From Corylus avellana (taxonomy: Eukaryota; Streptophyta; Magnoliopsida; Fagales; Betulaceae), in the NCBI RefSeq assembly GCF_901000735.1, contig NC_081547.1, positions 13,552,091 through 13,616,090 on the forward strand: a DNA stretch of 64,000 nucleotides, written 5' to 3'. The notes under the pieces were generated by a model, which made no database searches, was not told the DNA's origin, and was given only the letters and a program-made list of their open reading frames with translations. Positions 1 to 64,000 of this stretch are shown in pieces. Position numbers and translations under genes: made by a program. Each line of letters opens with the position of its first letter. Within the stretch, counting starts at the first letter, position 1.

Positions 1-2251
1 AGACCATCTTGATTTAAGCTTTCCAGGGAAGAGTTTCAATCTTGAATTATACAGCAAAACCTTTTGTCCTACTTGAAACTCCTTCCTAATGAGTTGTTTG
101 TCATGATATGCTTTGGTTCTATCTTTGTAGAGTTTGGCATTCTCATATGCATCACGCCTTAATTCCTCCAGTTCGTTTAGTTGGAGCTTCCTCGTGTCGC
201 CAGCTTGCTTCATATCGAAGTTAAACTTCCTGATGGCCCAATACGCTTTGTGTTCCAATTCTACTGGTAGATGACATGCTTTCCCAAAAACCAATCGATA
301 TGGAGACATGCCGATCGGTGTCTTGTAGGCAGTCCTGTAAGCCCATAGTGCATCGTTCAAGCGTAGTGACCAATCCTTTCTATTGGGGTTTATTGTCCTT
401 TCAAGGATGCCTTTGATTTCTCTATTGTTGATCTCCACCTGGCCACTGGTTTGGGGATGATATGGAGTGCCAACCTTATGAGTGATGCCATATTTCTTCG
501 TCACAGAAGTAAAAGCATAGTTGTTAAAGTGGCTTCCCCCATCAATAATGATTGCCCTGGGTGTTCCAAATCTGGCAAAGATATTTTCCTGCAGAAACTT
601 CACAACCACTCTGTGATCATTAGTCCTTGAGGGGACAGCTTCGACCCATTTAGACACATAATGCACACCCACAAGAATATATAAATAGCCAAATGAATTA
701 GGAAATGGTCCCATGAAGTCAATACCCCACACATCGAAGAGTTCTACAACCTGAATATTTTGCAATGGCATTTGATTTCTAAATGAGATGTTACCTGTCC
801 GTTGGCATTTATCACAAGAGCTGCAAAACAAGAAAGCGTCTTTAAACATATTAGGCCAATAAAACCCAGATTGTAATACCTTAAATGCTGTTCTTTCGGC
901 CCTAAACTGTCCACCACAAGCAAACTGGTGACAGTGCTACAAAATACTCAAGTGCTCATCTTCTGGGACACATCTTCTAATGATTTGATCAGGGCAGAAT
1001 TTGAATAGATAGGGGTCATCCCAATGGTATTGTCTAGCTGTAGATTTTAACCGCTTCCTTTCTTGGCTAGACATATCTGGAGGAAAAACCTTGGCAGTGA
1101 TGTAATTTACTATATCTGCATACCATGAGAGTTGGATATCAACTGCAAACAACTGTTCATCTGGAAAATTTTCATTTAGTGGGAGCTCATCTTCTTCCTC
1201 CTCATGGAGTAATCTGGATAAGTGATCTGCCACCACGTTCTCACTACCTTTCTTGTCTCTAATTTCAAGGTCAAATTCTTGTAGTAGTAATACCCATCTG
1301 ATCAGTCGTGGTTTGGCATCTTTCTTGGTAAACAAATATCTCAATGCAGCATGATCAGTGAATACAATAACCTTAGACCCAATTAGGTATGACCTGAACT
1401 TTTCTAAAGCAAATATGACAGCTAATAATTCTTTCTCAGTAGTGGAATAATTCAGCTGGGCATCATTTAATGTTCTAGAGGCATAATAAATGGCATGAGG
1501 TACCTTATTGATCCTTTGACCCAAAACGGCTCCCACGGCAAAGTCACTGGCATCACACATGAGTTCAAAGGGTAAGCTCCAATCCGGTGCTCGCATAATT
1601 GGTGCAGAGGTGAGAAGCATTTTTAATGTGTTGAAAGCCGTCATGCATTCTTTGGTCCAGTCAAACTTTGCTTCCTTCCCAAGCAATGTACAGAAGGGTC
1701 TAGAGATCTTTGAGAAATCCTTGATAAACCTTCTATAGAACCCGGCATGCCCAAGAAAACTCCTTTCCCCCTTGACTGTCAGAGGTGGGGGAAGTTTGGA
1801 GATGATTTCTATCTTGGCCTTATCCACTTCTATGCCCTTGCTTGAAATAGCATGACCCAATACAATTCCTTGTTCAACCATGAAGTGACATTTTTCCCAA
1901 TTTAGTACTAGGTTGCATTCTTCACACCGCTTGAGAACATTCTTCAAATGGTGGAGACATTCATCAAAACTAGACCCAAAAATGCTAAAGTCATCCATAA
2001 AGACCTTAATGGTTTTTTCTACCATGTCTGAAAAAATGCTCATCATGCATCTCTGGAATGTAGCTGGGGCATTGCAAAAACCAAATGGCATCCTTTTGTA
2101 GGCGAATGTGCCAAAAGGACATGTGAAGGTGGTCTTTACCTGATCCTCTGGTGTTATTGCAATTTGATTGTAACCACTATAACCATCCAAAAAACAGTAG
2201 TGGCTATGGCCAGCTAATCTTTCTAGCATTTGGTCAATGAATGGTAATGGA
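1..2251 (-). pseudogene. pol: Element A pol: RT, RNase H, integrase (interrupted)
   Basis: One reading frame runs from the gap to the window edge and is broken by a single TAG at 937-939. The part right of the stop holds reverse transcriptase (active site FMDDF, then the thumb with [17 protein letters not shown]) and RNase H ([32 protein letters not shown]). The part left of it reads, in the same frame, as integrase: a zinc-finger region, catalytic Asp in IDFMGPF, second Asp in IIDGGSHF and Glu in [11 protein letters not shown], then a C-terminal domain ending [14 protein letters not shown]. In the zinc finger the second His of the HHCC set is Gln (GGQF against GGHF in element H). The N-terminal half of RT is lost in the gap. 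The stop and the His loss make this copy non-autonomous. Confidence 0.88.
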
Positions 2252-2351
2252 NNNNNNNNNNNNNNNNNNNNNNNNNNNNNNNNNNNNNNNNNNNNNNNNN
2301 NNNNNNNNNNNNNNNNNNNNNNNNNNNNNNNNNNNNNNNNNNNNNNNNNNN
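2252..2351. other. Assembly gap inside element A
   Basis: This is a run of 100 N. Aligning the flanks with element H puts the left edge at about 31818 and the right edge at about 34519 of H, so roughly 2.7 kb of gag, protease and RT is expected where 100 N stand. Confidence 0.9.
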
Positions 2352-2717
2352 ATCCTTAGGGCATCCTCAATGAATCCAGTCAATTTAACAGTGGAACAGA
2401 TTGCGAGAAATTCATTGAGGAAGTTGTAAGGGTTTTCAGTGCTAAGCCCTAGAAAGGATGGTAAACTTCGTATGGTGCTAGGCTTGATCTCATAGTGGGT
2501 TGCCGTGGCGTTCGGCAGCCTGAGACATGAGGGGGGTAGTGTATGTGGTAGGGAGATAGTAATCTCTCAAAGCCACAGGGTTACCGTCACCCATGGTCTC
2601 AGTGGAAGGCTCTTCTAGCAAATTAGAATTCCTTTTGGTTCTAGTTTCTCAAAGAGTGCGTTCAAGTTCGAGGTCGCAAGGAATTAATGGAAAAGACAAA
2701 GAACGGCGACCTAACAT
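2352..2717 (-). pseudogene. gag: Element A gag, N-terminal fragment
   Basis: From an ATG at 2715-2717 the minus strand encodes MLGRRSLSFPLIPCDLELE, matching the first residues of the gag of element H (34883 leftwards). A TGA follows about 22 codons in. Further on, a one-base shift moves the homologous reading (the segment with THYEIKP in H) to another frame. The fragment stops at the gap. In H this part leads into a Retrotrans_gag domain. It is a decayed gag start, not a functional gene. Confidence 0.8.
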
Positions 2718-3118
2718 AAACTAAAAATAAATATAGAAATGGAAACAAAAACAGAAAATAAAAACACACTAAGACAGAGAAGTAAAGCTCACAAACGGCC
2801 TTTAGGTGCGTTGGAATTTGGATGCAGACTGCTACTGATGCGCTCGATCTCATTGCAGGGTGTGCTCGAGCGTACTGCCGCATGTGGAGTGCGAGCGCAG
2901 GAGTTGAGGGCTCGAGCGCAGCTTGCTGAATTCCTGCTGGAGTGCGTACTTGCGCACGATTGCGCTTGATCGTAGTCATAGGGAAGGGCAGCTACGTACC
3001 TGAGTGATGATAAAAAAAAAAAAAAAACAACAAAAACAAAACTAAGATTAGAAATCAAAGAAAAATAGTAATTAATCTAAAATTAATTCTTTAAAACTTG
3101 ATAATGAAACCGTTAAGC
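2718..3118 (-). repeat. Element A leader with GCTCGAGCGC-type palindromes
   Basis: This is untranslated leader between the primer-binding region and gag. 2838-2970 carries a run of short imperfect palindromes such as GTGCTCGAGCGTAC, GGGCTCGAGCGCAG and TGCGCACGATTGCGC, the same motif class found in every Asp-primed gypsy element here. Short open frames across it are products of this repeat. No gene is seen. Confidence 0.6.
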
Positions 3119-3193
3119 GGCCCCTGGGTTGGATGGTAAGTATTCCTACCTGTCACGTGGGTGACTCGAGTTCGATCCCCAGCAACGGCGCCA
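3119..3193 (+). other. tRNA-Asp(GTC)-derived sequence fused to the primer-binding site
   Basis: Element A's primer site would normally hold only the 18 bases matching a tRNA 3' end (TCCCCGGCAACGGCGCCA in element H). Here the match continues upstream: D-loop-like TGGTAAGTAT, an anticodon arm with stem CCTAC/GTGGG, loop CTGTCAC and anticodon GTC at 3152-3154, then TTCGATCCC, and finally GCCA. The 5' acceptor strand (GGCCCCT) does not pair with the 3' strand (CAACGGC) and the T stem has mismatches, so it is not a working tRNA gene. The encoded CCA, which plant nuclear tRNA genes lack, fits an origin in a mature tRNA. Confidence 0.8.
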
Positions 3194-3198
3194 AAAAT

Positions 3199-4544
3199 TG
3201 ATGTGGTATTTATGTGACCAAAAATATCAATTATAAAATTACCACTCACAATAGAACGAATTCCGTAGGATAGGGCTATATTGAGGATGTCGAACCTCAA
3301 AGACTGCAGGGGTTTAGATATCAAATTTATGAGAATTAAAAATTAACTTAATGTAAAGAAAATTGATTTGATTTGTGTAAATTTAAAAGCATAAAATAAA
3401 CACAAAAGAGAAAGTGAACTATGAGAGAGAGAGAGAGAGAGAGTAGGGTAGTAACTTCACCACTATTCGCACATCAATGGTTAACCATATTTAATCCAAG
3501 AAATTCATTCTATGCATGCTATAAACAAACAAGAAAATATCTTATTAAAGAATTAGGATAATCAATCTTCGGTTGGCACGGACTGTCCACCAAACCACTA
3601 AGTTGCGGCACGACCCGTCTTCCCTAAGTATAAATTATCTAATTCTTAAATAAGTTTCATACAACTAATGTAATAGTATAACCCATATTTGGTTTGCACA
3701 GACCGTCTACCTAAATTACACTAAACTAGGGTGTAGTACAATCTGTCTTCCCTAGGTATGGCCTATCTAATCCTATTAATCATATGTCAATTAAAAACCG
3801 TTGTATAATCATCATTCCTATGATCATAGAAAATAAGAATGATTTGAGTTCAATAAGAGTAAAAATACTTTCTAAGACAAGATAAGAATTTCACTCATAT
3901 TGAATTTGAAATTTAAGAACAATTGCATTAAACGTTCAGAACAAAATCAACTTGTAGCAATTCTCATAATTATACAACCAACATGCATAAATTGAAAATC
4001 TATAAATTAAATACATTCAAACCATTGTGCTTGGATATGGTTACATCAATACCCCATGAAGGGTTTTAGTCGCTCATGATCTTCTAAGCTCCAAAGACAA
4101 ATTTCTGATTTCTAGCTCTGGGAAGTTGTGTGTCGGTTTGCAATGTTTAGAGGCCTATTTATAGGGATTAGGAGAACCCTAAAAACCCTAGAAACCCTAG
4201 GAAAACCAGAGGTCAGTCTTCCAGTCCAATTGGGAAATTGAAAACCAATTCCAAGCTGTAAATGGATTCTTGTCGTGCACTGTACGCCCGTGTGAGCTAG
4301 AGCACAGGTATGCTCGATCCTGGACTGCATGCGCTCGAGCGCATGCATGCTTGATCCCTAATGCAGCTGCGCTCGATCGTGGTACCAGAATGTGTCCAGT
4401 ATTGCCTTTTAAGCCCAATTTTCAATGGTTTACCAATTAAAACCTGAAACGCAAAAATAAAACAAAAATCAAACAAATAACAATGCTAAGGAATTAACAT
4501 ATGCAAGTTAATGGGCTTGAATGTGCATCATTCAGCGCTTATCA
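3199..4544 (-). repeat. Element A 5' LTR
   Basis: The LTR starts TGATGTGGTA beside the primer site and ends GCGCTTATCA, the same termini as both LTRs of element H. It contains a GA microsatellite (about 3425-3443), a TATA-like CTATAAATAG on the minus strand (4154-4163), repeated CACGACCCGTCTTCCCTA-type motifs, and GCTCGAGCGC palindromes at 4270-4385. Length 1346 bp against 1413 bp in H. Confidence 0.85.
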
Positions 4545-4834
4545 GCGTTGATATTGCTATCTTATTTTCAGACAATGATTTGGGGCTATAATATGTTTAT
4601 TTTGATGATCAGTCTTTGACCATACGTTTGATAAGTTATTTATGATATGATGTTTTATCTCTACTCTGGTGATTATACTTGTGGAATTTAGTTATTGTGT
4701 GGTTTAAAGTCTTCCGCTCTATTCTCTCATTTAGGAGAGATAATGATCCATGAGTTTTGTCCAGTGAGGGATGTAGGCTGGGAGACGAACCATGGAGTCA
4801 ATTATCATTTAATTGATTTCCACGGGGTGTTACA
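4545..4834 (+). repeat. Fragment of a gypsy-type LTR
   Basis: The block ends CCACGGGGTGTTACA, a typical terminus of plant gypsy LTRs, and abuts copia LTR sequence at 4835. It matches neither the copia 3' LTR nor element A. Its left part was presumably displaced when element A inserted. No coding sequence is seen. Confidence 0.45.
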
Positions 4835-5003
4835 AGAACGCAGTTAAAACAGCAGAAGTTTCTGGGCTCCATTGTATCCTAGAGAAAAATTTGCTGTAAC
4901 CCAATTGCATACAAATTTTGGTAGGGGCAGATATTTTCTTAAGGAAAGTGACTTTGTAACACACTTTAGTAGCATTTTCGTTTTATCCTTTATTTGTATA
5001 ACA
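4835..5003 (+). repeat. Copia-1 5' LTR remnant
   Basis: Only the terminal part of the LTR remains. It aligns with the end of the 3' LTR (about 12671-12847), for example the shared CTCCATTGTATCCTAGAG, and finishes TTTGTATAACA. No initiator-Met primer site is recognisable after it. Confidence 0.75.
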
Positions 5004-5012
5004 ATCTTAAGA

Positions 5013-5885
5013 AATGTTTTTTGCTTCAATGGCACCACAATCCCTAAAGAACTTGTTGCGGATTTCACCAAACTCGAAAGGTTTGATGGACCTTTGTTCA
5101 AGAGGTGGCAGAAGAAGATGCATTTCCTCCTTGCTGGAATTAGGGTGGCTTACGTGCTAACAACTCTAAAGCCTGTTGCATATGAGAACGAGACGATTTT
5201 TGAGACTCGGGCAAGGATGAAGTGGGAGCAAGACGACTACATCAGCGAGGGTCATATCTGCAATGCTATGGTGGAATCTCTGTTCGACATCTACCAAAGC
5301 AAATCGACGGCCAAAGATGTCTAGGATGCACTCGAGGCTACGTATCTTTTAGAAGATGCTACAAGTAAGAAATTCTCTAAATTTATGAATTATAGAATGG
5401 TTGATGCTAGGGATATTGTTGAATAATTTAACGAAATTCTGCATATTTTGAGTCAATATAGCCAGCATAACATGAAGATGGATGAAGAAATTGTTGTCTC
5501 ATCCATCATTGACAAATTTCTTCTCTCCTGGAAAGATTAAAAGAAAATTCTGAAATACAAAAAGGAGGAGATAACTGTTGATCAGTTAGGCCAGTACTTT
5601 TAGATTGAGGAAGAATTGAAGATAAGAGGGAATGAAGAACAAGGATTTCTATCCTCAAAAGTGCATATGGTGGAGGAAGGTTCTTCTTCAAAGAAACCCT
5701 TTTAGAAGAAAAAGCCCTTTCAGAAGAAGAGGACGAGCTTCCAAAACAAGAACCAGAACTAGAACCATGATAAGAAAGCGAAATTCGCTTGCTATCATTG
5801 CGGTAAACAAGGCTACTTCAAGAAGAATTGTCGTTTTTTGCAGAAGAAATAGCAGGCTTCTGAATCAAAATAGTTTGTGGCCATG
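5013..5885 (+). pseudogene. gag: Copia-1 gag pseudogene
   Basis: The frame beginning near 5020 encodes a copia Gag (UBN2/Retrotran_gag_2 type): IPKELVADFTKLERFDG, RWQKKMHFLL, then KWEQDDYISEGHICNAM and SLFDIYQSKSTAKDV. A TAG at 5322-5324 and further in-frame stops interrupt it. The only ATG close to the usual start is out of frame with the homologous part. At 5790-5835 a nucleocapsid knuckle reads CYHCGKQGYFKKNC, with Tyr in place of the zinc-binding His. Gag would package the RNA in virus-like particles; this copy cannot. Confidence 0.8.
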
Positions 5886-6179
5886 ATATTCGAGATCTTC
5901 ATGGTCGAAGAAGGTGGTTCGTGGTGGATTAACTCATGTGCTTCAAAGCATGTCTGCAAGGAGAGGAGTTTATTCAAGACCTTTGAAGCAGTGGAGGATG
6001 GCTGTGTTCTCTTCATAGAAAATTCCACCACTGCTGTTGTGAAAGGCAAAGGAATAGTGAATTTGGAATTCACTTCTGGGAAAGTTCTTACCCTTACTGA
6101 TGTGTATTATGTTCTTGACATTAGGAGGAACCTTGTGTCTGGGGATATTCTTAATAAATTCGGATTTAAGTGTCTTTGA
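5886..6179 (+). pseudogene. Copia-1 protease, catalytic site lost
   Basis: The frame encodes WWINSCASKHVC, then FKTFEAVEDGCVLFIENS, VKGKGIVNLEFTSGKV and LTDVYYVLDIRRNLVSGD, the normal course of a copia aspartic protease. The usual active site WWIDSGA is here WINSCAS: the catalytic Asp is Asn and the Gly is Cys, so the enzyme would be dead even if translated. A TGA closes the frame at 6177-6179. Confidence 0.8.
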
Positions 6180-6189
6180 GTCAGATTAG

Positions 6190-7442
6190 TTTGTGCTGAC
6201 CAAATGGGGTGTTTTTGTTGGCAAGGGGTATTTGTTTCAGGGCATATTCAAACTCAATTTGGTTAATAAAGTTGTGAATTCTGCTTATATGATTAACTCA
6301 ATTTCTTTGTGGCATGATAGATTAGGACATGTTAATACTAGAAAATTGCATGATATGTCTGTTTTAAATTTGATTCCTCATTTCGTGAATGATATGGTTG
6401 ACAAATGTAGAATTTGTTTGAAAACAAAGATTACCGGGAAATCTTTCCAAAAATTGATAGATCTTCTACATTATTGCAACTTGTGCATAGTGATATTTGT
6501 GACACTCATAGCAATCCTACAAGAGGAGGTAAGAAAATGTTTTGTAACCTTCTTTTTTCGAAATTTTGCTATGTTTATATTCCGTTTTCAAAAGATGAAG
6601 TTCTGGAAAATTTTAAAGTTTACAAAACAGAAGTGGAAAATCAATGTGATGTCAGAATTAAATCCCTTAGATCCGATAGAGGAGGAGAATTTTATTTTCC
6701 TTCCTATTGTGAATATGTAGGTGTTATTCATGAAACATCCAATGCTTTATAATCCACGTCAAAATGGAGTTGCTGAAAGAAAAAATAGAACCTTAGTTGA
6801 AATGGTAAACATCGTGCTTTGTAATTATGGACTTAATAAAAGTTTTTTTTTAGTTGAAGTGCTCTTTACAACGTGCCATATATTAAATAGAGTACTATAA
6901 AAGAAATCCAAGGTTACCCCATATGAATTATGGAAGAAAAGAAAATCCGATTTTAATTATTTTAAGATATGAGGGTGCAGGGCTATTGTCAAATTACCTG
7001 AACAAAAAATCAGGAAATTTGGACAAAAAACCATTGAATGTATTTTCTTGGGTTATGTTCATCACAACAAGGTTATAGGTTCTTAGTTGTTGAACCTAAT
7101 AATTCTGTTGAGGTAAATATTGTTATAGAATCCAGAGATGTAGAATTTTATGAAAATTGATCCACATCAATTCCATCTATAAATGATAAGATGGTGGAAC
7201 CTATTAGAAATAACAATGAATCTGGCGAGCCAAGTGAACCCTTTGAAATAAGGAGTAAAAGAATGAGAAAAGAAAAATCTTTTGGACCAGATTTCATTGT
7301 ATATTTGGTTGAAGGATCTAAAGATTCATCTTGTAAACAAAAGATGATCTCACCTAATATAGATTCAGATTTTTTGACGTATGAAAAGGCTATGAAATCA
7401 CAAGATTTTGCATTTTGGAAAGAAGTGATAAATGATGAGATG
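6190..7442 (+). pseudogene. Copia-1 integrase pseudogene
   Basis: The zinc-binding part is visible as LWHDRLGHVNTRKLHDM followed by CRICLKTK (HHCC). The core continues after a frameshift near 6478: LVHSDICD (first Asp), RSDRGGEF (second Asp), and after another shift GVAERKNRT with the catalytic Glu at about 6763-6789. The distal part, KSQDFAFWKEVINDEMDS, is cut by the solo LTR at 7448. Several stops lie between 6750 and 7190. Confidence 0.8.
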
Positions 7443-7447
7443 GATTC

Positions 7448-9039
7448 TGTTAGGTGTATTTTGGCCTTATTTAATGATATTTGTAATTTTTCATTCTTCC
7501 TCAAGCGTTGGGGTGATTGGATGTTTGGTAGTGCTCCCTATCTTCAATTCAGATGGGGCGTCATAACAGGCTCGTGACGGGACTTCGAGAATTGCCTCAG
7601 CCTATGTGTCATATGGCACGTCAAGACGGGCTTATGATGGGACACAGTGAAGAGCTCTTGGCTTTCTCGTCAGATAGGTGTCAGGACGGAAATGTGACGG
7701 AACTATAGAAGGAACTCCCTGGTTCCTCGTTAGATGCCTCGTCAAGACGAACTCATAACAAGGCTGAGTTGATTTTACTCTCCACGTCATGAACCAGTTC
7801 ATTTCCCGTTAAGACGAGAAAAAGGATTTTGTCTCCATTGGATGCACGTCAAGACGTGAGGTATAGTTTCCATGGTATCTTGGTTTTCTTCCTTGATTTA
7901 TCTTCCCATTGCTCTTGAAAAAGCATTGGATGTGTTTACAAAAGTGTTCTACATTGTTTCAGTACTTGGACATCACCCGGACATCCATTGGGCATTACTT
8001 GGAAGTGATTAGGTCATTTGGGCGTCATAATGGGATACGTGATGAGAAAACAGGGAGTCACTTCCAAATTCCCATCATAATGGGTTTGAATCTCGTTAGG
8101 ACACAGCTAATTTCTGCAGAAAGTTTAGAACCATTTTTGACTTGGCAAACGTCTGAATTTGAAGATACTCATTCGAGGTAAAGTTGTATATCTGGGAAAT
8201 AGCTTTCTAGAGAGGTTGAGTGTACATCATTTGGAGCTCGGATGAAGAATTTATGTCCAAAATACCCAGACTAGTTTTGGCTCTCCAAATGACTTTTCAG
8301 CTTTATGACAAGTTTGCCATTTCTCTTTGTATATAAAGAAAATGAGGCCCATTTGAGAAGGTTAGACCTCCAAGAACGAAAATAATAAGGGAGAGTCTCC
8401 AGAGAAGGTGGATTATCTCTTTATGTTGATCCAAGAGGGATTAGGTTGGAAGCCATCTTTGCTTTCCCCCTCTTGATGGTTGTCAAGCCTTTTTCCATGC
8501 TTCACCACTTTTGCACCAAGTGGAGTTCCTAAAAAGCTTGAAGCTTTTCACCATTTGGAGTTTTTGTTTTTGATTTCAAACCACACCATACACATCACTC
8601 AACCGCAAATAAGTCTAACAAAATGGTCGGTAAGGAGATGCGCTGGATGAAGGTGGTCACGATAGAGACAAGCTGGGAGGTTTGTCGTTCTTACTAAGTT
8701 TAGAGGTGCTCAAGGGTATGGATATCATCTATTCTGTAACTGTGAATCTTCATATAGTGATTTTCTGGGTTTGGCTGCCCCGAAATGGGTTTTCCCTTTG
8801 ATGGGTTCAAAGGGTTTTCCACTTCGTCAACAAATCTTGTGTTGTGGTTGTGCGGATGTTCTTTATTGTTGTGTTGATTTAATCTTAAGCATAGCTATTT
8901 ATTTTCCTTATATAAGTTGCTTTGCATTTAAGGTTGCTTTAATTCCATTGTGCATGCTATGTGTTTGATGAATGGCTTAGTTCCATATTTTATTTATTTG
9001 GCAATTTAGGGGTAGAACATGATCCTCATTGTTCTTTCA
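7448..9039 (+). mobile_element. Solo LTR in copia-1, TSD GATTC
   Basis: The 1592-bp insertion begins TGTTAGGTGT and ends GTTCTTTCA. It is flanked by the 5-bp direct repeat GATTC (7443-7447 and 9040-9044) and interrupts the copia frame cleanly between integrase and RT. The 3' third has LTR-like features: TATATAAAG near 8331 and a region with CTGCCCCGAAATGGG and GGGTTTTCCACTTCG typical of copia LTR ends. No coding region is seen. The same insertion is in copia-2 (23756-25332). It also starts GT and ends AG when shifted, but TG...CA plus the duplication favour an LTR over an intron. Confidence 0.82.
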
Positions 9040-9826
9040 GATTCTATAATGGGAGGATACTAGTAGATTTACCCCCTAGTTCCATACCTATTGGTTGTAA
9101 ATGGATTTTTAAGAGAAAATTGAAGGTAGAAGAAACCATAGAAAAATTCAAAGCAAGGTTAGTAGCTAAAGGTTTTAAACAAAAAAAAAAAAAAAAGGTT
9201 TGGATTATTTTGATACTCATGCTCCTGTTGCTAGGATTGCTACCATTAGAACATTAATTGCATTAGCATCCATTTATAATTTTGAAATTCATCAAATGGA
9301 TGTTAAAACTGCGTTTTTAAATGATGAGCTAGAAGAAGAGATTTATATGCATCAACCTGAGGGATTTGTTTTGCCTAATCAAGAACGAAAAGTTTGTAAA
9401 TTGGTTATATCCCTCTATGGTCTTAAACAAGCTCCCAAACAGTGGCATGAAAAGTTTGATAAAGTTGTGATTGCAAATGGATTTAAAATCCATGATTTTG
9501 ATAAGTGTGTATATAGTAAGTTATATAAAAATCAAGGGGTCATTATATGTTTATACGTTGATGACAAGTTGATTTTTGGGACTGATTGTGAGAGCATTGA
9601 AAATACCAAGATATTCTTGTCTTCCAGCTTTGACATGAAAGACTTGGGTATTGCTGATGTAATTCTTGATATTAGAATTATAAGAAATGAGAATGGATTA
9701 ATTCTTAATTAATCACATTATGTTGAAAAGGTTCTTAAAAGGTTTAATCAATTTGATTGTAAACCTGTGAGTACACCTTTTGATGCTAGCATGAAATTGT
9801 ATCCAAATACTGGTGAGTAGTAGATC
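9040..9826 (+). pseudogene. Copia-1 reverse transcriptase pseudogene
   Basis: After the solo LTR the copia frame resumes with LVDLPPSSIPIGCKWIFKRK and FKARLVAKGFKQK. A run of 16 A (9181-9196) then puts the rest out of frame. From 9200 it continues: DYFDTHAPVARIATIRTLI, QMDVKTAFLNDELEEEIYM, SLYGLKQAPKQWHEKF and the active site LYVDDKLIFG (about 9549-9578). A TAA at about 9710-9712 stands where copia-2 has CAG. The join to RNase H at 9757-9765 (TTTGATTGTAAACC) is the uninterrupted target site of element H. Confidence 0.85.
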
Positions 9827-10028
9827 AATTGGAATATGCTAGAGTTATTGGTTGTTTGACGAATGCAATGACATGCACTAGACCTGACATTGCATATGCA
9901 ATGGGTAAAATGAGTAGATATACTAATAACCCTAGTCATATTCATTGGAGTGTTGTACACAGGATTCTTAAATATTTAACAATGACCACGGATTATGGTA
10001 TATTGTACAATGGATATTTTACGGTATT
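9827..10028 (+). pseudogene. Copia-1 RNase H, 5' part
   Basis: The frame encodes EYARVIGCLTNAMTCTRPDI and KMSRYTNNPSHIHWSVVHRI, the connection/RNase H region of copia, up to YGILYNGYFTVF, where the solo LTR at 10029 begins. The remainder resumes at 11427. Confidence 0.8.
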
Positions 10029-11426
10029 TGATAAGTGCCAAAATATTCATATTTTAGCCCTTAACTTATATTTGTTAATTCCTTAGTTTTGTTAGTTTAT
10101 GCTATTTTATTTTCTTTTTGTATTTTCTTTGTTTTATAGGTTTTTGGAAGAAAAGAAAGCATTCCTGGAAGTATCGGGCTTAAAGGACAAAATTGGAAAA
10201 AAGCTAGAAGATTTGAAGCAAGAAAAAGCATTCTGGTAGTACGATCGATCGCAAGGGACCTGTGATCGAGCACACTTCCAGAGAGGTCCAGCTGTGAAGA
10301 GCAAGGCGTGTGCTCATGCGCACAAGAGAAGACTCGATTGCATCTGCAATCGAGCGCAGAAGATACACGATCGATCGCACTCGTGCGATCGAGTGCACAC
10401 GGGCTGCGATCGAGCGCTGAAGAATTCTAGAAGCTGCGGCCAGACTTATATTGCTTTCCATATTAGGGTTTTTCTAGTCCTAGTTGCACTAGGACTAAAC
10501 CCTACGATTTTACGAGGGTTTCTAGGTTTTCTAGAGTATTCTTAAACTTATAAATAGACCTCTAAGCCTCTTAGAAATGGGATCTTTAGACACAACTTTG
10601 GAGAGGGGAATCTGGAGGCTACTTCTAGGAGCGATTCTTGGTTCTTTCTTTTCCCTTTATTTATTATTATGTGTAACTAAACTACTTAGTAGGGCTAGAT
10701 TGAAGTCCTAATTATGTTTATTTAATATTTCAATATTGGCGCCTTTGTGATAATCATATTGTGATGCTTAACTTGATTAATTCCTATTTTATTGAATTTC
10801 TCATATGCGTTTGTTTGATCAACATATGCATGTGGTATGGATTAGTTAATTAAATTAATTTGGATGATCGAGTCCTAGGTTTAATAGAGTAACAAAAGAA
10901 TCTCACCCCGAGTTTTTGGGTTAATCAACATAGAAAACCGGGAATATACACCCATGCCCTAGGTTCCGTGTGTTTGTCGATTTTCATAGATTTATGCTTT
11001 CTTAAAGAACAACTTAGTATACACCCATGCTAAATTCTTTAAGAAAGAAAGAGTTAGAGTATATACCCATGCCTAACTCATTGTTTAGGGAAGGCAATAG
11101 CTTAATGAGTATACACCCATGCCCTTCGGTTGGCAAACATTAAGTACTCATAATATGATTAGAGCATTGGCATATTATTTTATTATTTGAGCATGATTAG
11201 TGGTGGATATCAAAGCCTTACCTTTTATTTATCTTTATTTCTTTTCAACATATCAATATCAATTTCGTGACAACTTTGATATTTTAATTAATTCTAAATA
11301 AAATCAACAATCTCCGTGGGATCAATCTTGTACTTGCTGCATTATACTATTGTTTTGATCTTATGTACTTGCGAATTAAAACGTACTAAATATTATCTAT
11401 TAATTTAGATAGTATTTGGCACAACA
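10029..11426 (+). mobile_element. Solo LTR J in copia-1, TSD GTATT
   Basis: The 1398-bp element begins TGATAAGTGCC and ends GGCACAACA, with the direct repeat GTATT at 10024-10028 and 11427-11431. It belongs to the LTR family of C1 and E1. It holds palindromic ATCGATCGCA/GATCGAGCGC motifs (10240-10420), a TATAAATAG box near 10549, four copies of a TATACACCCATGC motif (10945-11125) and an inverted repeat CTTTCTTAAAGAA / TTCTTTAAGAAAG around the second copy. No gene is seen. It is a solo LTR left by recombination between two LTRs. Confidence 0.88.
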
Positions 11427-12170
11427 GTATTTGAAGGATATACAGATACTAGTTGGATCACGGATAATGATGATCGCAAATCAACCAGTAGGTGGATTTT
11501 CACCCTTGGTGGAGGGCTATCTCCTAGGGGTTCTAAGAAACAAACTCTACCATGGCAGCTGAGTTTGTGGCATTGACTTCTTGTAGCAAAGAAGTAAAAT
11601 GGTTGAGGAATTTATTAATAGAAATTCCTATATGGCCTAAACCTATGTCTCCTATATCACTACATTGTGATAGTCAGGCTACTCTGTCACGAGCTTATAG
11701 TCATATCTATAATGGAAAATCAAGGCATATTGGTTTAAGGCATTTGGAACCTGTAATGTTATAGAAGAGGTTGTGTGTTATGCTCTTAATAGGTGTATAA
11801 CATAGTTTTGTTGAAGTGTATTTGCTACAGGACACTTCTAATGAGCCTACCTATATGAGTGTCGGAGGTGGTGCCACCTTCATTGAGACTAGGGTCTGTC
11901 TCTAGAGCACTCATGAAACCAGGATATAGACACAAGGCCAATCCACGTGTCGGCTTAAAAAGAAAATACCGAACGAGAAAAGAAAGCATGTGTGAGGTAT
12001 GTCCGGTTACTTAAATAGGATAGCTGGTTGAAAGTTTATCTACCACGTTATTCTGATTAGGTTTAACATATTATCACTAAGTGAAGATTCAAGTCCTCAA
12101 GACACCTTTATTTATGCATGAGTTTTCCTATTCTACTCGAGTTGCTTTGATTTTGAAAATGGTGGGGGAT
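11427..12170 (+). pseudogene. Copia-1 RNase H end, 3' UTR and polypurine tract
   Basis: The copia frame resumes as YTDTSWITDNDDRKSTSRW, continues after a shift as AAEFVALTSCSKEVKWLRNL and LHCDSQATLS, and ends at a stop at 11762-11764. The following 400 bases are non-coding. The polypurine tract AAAATGGTGGGGGAT lies directly before the 3' LTR at 12171. Confidence 0.78.
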
Positions 12171-12847
12171 TGTTGAAATATTTTTAAAATAAATAAATAA
12201 ATAAATAAATATATATATATATATATATATGGAGAGAGTGATATTATTTTGTGTCTTGGGAATATTTTAAATTGAAGGTTTTAAAGAGCATTGAATGAAC
12301 ATTATCCCACATTGGAAAGATAGAAGAGTTTGTTGGCATTTATAAGGCCCAACAAACTTAAGCTATTAAATGAGCTATGCTAGGGTACACTCTAGTGTAT
12401 GTTATAGTGTGGTGCTAAGCACCAGACGCACACGCACATGGCATGGGTTGTTTGGATTAGTAGTTCACAGCAGTTGAATAATAGTTTACATTACGAAAAT
12501 TCAAATTTTCGAAATTTGAAATTATGTGATAAGTTTTTAGAGATAATTAACTAGTCTCTGATAATTCAATTCTCTTTATATCCTTATCTGAATTTTAAAA
12601 TTTGAATATCTATTTTTTCTTGTCTTTGATTGGGATAGAAAATCTGAGGGTACTTTCGGGTTTTAATTTCGTTTATGGAGAACGTAGTTAAAATAATATA
12701 AGTTTCTGTGCTCCATTGTATCCTAGAGAAAAATTTGTTGTAACCCAATTGCATACCAATTTTGGTGGGGGCAAATATTTTCTTAAGGAAAGTGACTTTG
12801 TAACACACCTTAGGAGCATTTTCATTTTATCGTTTGTTTGTGTAATA
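12171..12847 (+). repeat. Copia-1 3' LTR
   Basis: The LTR starts TGTTGAAATA after the polypurine tract and ends TTTGTGTAATA; the canonical final CA has become TA (copia-2 retains ACA at 37103). It includes AAAT and AT microsatellites (12187-12230). Length 677 bp. Confidence 0.85.
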
Positions 12848-12936
12848 GTAACTAAGCATCGAGTGTCTTTGTATCGTGCCCAATTTGCATCACAAAATGC
12901 GTGTAATTGAATATTGCTTGTGGGTGATAGGAAAAC
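12848..12936. other. Flank of copia-1, shared with copia-2 flank
   Basis: These 89 bases (GTAACTAAGCATCGAG...) are nearly identical to 37104-37191 right of copia-2. No gene is seen. Confidence 0.7.
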
Positions 12937-13036
12937 NNNNNNNNNNNNNNNNNNNNNNNNNNNNNNNNNNNNNNNNNNNNNNNNNNNNNNNNNNNNNNNN
13001 NNNNNNNNNNNNNNNNNNNNNNNNNNNNNNNNNNNN
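12937..13036. other. Assembly gap
   Basis: This is a run of 100 N. In the paralogous unit the corresponding interval, 37192-37947, is about 757 bases long. Confidence 0.9.
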
Positions 13037-13618
13037 CATACTCTCTCAAACTACCACTTAATTGACAATGTTCCCACCAAACTTTCAATTCTAACAATGT
13101 CCTCTCAAAACTACCAAAACATTGTCAATGTTCTCCCAATAACGAAACTACCCTTAGTAAAATAAAAAAAATAAAAAATAAAACACTAATACTTCTAGAA
13201 AAAACCTAAAACTGAAAAAATAAAATAAAATAAAATCCAACGGTCGGCCAAATATAAAAATAAAAAAAAAATTCCTTTTTACAAGAAAAAAATTAAAAAA
13301 TTAAAAATTTTAATTTTTTTTTAAATAAAAGTTGAAATTTTTTTGTTTTTATTTTTATTTTATAAACTTTTAAAATAAAAAATCTTGTTTAAAAAAAATA
13401 AAAATTTTCGTTTTAAAAAATAAATTTTTTTTCCTTTTTTAAAAAAATAAATTATTATTATTATTTTTTTTTGGTTTTTAAAATATTAATTAATTTTTTT
13501 TTTCAAATTTATAGGAATATTTTTATCATATTCAAAAATATATAAGGTATTTTATCTTTTTGCTACCCTTGGGGTGGATATTGACAATGTTTAAAAAATG
13601 GTAATTTGGGGAACATTA
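13037..13618. mobile_element. AT-rich TIR element (left part), target of D1
   Basis: The sequence begins in a terminal inverted repeat (TCAAACTACCACTTAATTGA) and contains sub-terminal repeats of TTGACAATGTT in both orientations. The interior (13150-13560) is very A/T-rich and non-coding. The right part of this copy is missing; the second copy (37938-38511 plus 54886-54956) shows both ends. It looks like a non-autonomous DNA transposon, but its superfamily is not clear. Confidence 0.6.
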
Positions 13619-13816
13619 TGACACAGGTGTGTACAACAAGAGTCCATTAACAATTTCCCAAGCTTCAGTCCAAATAAGTCCACAAGCCCAATAGAATGCC
13701 AAGGCCCATATTGAAGAAATCTTGATGCAGTCTAGAGAGTTCTAGTGAGTTCAAAAACATCATAGCCGTCCATTACTTCATCATTTTGAACAGGTGTCTA
13801 GGTCTAACTTGAAGTT
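13619..13816 (+). repeat. D1 5' LTR, first part
   Basis: The first 198 bases of the D LTR; the rest is at 19135-19636. The split point carries the C1 target duplication AAGTT (13812-13816). The D2 3' LTR at 54204 contains the unoccupied version of this site. Confidence 0.85.
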
Positions 13817-15199
13817 AGTTAAGTGCCAAAATATTCGTATTTTAGCCCTTAAACTTATATGTGTTAATTACATAGTGTTGTTAGTTTATGCCATTTTATT
13901 TTATTTTTGTATTTTTTGTGTTTTTGTAGGCCTTTGGAAGAAAATGAAGCAAATCTAGAAGTATTGGGCTTAAAGAGAAAATTTGGGAAAAGCTGGAGGC
14001 TTTGTTAGTGCGAACGATCGCATGGCACCTGTGATCGAGCGCACTACAAGCAAAAGGATCAGACGAGCACAAGGCGTGCGCTCGTGCGCACAAGCAGCAT
14101 CCTCGATCGCACCCGCAATCAAGCGCCCAACACCAGAGATCGATCGCAGTTATGCGATCGAGCACACCCATGCGTGAGAGCAAGTCAGCTGCGGCCATAA
14201 TTCTCTTTCTTTCCATATAAGGGTATTCCAAGTTCCACTTGTAATAGGACTAAACCCTACGAATTTTTTAGGTTTACTAAGGGTTCTAGGATTTCTTTAG
14301 GCCTATAAATAGACCTTTTAGCTTCTAGGAAAAGTGTGTGGAGAAAGAGGCACAAGCTCTGGAAAGGAACTGAAGGTTAGATCAAGAGGAGTTTGGGTTT
14401 TTCTTCTCTTCCACCTTTTCTTTTTGTTATGTAATTTATATTTTAATTGGGGCTAAATTGAAGCCCTAATCATGTCTTCTTAGGATTTCAATATTGGCGC
14501 CTTTGCTACAATTATATTTTGGTGTATTTGACTTGATTAATTCCTATTTTATTGAATTCCTCATAAGTGTTTGCCTGATCAACATATGCATGTGGTATGG
14601 ACTAGTTAATTAAATCAATTTGGATGACCGAGTCTTGGGTTTAATAAGAGTAACAAAAGAAATCCACACCAGGTTCTTGGGTTAATCAACATGGGGAACC
14701 GGGAGTATACACCCATGCCCTAGGCTCATGTGTTTGTCGATTTCCACAGATTTATACTTTCTTAAAGAACAACTTAGTATACATCCATGCTAAATCCCTT
14801 AAAAAATAAAAGAATTAGAGTATACACCCATGCCTAATTCGTTGCTTAGGGAAATCTATAGCTTAAGGAGTATACACCCATGCCCTTTGGTTGGCAAACA
14901 TTAAATATACCAGTATGATTAGCACATTGGCATATTGTTATCTTAATTAGTCTGATTAGTGGTGGATATCAAAACCCTAATCCTTTTTTGTTTTAGTTTA
15001 TCTTTTATATTATTTCATTATTTTAACTCAATCGTGACAATTGAGTTTTATATATTAATTAAATAGGAAATTACTTATAAACATAATTTACCAATCCTCG
15101 TGCGTATTTGCCTGCTATACTATTGTTTGATCTTGTGCACTTGCGAGTAAAACTTACCAAGTATTTGCCTATTAATTTAGGTGGGTATTTGGCTCAACA
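13817..15199 (+). repeat. C1 5' LTR
   Basis: It ends GGCTCAACA. Notable parts are GATCGAGCGC-type palindromes (14013-14180), a TATAAATAG box (14303-14311) and four TATACACCCATGC motifs (14705-14885), one inside the inverted repeat TTTCTTAAAGAAC. Confidence 0.85.
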
Positions 15200-15205
15200 A
15201 GTTTT

Positions 15206-15223
15206 TGGCGCCGTTGCCGGGGA
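15206..15223 (+). other. C1 primer-binding site (tRNA-Asp)
   Basis: TGGCGCCGTTGCCGGGGA is the exact complement of the 3' end of plant tRNA-Asp, six bases after the LTR. Copies are at 40111-40128 (C2, one change), 51426-51443 (E2, reverse) and 35183-35200 (H, reverse). Confidence 0.9.
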
Positions 15224-15777
15224 TTGTGTTAAATTTTGTTTAGAAATTTTTTTCCTTTAATTTAATTTAGTTTCTTTTATTTATTTATTATTTTTTTCTC
15301 TCTCTATTTTGTTTAGTTTTTAATTTTGTTTGTTTGTTTGTTTATTTGTTTTTTTTTTTTTTAATTTTATTTTGTTTTGTTTAGTTTATTGTTGTTTAAT
15401 TTTTATGTTTTGTTTTTCGTTTCTGTTTCTGTCCGCAAATCTGATTTAATTTGCTGCAGTGCGATCGAGCGTAGTATCACTGCGATCGAGCGCATTGCTG
15501 CCTGTGAGCCCTATATGCTTATGCTTTGCGACAGTACGCTTGAGCGCCCATTCTAGGAAGATCGAAGGGAGCTGTGCGATCGAGCGCAAGTGCACTACGA
15601 TCGAGTGCACAGCCAGACAGCAGTACTGAAGCTACTGATTTTAATTTTGCTTTTATTTTTCATTTTTATTTTATTTTGTTATTTTTATTTATTTATTTTT
15701 TTTGTTTTTGTTTTTGTTTTCTGTTTTCTTTTATGTTGCCTTTTGTTTTCTGTTTCTGTTTTTAAATTTTGTTAGTT

Positions 15778-15809
<32 letters not shown>

Positions 15810-16852
15810 TTTATTTTGTGGTTTTAATTTTTCTCTGTTTTATGTTCGCAACTTTGAGCTACCATGTGGCAGTGCGATCGAGCGCAAATTCTTAGCGATC
15901 GACCGCACCATTGCCAGACAGCAGTACTAAGATGTTGTATTTCTAGTTTGCAGCAATGCGACAGAGCACCCAATTAGAGGAATAAAGTGTACCACTGCGA
16001 TCGACCGCATGTCCCCTGTGATCGAGCGCACCTCCATCCAGTAGTACTGAAGCTACTGTAATTTTCAAATATGATTGGTTTCTTTTTTCTTTTTCTTTTT
16101 TTATTTTTATTTTTTATGCAGGGTCGTCAATCTCAGAATTTAGCTATCATTCCATATGACGCTTGCTCTATGCACTTGAGTCCTCCATCAGGCTAGGATA
16201 CATGATCTCCTTCCAGGTTTTATTTTTATTTTTATTGTTGTCCAATTCAAATTCTTTGCTTATTTTTATACAACAATGTGTTGCACTTGACTGGTATTTG
16301 GTTGGAGTTTCATTTATTTATTCTAAGAACAAGTGTTCCTACATTCAAGTTTGGGGGTATGCTACGAGCCATACCTTTGTCCAACCAGTTACTCATCTCC
16401 CGAGGACAAGTGTGTTTCAATTCAAGTTTGGGGGTGTGCTATGAGCCATGCTAGTCCAGACAATTTCGTCCATATCCCGGGCAAATTTTTTCCATGTTAT
16501 AGACACATTGGGGACAATGTGTAATTTAAGTTTGGGGGTATGGGAGACACTTTACACACACTTTGTCCCTATATTTTTGAAAATATGCATGTTCATATTT
16601 GTCTTAAAATTTTTGTTGATCTTAAGAATTGTGATTTGATTTCAATGGTGAGCTTAAAATTTTGAACGCATGGTCTGATAATTGAGTTTTTCAGTTTGGT
16701 TACTTGCTTAGGACAGTTAAGAATTCACATGTTCGATCTGATCTACACAAGCACATTAGCACATAAATTGTGGGGTATGACATGAAGTCTGATGTGTGTG
16801 TTTCTATGTCTTGGATGAAACTGGATGATCTATTAGATGGATACTTTGGTGC

Positions 16853-16913
<61 letters not shown>

Positions 16914-17724
16914 TGTGGAAAAAAAATATAATCAAAAAAAGAAAAAAGAAAAATGATCATTGATAAGCTTTTCATTAAGTAACTGGACCTCTTACCTCAA
17001 AGCATTGAGTTTCACGTCAAAAGGTGAAGAATTTTGATTTGGTTAATGTCATGGTTAGTTTGGTTTTGTAGAATTTTTTACTCGAGTTAGTAAGTCCTTA
17101 GGGGTGTTTTACACCTAATGCCTTAAAACCATATGGTTTGGGAGTCATTGACTTAACACTCGTTACATGGGTCAATTAGAAAGTTTAAGGGAACTAAACA
17201 TTGCACAGCCTGACCAAGAAGAAAAAAAAGAAAGAAAGAAAGTTATGCCATAGTTATTCATTCTAATGAGGATTTTAGTGAACTTTGAGATATTGAGACA
17301 TTGCACATTAGAAATAATTGGAAGCTTCATATTTGTGTGCTAGTTCACTTTACACTGTTTCAAACTTGTGATGCCTTAACCTGTCTTTTGTAAGTGATTA
17401 GACTTTAAAATTCCAATTCATTGTGAAGATGAAGTTTATCTTTTAAGCTTGCTAATGAATGAAAATCATGGTTTTGAGTGATACTTAAATTTTTGGAATA
17501 ACATGAACTTGTGCATGATGCTTATGGGTAACATTCCTAAAAAACCCTCACGAGACATCATTTGTCCTCTAGGGAATTCCTAGGGGTTTAAAAGGCTTGT
17601 TGCATATGCTAAACGCAATCGTACATCCCACGAAAGATGGATTTATCTTTTTGTTTTATGTTTTTTCCGTTTAGTTTTTAGTATCGTATTGCTAAGGGAC
17701 TAGCAATATGTAAGTTTGGGGGTA
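15224..17724 (+). other. C1 interior: leader, repeats, 3' untranslated block
   Basis: No gene is seen. 15230-15440 and 15640-15840 are T-rich. 15455-15610 and 15870-16035 are two leader blocks with GCGATCGAGCGCA palindromes. 16335-16545 holds three AAGTTTGGGGGTRTG motifs resembling the polypurine tract. 16855-16915 is a TA/TG microsatellite. 17020-17240 is a conserved block (AAGTCCTTAGGGGTGTTTTA, CACCTAATGCC) that is also present in H and E2. Confidence 0.75.
17710..17724 (+). other. C1 polypurine tract
   Basis: GTAAGTTTGGGGGTA directly precedes the 3' LTR at 17725 and would prime plus-strand DNA synthesis. Confidence 0.8.
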
Positions 17725-19129
17725 TGTTAAGTGCCAAAATATTCATATTTTAGCTCTTAAACTTATATGTGTTAATTCCTTAGTGTTGTTAGTTTATGCC
17801 ATTTTATTTCCTTTTTGTATTTTCTGTGTTTTTGTAGGCCTTTGGAAGAAAAAGAAGCAAATTTGGAAGTATTGGGCTTAAAGAGCAAATTTGGGAAAAG
17901 CTGGAGGCTCTAGTAGTGCGATCGATCACAGGGCACCTGCAAGCAAGCACACTACAAGCAAAAGGATCAGACGAGCGCAAGGCGTGAGCACAAGTAGCAT
18001 CCTCGATCGCACCCTCGATCGAGCGCCCAACACTAGAGATTGATCGCAATTATGCGATTGAGCACACACGGCTGCGATCGAGTGCATCCGTCCGTGAAAA
18101 GAAAGTCAACTGTGGCCAAAATTCCATTTCCTTCCATATTAGGGTATTCCAAGTCCCACTTGTAATAGGACTAAACCCTACGAATTTGCTAGGTTTACTA
18201 GGGGTTCTAGGATTTCTTTAGGCCTATAAATATACATTTTAACTTCTAGGAAAAGTGTGGAGAAACAGGCACAAGCTCTAGAAATGAACTGAAGGCTAGA
18301 TCAAGAGGAGTTTGGATTCTTCTTCTCTTCCACCTTTTATTTTTGTTATGAAGTTTATATTTTAATTGGGGCTAAATTGAAGCCATAATCATGTCTTTTT
18401 AGGATTTCAATATTGGCGCGTTTGCTACAATTATATTTTGGTGTATTTAACTTGATTAATTCATGTTTTATTGAATTCCTCATATATGTTTGCCTGATCA
18501 ACATATGCATGTGGCATGGACTAGTTAATTAAATCAATTTGGATGACCGAGTCCTGGGTTTAATAAGAGTAACAAAAGAAATCCACACCGTGTTCTTGGG
18601 TTAATCAACATGGGGAATCGGGAGTATACACCCAAGCCCTAGGCCTCATGTGTTTGTCTATTTCCACAGATTTATGATTTCTTAAAGAACAGCTTAGTAT
18701 ACACCCATGCCAAATCCTTTAAGAAAGAAAAGAATTAGAGTATACACCCATGCCTAATTCGTTGCTTAGGGAAATCTATAGCTTAAGGAGAATACACCCA
18801 TACCTTTAGGTTGGCAAACATTAAATATACCGGTATGATTGGCTCATTGGCATATTGTTATCTTAATTAGTCTGATTAGTGGTGGATATCAAAACCCTAA
18901 TCCTTTTTACTTTTAGTTTATCTTTTATTTTATTTATTTATTTTAATTCAATTGTGACAATTGAGTTTTATATATTAATTAAATAGGAAATTACTTATAA
19001 ACATAATTTACCAATCCTCGTAGGAATGATCTCATATTTGCCTACGATACTATCATTTGATCTTGTGCACTTGCGAGTAAAACATACCAAGTATTTGCCT
19101 ATTAATTTAAATGGGTATTCGGCATAACA
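17725..19129 (+). repeat. C1 3' LTR
   Basis: It starts TGTTAAGTGCC and ends GGCATAACA. It has the same internal order as the 5' LTR: palindromes (17915-18095), TATAAATA (18226), and TATACACCC repeats (18620-18810). Confidence 0.85.
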
Positions 19130-19134
19130 AAGTT

Positions 19135-19651
19135 TAGAATGTTATCTTTCCAACTAAAAAGGTTTAAGATCATTTGGAGTCGCATGCCAAAAGTTATGAC
19201 CGTTTGAAGTGGAGTGGTCAGCCTTCTCGGGAATATGCATTAAGGAGGCTGTTTGTCCCCTTGTCTGCTGCCCCACAAATTAATGATTGTTTTCTACCAT
19301 TATTACTTGTTTAACTTCATTAGATGCTTATCCTATGCTTACAGGGTTGTTCTAAGCTTATGTAATACTTGTGTGTACAAGTGTAGGTTAGACTAGAGTA
19401 TTGTGTTAAAAAACCAGCCTTCGGCTTTTGAGATAAGAGTTCTCCTTGTATCTTTGTATCGCTTTGGTGTGAGCCTTAGTGTATTGGGTGTTCTAGTTTT
19501 GTATCCCTTGTTATAATCCTTTGGATGGTGATGTTCTATATCCCTTTGGTGTCATCTCTTGGGTGGTGAAATTCTATCTGTCATTTGAGTGTGAATTTGT
19601 GTACTTGTTTTCTATCTCCATTTCTGTCCAGTATCAAATTGGTATCAACGC
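19135..19651 (+). repeat. D1 5' LTR, second part, and primer site
   Basis: After the AAGTT duplication the D LTR continues to GTATCA at 19636. The primer site TGGTATCAACGC follows at 19640-19651; D2 has TGGTATCAAAGC, closer to the initiator-Met complement. Confidence 0.82.
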
Positions 19652-19676
19652 AAAGGTTGCTCAAGTCTTGATTTCT

Positions 19677-22225
19677 ATGGCTGTTCATGGTCGTTGTGCT
19701 CAGGCTAACCAACCCCTAGCAGCTCCAGAAAGAGACCCACGAGATATCAAAATGGACAACTTGAGGAGACAAGTCTAGCAGCTCCAAGAACGTTTACAAC
19801 ATTTTGAAGCCTTTGAACATGATGCCTCTCATCATGACTCGGAGGATGGAGTTTCTAGCGATGATGGAGAGAGTGTTAATCCATTTCACCAAGCTCGTAG
19901 TCACACCTCAAGTGATAGCACTCCACCTCATCCTCGAAACCTAAGACTTGATGGTGTCCAACGCCATTACGATGCCAAGGTTGACATTCCAGAATTTGAA
20001 GGAAGAATGCAGCCTGATGAATTCATTGATTGGCTTAACACCATTGAGTGAATCTTTGATTACAAAGATGTTCCAGAACACCACAATGTGAAGCTTGTTG
20101 CCATCAAGTTGAGAAAGCATGCTTCTATTTGGTGGGAGCACCTTAAGAAACAGCGGGAATGTGAAAGGAAAAGTCGTATTGTGACGTGGACAAAGATCAA
20201 GAAGTCTCTTAAGAAGAAGTAGTTGCCGGATCATTATAGGCAAGATGCTTTTCTTAAGTTCCACAACTTTTGGCAAAACAAACTCTCTATGGAGTACACA
20301 ACAGAATTTGATCACTCTATGATGCGTTGCGATATTGTAGAACTGGAAGAGCAAATGGTAGCCCGTTACCTTGGAGGGTTACGTTTCGAACTTGGTAATG
20401 TTGTTTAGTTACAGCCGTATTGGACTTACAATAATGTTTGTAAGCTAGCACTCAAGGTGGAGAGACAATTGAAGGAAGGGCGCATGAGTACCTATTGACC
20501 TTTCAATCAAGGAGGAATTACCAACCGGGGGAGTAGTTCTACTGCCAAGACCACTCCATATCCGAAGAATGCAGCTGCCAAACCAGCCAAGAGTGAAGCC
20601 AAACAACTAGCCAAGAATGAAGGTCCAGTAGGTTCAAATCGCTCCAATCCTTCTAACTCAGGTAGAAAATGCTTTAAATGTCATGGTTTTGGACATATTC
20701 CTTCTGATTGTCCAAATCGCAAGATAATCTCACTTGTTGAGGAAGACTTGGAAGATGATGAGGATGAACCAGTTGATGAAGAGTCTGAGGAAGACTTGAC
20801 ATATGCGGATCAAGGGGAGTCTCTTGTAATTCACAGGATCTTGAAATCCACCTACGCAGAAGAAGATTGGCTTCGGAACAACATTTTCCACACCAAGTGC
20901 ATCTCTAGTGGCAAGGTGTGTAATGTCATCATTGATGGGGGAAGTTGTGAGAATGTGGTGTCTACAACCATGGTGGAGAAACTCAACCTAAAAATAGAAC
21001 CTCATTCCCATCCTTACAATCTTCAATGGCTTAAAAAGGGCAATGATATCCAGGTAACAAAGAAATGCTTAGTTCAATTCTCTATTGGGAAGAATTACAA
21101 AGATGAAGTTTTGCGTGATGTTGTTCCTATGGATGCATGTCATATATTGCTTGGTAGACCATGGCAGTTTGATAGAAGAACTTTTCATGATGGTTTCAAA
21201 AACACTTATTCTTTTGAAAAAGATGGGACCAAAATTACCTTAGCTCCATTAAGAATGTTGACTACACCTAAACCTTCTAAAGGGAAGGGTAATAATCTAC
21301 TTTCTATATGTGAAGTTGAGAGAGCTTTAACAGAATGTGGGGAAGGGTATGCTCTAGTGGTAGTTGAAAAATGACCCAATTGAAATTCCTCTTATCTTAC
21401 AATCAGTTCTTGAGAAATTTCTTGATGTTATTCCGGAAGAGCTTCCACTGGGTCTTCCCCCCATGAGAGACATACAACACCACATTGACCTTGTTCCAGG
21501 TTCCGTTCTACCTAACAAGGCATCCTATCAAATGAATCCAAGAGAGCATGAAGAGTTGCAAAGACAAGTTGATAAATTGATCACCAAAGGCCTTGTGAGA
21601 GAAAGCATGAGTCCTTGTGCTGTTCCAGCACTTCTAGTACCAAAGAAGGATGGTTCTTGGTGTATGTGCATCGATAGTAGGGTTGTGAACAAGATCCCCA
21701 TCAGGTATCGCTTTCCCATTCCGCAGCTAGATGATCTCCTTGATCAGCTTCATGGAGCCACAATCTTCTCCAACTTGGATCTTCGTGGTAGATACCATCA
21801 AATTCGCATGAGAGATGGTGATGAATGGAAGACAACTTTTAAAAATAGACATGGTCTTTATGAATGGATGGCCATGCCATTTGGACTCTTTAATGCTCCT
21901 AGTACATTTATGCGTCTCATGAATCATGTTTTTAAACCTTTTATGGGAAAATATGTTGTTGTTTACTTTGATGATATCTTAGTTTATAGCAAATCTCCAG
22001 AACATCATTTGGAGCACCTTCAACAAGTCTTTCAAACTCTACGAGAGTAGAAGTTGTATGTCAACTTGAAGAAGTATCGTTTCTTCACAGATAGCCTAGT
22101 GTTCTTAGGCTATGTTGTTTTTAAGGAAAGAATCATGATGGATCCCAGAAAAATTGAGGCAATCACCAGCTGGCCTATTCCCAAGTCCCTACATGACATC
22201 AGAAGCTTTCATGGACTTTCATCAT
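19677..22225 (+). pseudogene. gag-pol: D1 gag-protease-RT pseudogene
   Basis: From ATG 19677 the frame starts MAVHGRCAQANQPLAAPERD. Stops at 19776, about 20049, 20219, 20406 and 20497 break Gag, which shows the Retrotrans_gag core (MQPDEFIDWLN, ASIWWEHLKK, FDHSMMRCDIVELEEQM). An intact CCHC knuckle, CFKCHGFGHIPSDC, lies near 20668-20710. A protease follows with VIIDGGSCENVVSTTMVEKL and CHILLGRPWQFDRR. The frame ends in TGA at 21372, and RT continues in the -1 frame: [41 protein letters not shown] and active site [15 protein letters not shown] at 22048-22050 follows, then FLGYVVFKERIM, cut by E1. Confidence 0.85.
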
Positions 22226-23655
22226 TGTTGTTAGAAATACCTACCTAAATTAATAGCAAATAATTGTATGTTTTACCCACAAGTGCACAAGGTCAACATC
22301 GTAGTATAGGGTGCAAGTACGGAGTCATTCCCATGAGGATTGCTAAATTTTGCTTAAAATTAATTCCAACAGTAAACTAAAACAAAGATTGGATTTGAGT
22401 TAATAATAATAAAAAGGTAGGGCTTTGATATCCACCACTAATTATATTTAGATAATATATCACTATGCCAATGTTTTGATCATGTCATGTATATCTAATG
22501 TTTGTCAACCTAAAGGCATGGGTGTATACTCCTTAAGCTATAGATTTCCCTAAGCAACGAGTTAGGACTGAGTGTATACTCTAACCCTTTTCTTTCTTAA
22601 AGGATTTAACAAGGGTGTATACTAAGTTGTTCTTTAAGAAAGCATAAATCCGTGGAAATCAACAAACACATAAGGCCTAGGGCATGGGTGTATACTCCCG
22701 GTTTTCCATGTTGATTAATCTAAGAACCCTGTGTGGATTTCTTTTGTTACTCTTATTAAACCCAGGACTCGGTCATCCAAATTGATTTAACTAATTAGTC
22801 CATATCACATGCATATGTTGATCAGGCACACACATATGAGGAATTCATGAAAGCAGACATTAATCAAGTTAAATACCACAACATGACCATCACAAAGGCG
22901 CCAATATTGAATATTAACTAAACATAACTAGGGCTTCAATCTAGCCCTACTAAATAAATTATTTACACATAATTTTGATGTTAAACATCTTCATAAAATA
23001 AAATAAAAGAAAGGAAAAGAATAAATCCGAAACTTGAACTTGAAGAGCTCCAATTCTTTTTCGTGGAAAAGTGTGTCTATTCTAGAGGCTTAAGGGTCTA
23101 TTTATAAGCCTTAGGAATACTCTAGAAACCCTAAAAATCGTAAGGTTTGAGCCCTAGTTCGCACTAAGTTACAAAATCCTAAAAGTTGCACTTTCCATAT
23201 CAAGGCTGGCGGCTGTCTTGGCCATCACACACGGGTGCGCTTGATCGCAGCCTGTGTGCGATCGATCGCAGGTCTGTGATCGATCCTCCTTGTGCTGACG
23301 CTCGATCGCGGTTGCCTTGCGCATTGTGATCCTCGCCTGTAGTGCGCTCGATCGCAGCTCCCCTACGATTGATCGTACTACCAGAGGCTTCCATATTCTC
23401 AAAATAGCTCTTTTATGCTCAAGACTTCCGAAATTGCTTCTTTTTCTTCCAATGACCTACAAAATCAAGAAAAACACATAAAAGAACTAAAATGGCATTA
23501 AATTAACTAAAACTAAAGGATTAAAATATGTAAGTTAAGGGCTAAAAATATGAATATTTTAGCACTTAACACATCCCAAACTTACATATTACTAGTCCCT
23601 TAGCAATACAAAAGTAAAAACAAAATGAAAAACCAAGAACAAAAAGATAAATTCA
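22226..23655 (-). mobile_element. E1: minus-strand element of the C/J LTR family, truncated
   Basis: It inserted in D1 at ATCAT (22221-22225). Its 3' LTR spans 22226-23571 on the minus strand, starting TGTTAAGTGCTAAAATATTC (right) and ending GGTATTTCTAACAACA (left). Right of it 84 bases of interior, starting with the complement of a polypurine tract (CATCCCAAACTTACATATTA), run into the gap at 23656. The LTR has TATACACCCATGCC repeats (22510-22700), CTATTTATAAGCC (TATA box on the minus strand, 23098) and GATCGATCGCAGG palindromes (23220-23390). No coding sequence is seen. Confidence 0.85.
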
Positions 23656-23755
23656 NNNNNNNNNNNNNNNNNNNNNNNNNNNNNNNNNNNNNNNNNNNNN
23701 NNNNNNNNNNNNNNNNNNNNNNNNNNNNNNNNNNNNNNNNNNNNNNNNNNNNNNN
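23656..23755. other. Assembly gap between the two duplicated units
   Basis: This is a run of 100 N. Left is the E1 interior; right begins inside the solo LTR of copia-2. The two sides are not expected to be adjacent in the genome. Confidence 0.9.
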
Positions 23756-25332
23756 GGCCTTATTTAATGATATTTGTAATTTTTCATTCTTCCTCAAGCG
23801 TTGGGGTGATTGGATGTTTGGTAGTGCTCCCTATCTTCAATTCAGATGGGGCGTCATAACAGGCTCGTGACGGGACTTCGAGAATTGCCTCAGCCTATGT
23901 GTCATATGGCACGTCAAGACGGGCTTATGATGGGACACAGTGAAGAGCTCTTGGCTTTCTCGTCAGATAGGTGTCAGGACGGAAATGTGACGGAACTATA
24001 GAAGGAACTCCCTGGTTCCTCGTTAGATGCCTCGTCAAGACGAACTCATAACAAGGCTGAGTTGATTTTACTCTCCACGTCATGAACCAGTTCATTTCCC
24101 GTTAAGACGAGAAAAAGGATTTTGTCTCCATTGGATGCACGTCAAGACGTGAGGTATAGTTTCCATGGTATCTTGGTTTTCTTCCTTGATTTATCTTCCC
24201 ATTGCTCTTGAAAAAGCATTGGATGTGTTTACAAAAGTGTTCTACATTGTTTCAGTACTTGGACATCACCCGGACATCCATTGGGCATTACTTGGAAGTG
24301 ATTAGGTCATTTGGGCGTCATAATGGGATACGTGATGAGAAAACAGGGAGTCACTTCCAAATTCCCATCATAATGGGTTTGAATCTCGTTAGGACACAGC
24401 TAATTTCTGCAGAAAGTTTAGAACCATTTTTGACTTGGCAAACGTCTGAATTTGAAGATACTCATTCGAGGTAAAGTTGTATATCTGGGAAATAGCTTTC
24501 TAGAGAGGTTGAGTGTACATCATTTGGAGCTCGGATGAAGAATTTATGTCCAAAATACCCAGACTAGTTTTGGCTCTCCAAATGACTTTTCAGCTTTATG
24601 ACAAGTTTGCCATTTCTCTTTGTATATAAAGAAAATGAGGCCCATTTGAGAAGGTTAGACCTCCAAGAACGAAAATAATAAGGGAGAGTCTCCAGAGAAG
24701 GTGGATTATCTCTTTATGTTGATCCAAGAGGGATTAGGTTGGAAGCCATCTTTGCTTTCCCCCTCTTGATGGTTGTCAAGCCTTTTTCCATGCTTCACCA
24801 CTTTTGCACCAAGTGGAGTTCCTAAAAAGCTTGAAGCTTTTCACCATTTGGAGTTTTTGTTTTTGATTTCAAACCACACCATACACATCACTCAACCGCA
24901 AATAAGTCTAACAAAATGGTCGGTAAGGAGATGCGCTGGATGAAGGTGGTCACGATAGAGACAAGCTGGGAGGTTTGTCGTTCTTACTAAGTTTAGAGGT
25001 GCTCAAGGGTATGGATATCATCTATTCTGTAACTGTGAATCTTCATATAGTGATTTTCTGGGTTTGGCTGCCCCGAAATGGGTTTTCCCTTTGATGGGTT
25101 CAAAGGGTTTTCCACTTCGTCAACAAATCTTGTGTTGTGGTTGTGCGGATGTTCTTTATTGTTGTGTTGATTTAATCTTAAGCATAGCTATTTATTTTCC
25201 TTATATAAGTTGCTTTGCATTTAAGGTTGCTTTAATTTCGTTGTGCATGTTATGTGTTTGATGAATGGCTTAGTTCCATATTTTATTTATTTGGAAATTT
25301 AGGGGTAGAACATGATCCTCATTGTTCTTTCA
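23756..25332 (+). repeat. Solo LTR in copia-2 (left end in gap)
   Basis: This is nearly identical to 7458-9039, lacking only the first few bases, and is followed by the target repeat GATTC (25333-25337). It shows that copia-1 and copia-2 share an ancestor that already carried this insertion. Confidence 0.88.
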
Positions 25333-26049
25333 GATTCTTTAATGGGAGGATACTAGTAGATTTACCCCCTAGTTCCATACCTATTGGTTGTAAATGGATT
25401 TTTAAGAGAAAATTGAAGGTAGATGAAACCATAGAAAAATTCAAAGCAAGGTTAGTAGCTAAAGGTTTTAAACAAAAAAAAAAAAGGTTTGGATTATTTT
25501 GATACTTATGCTCATGTTGCTACGATTGCTACCATTAGAACATTGATTGCATTAGCATCCATTTATAATTTTGAAATTCATCAAATGGATGTTAAAACTG
25601 CATTTTTAAATGGTGAGCTAGAAGAAGAGATTTATATGCATCAACCTGAGGGATTTGTTTTGCCTAATCAAGAACGAAAAGTTTGTAAATTGGTTATATC
25701 CCTCTATGGTCTTAAACAAGCTCCCAAACAGTGGCATGAAAAGTTTGATAAAGTTGTGATTGCAAATGGATTTAAAATCCATGATTCTGATAAGTGTGTA
25801 TATAGTAAGTTATATAAAAATCAAGGGGTCATTATATGTTTATACGTTGATGACAAGTTGATTTTTGGGACTGATTGTGAGAGCATTGAAAATACCAAGA
25901 TATTCTTGTCTTCCAGCTTTGACATGAAAGACTTGGGTATTGCTGATGTAATTCTTGATATTAGAATTATAAGAAATGAGAATGGATTAATTCTTAATCA
26001 GTCACATTATGTTGAAAAGGTTCTTAAAAGGTTTAATCAATTTGATTGT
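25333..26049 (+). pseudogene. Copia-2 reverse transcriptase, split by H
   Basis: A paralogue of 9040-9765. An A-run of 12 (25474-25485; 16 in copia-1) puts the upstream FKARLVAKGFKQK part out of frame. From 25489 one open frame contains DYFDTYAHVATIATIRTLI, DVKTAFLNGELEEEIYM, LKQAPKQWHEKF and LYVDDKLIFG. It ends at LKRFNQFDC, where H is inserted. Confidence 0.85.
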
Positions 26050-27462
26050 TGATGTGGTGTTTTTGTGACAAAAAATATCAATAATAAAATTACCACTCGC
26101 AATAGAACGAATCCCGTAGGATAGGGCTATATTGAGGGTGTCGAACCTCAAAGACTGCAGGGATTTAATTATCAAAATCAAAAGATCAAAATTAACTTAA
26201 TTAAAAGAGAGTGAATTGGTTGTGAGAATTTAAAGTGCATAAAATAAACGGAAATAAAAGGGAGTAAATCTATGAAAGAGAGAGTAGGGTATTGACTTCA
26301 CCACGATCCGTACATCAATGGTTAACCATAATTAACTCTAGTAATTCATTCTATGCATGTTATAATTTTAACAAGAAAATAATCTCATACAATCAATGGA
26401 ATAGCATAACCCATCTTCGGTTAGCACAGTCCGTCTACCTAAATTACACTAAACTAAGGTGTAGTACGATCCGTCTTTCCTAGGTATGGTCTATCTAACC
26501 CTATTGATTGCATGCCAATTAAATACCATTGTATAACCATCATTCTTATGATCACAGAAAATAAGAATGATTTGAGTTCAATAATAGTAAAATAATTTCT
26601 AAGACAAGATAAGAATTCTACTAATATTGATTTGGAATTTAAAGAACAACTGCATTTAATATGAAGAACAGAAATCAACTGTAGTAATCCTCAGGGTTAT
26701 ACAATCAACATGCATAAATTGAAAGACTAGAAATTAAATACAATCAAACCATTGTGCTTGGAAAGGGCTACATCAATACCCCACAATTGGGTTTAGCTGC
26801 TCATGATCTCCTAAGCTCCACAGACTATTTTACTGAATTTTTGCTCTAGAAGCGGTGTGTCTTTTCTCAATGCTTAGAGGCCTATTTATAGGGCTTAGGA
26901 GAGTCCTACAAGCCCTAGTAATCCTATAAATTTCGGAGATTTAAGTCCAAGTCCAATTAGGATAAAGAAAACCTAAGTCCAAATCGGAATAGGATTCGCC
27001 CAGAATTGCGTTCCTATCTTGCGGGGAGATTTTGGCAATGCGACACTCCGAATTAGGAAAATGCTATTTCACAGTGATTTGTAGAAATTTGAGTTAGCTT
27101 TCCAGTGCCGCTTGAATCACCTCAATCGGATATTTGAGCTGAAAGTTATGGCCAAAATACCGAGACGTATGCAGAATCCAAAATTGAATCCAATCCGATT
27201 TTGACTCCAATTTGAGAAATTCCGAATTAATCCCTTCCTTTATTTGATTAAACTTAACCACAACATATAAGTCCTCTGTTATGATTGGCTACGCTTAATC
27301 ATCTCAACGTGTGCTTTTAAGCCCAAAATCAATGGAATTAATTGCATCTTTATTTATAACCTGAAAACACAAAAACAAAACAAAAATCAAACAAATAACA
27401 ATGCTAAGGAATTAACATATGCAAATTAAGGGGCTTGAATGTGCAACATTCGGCGCTTATCA
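26050..27462 (-). repeat. H 3' LTR
   Basis: It starts, on the minus strand, TGATAAGCGCCGAATG beside the polypurine tract and ends ACACCACATCA next to the target repeat. It has a minus-strand TATA box (complement of CTATTTATAGGG near 26882-26893). No gene is seen. Confidence 0.92.
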
Positions 27463-28622
27463 CACCCCCCAACTTACATATTGCTAGTCCCTTAGCAATA
27501 TATAACAGAAAATAAACTGAAAAACAAAAAAGATAAGTCCAGCTTTCGTGGGACGTACGGTTGCATTTAGCATATGCAACAAGCCTTTTAAACTCCTAGG
27601 AGTTCCCTAGAGGACGAGTGAAGTCTCGTGAGGGTTTTCTAGGAATGATACCCACAAACATTTTCTAACCATGTAATTTCTAAGAATGCAATCTCATGAC
27701 CATCATGGTTTTCAGTCATTAGCAGGCTTAATAAAACAAACACTATCTTCACAATTTCAGGCAATCACAACTTAGCTCCAATCATGGCAATTATGAGATA
27801 TTACAAAATTCAATTAGTGTATGTGAACTCAACACATAATCAAGGGATTTCAAAACTAATCTCAATCATGCATGGATCAATACTCAAAATTTATTGGACT
27901 CCCCATCGGACAAACAACCAAGGCAACTTTTTGTTTTTTTTTTTGTTTTTGTTTTTTTTGTTTTTTTTTTTTTACTTAGCTCCCTTAAGCTATCTGATTG
28001 ACCAATTTATCGAGTGTTAGGCCAATGACTCCCAAACCAGATGGTTTTAGGGCATTAGGTGTAAAAACACCCCTAAGGACTTACTAACTCGGGTCAAAAA
28101 GGCTACAAAGCTAAGCTACCAACCAATCCAAACTTTTCACTTTTTGACGCAAACACTCACTGCTTAGTGAGGCAAGAGGTCCGGTTACTTGGTGGAAAGT
28201 TTAAAATGATCATTTTTATTTATTTATTTATTTATTTTATTATTTTTTTTTTTTATACTTTATGCCAAAGTTGTTTTCCCAATAAGTTACCCAACTACAT
28301 TCCGAATATTAAAACCAAACATTCTTGATTCCAGATTTTATACCCCACAGACTATATGCAAGTGTGCTTGTGAAAATTAAATTGAAACAAGTAATATTTC
28401 ATGCTGCCAATGAGAGTAACCCAGTTTTAATTTCTTAATCACGTGATCATGTATTCGTCATATTAAGCCCATAAATGAATTTCAAACCACAATAGGAAAA
28501 TCAATTGCATGCTCAGAACTATCATTTATATGCCCACACCCCCCAACTTAGAGTGCACAATGTCCTCAGTGTGTGGAAAATAACAATAAAACAATGCAGG
28601 GGAAAAAGAAACACCAAACCTG
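27463..28622 (-). other. H 3' untranslated region and polypurine tract
   Basis: Next to the LTR the minus strand reads TAAGTTGGGGGGTG (polypurine tract). A second tract with the same core, AAGTTGGGGGGTGTGGG, lies at 28534-28556. Between them 27965-28200 holds the block shared with C1 and E2 (TTAGTAAGTCC, GGGGTGT, CACCTAATGCCCT on the minus strand). T/A-rich runs occur at 27929-27972 and 28216-28256. No gene is seen. Confidence 0.75.
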
Positions 28623-28898
28623 TTACTGTGGCGCAGAAGACGATGCCCCTGGAGCAGGTGGCAGCCGAGCTACAATGGCACGCAGCAGTTCTTGCTGCGC
28701 TGCAAATCGTTCCTCTGCCTGGCGCCTTTCTTCCGCTCTCTGGTTTGCAAGCTCAGCGCGGAGGTCTTGCAATTCTTTATGTAAGGACTCATATTGTGAC
28801 ATGGTCAGAGTGACTGTAGCTGGTGCTCCCATGTTATCGACCGGCGCTGCTGGAGGTGGCTCAATGGTTGGGCTTCGTTGAGGCAATTGCTCGAACAC
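28623..28898 (-). CDS. H third reading frame downstream of pol (coiled coil)
   Basis: An open frame of about 90 codons lies in the same sense as pol, about 490 bases past its stop. It encodes a Pro/Ala-rich start (IEPPPAAPVDNMGAPATV), a charged segment SQYESLHKELQDLRAELANQ and RRQAEERFAAQQELLRAIVA likely to form a coiled coil, and ends PPAPGASSSAPQ. The frame opens without an ATG; the first one is at VDNMGAP. It may therefore be a distal exon or the end of a longer ORF of the kind some Athila/Tat elements have after pol. I know of no function and do not identify it as an envelope gene. Confidence 0.4.
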   Translation of the reverse strand: MFEQLPQRSPTIEPPPAAPVDNMGAPATVTLTMSQYESLHKELQDLRAELANQRAEERRQAEERFAAQQELLRAIVARLPPAPGASSSAPQ

Positions 28899-29390
28899 TT
28901 GGTGTGCACCACAAAATTGAGGTGGTGAAGAACCACCTTACTAGGCTCCCCAACCCCTTGCAAACAACGAAAAAACCAACACAGAGCAGTACGTGGACCC
29001 ACGGACTACTGATTTCTACAAAAAAAAATGGAGAAAACTGGGGCGGTGGGGTATTGGGAAGAATGGGAAATGGGGGTGGTTAAAGTGGTCGGAGAGGGGG
29101 AACGTGGGGGAGAAAGAGGGGATTTCGTGACCTAAAAAGGTCACGTGAGGTCTCTGGACGAGTGCACTCGAGCGGCACTAGTGTGCGCACGATCGCACTC
29201 GTGCAGAGGATGGAGTGGAGTGCAGGGGTACGCTCGAGCGGCATTGAAGGTGCGCGTGAGCGTACGCGTGCATGTGTGTGCTTGGTTGAGAGCGGCTGCG
29301 CTCGATCCCACGCAGGGTGGGCTCGAGCGCAGGCCCGTGTACTGGGATCGCGTGCACAGTGGGTGCGCTCAAGCCCAGGGTGTCAGTGCC
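28899..29390 (-). other. H spacer between pol and third frame
   Basis: This is GC-richer than its surroundings. 29155-29390 is packed with palindromic CACTCGAGCGGCAC / CGCTCGAGCGGC / GGCTCGAGCGCAGG motifs. Open frames on both strands here come from this repeat and show no protein similarity that I recognise. Confidence 0.6.
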
Positions 29391-32300
29391 TTAATCACAA
29401 AGATAGACGGGATCCGTCAAATCGACGGATTCCACGTCTGTACCTGGCTCGAGGTTCTGGATGCAAGGCTTCAACCTTTGACCGTTGACCTTGAATAGAG
29501 TGCCATCCTTTGGGTCCCGCAATTCAACGGCTCCATGGGGTGACACTGAGGTGACTATGAAGGGGCCGTCCCATCTTGAACGGAGCTTCCCAGGGAAAAG
29601 CCGGAGTCTGGAATTGAAGAGCCATACTTTCTGATCCCGAACAAATTGCTTAGGCAAGATATGTTTGTCATGAAAAGCCTTAGTCCGCTCCTTATAAAGG
29701 CAAGCACTATCATAGGCATCTCGCCGCAGCTCCTCCAATTCTGTCAACTGAAGTTTCCGGTGCGGACCGGCAGCTTGCATGTCGAAATTGAACTGCTTGA
29801 TGGCCCACATAGCCTTGTGTTCTAATTCCACAGGGAGGTGACACGCCTTGCCATAAACCAGCCGATAGGGAGACATTCCAATGGGGGTTTTGTAAGCTGT
29901 GCGGTAGGCCCATAATGCATCATTGAGGCGCAAGGACCAATCCTTGCGGTCCGGCCTAACCGTTTTCTCCAGAATATGCTTAATCTCTCGGTTAGACACT
30001 TCCACTTGGCCACTTGTTTGAGGATGGTAAGGAGTGGCGACCTTATGTGTGACAGAATACTTGAGAAGCAAGGCCTTGAAAAACCGGTTGCAAAAGTGTC
30101 TACCTCCATCACTGATGATAGCCCGAGGGGTACCAAATCTGCTAAAAATGTTGGCTTGGAGGAACTTCACTACAACCTTGTGATCATTGGTTTTTGTGGC
30201 GATAGCTTTGACCCATTTAGAGACATAATCCACTCCTACCAAAATATATTCAAGTCCACAAGATGGTGGGAAGGGTCCCATGAAGTCGATACCCCAGACA
30301 TAAAAAATCTCGACAATAAGGATGGGGTTCAATGGCATCATGTCCCTCCGAGACAGAGCTCCTAGGCGCTGACATCTCTCACAAGCTCGGCAGAAGTCAT
30401 AGGCATCTTTGAACAAGGTGGGCCATGTGAATCCGCATTGTAGAACCTTGGCTGCTGTCTTCTTAGCACTGAAATGTCCCCCACAAGCTAGAGAATGACA
30501 AAAGGTAAGAATGCTGGAAAATTCACTCTGAGGAACACATCGTCGGATGATCTGGTCAGCACAATACTTGAACAACTTTGGATCTTCCCAATAATAGAAT
30601 CGGACTTGCTTGAAGAAGCGGTCCTTATCTTGCTTAGACCACTGAGAGGGAATCCGACCTGTTGCTAGATAATTGACAATATCGGCATACCACGGCGGAT
30701 TTCTCGGGGTGATTTCTAAGAGTTGCTCATCTGGGAACGAGTCATGAACTGGAACTGGCTGGGGTGTCGCAAATGAAATCCGTGACAAATGGTCAGCAAC
30801 AACATTTTCAGTACCCTTCTTGTCTCGAATCTCAATGTCAAACTCTTGTAGAAGTAGAATCCAGCGGATCAACCGAGGCTTTGTTTCCTTCTTGGCCAGC
30901 AGGTGTCGTAGAGCAGCATGATCAGAAAAAATTATAACCTTTGATCCCAGAAGATATGAGCGGAATTTATCCAGAGCAAATACCACAGCTAGCAATTCTT
31001 TCTCAGTGGTTGTGTAATTGACTTGAGCATCTATCAACGTCTTGCTAGCATAATAAATGACATGAGGAAGCTTGCCTACCCGTTGTCCCAAAACTGCACC
31101 CACAGCATAATCAGATGCATCACACATGATCTCAAAGGGCAATGACCAGTTAGGCGGCTGCATGATGGGAGCAGAGGATAATAGGGACCGGAGCTGCTTG
31201 AATGCCTGGTGACAGGCTTCATCAAAGTGAAAAGGGGTGTCCTTAGCAAGCAAGTGACATAAGGGCCTTGAAATTTTGCTGAAATCTTTGATGAAACGAC
31301 GATAGAAGCCGGCATGCCCTAGGAAAGAACGGATCTGCTTCACTGAAATGGGTGGTGGTAAATTTTCAATGAACTCAACTTTGGCCCGGTCCACCTCAAT
31401 ACCTCGTTTGGACACTATATGGCCCAAAACTATACCTTCCTGGACCATGAAGTGGCTTTTCTCTCAGCTCAAAATCAAGTTAGTTTCTTTGCAACGTTGA
31501 AGCACAAGTGACAGATTATGGAGGCATTTATCAAAAGAAGATCCAAAAACAGAAAAGTCATCCATAAATACCTCCAAAAATTTTTCCACCATGTCGGAGA
31601 ATATAGACATCATACATCTCTAGAATGTGGCAGGTGCATTGCATAGGCCGAAGGGCATGCGTCGGTAAGCAAAGGTGCCGAATGGACATGTGAACATCGT
31701 CTTCTCTTGGTCTTGGGGATCAACTGCTACCTGATTATACCCGGAATAGCCATCTAAGAAGCAATAGTAGCTCTGGCCAGCAAGACGCTCCAAAATTTGA
31801 TCAATGAATGGGAGCGGGAAGTGATCCTTTCGGGTATGAGAATTGAGCTTCCGGTAGTCAATGCAGACACGCCACCCCGTGGTTGTGCGCTGTGGCACCA
31901 ATTCGCCAGCAGAATTCTCAACAACGGTGATGCCTGATTTCTTTGGAACCACTTGAGTGGGGCTCACCCATTTGCTATCTGAGATGGGGTAGATGATGCC
32001 TGCATCAAGTAACTTGACGACCTCTTTCATTACTATCTCCTTCATGTTGGGATTCAACCGGCGCTGTGCCTGACGGGAGGGTCGAGCATCTTCTTCCAAA
32101 TGGATCCGGTGCATACAGATGGAGGGGTCAATGCCTTTCAAATCTGCCACGGTCCAACCAATAGCCTCTTTATATTCTTTTAACACTGCGAGCAGACTGT
32201 CTTCTTGGTCTTTTTGTAAGTCGGAAGCAATGATGACCGGCAGGGTGTTGTTGGACCCTAGAAATGCGTATTTGAGCTTTTCTAGCAGGGGCTTCAACTC

Positions 32301-34883
32301 AAGCTTCGGTGGAGACAGTAGGGATGGAACAGGAGGAGTGCTTGATGTCACAGGTAAGGGCTCCTTTACTACTCTCCATGGATGGAAATCTGCACTGGCG
32401 GCTGTTTCTAACAATTCATGGACCTCTTGAATGTACTGGTCGGTGTTGAATTCTTCAAAGTTGAAATAATTCAGGCAAGCTTCTACAGGGTCCTTTGTCA
32501 GGAGACTGGGTAGTGAGTCTTCTATATATTCTTCAATGTTGTCCAAAAAGAAACACTCACTCTGATCAGGAGCATGCTGAAACGCAGTAAAGATATTCAA
32601 CCGAACTTTCATATTGCCAAATGAGATTTCCATGACTCCAGTTCGACAGTTGATGCATGCATTTGCTGTGGCTAAGAATGGACGCCCAAGGATGACAGGA
32701 ACCAGCTTCTCAGGATTGGGCACAGGCTCGGTATCCAGCACGATAAAGTCGACTGGGAAGAAAAATTTATCCACTTGGATGATCACATCTTCTACAATCC
32801 CTCTAGGCTTCTTGATTGACCGATCAGCTAGTTGCAGAATCACTATGGTGGGCTTCAGCTCCCCAAGGCCCAACTGCTGATATACTGAATAGGGAAGTAA
32901 ATTCACTCCAGCTCCCAAATCTAAGAGTGCGTTATCAATCTCTCTTTTTCCGATGATGCATGAAATTGTAGGAGCCCCGGGGTCCTTGAACTTTGGAGGG
33001 GTGTTGTGTTTAATCAGAGAACTTACTTGCTCAGTCAGAAGAACTTTCTTGGGGATGTGGTTTCTGGTCTTCCGCTTTTGAGTACACAAGTCCTTGAGGA
33101 ACTTGGCATAGGCAGGTACTTGTGCAATGGCATCAAGAAGGGGAAGATTGATCTTTACCTGTTTGAACATCTCCATCATTCCTTGTATTTTCTCGCCTTG
33201 TTTCCCAAAGTGAGAAGGTGCCTTGAGACGTTCTGGGAAGGGGGCTGGTGGCTCATAGGGGATCTCTGGAGTGGATGCTGCTGATGACAAAGCCTCATTG
33301 CTTACTGGCTTGCTTTTATCATTCTGCAAATTCTGTGCAACCTCCTTGTGTTCATCTTTCTTCTCCTCCACATGATTGTTAACTATTTTGCCGCTTCTTA
33401 AGGTAGTGATGGCTTGAACTTGCTGATGGTATGAAGTGCCCTCATCGACCATATAGTGCCCCTTAGGGTTTACCACTGGCTGACTTGGAAGCTTTCCTTC
33501 ATCTCTTTTGTTGATGGTGTTGGCAAGTTGTCCAACTTGAGCTTCTAGCTTGGCAATGGATTGAGAATGTGAGTTGACTATTTCCTCTTGAGATTTAATT
33601 GACTGCTTGATCTCGCTGGTCAGCTCAGTTACTGCTTTTACAATCCGATCCTCAAAATTAGACTCGGAGGGAGCTTGGTAGTGCTGCTGTGGAGGCCGAT
33701 AAGTGGACTGAGGTTGGTAGGGCTGCCTGTTGGATTGAGAGTGATTGTGTGGCCTTGAGGATGAGTTGCTTGAATTCTTCCATGAGAAATTTGGATGATT
33801 TCGCCACCCGGGGTTGTAGGTATTGGAGTACGGATCATTACCCGGCCTGGAGAAAGTTGCATTAACTTGCTCATTAGAAATGTCAGTATAATTTCCAGTA
33901 ACAGGGCAGTTATTGACATGATGCATAGGACTGGAACAGAATGAACATGCTTCAGTGTGTGTGTGAGCAGTATTAGGAGCAAAACCAGCAGTCAACAGAA
34001 CTTGATCCAACTTCTTGGTGATAGCCTCGACTACTTGGTTGGCCATGTTTGGAGAATGGCCGGCTTCATACAAACTCTCCGTCTTGGGTGCCTTAGGTGC
34101 TGGTGCCCTTCGTCTTGCGGAAACCTGCTGAAGAGAATTGTTACTTAAGTTTTCAAACATAGACCATGCTTCATCTTCACTTTTCAACATGAATGTCCCC
34201 TCACAGGATGCATCTACCATTTTTCTATTGGACTCGGTCAGGCCATCATAAAAACACTGCACTAGCTGCCATTTTGGGACAGCGTGGTGTGGACATGATC
34301 TAAGCAAGGTCTGTAACCTATCCCAAGTCTCATGGAAATCCTCTCCCTCGTACTGGGAGAATGTAGTAATGGCTCTCCTAGTATCATTGGTCATGCCTAT
34401 GGGAAAGTACTTCTTAAGAAATTCTTGTTGCAATTAAGCCTAAGAAGTGATAAAATTGGGTGTTAAGGACTGGAACCAATGTTTGGCTTTTTCCTTGAGG
34501 GAGAAAGGAAAAAGACGCATCCTTAGGGCATCCTCAGTGAATCCATTCATTTTAGTGGTCTCGCAGATTGATTCGAAATCACCTAGGAATTCATAAGGAT
34601 TTTCAGTGCTAAGCCTTAAAAAGGAGGGTAAACTGCGTATAGTGCTAGGCTTAATTTCATAATGGGTTGCCGTAATTTCCGGCAACCGAAGACATGTGGG
34701 AGTAGTGTAAGTGGTAGGAAGATAATGATCTTGCAATGCTACGTGGTTACCGTCCCCCATGGTCTCAGTGGAACGCTCTTCTAGCAAATTAGAGTTCTTT
34801 TGGGATCTAATTCGTCTAAGAGTGCGTTCAATTTCAAGGTCGCAAGAAATTAATGGAAAAGATAAAGAACGACGACCTAGCAT
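29391..34883 (-). pseudogene. gag-pol: H gag-pol polyprotein with four in-frame stops
   Basis: One frame from ATG 34883 to TAG 29391 is interrupted at 34440-34442 and 34434-34436 (near the Gag core), at 31620-31622 (after RT NAPATF) and near 31466 (where the homologues have Trp). In order it encodes Gag (PYEFLGDFESICETTKM, FLKKYFPIGMTNDTRRAI), a knuckle CSFCSSPMHHVNNC, protease (ALLDLGAGVNLLP, VILGRPFLATANA), RT (VCIDYRKLNSHTRKDHFPLP, active site FMDDF), RNase H ([28 protein letters not shown]), and integrase with a complete HHCC finger ([17 protein letters not shown]), Asp in GIDFMGPF, Asp in IISDGGRHF and Glu in [11 protein letters not shown]. All domains are present and all visible catalytic residues are kept. 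Only the stops prevent a full product. Confidence 0.92.
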
Positions 34884-35182
34884 AAACTACACAGAAATTT
34901 AAAAGAAAACAGAAAAAAAAAATTAAGCTAAAACAGAAAACAAACAAGCTCACAAACGGCCTTAGTGTGCACTTAGGGTCTGGATGCAGAATGCCGCAAG
35001 TGCGCTCGATTGCACGGTAGGGTGCGTTCGATCGCAGTCATAGAGAAGGCAGCTTACGGACCTGTTTGCAGTTTCTGAAAAAGAATAAAATCAACGCAAA
35101 ACAATTTAGCAACTTAAAACAGGAAAATAATTTATTAAGCTAAAGTTAATCTCTAAAATTTGACAATAAAACCGTTAAGCAG
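34884..35182 (-). other. H 5' leader
   Basis: A-rich leader between primer site and gag. It has two palindromic motifs at 34998-35040 (GTGCGCTCGATTGCAC, GTGCGTTCGATCGCAG). No gene is seen. Confidence 0.6.
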
Positions 35183-35200
35183 TCCCCGGCAACGGCGCCA
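35183..35200 (-). other. H primer-binding site (tRNA-Asp)
   Basis: TCCCCGGCAACGGCGCCA on the plus strand equals the 3' end of plant tRNA-Asp, so the element strand carries its exact complement, five bases from the 5' LTR. Confidence 0.92.
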
Positions 35201-35205
35201 AAAAT

Positions 35206-36618
35206 TGATGTGGTGTTTTTGTGACCAAAAATATCAATAATAAAATTACCACTCGCAATAGAACGAATCCCGTAGGATAGGGCTATATTGAGGGTGTCGA
35301 ACCTCAAGGACTGCAGGGGTTTAATTATCAAAATCAAAAGATCAAAATTAACTTAATTAAAAGAGAGTGAATTGGTTGTGAGAATTTAAAGTGCATAAAA
35401 TAAACGGAAATAAAAGGGAGTAAATCTATGAAAGAGAGAGTAGGGTATTGACTTCACCACGATCCGCACATCAATGGTTAATCATAATTAACTCTAGTAA
35501 TTTATTCTATGCATGTTATAATTTTAACAAGAAAATAATCTCATACAATCAATGGAATAGCATAACCCATCTTCGGTTGGCACAGACCGTCTACCTAAAT
35601 TACACTAAACTAAGGTGTAGTACGATCCGTCTTCCCTAGGTATAGTCTATCTAACCCTATTGATTGCATGCCAATTAAATACCATTGTATAACCATCATT
35701 CTTATGATCACAGAAAATAAGAATGATTTGAGTTCAATAATAGTAAAATAATTTCTAAGACAAGATAAGAATTCTACTAATATTGATTTGGAATTTAAAG
35801 AACAACTGCATTTAATATGAAGAACAGAAATCAACTGTAGCAATCCTCAGGGTTATACAATCAACATGCATAAATTGAAAGACTAGAAATTAAATACAAT
35901 CAAACCATTGTGCTTGGAAAGGGCTACATCAATACCCCACAATTGGGTTTAGCTGCTCATGATCTCCTAAGCTCCACAGACTATTTTACTGAATTTTTGC
36001 TCTAGAAGCGGTGTGTCTTTTCTCAATGCTTAGAGGCCTATTTATAGGGCTTAGGAGAGTCCTAGAAGCCCTAGTAATCCTATAAATTTCGGAGATTTAA
36101 GTCCAAGTCCAATTAGGATAAAGAAAACCTAAGTCCAAATCGGAATAGGATTCGCCCAGAATTGCGTTCCTATCTTACGGGGCGATTTTGGCAATGTGGC
36201 GCTCCGAATTAGGAAAATGCTATTTCACAGTAATTTGTAGACATTTGAGTTAGCTTTCCAGTGCCGCTTGAATCACCTCAATCGGATATTTGATCTGAAA
36301 CTTATGGCCAAAATACCGAGACATATGCAGAATCCAAAATTGAATCCAATCCGATTTTCACTCCAATTTGAGAAATTCCGAATTAATCCCTTCCTTTATT
36401 TGATTAAACTTAACCACAACATATAAGTCCTCTGTTATGATTGGCTACGCTTAATCATCTCAACGTGTGCTTTTAAGCCCAAAATCAATGGAATTAATTG
36501 CATCTTTATTTATAACCTGAAAACACAAAAACAATACAAAAATCAAACAAATAACAATGCTAAGGAATTAACATATGCAAATTAAGGGGCTTGAATGTGC
36601 AACATTCGGCGCTTATCA
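35206..36618 (-). repeat. H 5' LTR
   Basis: It is identical in length to the 3' LTR (1413 bp). The minus-strand TATA box (complement of CTATTTATAG) is at about 36039-36048. It ends beside the target repeat ATTGT at 36619. Confidence 0.92.
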
Positions 36619-37103
36619 ATTGTAAACCTGTGAGTACACCTTTTGATGCTAGCATGAAATTGTATGCAAATACTAGTGAGTAGTAGATCAATTATTGGTT
36701 GTTTGATGAATGCAATGACATGCACTAGACCTAACATTGCATATGCAATGGGTAAAATGAGTAGATATACTAATAACCCTAGTCATATTCATTGGAGTGT
36801 TGTACACAGGATTCTTAAATATTTAAGAATGACATCCTTATCTGAATTTTAAAATTTGAATATATATTTTTTCTTGTCTTTGATTGGGATAGAAAATCCA
36901 AGGGTACTTTCGGGTTTTTTAATTTCGTTTGTGGAGAACACAGTTAAAACAATATACGTTTCAGTGCTCCATTGTATCCTATAGAAAAATTTGTTGTAAC
37001 CCAATTGCATACCAATTTTGGTGGGGGCAAATATTTTCTTATGGAAAGTGACTTTGTAACACACCTTAGGAGCATTTTCATTTTATCGTTTGTTTGTGTA
37101 ACA
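36619..37103 (+). pseudogene. Copia-2 RNase H piece joined to 3' LTR end
   Basis: After the ATTGT repeat the copia frame resumes (CLMNAMTCTRPNIAYAMGKM, RYTNNPSHIHWSVVHRILKY). At about 36833 it jumps into LTR sequence corresponding to 12580 of copia-1; the rest of RNase H, the 3' UTR and the first 400 bases of LTR are deleted. The LTR ends GTGTAACA at 37103. Confidence 0.82.
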
Positions 37104-37937
37104 GTAACTAAGCATCGAGTGTCTTTGTATCGTGCCCAATTTGCATCACAGAATGCGTGTAATTGAATGTTGCTTGTGGGTGATAGGAAAATTCCTTGTC
37201 CTAGAGACTACTTGATATACCATGACGCTCTATGTGTTGCATCTAAATGAAATATGTGTGGCTTGTCCATACAATGACTCAACACTTGCACTGCGCAAGC
37301 CAAATATAGTATGGTGATGGTTAGATGCACTTTGGTATCTAAATGATGCTCTACCTTTGATTTCTTTTTTAGTCCACATCTTTCATCTTTAAAACAGAGG
37401 AGACAATGGGAGAATATGAAATTGGCCACTCCCATAAAATGTATATATGTATATAAGTAAAAAGGAATGGACAGAAATTTTCTACAAAATACATACGTAT
37501 AGGTGGCAGAATAAGCAGGCCAAGACTAGGGTGAGAGTTTGACTTTCTAAATGGAAATCTCCAATCCTATTAGTATCAGCTGCCTTAAGTCCCACTGATG
37601 CTCTGATGTAACTAAGTCAGGCTATGACTTAGCTAGACTTGAGAGATCGCCTACATTAACCGTCGTTTAAGCCCCTCATGTGCGGCTCCCAGTGGGCAAG
37701 TGCTACTAAGGTTAAGTCCAGGTAAAATAACTACAATTGGTCTCTCCTACTTACCTTTTTTAATTAGAAAAAAATAAAAATAAAAAAGCATGCCAAGAAT
37801 TATATATGGAAATTTCTTATGATTTGACACAAATTAAGCGTTTTTCCATTTGTTGCATGCTTTGGTTCATGCGACACTTTTCTTTTTTCTTTATATATTC
37901 TTTTGAAAAATAGAAATTTACAGTATTAAAAGAAAAT
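37104..37937. other. Flank between copia-2 and TIR element
   Basis: The first 90 bases match 12848-12936; the rest corresponds to the gap in unit 1. It holds no recognisable transposon or gene. It may be the oldest host sequence of the locus. The stretch TTAAGCCCCTCATGTGCGG and nearby text (37540-37740) is of higher complexity, but I could not assign it. Confidence 0.5.
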
Positions 37938-38511
37938 GGAAAGTCTACATACCCTTTCAAACTACCACTTAATTGACAATGTTCCCACCAAACTTTCAAT
38001 TCTAACAATGTCCTCTCAAAACTACCAAAACATTGTCAACATTCTCCCAATAACGAAACTACCCTTAGTAAAACAAAAAATAAAAAAAAATAAAAAAATA
38101 AAACACTAATACTTCTAGAAAAAACCTAAAACTGAAAAAATAAAATAAAATAATATCCAACGGGTGGCCAAATATAAAAATAAAAAAATAAAAAAATAAA
38201 AAATTCCTTTTGACAAGAAAAAAATTAAAAAATTAAAAAATTAAATTTTTTAAAAATAAAAGTTGAAATTTTTTTGTTTTTATTTTTATTTTATAAAGTT
38301 TTAAAATAAAAATTCTTGTTTAAAAAAAAATAAAAATTTTCGTTTTAAAAAATAAAATTTTTTTTTTCATTTTTTAAAATATTAATTCATTTTTTTTTTC
38401 TTCAAATATATAGGAATATTTTTATCTTATTGAGAAATATATAAGGTATTTTATCTTTTTGCTAGCCTTGGGGTGGATATTGACAATGTTTTGGTAATTT
38501 GGGGAACATTA
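37938..38511. mobile_element. TIR element, left part, target of D2
   Basis: The left inverted repeat, ACATACCCTTTCAAACTACC then ACTTAATTGACAATGTT, is mirrored at 54910-54950 (AACATTGTCAATTAAGTGAT, AGTTTGAGAGGTATGTGCAC). D2 is inserted between the two parts. Without D2 the element would be about 645 bp. The interior is AT-rich with poly-A/T and repeated TTGACAATGTT. It looks like a MITE; I could not establish a target duplication. Confidence 0.65.
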
Positions 38512-38709
38512 TGACACAGGTGTGTCCAACAAGAGTCCATTAACAATTTTCCAAGCTTCAGTCCAAATAAGTCCACAAGCCCAATAGAATGCCAAGGCCC
38601 ATATTGAAGAAATCTTGATGCAGTCTAGAGAGTTCTAGTGAGTTCAAAAACATCATAGTCGTCCATTACTTCATCATTTTCAACACATGTCTAGGTCTAA
38701 CTTGAAGCT

Positions 38710-40622
38710 AGTTAAGTGCCAAAATATTTGTATTTTAGCCCTTAAACTTATATGTGTTAATTCCATAGTGTTGTTAGTTTATGCCATTTTATTTTATTTT
38801 TGTATTTTTTGTGTTTTTGTAGGCCATTGGAAGAAAATGAAGCAAATCTGGAAGTATTGGGCTTAAAGAGAAAATTTGGGAAAAGTTGGAGGCTCTGTTA
38901 GTGCGATCGATCGCAGGTGCCCTGCGATCAAGCGCACTACAAGCAAAAGGATTAGACAAGCACAAGGCGTGCGCTCGTGCGCACAAGCAGCATCCTCGAT
39001 CGCACCCGCAATCGAGCGTCCAACACCAAAGATTGATCGCAGTTATGCGATCGAGCGCACCCGTGCATGAGGAGCAAGTCAGCTGCGGCCATAATTCTCT
39101 TTCCTTCCATATTAAGGTATTCCAAGTTCCACTTGTAATAGGACTAAACCCTACGAATTTTTTAGATTTACTAAGGGTTCTTGGATTTCTTTAGGCCTAT
39201 AAATAGACATTTTAGCTTCTAGGAAAAGTGTGTGGAGAAAGAGGTACAAGCTCTGGAAAGGAACTGAAGGCTAGATCAAGAGGAGTTTGGGTTTTTCTTC
39301 TCTTCCACCTTTTATTTTTGTTATGTAATTTATATTTTAATTTGGGCTAAATTGAAGCCCTAATCATGCCTTTTTAGAATTTCAATATTGGCGCATTTGC
39401 TACAATTATATTTTGGTGTATTTAACTTGATTAATTCCTATTTTATTGAATTCCTTATATGTGTTTGCCTGATCAACATATGCATGTCGTATGAACTAGT
39501 TAATTAAATCAATTTGGATGACCGAGTCTTGGGTTTAATAAGAGTAACAAAAGAAATCCACACCGGGTTCTTGGGTTAATCAACATGGAGAACCGGAAGT
39601 ATACACCCATGCCCTAGGCCTCATGTGTTTGTCGATTTCCACAGATTTATGCTTTCTTAAAGAACAACTTAGTATACGCCCATGCTAAATCCTTTAAAAA
39701 GGAAAAGAATTAGAGAATACACCTATGCCTAATTCGTTACTTAGGGAAATCTATAGCTTAAGGAATATACACCCATGCCCTTTGGTTGGCAAACATTAAA
39801 TATATCGGTATGATTAGCGCATTGGCATATTGTTATCTTAATTAGTCTGATTAGTAGTGGATATCAAAATCCTAATCCTTTTTAGTTTTAGTTTATCTTT
39901 TATTTTATTTCTTTATTTTAACTCAATCGTGACAATTGAGTTTTATATATTAATTAAATAGGAAATTACTTATAAACATAATTTACCAATCCTCGTGGGA
40001 ATGATCTCGTATTTGCCTGCTATACTATTGTTTGATCTTGTGCACTTGCGAGTAAAACCTACCAAGTATTTGCCTATTAATTTAGGTGGGTATTTGGCAC
40101 AACAAGTTTTTGGCGCCGTTGTCGGGGATTGTGTTAAATTATGTTTAGAAATTTTTTTTCTTTAATTTAATTTAGTTTTTTTTTTTCTCTCTATTTTGTT
40201 TAGTTTTTAATTTTGTTTGTTTGTTTGTTTTTGTTTTTGTTTTGTTTTGTTTTGTTTTGTTTTGTTTTGTTTTTGTTTATTGTTGTTTAATTTTTATGTT
40301 TTGTTTTTTTGTTTCTAGTTCTGTCCGCAAATCTGATTTAATTTGCTACAGTGCGATTGAGCGTAGTATCACTTCGATCGAGCGCATTGCTGCCTGTGAG
40401 CCCTATATGCTTATGCTTTGTCAAAGTACGCTCGAGCGCCCATTCCAGGAGGATCAAGGGGAGTTGTGCGATCGAGCGCAAGTACACTACGATCGAGTGC
40501 ACAGCCAGACAGCAGTGCTGAAGCTACTGATTTCAATTTTGCTTTTATGTTTCATTCTTATTTTTTTTTGTTTTGTTTTATTTTGCCTTTTGTTTTCTGT
40601 TTCTGTTTTTAAATTCTGTTAG

Positions 40623-40671
<49 letters not shown>

Positions 40672-41698
40672 TTTTGTGGTTTTAATTTTTCTCTGTTTTA
40701 TGTTTGCAACTTTGAGCTACCATGTGGCAGTGCGATCGAGCGCAAGTCCTCAGCGATCGACCGCACCATTGCCAGACAGCAGTACTAAGATGTTGTATTT
40801 CTAGTCTACAGCAATGCGACAGAGCACCGAACTAGAGGAATCAAGCGTACCACTGCGATCGACCGCATGTCCCCTGTGATCGAGCGCACCTCCATCCAGT
40901 AGTACTGAAGCTGCTGTAAATTTCAAATCTGATTGGTTTCTTTTTTTTTTTTTTTTTTATTCAGGGTCGTCAAGCTCAGAATTTAGCCATCATTCCATAT
41001 GACGCTTGCTCTATGCACTTGAGTCTTCCATCAAGCTAGGGTACATGATCTCCTTCCAGGTTTTATTTATTTATTTTTATTGTTGTCCAATTCAAATTCT
41101 TTGCTTATTTTTATACAACAATGTGTTGCACTTGACTGGTATTTGGTTGGAGTTTCATTTATTTATTCTAAGAACAAGTGTTCCTACATTCAAGTTTGGG
41201 GGTATGCTACGAGCCATACCTTTGTCCAACCAGTTTTCTCATCTCCTGGGGACAAGTGTGCTTCAATTCAAGTTTGGGGGTGTGCTATGAGCCATGCTAG
41301 TCTAGACAGTTTCGTCCATATCCCGGGCAAATTTTTTCCATGTTATAGACACATTGGGGACAATGTGTAATTTAAGTTTGGGGGTATGGGAGACACTTTA
41401 CACACACTTTGTCCCTATATTTTTGAAAATATGCACGTTCATGTTTGTCTTAAAATTTTTGTTGATCTTAAGAATTGTGATTTGATTTCAATGGTAAACT
41501 TAAAATTTTGAACATATGATCTGATAATTGAGTTTTTCAGTTTGGTTACTTGCTTAGGACAATTAAGAATTCACATGTTCGATCTGATCTACACAAGCAC
41601 ATTAGTACATAGATTGTGGGGTATGACATGAAGTCTGATGTGTGTGTTTCTAAGTCTTGGATGAATCTGGATGATCTATTAGATGGATACTTTGGTGC

Positions 41699-41729
<31 letters not shown>

Positions 41730-43974
41730 GAAAAAAAATATAATCAAAAAAAGAAAAAAGAAAAATGATCATTGATAAGCTTTTCACTAAGTAACTGGAC
41801 TTCTTACCTCAAAGCATTGAGTTTCACGTCAAAATGTGAAGAATTATGATTTGGTTAATGTCATGGTTAGTTTGATTTCGTAGAATTTTTGACTCGAGTT
41901 AGTAAGTCCTTAGGGGTCTTTTACACCTAATGCCTTAAAACCATATGGATTGGGACTCATTGACTTAACACTCGTTACATGGGTCAATTAGAAAGTTTAA
42001 GGGAACTAAACATTGCACAGCCTGACCAAGAAGAAGAAAAAAAAAAAAAAAGAAAAAAAAAAAAAAGAAGAAAGTTATGCCATAGTTATTCATTCTAATG
42101 AGGATTTTAGTGAACTTTGAGATATTGAGACATTGCACATTAGAAATAATTGGAAGCTTCATATTTGTGTGCTAGTTCACTTTACACTGTTTCAAACTTG
42201 TGATGCCTTAGCCTATCTTTTGTAAGTGATTAGACTTTAAAATTTCAATTCATTGTGAAGATGGAGTTTATCTTTTAAGCTTGCTAATGAATGAAAATCA
42301 TGGTTTTGAGTGATACTTAAATTTTTGGGATAACATGAACTTGTGCATGATGTTTATGGGTAACATTTCTGAAAAACCCTCACGACACATCATTCGTCCT
42401 CTAGGGAATTCCTAGGGGTTTAAAATGCTTGTTGCATATGCGAAATGCAATCGTACATCCCACGAAAGATGAATTTATCTTTTTGTTTTCTATTTTTTCC
42501 ATTTAGTTTTTAGTATCGTATTGCTAAGGGACTAGCAATATGTAAGTTTGGGGATATGTTAAGTGCCAAAATATTCATATTTTAGCCCTTAAACTTATAT
42601 GTGTTAATTCCTTAGTGTTGTTAGTTTATGCCATTTTATTTCTTTTTTGTATTTTCTGTCTTTTTGCAGGCCTTTGGAAGAAAAGGAAGCAAATTTGGAA
42701 GTATTGGGCTTAAAGAGCAAATTTGTTTTGGGAAAAGCTGAAGGCTCTGGTAGTGCGATCGATCGCAGGGCACCTGCGATCGAGCGCACTACAAGCAAAA
42801 GGATCAGACGAGCGCAAGGCGTGCCCTCGTGCGCACAAGTAGCATCCTCGATTGCACCAGCGATCGAGCGCCCAACACTAGAGATTCATCGCAATTATGC
42901 GATTGAGCACACACAGCTGCGATCGAGTGCACCCGTGTGTGAAGAGCAAGTCAACTGCGGCCAAAATTCCATTTCCTTCCATATTAGGGTATTCCAAGTC
43001 CCACTTGTAATAAGACTAAACCCTACGAATTTTCTAGGTTTACTAGGGGTTCTAGGATTTCGTTAAGCCTATAAATAGGCATTTTAACTTCTAGGAAAAG
43101 TGTGGAGAAACAGGCACAAGCTCTGAAAAGGAACTGAAGGCTAGATCAAGAGGAGTTTGAATTTTTCTTCTCTTCCACCTTTTATTTTTGTTATGAAGTT
43201 TATATTTTAATTGGGGCTAGATTGAAGCCCTAATCATGTCTTTTAGGATTTCAATATTGGTGCGTTTGCTACAATTATATTTTGGTGTATTTAACTTGAT
43301 TAATTCCTGTTTTATTGAATTCCTCATATATGTTTGCCTGATCAACATATGCATGTAGTATGGACTAGTTAATTAAATCAATTTGGATGACCGAGTCTTG
43401 GGTTTAATAAGAGTAACAAAAGAAATCCACACCGTGTTCTTGGGTTAATCAACATGGGGAATCGGGAGTATACACCTATGCCTTAGGCCTCATGTGTTTG
43501 TCAATTTCCACAGATTTATGCTTTCTTAAAGAACAACTTAGTATACACTCATGCCAAATCCTTTAAGAAAGAAAAGAATTAGAGTATACACTCATGCTTA
43601 ATTCGTTGCTTAGAGAAATCTATAGCTTAAGGAGTATACACCCATGTCTTTAGGTTGGCAAACATTAAATATACCCGGTATGATTGGCTCATTGGCATAT
43701 TGTTATTTTAATTAGTCTGATTAGTGGTGGATATCAAAACCCTAATCCTTTTTAGTTTTAGTTTATCTTTTATTTTATTTCTTTATTTTAATTCAATCGT
43801 GACAATTGAGTTTTATATATTAATTAAATAGAAAATTACTTATAAACATAATTTACCAATCCTCGTGGGAATAATCTCATATTTGTCTGCGATACTATCG
43901 TTTGTTCTTGTGCACTTGCGAGTAAAACATACCAAATATTTGCCTATTAATTTAAGTGGGTATTTGGCATAACA
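38710..43974 (+). mobile_element. C2: non-autonomous gypsy-type element
   Basis: This is the paralogue of C1 at the identical D site. 5' LTR 38710-40104 (starting AGTTAAG as in C1), primer site 40111-40128, 3' LTR 42557-43974. The target repeats are AAGCT (38705-38709) and AAGTT (43975-43979), one base apart; C1 shows AAGTT on both sides. The interior repeats C1's parts: T-rich leader, palindrome blocks (40345-40510, 40725-40900), AAGTTTGGGGGT motifs (41190-41385), a shorter TG microsatellite (41710-41728) and the conserved 3' block (41880-42010). No coding sequence is seen. Confidence 0.88.
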
Positions 43975-43979
43975 AAGTT

Positions 43980-44490
43980 TAGAATGTTATCTTTCCAACT
44001 AAAAAGGTTTAAGATCATTTGGAGTCGCATGCCAAAAGTTATGACCATTTGAAGTAGAGTGGTTAGCCTTCTCGGGAATATGCATTAAGGTGGCTGTTTG
44101 TCCCCTTGTCTGCTGCCCCACAAATTAATGATTGTTTTCTGTCATTATTACTTGTTTAACTTCATTAGATGCTTATCCTTTGCTTATGTTCTAAGCTTAT
44201 ATAATACTTGTGTGTACAAGTGTAGGTCAGACTAGACTATTGTGTTAAAAAACCAGCCTTCGGCTTTTGAGAGGAGAGTTCTCCTTGTATCTCTGTATCG
44301 CTTTGGTGTGAGCCTTAGTGTATTGAGTGTTCTAGTTCTGTATCCCTTGTTATAATCCTTTGGATGTTGATGTTCTATATCCCTTTGGTGTTATCTCTTG
44401 GGTGGTGAACTTCTATCTGTCATTTGAGTGTGAATTTGTGTACTTGTTTTCTATCTCCATTTTTGTCCGGTATCAAATTGGTATCAAAGC
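43980..44490 (+). repeat. D2 5' LTR, second part, and primer site
   Basis: This is the continuation of the D LTR after C2, ending GTATCA at 44475, followed by TGGTATCAAAGC (44479-44490), which differs from the usual initiator-Met site TGGTATCAGAGC at one base. Confidence 0.82.
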
Positions 44491-44515
44491 TAAGGTTGCT
44501 CAAGTCTTGATTTCT

Positions 44516-47049
44516 ATGGCTGCTCGTGGTCGTTGTGCTCAGGCTAACCAACCCCTAGCAGCTCCAGAAAGAGACCCGCGAGATATCAAAATGGACAACT
44601 TGAGGAGACAAGTCCAGCAGCTCCAAGAACGTTTACAACATTTTGAAGCCTTTGAACATGATGCCTCTCATCATGACTCTCGGAGGATGGAGTTTCCAGC
44701 AACGATGGAGAGAGTGTTAATCCATTTCACCAAGCTCGTAGTCACACCTCAAGTGACAGCACTCCACCTCATCCTCGAAACCTAAGACTTCATGGTGTCC
44801 AACGCCATTACGATGCCAAGGTTGACATTCTAGAATTTGAAGGAAGAATGCAGCCTGATGAATTCATTGATTGGCTTAACACCATTGAGTGAATCTTTGA
44901 TTACAAAGATGTTCCAGAACACCACAATGTGAAGCTTGTTGCCATCAAGTTGAGAAAGCATGCTTCTATTTGGTGGGAGCACCTTAAGAAATAGCAGGAA
45001 CGTGAAAGGAAAAGTCGTATTATGACGTGGACAAAGATCAAGAAGGCTCTTAAGAAGAAGTATTTGCCGGATCATTATAGGCAAGATGCTTTTCTTAAAT
45101 TCCACAACTTTCGGCAAAACGAACTCTCTATGGAGTACACAACAGAATTTGATCACTCTATGATGCGTTGCGATATTGTAGAACTGGAAGAGCAAATGAT
45201 AGCCCGTTACGTTTTGAAATCGGTAATGTTGTTTAGTTACAGCCTTATTGGACTTACAATAATGTTTGTAAGCTAGCACTCAAGGTGGAGAGACAATTGA
45301 AGGAAGGGCGCATGAGTACCTATTGACCTTTCAATCAAGGAGGAATCACCAACTGGGGGAGTAGTTCTACTACCAAGACCACTCCATATCCGAAAAATGC
45401 AGCTGCCAAACCAGCCAAGAGTGAAGCCAAACAACTAGCCAAGAATGAAGGTCCAATAGGTTCAAATCGCTCCAATACTTCTAACTCAAGTAGAAAATGC
45501 TTTAAATGTCATGGTTTTGGACATATTGCTTCTGATTGTCCAAATCGCAAGATAATCTCACTTGTTGAGGAAGACTTGGAAAATGATGAGGATGAACCAG
45601 TTGATGAAGAGTCTGAGGAAGACTTGACATATGCGGATCAAGGGGAGTCTCTTGTAATTTGCAGGATCTTGAAATCCACCTACGCAGAAGAAGATTGGCT
45701 TCGGAACAACATTTTCTACACCAAGTGCACCTCTAGTGGCAAGGTGTGTAATGTCATCATTGATGGGGGAAGTTGTGAGAATGTGGTGTCTACAACCATG
45801 GTGGAGAAACTCAACCTAAAAACAGAACCTCATTCCCATCCTTACAAGCTTCAATGGCTTAAAAAGGGCAATGATATACAAGTAACAAAGAAATGCTTAG
45901 TTCAATTCTCTATTGGGAAGAATTACAAAGATGAAGTTTTGTGTGATGTTGTTCCTATGGATGCATGTCATATATTGCTTGGTAGACCATGGCAATTTGA
46001 TAGAAGAACTTTTCATGATGGTTTCAAAAACACTTATTCTTTTGAAAAAGATGGGACCAAAATTACCTTAGCTCCATTAAGAATGTTGACTACACCTCAA
46101 CCTTCTAAAGGGGAGGGTAATAATCTACTTTCTATATGTGAAGTTGAGAGAGCTTTAACAGAATGTGGGGAAGGGTATGCTCTAGTGGTAGTTGAAAAAT
46201 GACCCAATTGAAATTCTTCTTATCTTACAACCAGTTCTTGAGAAATTTCCTGATGTTATTCCGAAAGAGCTTCCACTGGGTCTTCCACCCATGAGAGACA
46301 TACAACACCACATTGACGTTGTTCTAGGTTCCATTCTACCTAACAAGGCAGCCTATCAAATGAATCCAAGAGAGCATGAAGAGTTGCAAAGACAAGTTGA
46401 TGAATTGATCACCAAAGGCCTTGTGAGAGAAAGCATGAGTCCTTGTGCTTTTCCAGCACTTCTAGTACCAAAGAAGGATGGTTCTTGGTGTATATGCATC
46501 GATAGTAGGGCTGTGAACAAGATCACCATCAGGTATCGCTTTCCCATTCCGCAGCTAGATGATCTCCTTGATCAGCTTCATAGAGCCACAATCTTCTCCA
46601 ACCTCTTCGAGGTGGATACCATCAAATTCGCATGAGAGATGGTGATGAATGGAAGACAGCTTTTAAAAATAGACATGGTCTTTATGAATGGATGGCCATG
46701 CCATTTGGACTCTTTAATGCTCCTAATACATTTATGCGTCTCATGAATCGTGTTTTTAAACCTTTTATGGGAAAATTTGTTGTTGTTTACTTTGATGATA
46801 TCTTTGTTTATAGCAAATCTCCAGAACATCATTTGGAGCACCTTCAACAAGTCTTTCAAACTCTACGAGAGTAGAAGTTGTATGTCAACTTGAAGAAGTA
46901 TCGTTTCTTCACAAATAGCCTAGTGTTCTTAGGCTATGTTGTTTTTAAGGAAGGAATCATGATGGATCCCAGCAAAATTGAGGCAATCACCAGCTGGCCT
47001 ATTCCCAAGTCCCTACATGACATCAAAAGCTTTCGTGGACTTTCATCAT
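44516..47049 (+). pseudogene. gag-pol: D2 gag-protease-RT pseudogene
   Basis: From ATG 44516 (MAARGRCAQANQPLAAPERD) the order matches D1: Gag with stops near 44891 and 44993 and a frame change near 44690, knuckle CFKCHGFGHIASDC (45500-45545), protease VIIDGGSCENVVSTTMVEKL, ending in TGA at 46200. RT then follows in the -1 frame from about 46192. A second disruption near 46600 alters DLRGRYHQ into unrelated residues and shifts frame. RT resumes at 46632 with [15 protein letters not shown] and [11 protein letters not shown]. It is interrupted by E2 inside the same codons as D1 by E1. Confidence 0.82.
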
Positions 47050-48168
47050 TGTTGTTACAAATACCTACCTAAATTAATAGGCAAATAATTGTATATTTTA
47101 CTTGCAAGTGCACGAGGTCAACATCGTAGTATAGGGTGCAAGTACAGAGTCATTCCCACGAGGATTGCTAAATTTTGCTTAAAATTAATTCCAATGGTAA
47201 AATAAAACAAAGATTGGATTTGAGTTAATAATAATAAAAAGGTAGGTCTTTGATATCCACCACTAATTATATTTAGATAATATATCAATATGCCAATGTT
47301 TTGATCATGTCATGTATATCTAATGTTTGTCAACCTAAGGGCATGGGTGTATACTCTTTAATCTATAGATTTCCCTAAGCAACGAGTTAGGCATGGGTGT
47401 ATACTCTAACCCTTTTCTTTCTTAAAGGATTTAACACAGGTGTATACTAAGTTGTTCTTTAAGAAAGCATAAATCTATGGAAAACGACATACACATGAGG
47501 CTTAGGGCATGGGTGTATACTCCGAGTTTTCCATGTTGATTAACCTAAGAACCCTGTGTGGATTTCTTTTGTTACTCTTATTAAACCCAGGACTCGGTCA
47601 TCCAAATTGATTTAACTAACTAATCCATATCACATGCATATGTTGATCAGGCACACACATATGAGGAATTTATGAAAGCAGGCATTAATCAAGTTAAATA
47701 CCACAACATGACCATCACAAAGGCGCCAATATTGAATATTAACTAAACATAACTAGGGCTTCAATCTAGCCCTACTACACAAATTATTTACACATAAGTT
47801 TGATGTTAAACATTTTCATAAAATAAAATAAAAGAAAGGAAAAGAATAAACTCAAAACTTGAACTTGAAGAGCTCCAATCCTTTTTCGTGGAAAAGTGTG
47901 TCTATTCTAGAGGCTTAAGGGTCTATTTATAGGCCTTAGGAATACTCTAGAAACCCTAAAAATTGTAGGGTTTGAGCCCTAGTTCGCACTAAGTTACAAA
48001 ACCCTAAAAGTTGCACTTTCCATATCAAGGCTGGCGGCTGTCTTGGCCATCACGCACGGGTGCGCTCGATCGCAGCCTGTGTGCGATCGATCGTAGGTTT
48101 GTGATCGATCCTCCTTGTGCTGACGCTCGATCGTGGTTGCCTTGCGCATTGTGATCCTCGCGGTTGCC

Positions 48169-48735
48169 TTGTGCATTATGTTTCCCTTAAGCTTTCTAAT
48201 TGACCCATGTAACAAGTGTTAAGTCAATGACTCCCAAACCAGATGGTTTTAGGGCATTAGGAGTAGAGACACCCCTAGGACTTACTAGCTCGAGTCAAAA
48301 AGGCTACAAAACCAAACTAATCATGAAATCAATCAAATCAAAAAATTTCACCTTTTGACGTGAACACTCAATGCTTTGGGGCAAGAGGTCCAGTTACTCA
48401 GTGAAAAGCTTATCAATGATCATTTATTTATAATAATTTTTTCTTTTTTTTTTTCTCTTCTCTTTTTTTTTTTTCTTTTTTTTTTTTTTATCATATATAT
48501 ATATGCCAAAGTGTCTATCTAATAAGTCATCCAATTTCATCCCAGATGCATAAACACACATATCAGACCTCATGTCATACCTCACAAATTATGTGCTAAT
48601 GTGCTTGTGTGATCAAATCAAACATGTGATTTTTCAACTGTCCTAAATAAGTAATCAAACTAATAAATTCTCTCATCAGATCATATGTTCAAAATTTTAA
48701 GCTCAGTAATGAATTCAAGCCATAATTCTTTTAGA
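48169..48735 (-). other. E2 3' interior
   Basis: On the minus strand this matches C1 16600-17190: TTAGTAAGTCC, GGGGTGTCTCTACTCCTAAT, a T/C-rich run (48430-48492) and an AT repeat (48494-48504). The end nearest the LTR is deleted. No gene is seen. Confidence 0.7.
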
Positions 48736-48835
48736 NNNNNNNNNNNNNNNNNNNNNNNNNNNNNNNNNNNNNNNNNNNNNNNNNNNNNNNNNNNNNNNNN
48801 NNNNNNNNNNNNNNNNNNNNNNNNNNNNNNNNNNN
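48736..48835. other. Assembly gap in E2/F
   Basis: This is a run of 100 N separating the E2 3' interior from the truncated 3' LTR of element F. Confidence 0.9.
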
Positions 48836-48942
48836 AGTAGGAAAGTAAACATAATCCTATAGTAGTAGTAAACCTAATCCTAATAAGGAAAGGAAATAAA
48901 GTCCTAATAAAATAAAATAAAATCTTAATATAAAATTGACAA

Positions 48943-50325
48943 TCAGCGGGAATCGTGGCAATCTTTCCTTTTGTACTTCCATTGTTTGAGAATAGCTAAA
49001 ATTCTGATCAAGCGGCGCTGCTCCAATATTATTTTTGATATTTTCTTTATTTTCGTTTTTACCGAAAATAAAGATAAATATCGTCCTACATCAGACACCC
49101 CCACTTGAAAAAAACTCGTCCTCGAGTTTTCTGTGGGACATGGCACATGTGGCTCCTCTGAAGAAAAGTACTTGGAGAAATCTATATAGATAGAATCAAG
49201 ACATGATTTTTCCTTTTCGTCTACTTCCACCAAAATTCCTCCAACGATTTCTTCTTGGGTATCATCTTCAACTTCATTGTTTTCTTCAAAAGAATCGTCA
49301 ATTTTTGTGATGATCGTGATGAGTTGCACATGTGGTGTAGGTTGCATCTGTGGTAGAGGAAGTTGCACTTGTGGTGGAGAAGGTTGCATCTGTGGTGGAG
49401 AAGGTTGCACTTGTGGTGGAGGAGGTTGTAACTGTGGTAGAGGAAGTTGCACTTGTGGTGGAGGAGGCGGTAGCTGTTCCTCCATTGATGTAGTCGTTGG
49501 AATCAATGATGGTGGCTGCACATATGTTTTCTCAGATGGCAACTCCACTTCTTCAACCAACTTAACATCTTCCACAACTTCTTCACCATAATTAAAATTC
49601 TCTTCATAGGTGAAGGGCCTATTTGGAGAGTTATGAAGATGATTATGGACATGACGAAAGTGGCTTACGTCATCCTCACGGAATCGGTCAACATACAGAT
49701 ATCGAACGGGTTCCCTTCGGATCCCATAGTCATCTGGTGGTAGGAACCGGGCATTGAGTAACCGCTTCATCTTAGGCCAAGATGTCACGGGTCTTTTTCC
49801 TTCCCTGGATCGCGAGAGCTTCAACCATTCCCACCAAGCGGATGCTCCACCTTTGAGCTTATAAGCCACCAACTTCACCTTCTTTTCTTCCGGAATACAC
49901 ATGTACTCAAAGAATCTTTCTACCTCCATTATCCAGTCAAGGTAATCTTCAATGTGAAGATAACCATCGAATGAAGGGAGATCGTTATTCATCCGGTACT
50001 CCCGAGTGTCTCTGTGATTCCAATGGGCACGCATCTGCCTGCGTTCAAACGACTCCCACAATTGGCGCACCTCCTGTTGCATCATCTGCGCTGTCTGCTT
50101 GAGCTCTTGGAATTCGGTTCTCCAAGGAGCCTCTGATCGCTTGATGTATCGCTGGTAGTCGGATCTCGAAACAACATCCCTCTCACGAACGGCGTCGTTA
50201 TAGAAGTTGTTGTTGTAGTATAAGTTGGCCATCGAATCCGGATAATGCCGGCTCGGATACCCCATGAATTTGGCTTTCGAAAGAGCCCCTCCCCTACAAG
50301 CGGCGTTGTTGGAGAAGTTTGTCAC
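48943..50325 (-). CDS. gag: F Gag protein, running into the 3' LTR
   Basis: A 460-codon frame without internal stops. Its centre is a Retrotrans_gag domain: MNNDLPSFDGYLHIEDYLDW, VERFFEYMCIPEEKKVKLVA, KGGASAWWEWLKLSR, WPKMKRLLNARFLPPDDYG. Before it lies a Gln-rich segment (QELKQTAQMMQQEVRQLWES). After it come an acidic stretch, a proline/glutamine repeat (PPPQVQLPLPQ, PSPPQMQPSPPQVQ; 49320-49470), another acidic region and a basic tail (KTKIKKISKIILEQRRLIRI) encoded by the LTR. No zinc knuckle, protease or pol follows. The frame opens without an ATG; the nearest upstream ATG (MANQRNGDKLL, about 50345) is in another frame, so the true start is uncertain and may involve a one-base shift. Confidence 0.7.
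   Translation of the reverse strand: MTNFSNNAACRGGALSKAKFMGYPSRHYPDSMANLYYNNNFYNDAVRERDVVSRSDYQRYIKRSEAPWRTEFQELKQTAQMMQQEVRQLWESFERRQMRAHWNHRDTREYRMNNDLPSFDGYLHIEDYLDWIMEVERFFEYMCIPEEKKVKLVAYKLKGGASAWWEWLKLSRSREGKRPVTSWPKMKRLLNARFLPPDDYGIRREPVRYLYVDRFREDDVSHFRHVHNHLHNSPNRPFTYEENFNYGEEVVEDVKLVEEVELPSEKTYVQPPSLIPTTTSMEEQLPPPPPQVQLPLPQLQPPPPQVQPSPPQMQPSPPQVQLPLPQMQPTPHVQLITIITKIDDSFEENNEVEDDTQEEIVGGILVEVDEKEKSCLDSIYIDFSKYFSSEEPHVPCPTENSRTSFFQVGVSDVGRYLSLFSVKTKIKKISKIILEQRRLIRILAILKQWKYKRKDCHDSR
49310..49480 (-). repeat. Proline/glutamine-coding minisatellite in F gag
   Basis: On the plus strand GTTGCACTTGTGGTGGAG-like units of 18 bases recur about eight times with variants (GTTGCATCTGTGGTGGAG, GTTGTAACTGTGGTAGAG). 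On the coding strand they give proline-rich repeats. The plus-strand frame, rich in Cys and Gly, is only its shadow. Confidence 0.7.
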
Positions 50326-50360
50326 CGTTGCGCTGATTGGCCATGATCAGGATAAAGCCT

Positions 50361-50372
50361 GCTCTGATACCA
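50361..50372 (-). other. F primer-binding site (initiator tRNA-Met)
   Basis: TGGTATCAGAGC on the minus strand, two bases from the 5' LTR start at 50375, is the standard complement of the plant initiator tRNA-Met 3' end. Confidence 0.85.
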
Positions 50373-50925
50373 ACTGACGTAGCGGAAGACTAAGGTAACT
50401 AATCAAAGAGCAGCGTCTTTGATTCTGCAAGGAGAAGCGTCTTCGTCTTCTACCCAAAAAGATAAAAACAAGCCCGCAGGCTAAAAGAAGGATAAAACTC
50501 CGCAGAGTATTTGAGAGAGAATTCTCTGATTTTATAATAATTCAATTGATTGAGTTTTACATAATAGGCAAGCCTATTTATAGAAGAGAAATACTTGTAG
50601 AGAAAGTAAACCTACTTCTAGTAGAGAAAGTAAATCTAATCCTAGTAGAGAAAGTAAATCTAATCCTAGTAGGAAAGTAAACATAATCCTATAGTAGTAG
50701 TAAACCTAATCCTAATAAGGAAAGGAAATAAAGTCCTAATAAAATAAAATAAAATCCTAATATAAAATTGACAATCAGCGGGAATCGTGGCAATCTTTCC
50801 TTTTGTACTTCCATTGTTTGAGAATAGTTAAAATTCGGATCAAGCGGCGCTGCTCCAATATTATTTTTGATATTTTCTTTATTTTCGTTTTTACCGAAAA
50901 TAAAGATAAATATCGTCCTACATCA

Positions 50926-51425
50926 TGGCTCCATGTTGGGTTATAGGAATCAAAATAGCAGCCGTTCCCCGGTCTAAAGAATGATGTGTTCATGTACCCA
51001 TAAGATTGGTTAGAAGTTTGTCTCAGTGTAGGACATTTTCTAACATGGTGATAAGGGTCGTGGCAACATGAACATGGTCTACGGGGTGTCGAAATGCCGC
51101 CCCACATGTGTGAAAACAAAAATAAAATAACAAAAAGAAGTTAAAATTGAAAGGGAATTAAAAATAAAAACTTACTAATATACAGACTCGAATGACCCTG
51201 CATGAAACAAAAGAAAAAATTAGATCTATAATTAGTGCAGTAACTGTGCTGCTCTATGGATGTGCGATCGATTGCACCATGAGGTGTGCTCGATCGCCCT
51301 GGTTGGGCGCTCGAGCGCACTTCCAGAGGCAAAATAGGAACTGCGGAAAAAACAGAAAATAAAATAAAAACGAAATTAAAATAACACAATTAAAGGAAAA
51401 TAATTTTAAACAAAATTTGCCGCAA
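50926..51425 (-). pseudogene. E2 gag remnant and leader
   Basis: Minus-strand 51119-50926 encodes WGGISTPRRPCSCCHDPYHH, RKCPTLRQ and FFRPGNGCYFDSYNPTW. The knuckle CSCCHDPYHHVRKC has the same spacing as that of element H (CSFCSSPMHHVNNC), and FRPGN plus YNPGW/YNPTW recur, so this was an H-like Gag. F is inserted right after it, fusing the frame to LTR codons. 51121-51425 is leader with palindromes at 51262-51320. Confidence 0.75.
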
Positions 51426-51443
51426 TCCCCGGCAACGGCGCCA
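51426..51443 (-). other. E2 primer-binding site (tRNA-Asp)
   Basis: TCCCCGGCAACGGCGCCA on the plus strand, seven bases before the E2 5' LTR at 51450. Confidence 0.88.
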
Positions 51444-51750
51444 AAAACTTGTTGTTACAAATACCTACCTAAATTAATAGGCAAATAATTGTATGTTTTA
51501 CCTGCAAGTGCACAAGGTCAACATAGCAGTATATGGTGCAAGTACGGGGCCATTTCCATGAGGATTGCTAAATTTTGCTTAAAATTAATTTCCATAGTAA
51601 AATAAAACAAAGATTGGATTTAAGTTGATAATAATAAAAAAGGTAGGTCTTTGATATCCACCACTAATTATATTTAGATAATATATCAATATGCCAATGT
51701 TTTGATCATGTCATGTATATCTAATGTTTGTCAACCTAAGGGAATGGGTG

Positions 51751-53159
51751 TGATGAGTGCCAAATATTGTATATTTGGGCCTCTTAACTTATGTTTGTTA
51801 AGCTCTTAGCTGTATTAATTTCTGATGTTTTTGGTTAGTTTTAGTGTTTTAGTGATTTGGAGGTTGTTAATCGAAAAATGTGGCTTTAAGGTGATATTTA
51901 CAGCTTAAGACACTTCATGGAGCATTGGCAGCAAATTGGGATCGAGCGATGATTTTCACCCGACGAGTCCCACTAAAAAGGTCATATCTTGAGTTGTATA
52001 GCTCGGATTGAGGTAATCTTGGTGTCATTGGAAAGCTAACTCGAAGATCTACAAATTCATTTTTCGCAAGAGTAGGCAAATTCTGACTGGAAGTGCGCTC
52101 GAGCGCACTCACGCCCTGTGCAGCAACAAACTTGTTGCACGAGTGCAATCGAGCGCACCTAGAGTGCGATCGACCGCACTCGGCCGACCTGGCAGCGCTG
52201 AAACCCTAAAATTAGCTTATAAATATCATTATTTTTCATTCTAAACGTACGGAGGCGCGCCGGGGGCGCCGTACTTTGTCAATTTTCGACTTCTCTGAGT
52301 TTTTGGAGCTTTGAACTCCAGTCCCATTGTAAGTTTTATTTTTCTCATGATGTCAATTCAAGTGTTTATCGTTTTTGTTATCATGAGAGGCTAAAACCTT
52401 CAACTAAGGTTGAAGATAAAGCCTCGTCATTGATAAACATACATGTCTTGTCGTTTTATACATACAATGAGACTATATTATGAAAGTGTGGTTCAAAAGT
52501 CAATTCAACAGTTTAATTAAGTTTAATTGATTAAATGTTGGTAATATAGTGTTGTTCAAAAGCCAATTCAACACTTTAATTAAGTTTAATTGATTAAATG
52601 TTGGTAATATAGTGTTGTTCAAAAGCCAATTCAACAGTTTAATAAAGTTTAATTGATTAAATGTTGGTAGTATACTCATGTTCAATTTAATATTCGTTGT
52701 GTTTCGTTCTGGGGTACATCGAATGATTGGATTGAGACTAATATCCATTGTGATCTACGGATACAGTGGATGATTTGATCTCAATTAAATATTCGTTGTG
52801 ATTCTTTGAACGGATGGATTCATTGAATGATTTAATTTGCATGTTTACAACTTTTGAACAGTATATTTGGATTGAATTGAATATTGTATGCATAAAACGT
52901 AAGACATGTTGTTTGATTTGGCGAGGGGGATTCTGAAAACCTTAGTATCCTTTTTATCTTTTAATTATTTCATTTTGTTTCGGTTTTTGTTTTCAATTTC
53001 ACTTGCACGACGAACTTCGGAACTAGGTTAAAATAGAATTAGTTTAGATAAGAATTAGTTTTCACGACACGACTCCCTGTGGATTCGACCTCGCACTTGC
53101 ACATACACTTTACTGCACACGACTCGTGCGCTTGCGAGTACAATTAAATTTGTACATCA
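51751..53159 (+). mobile_element. G: solo LTR in E2 5' LTR
   Basis: The 1409-bp sequence begins TGATGAGTGCCAAATATTG and ends AAATTTGTACATCA. The flanks are GGGTG (51746-51750) and AGGTG (53160-53164); the undamaged E LTRs read GGGTG here, so the right copy has one mutation. It holds GTGCGCTCGAGCGCAC palindromes (52088-52190), a GC-rich palindrome GAGGCGCGCC (52250-52262), and a 63-bp tandem repeat (52491-52679). The opposite orientation cannot be excluded. No gene is seen. Confidence 0.75.
52491..52679. repeat. 63-bp tandem repeat, three units
   Basis: GTTCAAAAGYCAATTCAACA recurs at 52491, 52554 and 52617 (spacing exactly 63), each followed by TTTAATTGATTAAATGTTGG. It lies inside solo LTR G. 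Confidence 0.88.
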
Positions 53160-53590
53160 AGGTGTATACTCCTTAATCTTCTCCTTGGAAAAGTGTGTCT
53201 ATTCTAGAGGCTTAAGGGTCTATTTATAGGCCTTAGGAATACTCTAGAAACCGTAAAAATCGTAAGGTTTGAGCCCTAGTTCACACTAAGTTACAAAACT
53301 TTAAAAGTTGCACTTTCTATATCAAGGTTGGCAGCTGTCTTGGCCATCACGCACGGGTGCACTTGATCGCAGCTCCCTTGCGATTGATCACACTACCAGA
53401 GCCTTCCATATTCTCAAAATAGCTCTTTTATGCTCAAGACTTCCGAAATTGCTTCTTGTTCTTCCAATGACCTACAAAATCAAGGAAAACACATAAAAAA
53501 ACTAAAATGGCATAAATTAGCTAAAACTAAAGGATTAAAATATGTAAGTTAAGGGCTAAAAATATGAATATTTTAGCACTTAACAATCAT

Positions 53591-54203
53591 TCTACCGGCG
53601 TTTCATCAAAGGCTTTAGCACCATTGTTACTCCCATGACAGAATGCCTTAAAGGAGGAACGTTTAAGCCGACAGAAGAAGCCCAAAAGAGCTTTGAACTT
53701 CTCAAGCAAAAAGTAACAGAGGCACCAATCCTTATGCTTCCAGATTTCTCCAAAGTATTTGAAATTGATTGCAATGCTTCTAGTCTAGGAATTAGTGGTG
53801 TTCTCAGCCAAGAAGGCAAACCAATTGCCTTTTTTAGTGAAAAGCTCATTGACTCCCGATAGAAGTATTCCACCTATGACAAAGAATTCAATGCTCTTGT
53901 TCGTACCTTGGAGCATCGAACACAGGCCACTAAGCATAGAAAGCCAATGGTTTTCAAAAAAGGATATTTGGTATGGATTCATCTTCGAAAAGAACATTTT
54001 CCAACAAAACGACAATCTAACCTCCTAGCACGAGCATATGGTCCTTTCAAAGTGCTCCAACGCGTTGGAGAAAATGCTTACAAGATTGAGCTCCCTGGAG
54101 AGTATGGTGTATCTGCCACTTTCAATGTATGTGACTTAGCACCATATGAAGAAATTGAAGAGACCACGGACTTGAGAGCAAGTCCTCATCAACCGGGGGA
54201 GTA
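53591..54203 (+). pseudogene. D2 RNase H fused to post-integrase region
   Basis: After E2 the frame resumes ([20 protein letters not shown]), then [20 protein letters not shown] and [12 protein letters not shown], with a TAG at 53860-53862. RNase H normally has CDAS; here it is CNAS, so the catalytic Asp is lost. At about 53930 (LVRTLEHRTQATKHRKP) the sequence jumps to the end of pol: VWIHLRKEHFPTKRQSN, GPFKVLQRVGENAYKIELPG and VSATFNVCDLAPYEE. All of integrase is missing. No clear chromodomain is visible. Confidence 0.8.
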
Positions 54204-54885
54204 TGACACAGGTGTGTCCAACAAGAGTCTATTAACAATTTCCCCAGCTTCAGTCCAAATAAGTCCACAAGCCCAACAGAATTACAAGGCCCATATTGAA
54301 GAAATCCTACTGGAGTCTTGAGAGTTCTAGTGAGTTCAAAAACATCATAGTCATCCATTACTTCATCATTTCGAAAACATTTCTAGGTCTAACTTGAAGT
54401 TCAGACTCTTATCTTTCCAACCAAAAAGGTTTCAAATCATTTGGAGGCGCATGCCAAAAGTTATGACCGTTTCAAGTGGAGTGGTCAGCCTTCTCGAGAT
54501 TATGCATTAAGGTGGCTGTTTGTCCCCCTGTTCGCTGCCCCACGAATTAGTGATTGTTTTCTGCCATTATTACTTGTTTAACTTCATTAGATGCTTATCA
54601 TATGCTTAAAGGGTTGTTCTAAGCTTATATAATACTTGTGTGTATAAGTGTAGGTCAGACTAGAGTATTGTGTTAAAAAACCAGCCTTTGGCTTTTGAGA
54701 GAAGATTCTCCTTGTATCTTCGTATCTCTTTGGTGTGAGCCTTAGAGTGTTGAGTGTTCTAGTTTTGTATCCCTTGTTATAATCCTTTGGGTGGTGATAT
54801 TCTATATCCCTTTGGTGTTATCTCTTGGGTGGTTTGAGTGTGAATTTGTGTACTTGTTTTCCATCTCCATTTTTGTCTGGTATCA
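54204..54885 (+). repeat. D2 3' LTR
   Basis: 682 bp, TGACACAGG...GGTATCA. Around 54399 it shows the intact site (ACTTGAAGTTCAGACTC) in which C1 and C2 inserted in the 5' LTRs. Confidence 0.85.
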
Positions 54886-54956
54886 ATTGTCACAACTGAA
54901 AATTTTGGAAAACATTGTCAATTAAGTGATAGTTTGAGAGGTATGTGCACTTTACC
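54886..54956. mobile_element. TIR element, right part
   Basis: ACATTGTCAATTAAGTGATA and GTTTGAGAGGTATGTGCAC form the inverted copy of the left end at 37938-37985. It completes the element split by D2. Confidence 0.65.
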
Positions 54957-55450
54957 CTAAAAGAATAAATTGCTATCTTATAAATGCTCAAATTGAAATT
55001 GAAATTTTTACATGCTTTTTAAATTTCAAGGAATGCCCAAAAAAAAAAGAAAAAAAAGGAATATCAAACGTTAAAATAGGTGTCTACAACCAATTCCACA
55101 TGCAGCATTTCTTCTGCTTCCACATACAGCAATTCTTATTCCACATACAGATTAGTTAGAGACTAGATAAAATGCATAGAGTCCTACAGCTACTGCTCAT
55201 TGATAAATATTTTATTATTTTTCATGTTGCTATTCAATTGTTTATTATTATTATTTTTTTTTTATCTTTTTCATATATATAATAAAAAAAAATTAAAAAA
55301 AATATTTTCAAGGAAAATATTAGGTATTCACCTAGAACAGCTACACTAAGTGAACGAGAGAGAAAAATCCAACATTTCCTTACTTTGAAGGATGTAAAAA
55401 AAAAAAAAAAAAAAGAATATAGAATTTATTAGAAAGTATATATAAAAAAA
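54957..55450. other. Intergenic flank
   Basis: AT-rich sequence with two copies of a CCACATACAG motif (55120-55150) and A-runs. No gene or element is recognised. Confidence 0.5.
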
Positions 55451-55730
55451 GGGGTTAATAACTTTTTTGGTACTTGGGTTTTGAGGTTTTTTAATTGTCC
55501 CCCTTAGGTTTTAAAGCATGACTAAACTAGTACCTCAGATTTCGAATAAACCGAATAGCCACCTCCGTTAGTTTTCATCAATTCCCCACTAATGGTATTC
55601 CACATAATTGCCATGTAAGCACTGTATATTGCGACACGTGTCCACTTTTTTTTTAAAAAAAAAAACAAAAACTAAACTACACAGTAAATCCACATCGGAA
55701 TCCCATTAAATGAAAAATCACCAATTATTT
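55451..55730 (+). repeat. MULE left terminal inverted repeat
   Basis: It starts GGGGTTAATAACTTTTTTGG and ends AAAAATCACCAATTATTT. It pairs with 63103-63393 in inverse orientation. It probably contains the transposase promoter, as in other MULEs. Confidence 0.88.
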
Positions 55731-55938
55731 GACATTTTCCCCTTAGGGTTCAAACTAACCGGTTTTCCCCAAAATTTTATACAATTTCGATTTAGGGTTG
55801 TTGGATTGATTTCCATTTCAATTTCAATTTCACTTTTGATTGGAAGTAGGCTGGGTTTGGTTTTCGATTAGTCTAAGTTTGAGTTTGAGGATTATTGTGG
55901 GTGGAATGGGTCGACTTAGGGTTGTTGGATTCCCATCG

Positions 55939-56035
55939 GTAGTCTGGATTTGGCTTTCGATTGGTGGTAGTCTGGGTTTGGCTTTCGATTGGATGTAGTC
56001 TGGGTTTGGCTTTCGATTGAAGTAGTTAGGGTTTG
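55939..56035. repeat. 28-bp tandem repeat in MULE
   Basis: Units start at 55939, 55967, 55995 and 56022 with the core GTAGTCTGGGTTTGGCTTTC; the last unit is degraded. It lies between TIR and first exon. Confidence 0.8.
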
Positions 56036-56526
56036 ACTTTGAGGATTATTGTGGGTGGAGTGGTCTGGGCTATTGTTGAATCGCAACGGGCGGCCTGATT
56101 TGAGCACGTTGGCAGAGACCTTGTACGGGAGGAGTAAAATGAGACCACCTAGGAGAAATAGAGCTCGAGGTATGTACTTTTGCTTTGCCAAACAAAATTC
56201 CCGACCAGTGGGACGTTTTTTTAATAGTATTTAGCATATGCAATTGAGAGGTTGCATTCACTTTTATGGTTGAATTTTTTTTAGTTGTCTCTTAGTGTAG
56301 TACTTTTTGTCTGTTCCGAAGCCCAGTATAAAGTTCACCTTTTTTTACATCGAAAACTGGTTCTTGTGTTGTGTTGTGCTGGTTGTCAATGAAATATTGT
56401 TCGAGTTTGTCTGCTTTTGAAGACTTCTTTATTGTTGTGGGGTTGTATAGTGGGTGGCTAATGTTTGAGTTTGTCTACTTTCGAAGACTTTTTTTTATCG
56501 TTGTGGGGTTGTTTGGTGGGTGGGGA

Positions 56527-57776
56527 CAGGGGCATATCTAGGGGGGTAAAGAGGGGGCATATGCCCCCTCTCGACCCCTAAAAATTCTCCTTACCTCTTG
56601 GTAAAAATTTTTCTTATGCCCCTCAGCCGTGTTAATGCCCCCTTTTAGCCATAAGTATGCCCCTTCGGCCATAATTATGCCCCAGTTATCAGGGGCAAAC
56701 GATTGATGTAGTGTTTCTGCTACAGTTTTCAATTACATGATGTTTTAGGTTTAGGTTAGAATGTTAGATGAAATGAGGAAGAAGATGATGGCAAATTGAC
56801 AATCATGCCCTTTAATTAAACACATCGTTTAAATAAGTGACCTTTGGACTGTTTCTAGGCCAATTGACAATCATGTCCTTGCTATTTGGACTCTTTGTGA
56901 ACCAGAACAAAATTTTAGCTTCTTTCTTTTTAACACTAAAGTGGGCATTGGAAAGAAGAAAAAAAAAACATCAATGGGCCAGTGGATTTGGTTGAGAGTC
57001 TTGAGACACCAAACTCTAAAGACTATAAAAATCCAAGCCACTACATACTTCAAACATCACAACACAACATGATTAAAAACAACAGCCTTTTCTCCAAATA
57101 AATAAATAAAGCAAACAAACAAACAAAAACCAAAACTCACACTTAAAAAAAAAAAAAAAAAAAAAAGCCTAAAGTTTAGTAAATATGTAATCTAATTTTT
57201 AGATTTAGATTTAAACTGTTCTTTTCAATTGATTGTTTTAATTTTTATATTGCTATTAATTCAGTTTATTCTTGATAATAACTTCAACAAAAAAATTGAG
57301 GGATGTAATCATGTAAATATGTAATCAAATTTTTAGATTGAGATTTAAATTATTCTTTTCAATTGATTGTTTTAATTTTTATATTGCCATTAATTCAGCT
57401 TATTCTTGATAATTTTTTTTTTTATATTTAATTATTTATGAATTTATATAGTTTTTGTTTTATATTTTAATTGTATAAATATGTAATTGTAGTTCTCTGA
57501 GATTATAGATAAAAACAATGATTCTATCGAGCTCCAATCAAATTCTAAACGACCTCGTTTTGAAGTAGATTTAACAAATTTGCTTGAAAATCTTGTTTAA
57601 GAAAAAAAAAAGTACGATTATAATCCTAGTGATAGAGACCAAATCCGAAGAGTATATCTAGAAATAAGAGCTTGTCATTTTTTATATTTAATTATTATTT
57701 TTAATATTTTAATTAATTTTATTTTTTTATTCATAAAAAAATGCCTCCATGAGTGAAAATCATGGATCCGCCACTG
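56527..57776 (+). mobile_element. hAT relic in the MULE first intron, 8-bp TSD
   Basis: It starts CAGGGGCATATCTAGG and ends CATGGATCCGCCACTG (inverse CAGTGGCGGATCC, a classic hAT terminus). The perfect 8-bp duplication GGTGGGGA lies at 56519-56526 and 57777-57784. Within it, 57523-57680 encodes SNSKRPRFEVDLTNLLENLV, a stop, then YNPSDRDQIRRVYLEIRACH, resembling the N-terminal part of TTF-type zinc-finger hAT transposases. The rest of the transposase is absent. 57178-57410 is a tandem duplication (about 134-bp period). Confidence 0.9.
57178..57410. repeat. 134-bp tandem duplication inside the hAT relic
   Basis: GTAAATATGTAATCTAATTT at 57179 and GTAAATATGTAATCAAATTT at 57313 start two similar copies, each containing TCTTTTCAATTGATTGTTTT and TTTATATTG. 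Confidence 0.8.
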
Positions 57777-58605
57777 GGTGGGGACCAATGTGCATGATAG
57801 ATGGAGTTGGTACGTAGGTATGTAAGTGTCTCACATGGCCATTATTTTGTTCATGCAGGATCACCACTGACAAGATCCATTGATCTCGTTATTTACCATC
57901 ATGGATCATTTAGTAGACCACGTATGGAGTATGTAGGGGGGGAATTGATGACTTTTCCTGACTTAGATATTTTCTATGTTATGCTACTCAGACATTACAA
58001 TCCTACCTTGGTTATTAGTATGGAAGGGTGCCTTCTCTCTATTACAAGGTTGATGATAATGATGAATTTTGTGGACTTACGAGGAGAAATCATGTCAAAT
58101 AGATGTTTAGGGTGGTTGAATGCGAGTTCAAAAACTTTCATGTGTTTGTAGATCATGGAGATGTAGAAGTTGGTGAAAGCGAAGGAGATGTAGGGTTGAA
58201 GGATGTAGTTTTTGTAGTTGAAGAAAAAAAAATGGAGTGGTAGAAGATGATGGAGTTATAGATAGTGAACAAAGTCTGGCCATTGTTGAAGTTGTAGACT
58301 ATAAAAATGATGGAGTTGGAGAAGTTGATAAAAAAACTGATGGAGTTGTAGAAGAAGGTGTAGTTCGACCTAATGAACATAGTTGGGCTATTATTGAAGT
58401 TCTAGCTGGTTGTAGGATTAGTGAGAAAGATGAGGGATATGGAAACGGATTTGTGAATTATGAGGATACTTATGAGTATGAAGAGGTGCTTATGAACGAG
58501 GTCAAAAAGGAGAAGGTTGATCAAACTGTGAAGCAGATAAGAAAACAAAAGAAGCAGCAAAAGAAGATTGAGCAAACTGCCATGGATAAGAAAAAGGAGA
58601 AGATG

Positions 58606-58695
58606 TAGTCCACGGCTAGGCAGTCCACAGCTATGCAGTCCACAGCCAGGCAGTCCAAAACAAGGCAATCCAAAACCAGGCAATCCAAATCTAAG
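58606..58695 (+). repeat. 15-bp tandem repeat coding (STARQ)n in the MULE transposase
   Basis: Six units of CAGTCCACAGCCAGG-like sequence with a 15-base period give in-frame Ser-Thr-Ala-Arg-Gln or Ser-Lys-Thr-Arg-Gln. Stops flank it. The minus-strand Leu/Gly/Pro frame over it is a shadow. Confidence 0.8.
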
Positions 58696-60960
58696 TAGCC
58701 TCCAAGTCATGGAGATGAGAAGATGAACATGATGACGTAGAAATTCAACCTCTTCCATTAGTTGATTTTGAAGATACTGATGGAAATGAGGACATTTATG
58801 TCAGAAAAAATGAAGAAATTCTACGGGTGGTTAGGAAGGCTGCATCAAAGTGGTTCCAGCAATGGGGTGTATCATCGTCAGCTTTTAAGGAGGTTAACAC
58901 TGGAAATGGTAAATTCAAACAACTGAATGAAGAGGGTGTTGAAAGTCTTGAACTATGCAGTTTAGAAAGTGAAGATGAGGGTGATGAAGGTACAACCAAA
59001 AGAAAAAGAAAAAGAATGAAGTATTCGGAATGGCGTGGGTTGAAGAACCTCAAAGAGAAGGTAGAAATATATGTGGGACAGTTATTTGCAAACCCATCGG
59101 AGTTTAAAGAGGTATTACAGCTGTATGCAGTACATAATTCATTCAATTACACATACGTGCATAACGAGAAAAATGGCGTTTCAACCCATTATAAGAAAAA
59201 TTGTGGATGGAGAGTATATGCGTCATGGAAGAATAACACCAAATACTTCCAAATAAAGACATTATTTGATGTTCATAACTGTGGAAGTCATTATTACAAC
59301 AAACAAGCTTCAATCAAGTGGGCAGCACACCGATACATTAATAGCTTTAGGGATCAAGCTAATCGGAAGGCAAGTGATTTGAAAGAGGCGATTCGAAGGG
59401 ATTACAATGTGGAGATGACTTTGCTTGCTTTCTACCGTGCCAAAAGAATGGCATTGAAGTTGTTAATCGGGTCGGATGATGAGCAGTACAAACTTACAAG
59501 AGCGTATTGTAGTGCAATACGTAAGTAGAATCCCGGTAGCTCAGCTTATATACAAAGAGATGGTGTATTCTTCCAAAGGATATATGTTTCCATAGCTGCT
59601 TGTAAGCGGGGTTTCTTAGCTGGATGTAGGCCGATGATATGTGTGAACGCATGCTTTATGAAAGGTCAGCATAGTGGCCAGCTACATGCTGCCATTGCAC
59701 GGGATGGGAATTATGACATCTTCCCAATTTCATATGCTCTATGCGAGACTGAAAGTAGAGCCATATGGACATGGTTTTTTAACACTTTGTTGGAGGATAT
59801 TGAGAATCCAAGGGAGCACACATGATCATTTATATCTGACAGACAAAAGGTAATAACCTGACATCCTAATTGAATGAATATTATTAATTTGTGAGAACAT
59901 TAATATTTAACATGTGTTAATTAAATTGTGATCTTCTTACACAGGGACTGATGGAAGCATAGAGTATTTGATGCCTGATGTGGAGCACAAGTTATGTGTT
60001 AGACATTTGCATGTGAACTTCAAGAACAAGGGTTACAAAGGCAAGGAATACAAGGATGCATTGTAGGGTGCAGCTCGAGCATCAAATGCAAATCAATTCA
60101 AGTACAACATGTCTGTGATAAAAGGAATGGATATTGCAGCCCATGATTATATTGTGAAGGTGAACCCAAAGATGTGGTTAAGGCATGCTTTCAGAGAGTA
60201 CAGCTACAGTGACATACTTCTGAATAATACAGTTGAGACTTTCAATTCATGGGTACTTGAAGCTAGAGATCAATCCATTCTTACTGGCATGGAGATGATA
60301 AGGCGGCAATTGATGAACCAGATTAGCCAAAAAAGAAATGGAGCGGCAACGTCAACCAATACTATTTGCCCTAAGATTGTGAAGAAGTTAGACAGGAACA
60401 AGTCAGAGGCTATGAATTACATCTCCCACTAGAGTAATGACTTGACATTTGAGGTTGACCACAGTCATGATGCTAGGAGGCTTGTCAATCTGAATTTAGG
60501 AACATGTGGATATGGCAGGTGGCAGTTGAATGGGATTCCATGCCCTCATGCTTGCTATGCAATATATGCAAATAGGGAAAGTCCAGAGAAGTGTGTAAGT
60601 AAGTGGTACTCAAAGGATACATATAAGAAGCCATACGCATTTAGCGTTGGGCTAATGCCTGGCCCTAAAGATTGGGCTATTCCCAGTGATGAGGAACCCA
60701 CACTACCACCATTACCCAAAAAACAATGAGGTAGGCCGAAGAAGGTGAGAATAAGAGGAGCTGATGAAAACGAGCCTAATGAAAGTGTTAAGGTTAGTTA
60801 AAAGAGGTATGATGTACGGTGTGGAAACTACAATCAGCTGGGCCACAATGCTAGGAGTTGCACCCAACCACAGAATCCATAGGAAGATATGGCCAAAGAA
60901 GGCTAAGAAGACAAAGCCGAACACCGACACTGAGGTGAGTTTGTACATAATATTCTACGG

Positions 60961-61996
60961 TAGTTTGACATTTGACATTTTAAATATTTTTGAATTAAAT
61001 TAAAGTTTTTTTTATTATATGGTGTGACAATGAGGTACCTCACAGACAACTCATGCAACAAACATACCCCAACAAGCTGCCACCCCGAGTGGACAAAGTA
61101 GGAGTCCCATCAAGATTGAAGGTAGAAAGTCAGCAAGGCTACAATCAATGTGAGTTCCTGAATTTCGTTTGTTGTGTAGTAGATTGGACTGCCATATAAG
61201 GATAAATTGTGTGCATGGTACTAATTGTATTGCCTATGTTGATGCAGGTTAGGCCATCACAGCTAGTGGGGCAACACTAACCTCATCCACTACCAACACA
61301 ATTTAGGCCAACACAATAGGGATTTTTGTGAATACAAAAATTGTGTAATTTTTTGTGATCTTCTTATGTGATGTCCAACATTAACAAAACTTACTTGTTA
61401 TGTGATCTTTTTATGTGATGTCCAACATGAGAGTACAAATATGCCCCTTATGGTTTTTTTGACAATGTGGGTTAATGGACATTTATGCCATATTTGTTTT
61501 GTTTGAATTTATGGCATAGTTGTTTGTTTGATGTTGGGATGTAGATATGGTCCAGATTGTGAACGTACTTGTTTATTTTTGAATGTACATGATATGGTCC
61601 ATCTTGTCGAAATGCAGTAATACAAGTACTTCTCTAGTTGGAATTTATGCCCATTCTTTCAAGTTTTCAATTAGGTCTTGTTGGATGATAAAGATGCATC
61701 AAATGTGTTATTAGGTCTTGTTGGAAGATAAAGATGCATCAAAGATGCATAAAGTTTTCAATTCTTTCAAGTTTGCAATTAGGTTTCAAACCAGAAACAT
61801 TTACAAATAACTCAAACACAAGACACTTTTTCAAACAAAAAACAAAAAATAAACAACTAACAAGCAATGCTTTTTTAATTTTTTAAAGCATTAATGCCAA
61901 TCCACTAACATAAATACAACATTACCAAAAAAAAAAACACATTACAAAATACAATATTAATCCACTTACATAAATACAACATTATAAAATACTCAT
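60961..61996. other. MULE region between the convergent genes
   Basis: 61040-61310 probably holds the last transposase exons (splice-like ATG|TGAGTT near 61149 and GATGCAG|GTTAGG near 61247). Beyond that it is AT-rich and non-coding, with a 40-bp tandem repeat (61671-61745, TTAGGTCTTGTTGGATGATA) and a repeated GTGATCTTYTTATGTGATG (61359, 61402). No other gene is seen. Confidence 0.5.
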
Positions 61997-62639
61997 TTAC
62001 TTGATTATTGCAATAATGTCAATCAACACAATTATCAGCCATGACAACAATAAACCAAACATGAAAAATTTTTCTCTTGCCCTATACATATCCTTCTCAT
62101 TTTCTATGTAGGCAAGTATTTCCAATTGTTTATCATCATCCTTCTCTAGCTGATTTACCCTTGCAATGTAACCCTCACGTTCAGTCTGAAGGTCATCACG
62201 TTCACTCCCAAGGTCTTTCACCATTGCCAAAAGATGAACATTTTCATTCTCCAGCTCTTTAATCTTAACCAACAACGCATGAATAACTTTCATACCCCTT
62301 TCACAAATTAGTTTGTCCATCAATTTGAAAAATCGGCATGCTACTTTTCTCTACATATTTTATATAAAATATCAATCAAACCAATACACACACCTTCTAC
62401 ATGGTCATTAACACTTCAATTTTGAAAAACATCATGTGTGTTGATGTAAAACAGGTATAGATTTGTGGTGCAATGAAACTACTCACGCTAGAATCATAGT
62501 TAGCACAGCCCCAAAATCTGCTTCCAAGGTTTTCTGGAGTCCAGGATGTCTTTAAAGGTGCAGGTAACGAGCAATAACAAACCAAGCACATCTGAGTACA
62601 GTCCACCGAAGTACACCTAGATCCAGATGATAACTTCAT
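61997..62639 (-). CDS. GRF zinc-finger, coiled-coil, membrane-anchored protein of the MULE
   Basis: Two exons: 62639-62487 (51 codons from ATG) and 62350-61997, with a 136-bp intron (donor GTGAGT, acceptor ATATGTAG). Splicing keeps phase and gives about 168 residues. The join completes a GRF-type zinc finger: CYCSLPAPLKTSWTPENLGS (residues about 21-40), RFWGCANYD, and, after the junction, ACRFF with the fourth Cys. A heptad-rich coiled coil follows (LLVKIKELENENVHLLAMVK, GSERDDLQTEREGYIARVNQ). Near the C-terminus a hydrophobic segment (FMFGLLLSWLIIVLIDIIAI) is a likely membrane anchor. It resembles plant At4g04775-like GRF proteins. It lies convergent to the transposase, with its 5' end facing the right TIR. 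No stop or frameshift is seen, unlike the transposase. Its function is unknown. Confidence 0.75.
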
Positions 62640-63102
62640 ATGCTGCTCCTAATGAAAATAGCGTGAACCCTAGCTTAATTTGGGTATTGTAATCACCAAA
62701 AAAACCAAAGGTGGAATTTGGCTTAAGTTTGAGTACATACCTTATCCAAGCCGAGAGAAGGTTCTTTTCCATTGAGTGCCTGTTCTCGACCTGATGATAT
62801 TTTCTTCTCTGCGCCTTCCAATGCGAGTTCTCACTATCAACGGAGATCCCTTACGCGTGCAACACGAGCGTCTGCGTCTGCTAACCAAATTGAAGCTCGA
62901 TTTGGGGACAAACGTTTTAAGCTCGATTTAACTGGGTGTGTAGCTGTGGGTTGACGAAGAAGAAGGAAAGGATCGGAAGGAAACCTAGCTCGACATTCCC
63001 GTACCTACCTACATGTGAGTCTGATTGTAGCTCGTGGTCTAGGGTTCATGTGATTTAGAAGCAAATGAAGAGGGAAGCTTCGGGTTGAAGAGAAAGGAGA
63101 TG
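62640..63102 (-). promoter_or_regulatory. Upstream region of the MULE GRF gene
   Basis: On the minus strand a likely leader intron runs from donor GTATGTACTC (near 62741) to acceptor TTTTCATTAG just before the start codon. An upstream ATG at about 62772 (MEKNLLSAW) would hit a stop after splicing and is out of frame with the GRF protein, so it would be a short upstream frame. The remaining sequence to the TIR has no recognised promoter box. Confidence 0.4.
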
Positions 63103-63393
63103 AAATAATTGGTGATTTTTTCGTTTAATGGGATTCCGACGTGGATTTACCGTGTAGCTTAGTTTTAGTTTTTTTTTAAAAAAAAAGAAATAAAAATAAA
63201 AGTAGACGTGTCGCTATATAAAGTGCTTACGTGGCGATGACGTAGACTACTGTTAGTGGGGAATTGATGGAAACTAACGGAGGTGGCGATTTGGTTTATT
63301 CGAAAATCTGAGATATTAGTTTAGTTATGTTTTAAAATCTAGGGAGAAAATTAAAAAACCTAAAAGCCTAAATACTAAAAAAGTTACTAATCC
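63103..63393 (-). repeat. MULE right terminal inverted repeat
   Basis: This is the inverse of 55451-55730: starting from 63393 on the minus strand, GGATTAGTAACTTTTTTAGT, through CGCCACCTCCGTTAGTTTCC, to AATCACCAATTATTT. Confidence 0.88.
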
Positions 63394-63650
63394 TAAAAAA
63401 AAAATCACCAGCTAAAATAGATATTTATATTTTACATTGCTAAAATAGAAAACAGATGTAATCAGAAACTTGTATGTAATCAAGGAGAAGGCTCATTCCA
63501 AAGAGAAATTCCTACATAGAAGAGAAACAAAAATTTTCCTTTCACTTTACCCCTGCAAATCCAAGTATTCAATACGAGTCCAAACAAACCCAGGAAGATA
63601 TTCAGGAAAAAAAAAAAACACACAAAAGCTGAGGAACAAAAAAGATTCAT
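63394..63650. other. Spacer between MULE and host gene
   Basis: 257 bases, A-rich. It is presumably the 3' UTR and downstream region of the host gene on the minus strand. No further feature is seen. Confidence 0.5.
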
Positions 63651-64000
63651 TCAAGGAGAAGACTTAGTAGCACTCCTAACAGAATTCCAAATCTGACCAA
63701 GAGCCCCAAGAACATGAGGCATGACACTCCCAATTCCTTTCAAGGCGACACCAGAAGCAACCCCAATGGCAAAAGTCTCTCCATACCCAGGCTTGGAATC
63801 CACTTTCATGTCAAGAATTGCGAGCCTGCTGTTGGTGGCATCGATCTTTCTCGAGGTCTCAGCCATGAACTTGTCTTTTCTGCCTCTCCCGGAGGAAATG
63901 ACCCTGAAGAGGGCGTTCTGGAGGTCTTCTATGACCTTTATGGAGGCTTCATTGGAGTCGAGCCCTTGGGATTCATAGTGGGATACCAGCTCTCCTGCGG
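63651..64000 (-). CDS. C-terminal part of an unrecognised host gene
   Basis: The minus strand is open from the window edge to TGA 63651-63653, about 115 codons: ELVSHYESQGLDSNEASIKV, EDLQNALFRVISSGRGRKDK, AETSRKIDATNSRLAILDMK, then a hydrophobic Gly/Ala-rich stretch, ETFAIGVASGVALKGIGSVM, and WNSVRSATKSSP at the end. The beginning lies outside the window. Codon use and the uninterrupted frame fit a real host gene. The first part looks helical and possibly coiled; the hydrophobic stretch could be a membrane-associated or amphipathic segment. I do not recognise the family. The internal Met at 63866 is not necessarily a start, since the frame continues upstream. Confidence 0.6.
   Translation of the reverse strand, partial: AGELVSHYESQGLDSNEASIKVIEDLQNALFRVISSGRGRKDKFMAETSRKIDATNSRLAILDMKVDSKPGYGETFAIGVASGVALKGIGSVMPHVLGALGQIWNSVRSATKSSP

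What the first reader, a model, noticed from the sequence alone, without database searches (positions are those of the whole stretch)
55451..63393. A MULE with a second, convergent gene for a GRF zinc-finger membrane protein
Seen: long inverted repeats, a plus-strand transposase and, facing it, a spliced minus-strand gene with a GRF finger, a coiled coil and a C-terminal hydrophobic anchor. Known: maize MuDR has two convergent genes, mudrA and mudrB, each starting near a TIR, and most other MULEs have only the transposase. Inference: this element built a MuDR-like two-gene plan with an unrelated partner, or captured a host GRF gene. The GRF frame is clean (168 codons over two exons) while the transposase has at least six disablements, which suggests recent capture, separate constraint, or use by the host or by related elements.
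Basis: partly seen in the sequence, partly recalled or inferred. Interest (0 to 1): 0.8.

Follow-up and report, generated by a model that had tools for sequence, protein, structure and literature searches.

The report
Two-gene plant transposons with zinc-finger partner
In what is most likely the hazelnut genome, several families of Mutator-like jumping genes carry, besides their transposase, a facing second gene for a small zinc-finger protein with a greasy tail, so part of a gene set that annotation lists as ordinary plant genes looks like a standing helper gene of transposons.

Summary
In detail: 82%-identical TIRs (55452-55730 / 63103-63393), a plus-strand MULE transposase with six in-frame stops, and a facing spliced minus-strand GRF gene. 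The GRF gene is less clean than described: most sister copies start in a further 5' exon whose ATG is ATA here, and this copy's finger is below Pfam's cut-off. It is not a single recent capture. The genome is most likely Corylus avellana. Of 193 transposase loci, 83 have a facing, downstream GRF gene within 9 kb and none another arrangement (0.42 expected); of 150 other MULE-domain loci 1 does, of 150 hAT loci none (lists capped). The plan spans families whose transposases are down to 33.5% identical, with one intron position and phase. Divergences of the two genes correlate and both show weak purifying selection. A young family has near-identical two-gene copies. Relatives with GRF finger and C-terminal hydrophobic segment occur in several angiosperm groups. 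Best reading: a long-held MULE accessory gene, mudrB-like in plan, probably a DNA-binding, membrane-anchored helper. Function and other species' genomic context are untested. New variant of a known kind.

The parts
55452..55730 (+). left terminal inverted repeat
   Evidence: 82.2% identical to the right TIR over 292 columns
57801..60940 (+). MULE transposase gene, decayed (N-terminal part near 57801-58151, DBD/MULE/SWIM part 58719-60940)
   Evidence: Pfam traces; match to L033 at 57870-57968 and 58746-60940 with six in-frame stops
61997..62350 (-). GRF gene, last exon: end of the GRF finger, predicted coiled coil, C-terminal hydrophobic segment
   Evidence: helix 84-176 in the model of the Alnus relative
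62351..62486 (-). intron inside the GRF finger, phase 0, GT-AG
   Evidence: same place and phase in L029, L031/L032 and L033
62487..62648 (-). GRF gene, middle exon with most of the GRF finger (internal ATG at 62639)
62741..62800 (-). GRF gene, first coding exon; start codon ATA here, ATG in 13 of 18 copies
   Evidence: matches the N terminus of P0001, RefSeq LOC132188439
63103..63393 (-). right terminal inverted repeat
56527..57776 (.). later nested insertion, hAT-like ends, 8-bp duplication GGTGGGGA on both sides
   Evidence: sequence; family name recalled

Best explanation
This is a decayed copy of a two-gene MULE. The second gene, convergent to the transposase and read from the right-TIR side, encodes a small protein with a GRF zinc finger, a predicted coiled coil and a C-terminal hydrophobic segment. 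Shown: the gene sits facing the transposase in several MULE families of this genome, within flanking inverted repeats where these could be read, and over the long run has been kept under weak purifying selection. Inferred: it moves with the element and is a transposition helper in the way of mudrB. Proposed mechanism (about 0.3 on its own): the protein dimerises through its coiled coil, sits tail-anchored in the ER or nuclear envelope, and its GRF fingers hold single-stranded or gapped DNA at the excised ends or target, favouring reinsertion or repair at the nuclear edge.
For: Pairing: 83 of 193 transposase loci with a downstream convergent GRF gene within 9 kb, 0 in other arrangements, 0.42 expected after 200 random shifts; 1 of 150 top PF10551 loci and 0 of 150 hAT loci convergent. 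With the L029 lists added, 94 of 199, and 1 upstream same-strand. Young family: 32 of 47 transposase loci paired; C2 and C11 copies 100% identical over 406 aa of the transposase, and their GRF genes print as 100% identical with a one-base length difference. 15 of 20 loci fetched by their GRF region also show the transposase, all convergent. Same intron position and phase in the four families read. Distances of the two genes correlate: r 0.74 within the family (15 loci), 0 of 2000 permutations reach it. One-ratio omega below 1 for GRF (0.77, 2dlnL 6.45; with L033/L034 0.64, 23.0) and transposase (0.70, 37.6; 0.54, 143.4). Flanking inverted repeats of 216-841 bp, 87.5-97% identical, in L029-L032 and a 546-bp one in L034. 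GRF fold: NEIL3, ZCCHC4 and 5u6z (an AP lyase; APE2 by recall) by sequence profile, NEIL3 and ZCCHC4 by fold, best E 0.014. Hydrophobic segment after the finger in 44 of 64 GRF-motif proteins held, in 38 of these within 20 residues of the C terminus, and in the window, L033, L029 and L032 proteins.
Against: 110 of 193 transposase loci have no listed GRF gene, and from the GRF side 110 of 194 loci are unpaired and 1 has a same-strand neighbour; lists are capped. Even in the young family 15 of 47 transposase loci (one of them at 99% identity) and 8 of 40 GRF copies are unpaired. L035, of a related 554-aa class (48% to L032), shows no GRF gene in the 4.1 kb held after its last transposase frame, so the gene is not universal. 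Deep families may have gained it twice. Within-family omega is not far below 1 for either gene. L033's own TIRs were not resolved in the stretch held. No expression, localisation or activity data; the membrane tail is a hydropathy call without a control set. [quoted passage not shown]
Confidence: 0.75

Rival explanations
1. Repeated capture: MULEs took up members of a host GRF gene family several times, and the copies ride along without a job.
For: Extra ORFs of MULEs are often taken to come from the host (passages of PMC6446971; section of PMC9168764). Many GRF loci are unpaired (110 of 194). L035 shows no GRF gene in the stretch held.
Against: One orientation and position in all 83 paired loci, same intron place and phase in four families, correlated divergence, omega below 1. 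Chance capture would not favour one orientation.
Confidence: 0.14
2. The GRF protein is an anti-silencing or regulatory factor (as vanC of the Arabidopsis Hiun element) rather than a helper of the reaction.
For: Extra genes of plant MULEs include an anti-silencing factor (PMC6446971 passage). The gene evolves faster than the transposase: Ka/Ks about 0.38 against 0.16 between WIN and L033, with Ks near saturation.
Against: A GRF finger binds nucleic acid in its studied relatives (recalled) and a hydrophobic tail would be odd for a chromatin factor. No direct test.
Confidence: 0.25
3. The GRF gene is a host gene with the MULE inserted around or beside it by chance.
For: RefSeq lists such genes as hazelnut loci (P0001, P0007, P0010, P0014).
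Against: 83 paired loci in one fixed arrangement; within flanking inverted repeats in the window, L029-L032 and L034; 40 listed copies of one GRF gene at 95-100% identity.
Confidence: 0.03

Closest known systems
MuDR of maize (mudrA/mudrB)
   Same: Long TIRs, transposase and a second gene transcribed the opposite way; as described in passages of PMC6446971 and PMC9168764.
   Different: Partner here is a GRF finger protein with a hydrophobic tail; homology to MURB not tested.
Abermu type II elements (grasses, PMC9168764)
   Same: Two genes, ORFR opposite to and downstream of the transposase before the 3' TIR; ORFR evolves faster, Ka/Ks 0.39-0.56 (sections read).
   Different: ORFR is described as of unclear function; 'grf' has 0 occurrences in the main text. 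Sequences not compared here.
Plant MULE groups with antisense PMD genes (Dupeyron et al. 2019, PMC6446971, Table 1)
   Same: Second gene in antisense in several plant groups (section read).
   Different: Plant mobile domain, not GRF; 'grf' has 0 occurrences in the main text.
Hiun/VANDAL (vanB, vanC)
   Same: Plant MULE with extra genes (passage).
   Different: Not compared by sequence; no GRF finger mentioned in what I saw.
Plant 'GRF-type' / 'At4g04775-like' proteins
   Same: Same finger, and in 44 of 64 held a hydrophobic segment after it.
   Different: Annotated as plant genes, with genomic surroundings in other species unread; here tied to a transposon.

Membership tests
Mutator-like element (MULE) | MuDR/MULE transposase domains | tested here: met
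   PF03108 over cut-off; PF10551 26.1 bits, below its 27.6, in one fragment of the broken copy; both over cut-off in L029 and L032
Mutator-like element (MULE) | long terminal inverted repeats | tested here: met
   279/291 bp, 82%; 216-841 bp in L029-L032, 546 bp in L034, not resolved in L033
Mutator-like element (MULE) | 8-11 bp target duplication | tested here: inconclusive
   9 T on both sides of L029 (low complexity), 8 of 9 in L030, unclear in window and L032, right end of L031 cut off
MuDR-type two-gene plan | second gene convergent to the transposase, before the other TIR | tested here: met
MuDR family proper | second gene homologous to mudrB | not testable with these tools
Abermu | transposase and ORFR related in sequence to Hvu_Abermu | not tested
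GRF zinc finger (PF06839) | score over Pfam cut-off 25.9 | tested here: met
   27.8-46.0 bits in P0001, L033, L029 and L032; not met in the window copy itself (20.4) nor in P0003 (15.6)
Tail-anchored membrane protein | single C-terminal membrane segment | tested here: inconclusive
   hydropathy only: 44 of 64 proteins, window 3.02; no localisation data

The most novel reading that the evidence does not exclude
The GRF, coiled-coil, hydrophobic-tail protein is the ancestral second gene of a large angiosperm MULE lineage, includes the unexplained ORFR of grass Abermu elements and many of the plant 'At4g04775-like' proteins, and anchors transposition to the nuclear envelope; a membrane-anchored helper of a DNA transposon would be new to my knowledge.
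Probability: 0.17. Interest if true: 0.85.

Novelty: new variant of a known kind. Interest (0 to 1): 0.62.

Why it matters
Second genes of plant MULEs are an open puzzle: mudrB is described as needed for insertion but of unknown function, and whether the ORFRs of Abermu elements share one origin is left open by their authors (PMC9168764). A partner with a recognisable nucleic-acid finger and a likely anchor gives a testable handle, and near-identical two-gene copies in hazelnut offer a system. It also suggests that at least part of a protein family listed as plant genes is transposon-borne and should be treated so in gene counts and expression studies.

Tried and rejected
Single capture in this copy only: rejected. 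GRF gene in all MULEs: rejected (1 of 150 top PF10551 loci; L035). Branch-wise omega by ancestral states was not available; pairwise Ka/Ks and a one-ratio codon model were used instead, which cannot separate old constraint from recent decay. Ks between families is near saturation and differs between the genes (GRF 0.88, transposase 1.93 for WIN-L033), so deep ratios are rough. Rows dropped before counts: L013 and L028 from the GRF alignment, L010 there too (exon mostly missing); L023a/b from the pairwise set and L023 (near-duplicates of L021); GRF copies with fewer than 100 and transposase copies with fewer than 300 readable codons (19 and 15 copies kept); stop codons masked. Literature: 10 searches listed no paper that I could see ties a GRF finger to a MULE; I opened four papers, and the seven papers (GRF zinc finger, transposon, plant) were seen as a listing only. 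The library holds open-licence PMC papers, so a report elsewhere or in Repbase is not excluded. A plasmid-collection search gave no match and was uninformative. The name Corylus avellana rests on three contig lengths, not on a label; P0001's contig length equals none that I saw (3,428 bases off C7).
Full report
What is there. The window lies in G000:C7:13552091-13616090 of a 370-Mb genome with 12 contigs. Three of its contig lengths (36,653,616; 50,950,907; 30,273,198) equal those of the contigs of Corylus avellana proteins P0007, P0010 and P0014, so the genome is most likely a hazelnut assembly. The element runs from 55452 to 63393. Its TIRs align over 292 columns at 82.2%. The transposase fragments show PF03108 over Pfam's cut-off, and PF10551 and SWIM below theirs, with six in-frame stops and a frameshift against L033. 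A 1.25-kb insertion with hAT-like ends and an 8-bp duplication sits between the left TIR and the transposase (family by recall).

Copies of the same family. A DNA search with 62000-63393 gave 61 matches. I fetched 20 regions of 10 kb around GRF-like matches (L021 and L023 overlap). 15 of 20 also show transposase matches, in each case facing the GRF gene; the other five (L012, L019, L021, L023, L025) show GRF without transposase in the stretch held, and L010 keeps only the first 15 residues of its finger exon. These loci were chosen by their GRF region, so this count is not unbiased.

Less biased pairing. I listed transposase loci by two protein queries and GRF loci by two other queries, then paired them by strand and distance. 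83 of 193 merged transposase loci have a GRF locus downstream and convergent within 9 kb; none has one in another arrangement; 200 random shifts of the GRF loci give 0.42 on average. Seen from the 194 merged GRF loci, 83 are so paired, 1 has a same-strand neighbour and 110 have none. An earlier count with a 12-kb limit on 130 transposase hits gave 63 downstream-convergent, 2 same-strand at over 9 kb and 65 without. Of the 150 best PF10551 loci, 1 is downstream-convergent and 1 upstream on the same strand; of 150 hAT loci none is convergent and 1 is upstream on the same strand. Adding the L029 lists gives 94 of 199, with 1 upstream same-strand and 104 without. The lists are capped by the tool and were typed from its tables, so the paired fractions are probably lower bounds.

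Several families, one plan. By the codons aligned to the window transposase, L033 is 58.5% identical, L029 43.0% and L032 33.5% (local alignments, so somewhat high; one search gives 26-28% for the L032 class over its 269-aa piece). All six loci L029-L034 carry the facing GRF gene; flanking inverted repeats enclose both genes in L029-L032 and L034, while in L033 the TIRs were not resolved. In the four families whose sequence I read (window, L033, L029, L031/L032) the intron lies inside the finger in phase 0 at the matching place. L029 has 9 T on both sides, L030 a duplication of 8 of 9. In the L029 family two copies, on C2 and C11, are 100% identical over 406 aa of the transposase, and their GRF genes print as 100% with lengths of 606 and 607 bases. 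32 of 47 transposase loci at 84% identity or more are paired and 15 are not, one of these at 99% identity; of 40 GRF copies listed, 32 are paired and 8 are not. This points to recent movement as a two-gene unit, with some copies lacking one gene or beyond the lists. L035, of a class 48% identical to the L032 transposase, shows no GRF frame or motif in the 4.1 kb held after its last transposase frame, so the gene was lost there or gained elsewhere.

Selection and co-inheritance. Pairwise DNA distances of the two genes correlate (17 loci, r 0.93; 15 family loci, r 0.74; 0 of 2000 permutations as high in either). Within the family the median Ka/Ks is 0.58 for GRF (171 pairs, 19 copies) and 0.53 for the transposase (105 pairs, 15 copies). 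A one-ratio codon model gives omega 0.77 for GRF (2dlnL 6.45 against 1) and 0.70 for the transposase (37.6); with L033 and L034 added 0.64 (23.0) and 0.54 (143.4). The window copy itself against 16 others gives Ka/Ks 0.60-1.59, near neutral. So both genes look constrained over the long run and decaying in most copies; special recent constraint on this GRF copy is not borne out.

The protein. The finger passes Pfam's GRF cut-off in P0001, L033, L029 and L032 but not in the window copy or P0003. A profile of 42 relatives finds NEIL3 (4e-11), ZCCHC4 (1e-4) and 5u6z, an AP lyase (0.003; APE2 by recall), in the PDB. The AlphaFold2 model of the Alnus relative (mean pLDDT 86.8, pTM 0.52) has three strands and one helix from 84 to 176; Foldseek's best PDB matches are NEIL3 (E 0.014) and ZCCHC4, none below 0.001. 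A strongly hydrophobic 17-residue stretch follows the finger in 44 of 64 GRF-motif proteins held, in 38 of them within 20 residues of the C terminus, and in the window, L033, L029 and L032 proteins (2.44-3.25). The profile search found 101 proteins; those with names come from, among others, Corylus, Alnus, Quercus, Castanea, Hibiscus, Arachis, Daucus, Salvia, Saponaria, Arabidopsis, and the monocots Ananas and Urochloa; one is named At4g04775-like, and many are unnamed metagenome entries. A search with the pineapple protein gave 7, three of them new. Their genomic surroundings could not be read here.

How it may work. That known GRF fingers bind single-stranded DNA is recalled knowledge. From that, the predicted coiled coil and the tail, I propose a dimeric, membrane-anchored helper that handles DNA ends or the target site at the nuclear periphery. 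This is inference, at about 0.3. A regulator or anti-silencing factor is the main rival for function; repeated capture the main rival for origin.

Known relatives. The survey of Dupeyron et al. (PMC6446971; passages and one whole section read) names mudrB, mutB, vanB/vanC and, in its Table 1, antisense PMD genes; 'grf' does not occur in its main text. The Abermu paper (PMC9168764; passages and four sections read) describes a convergent ORFR of unclear function, without detected similarity between distantly related plants, and asks whether it has one origin. The plan here is the same; sequence identity of the partner could not be tested. Two further papers that a search listed hold GRF and MULE in unrelated senses in the passages seen (PMC8774480, PMC11734081).

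Noticed in passing
window 56527-57776: Nested insertion with CAGGGGCA...CCACTG ends flanked by the 8-bp duplication GGTGGGGA; looks like a hAT element (name recalled).
   Followed up: partly
L029 (C2:22719136-22729135) and C11:11652991-11658154: Two copies of a GRF-bearing MULE family identical over 406 aa of the transposase and nearly so over the GRF gene; probably recent transposition.
   Followed up: partly
L035 5414-6297: A gene that looks like a glutathione S-transferase (by eye) follows the transposase of a GRF-less MULE class; host neighbour or capture not decided.
   Followed up: no
P0037 (Corylus avellana): A predicted TIR-type resistance protein (Roq1-like, partial) carries a GRF finger at its C terminus; integrated domain or a gene model fused across a transposon.
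   Followed up: no
P0001, P0007, P0010, P0014: RefSeq lists these GRF proteins as uncharacterized hazelnut genes, though they are close relatives of the MULE second genes (P0001 99% over its last exon to the C7:9557077 copy).
   Followed up: partly
L023 (C5:126524-136523): Two near-identical truncated copies in tandem: two GRF genes about 4.5 kb apart, no transposase match in the stretch held.
   Followed up: no
P0008, P0015, P0021: Metagenome proteins named septal ring factor EnvC match the plant GRF-protein profile at 48-50% identity to its first sequence; probably plant DNA misnamed.
   Followed up: no
window 53584-54321: Reading frames left of the element look like a Ty3/gypsy pol remnant (by eye, recalled).
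   Followed up: no
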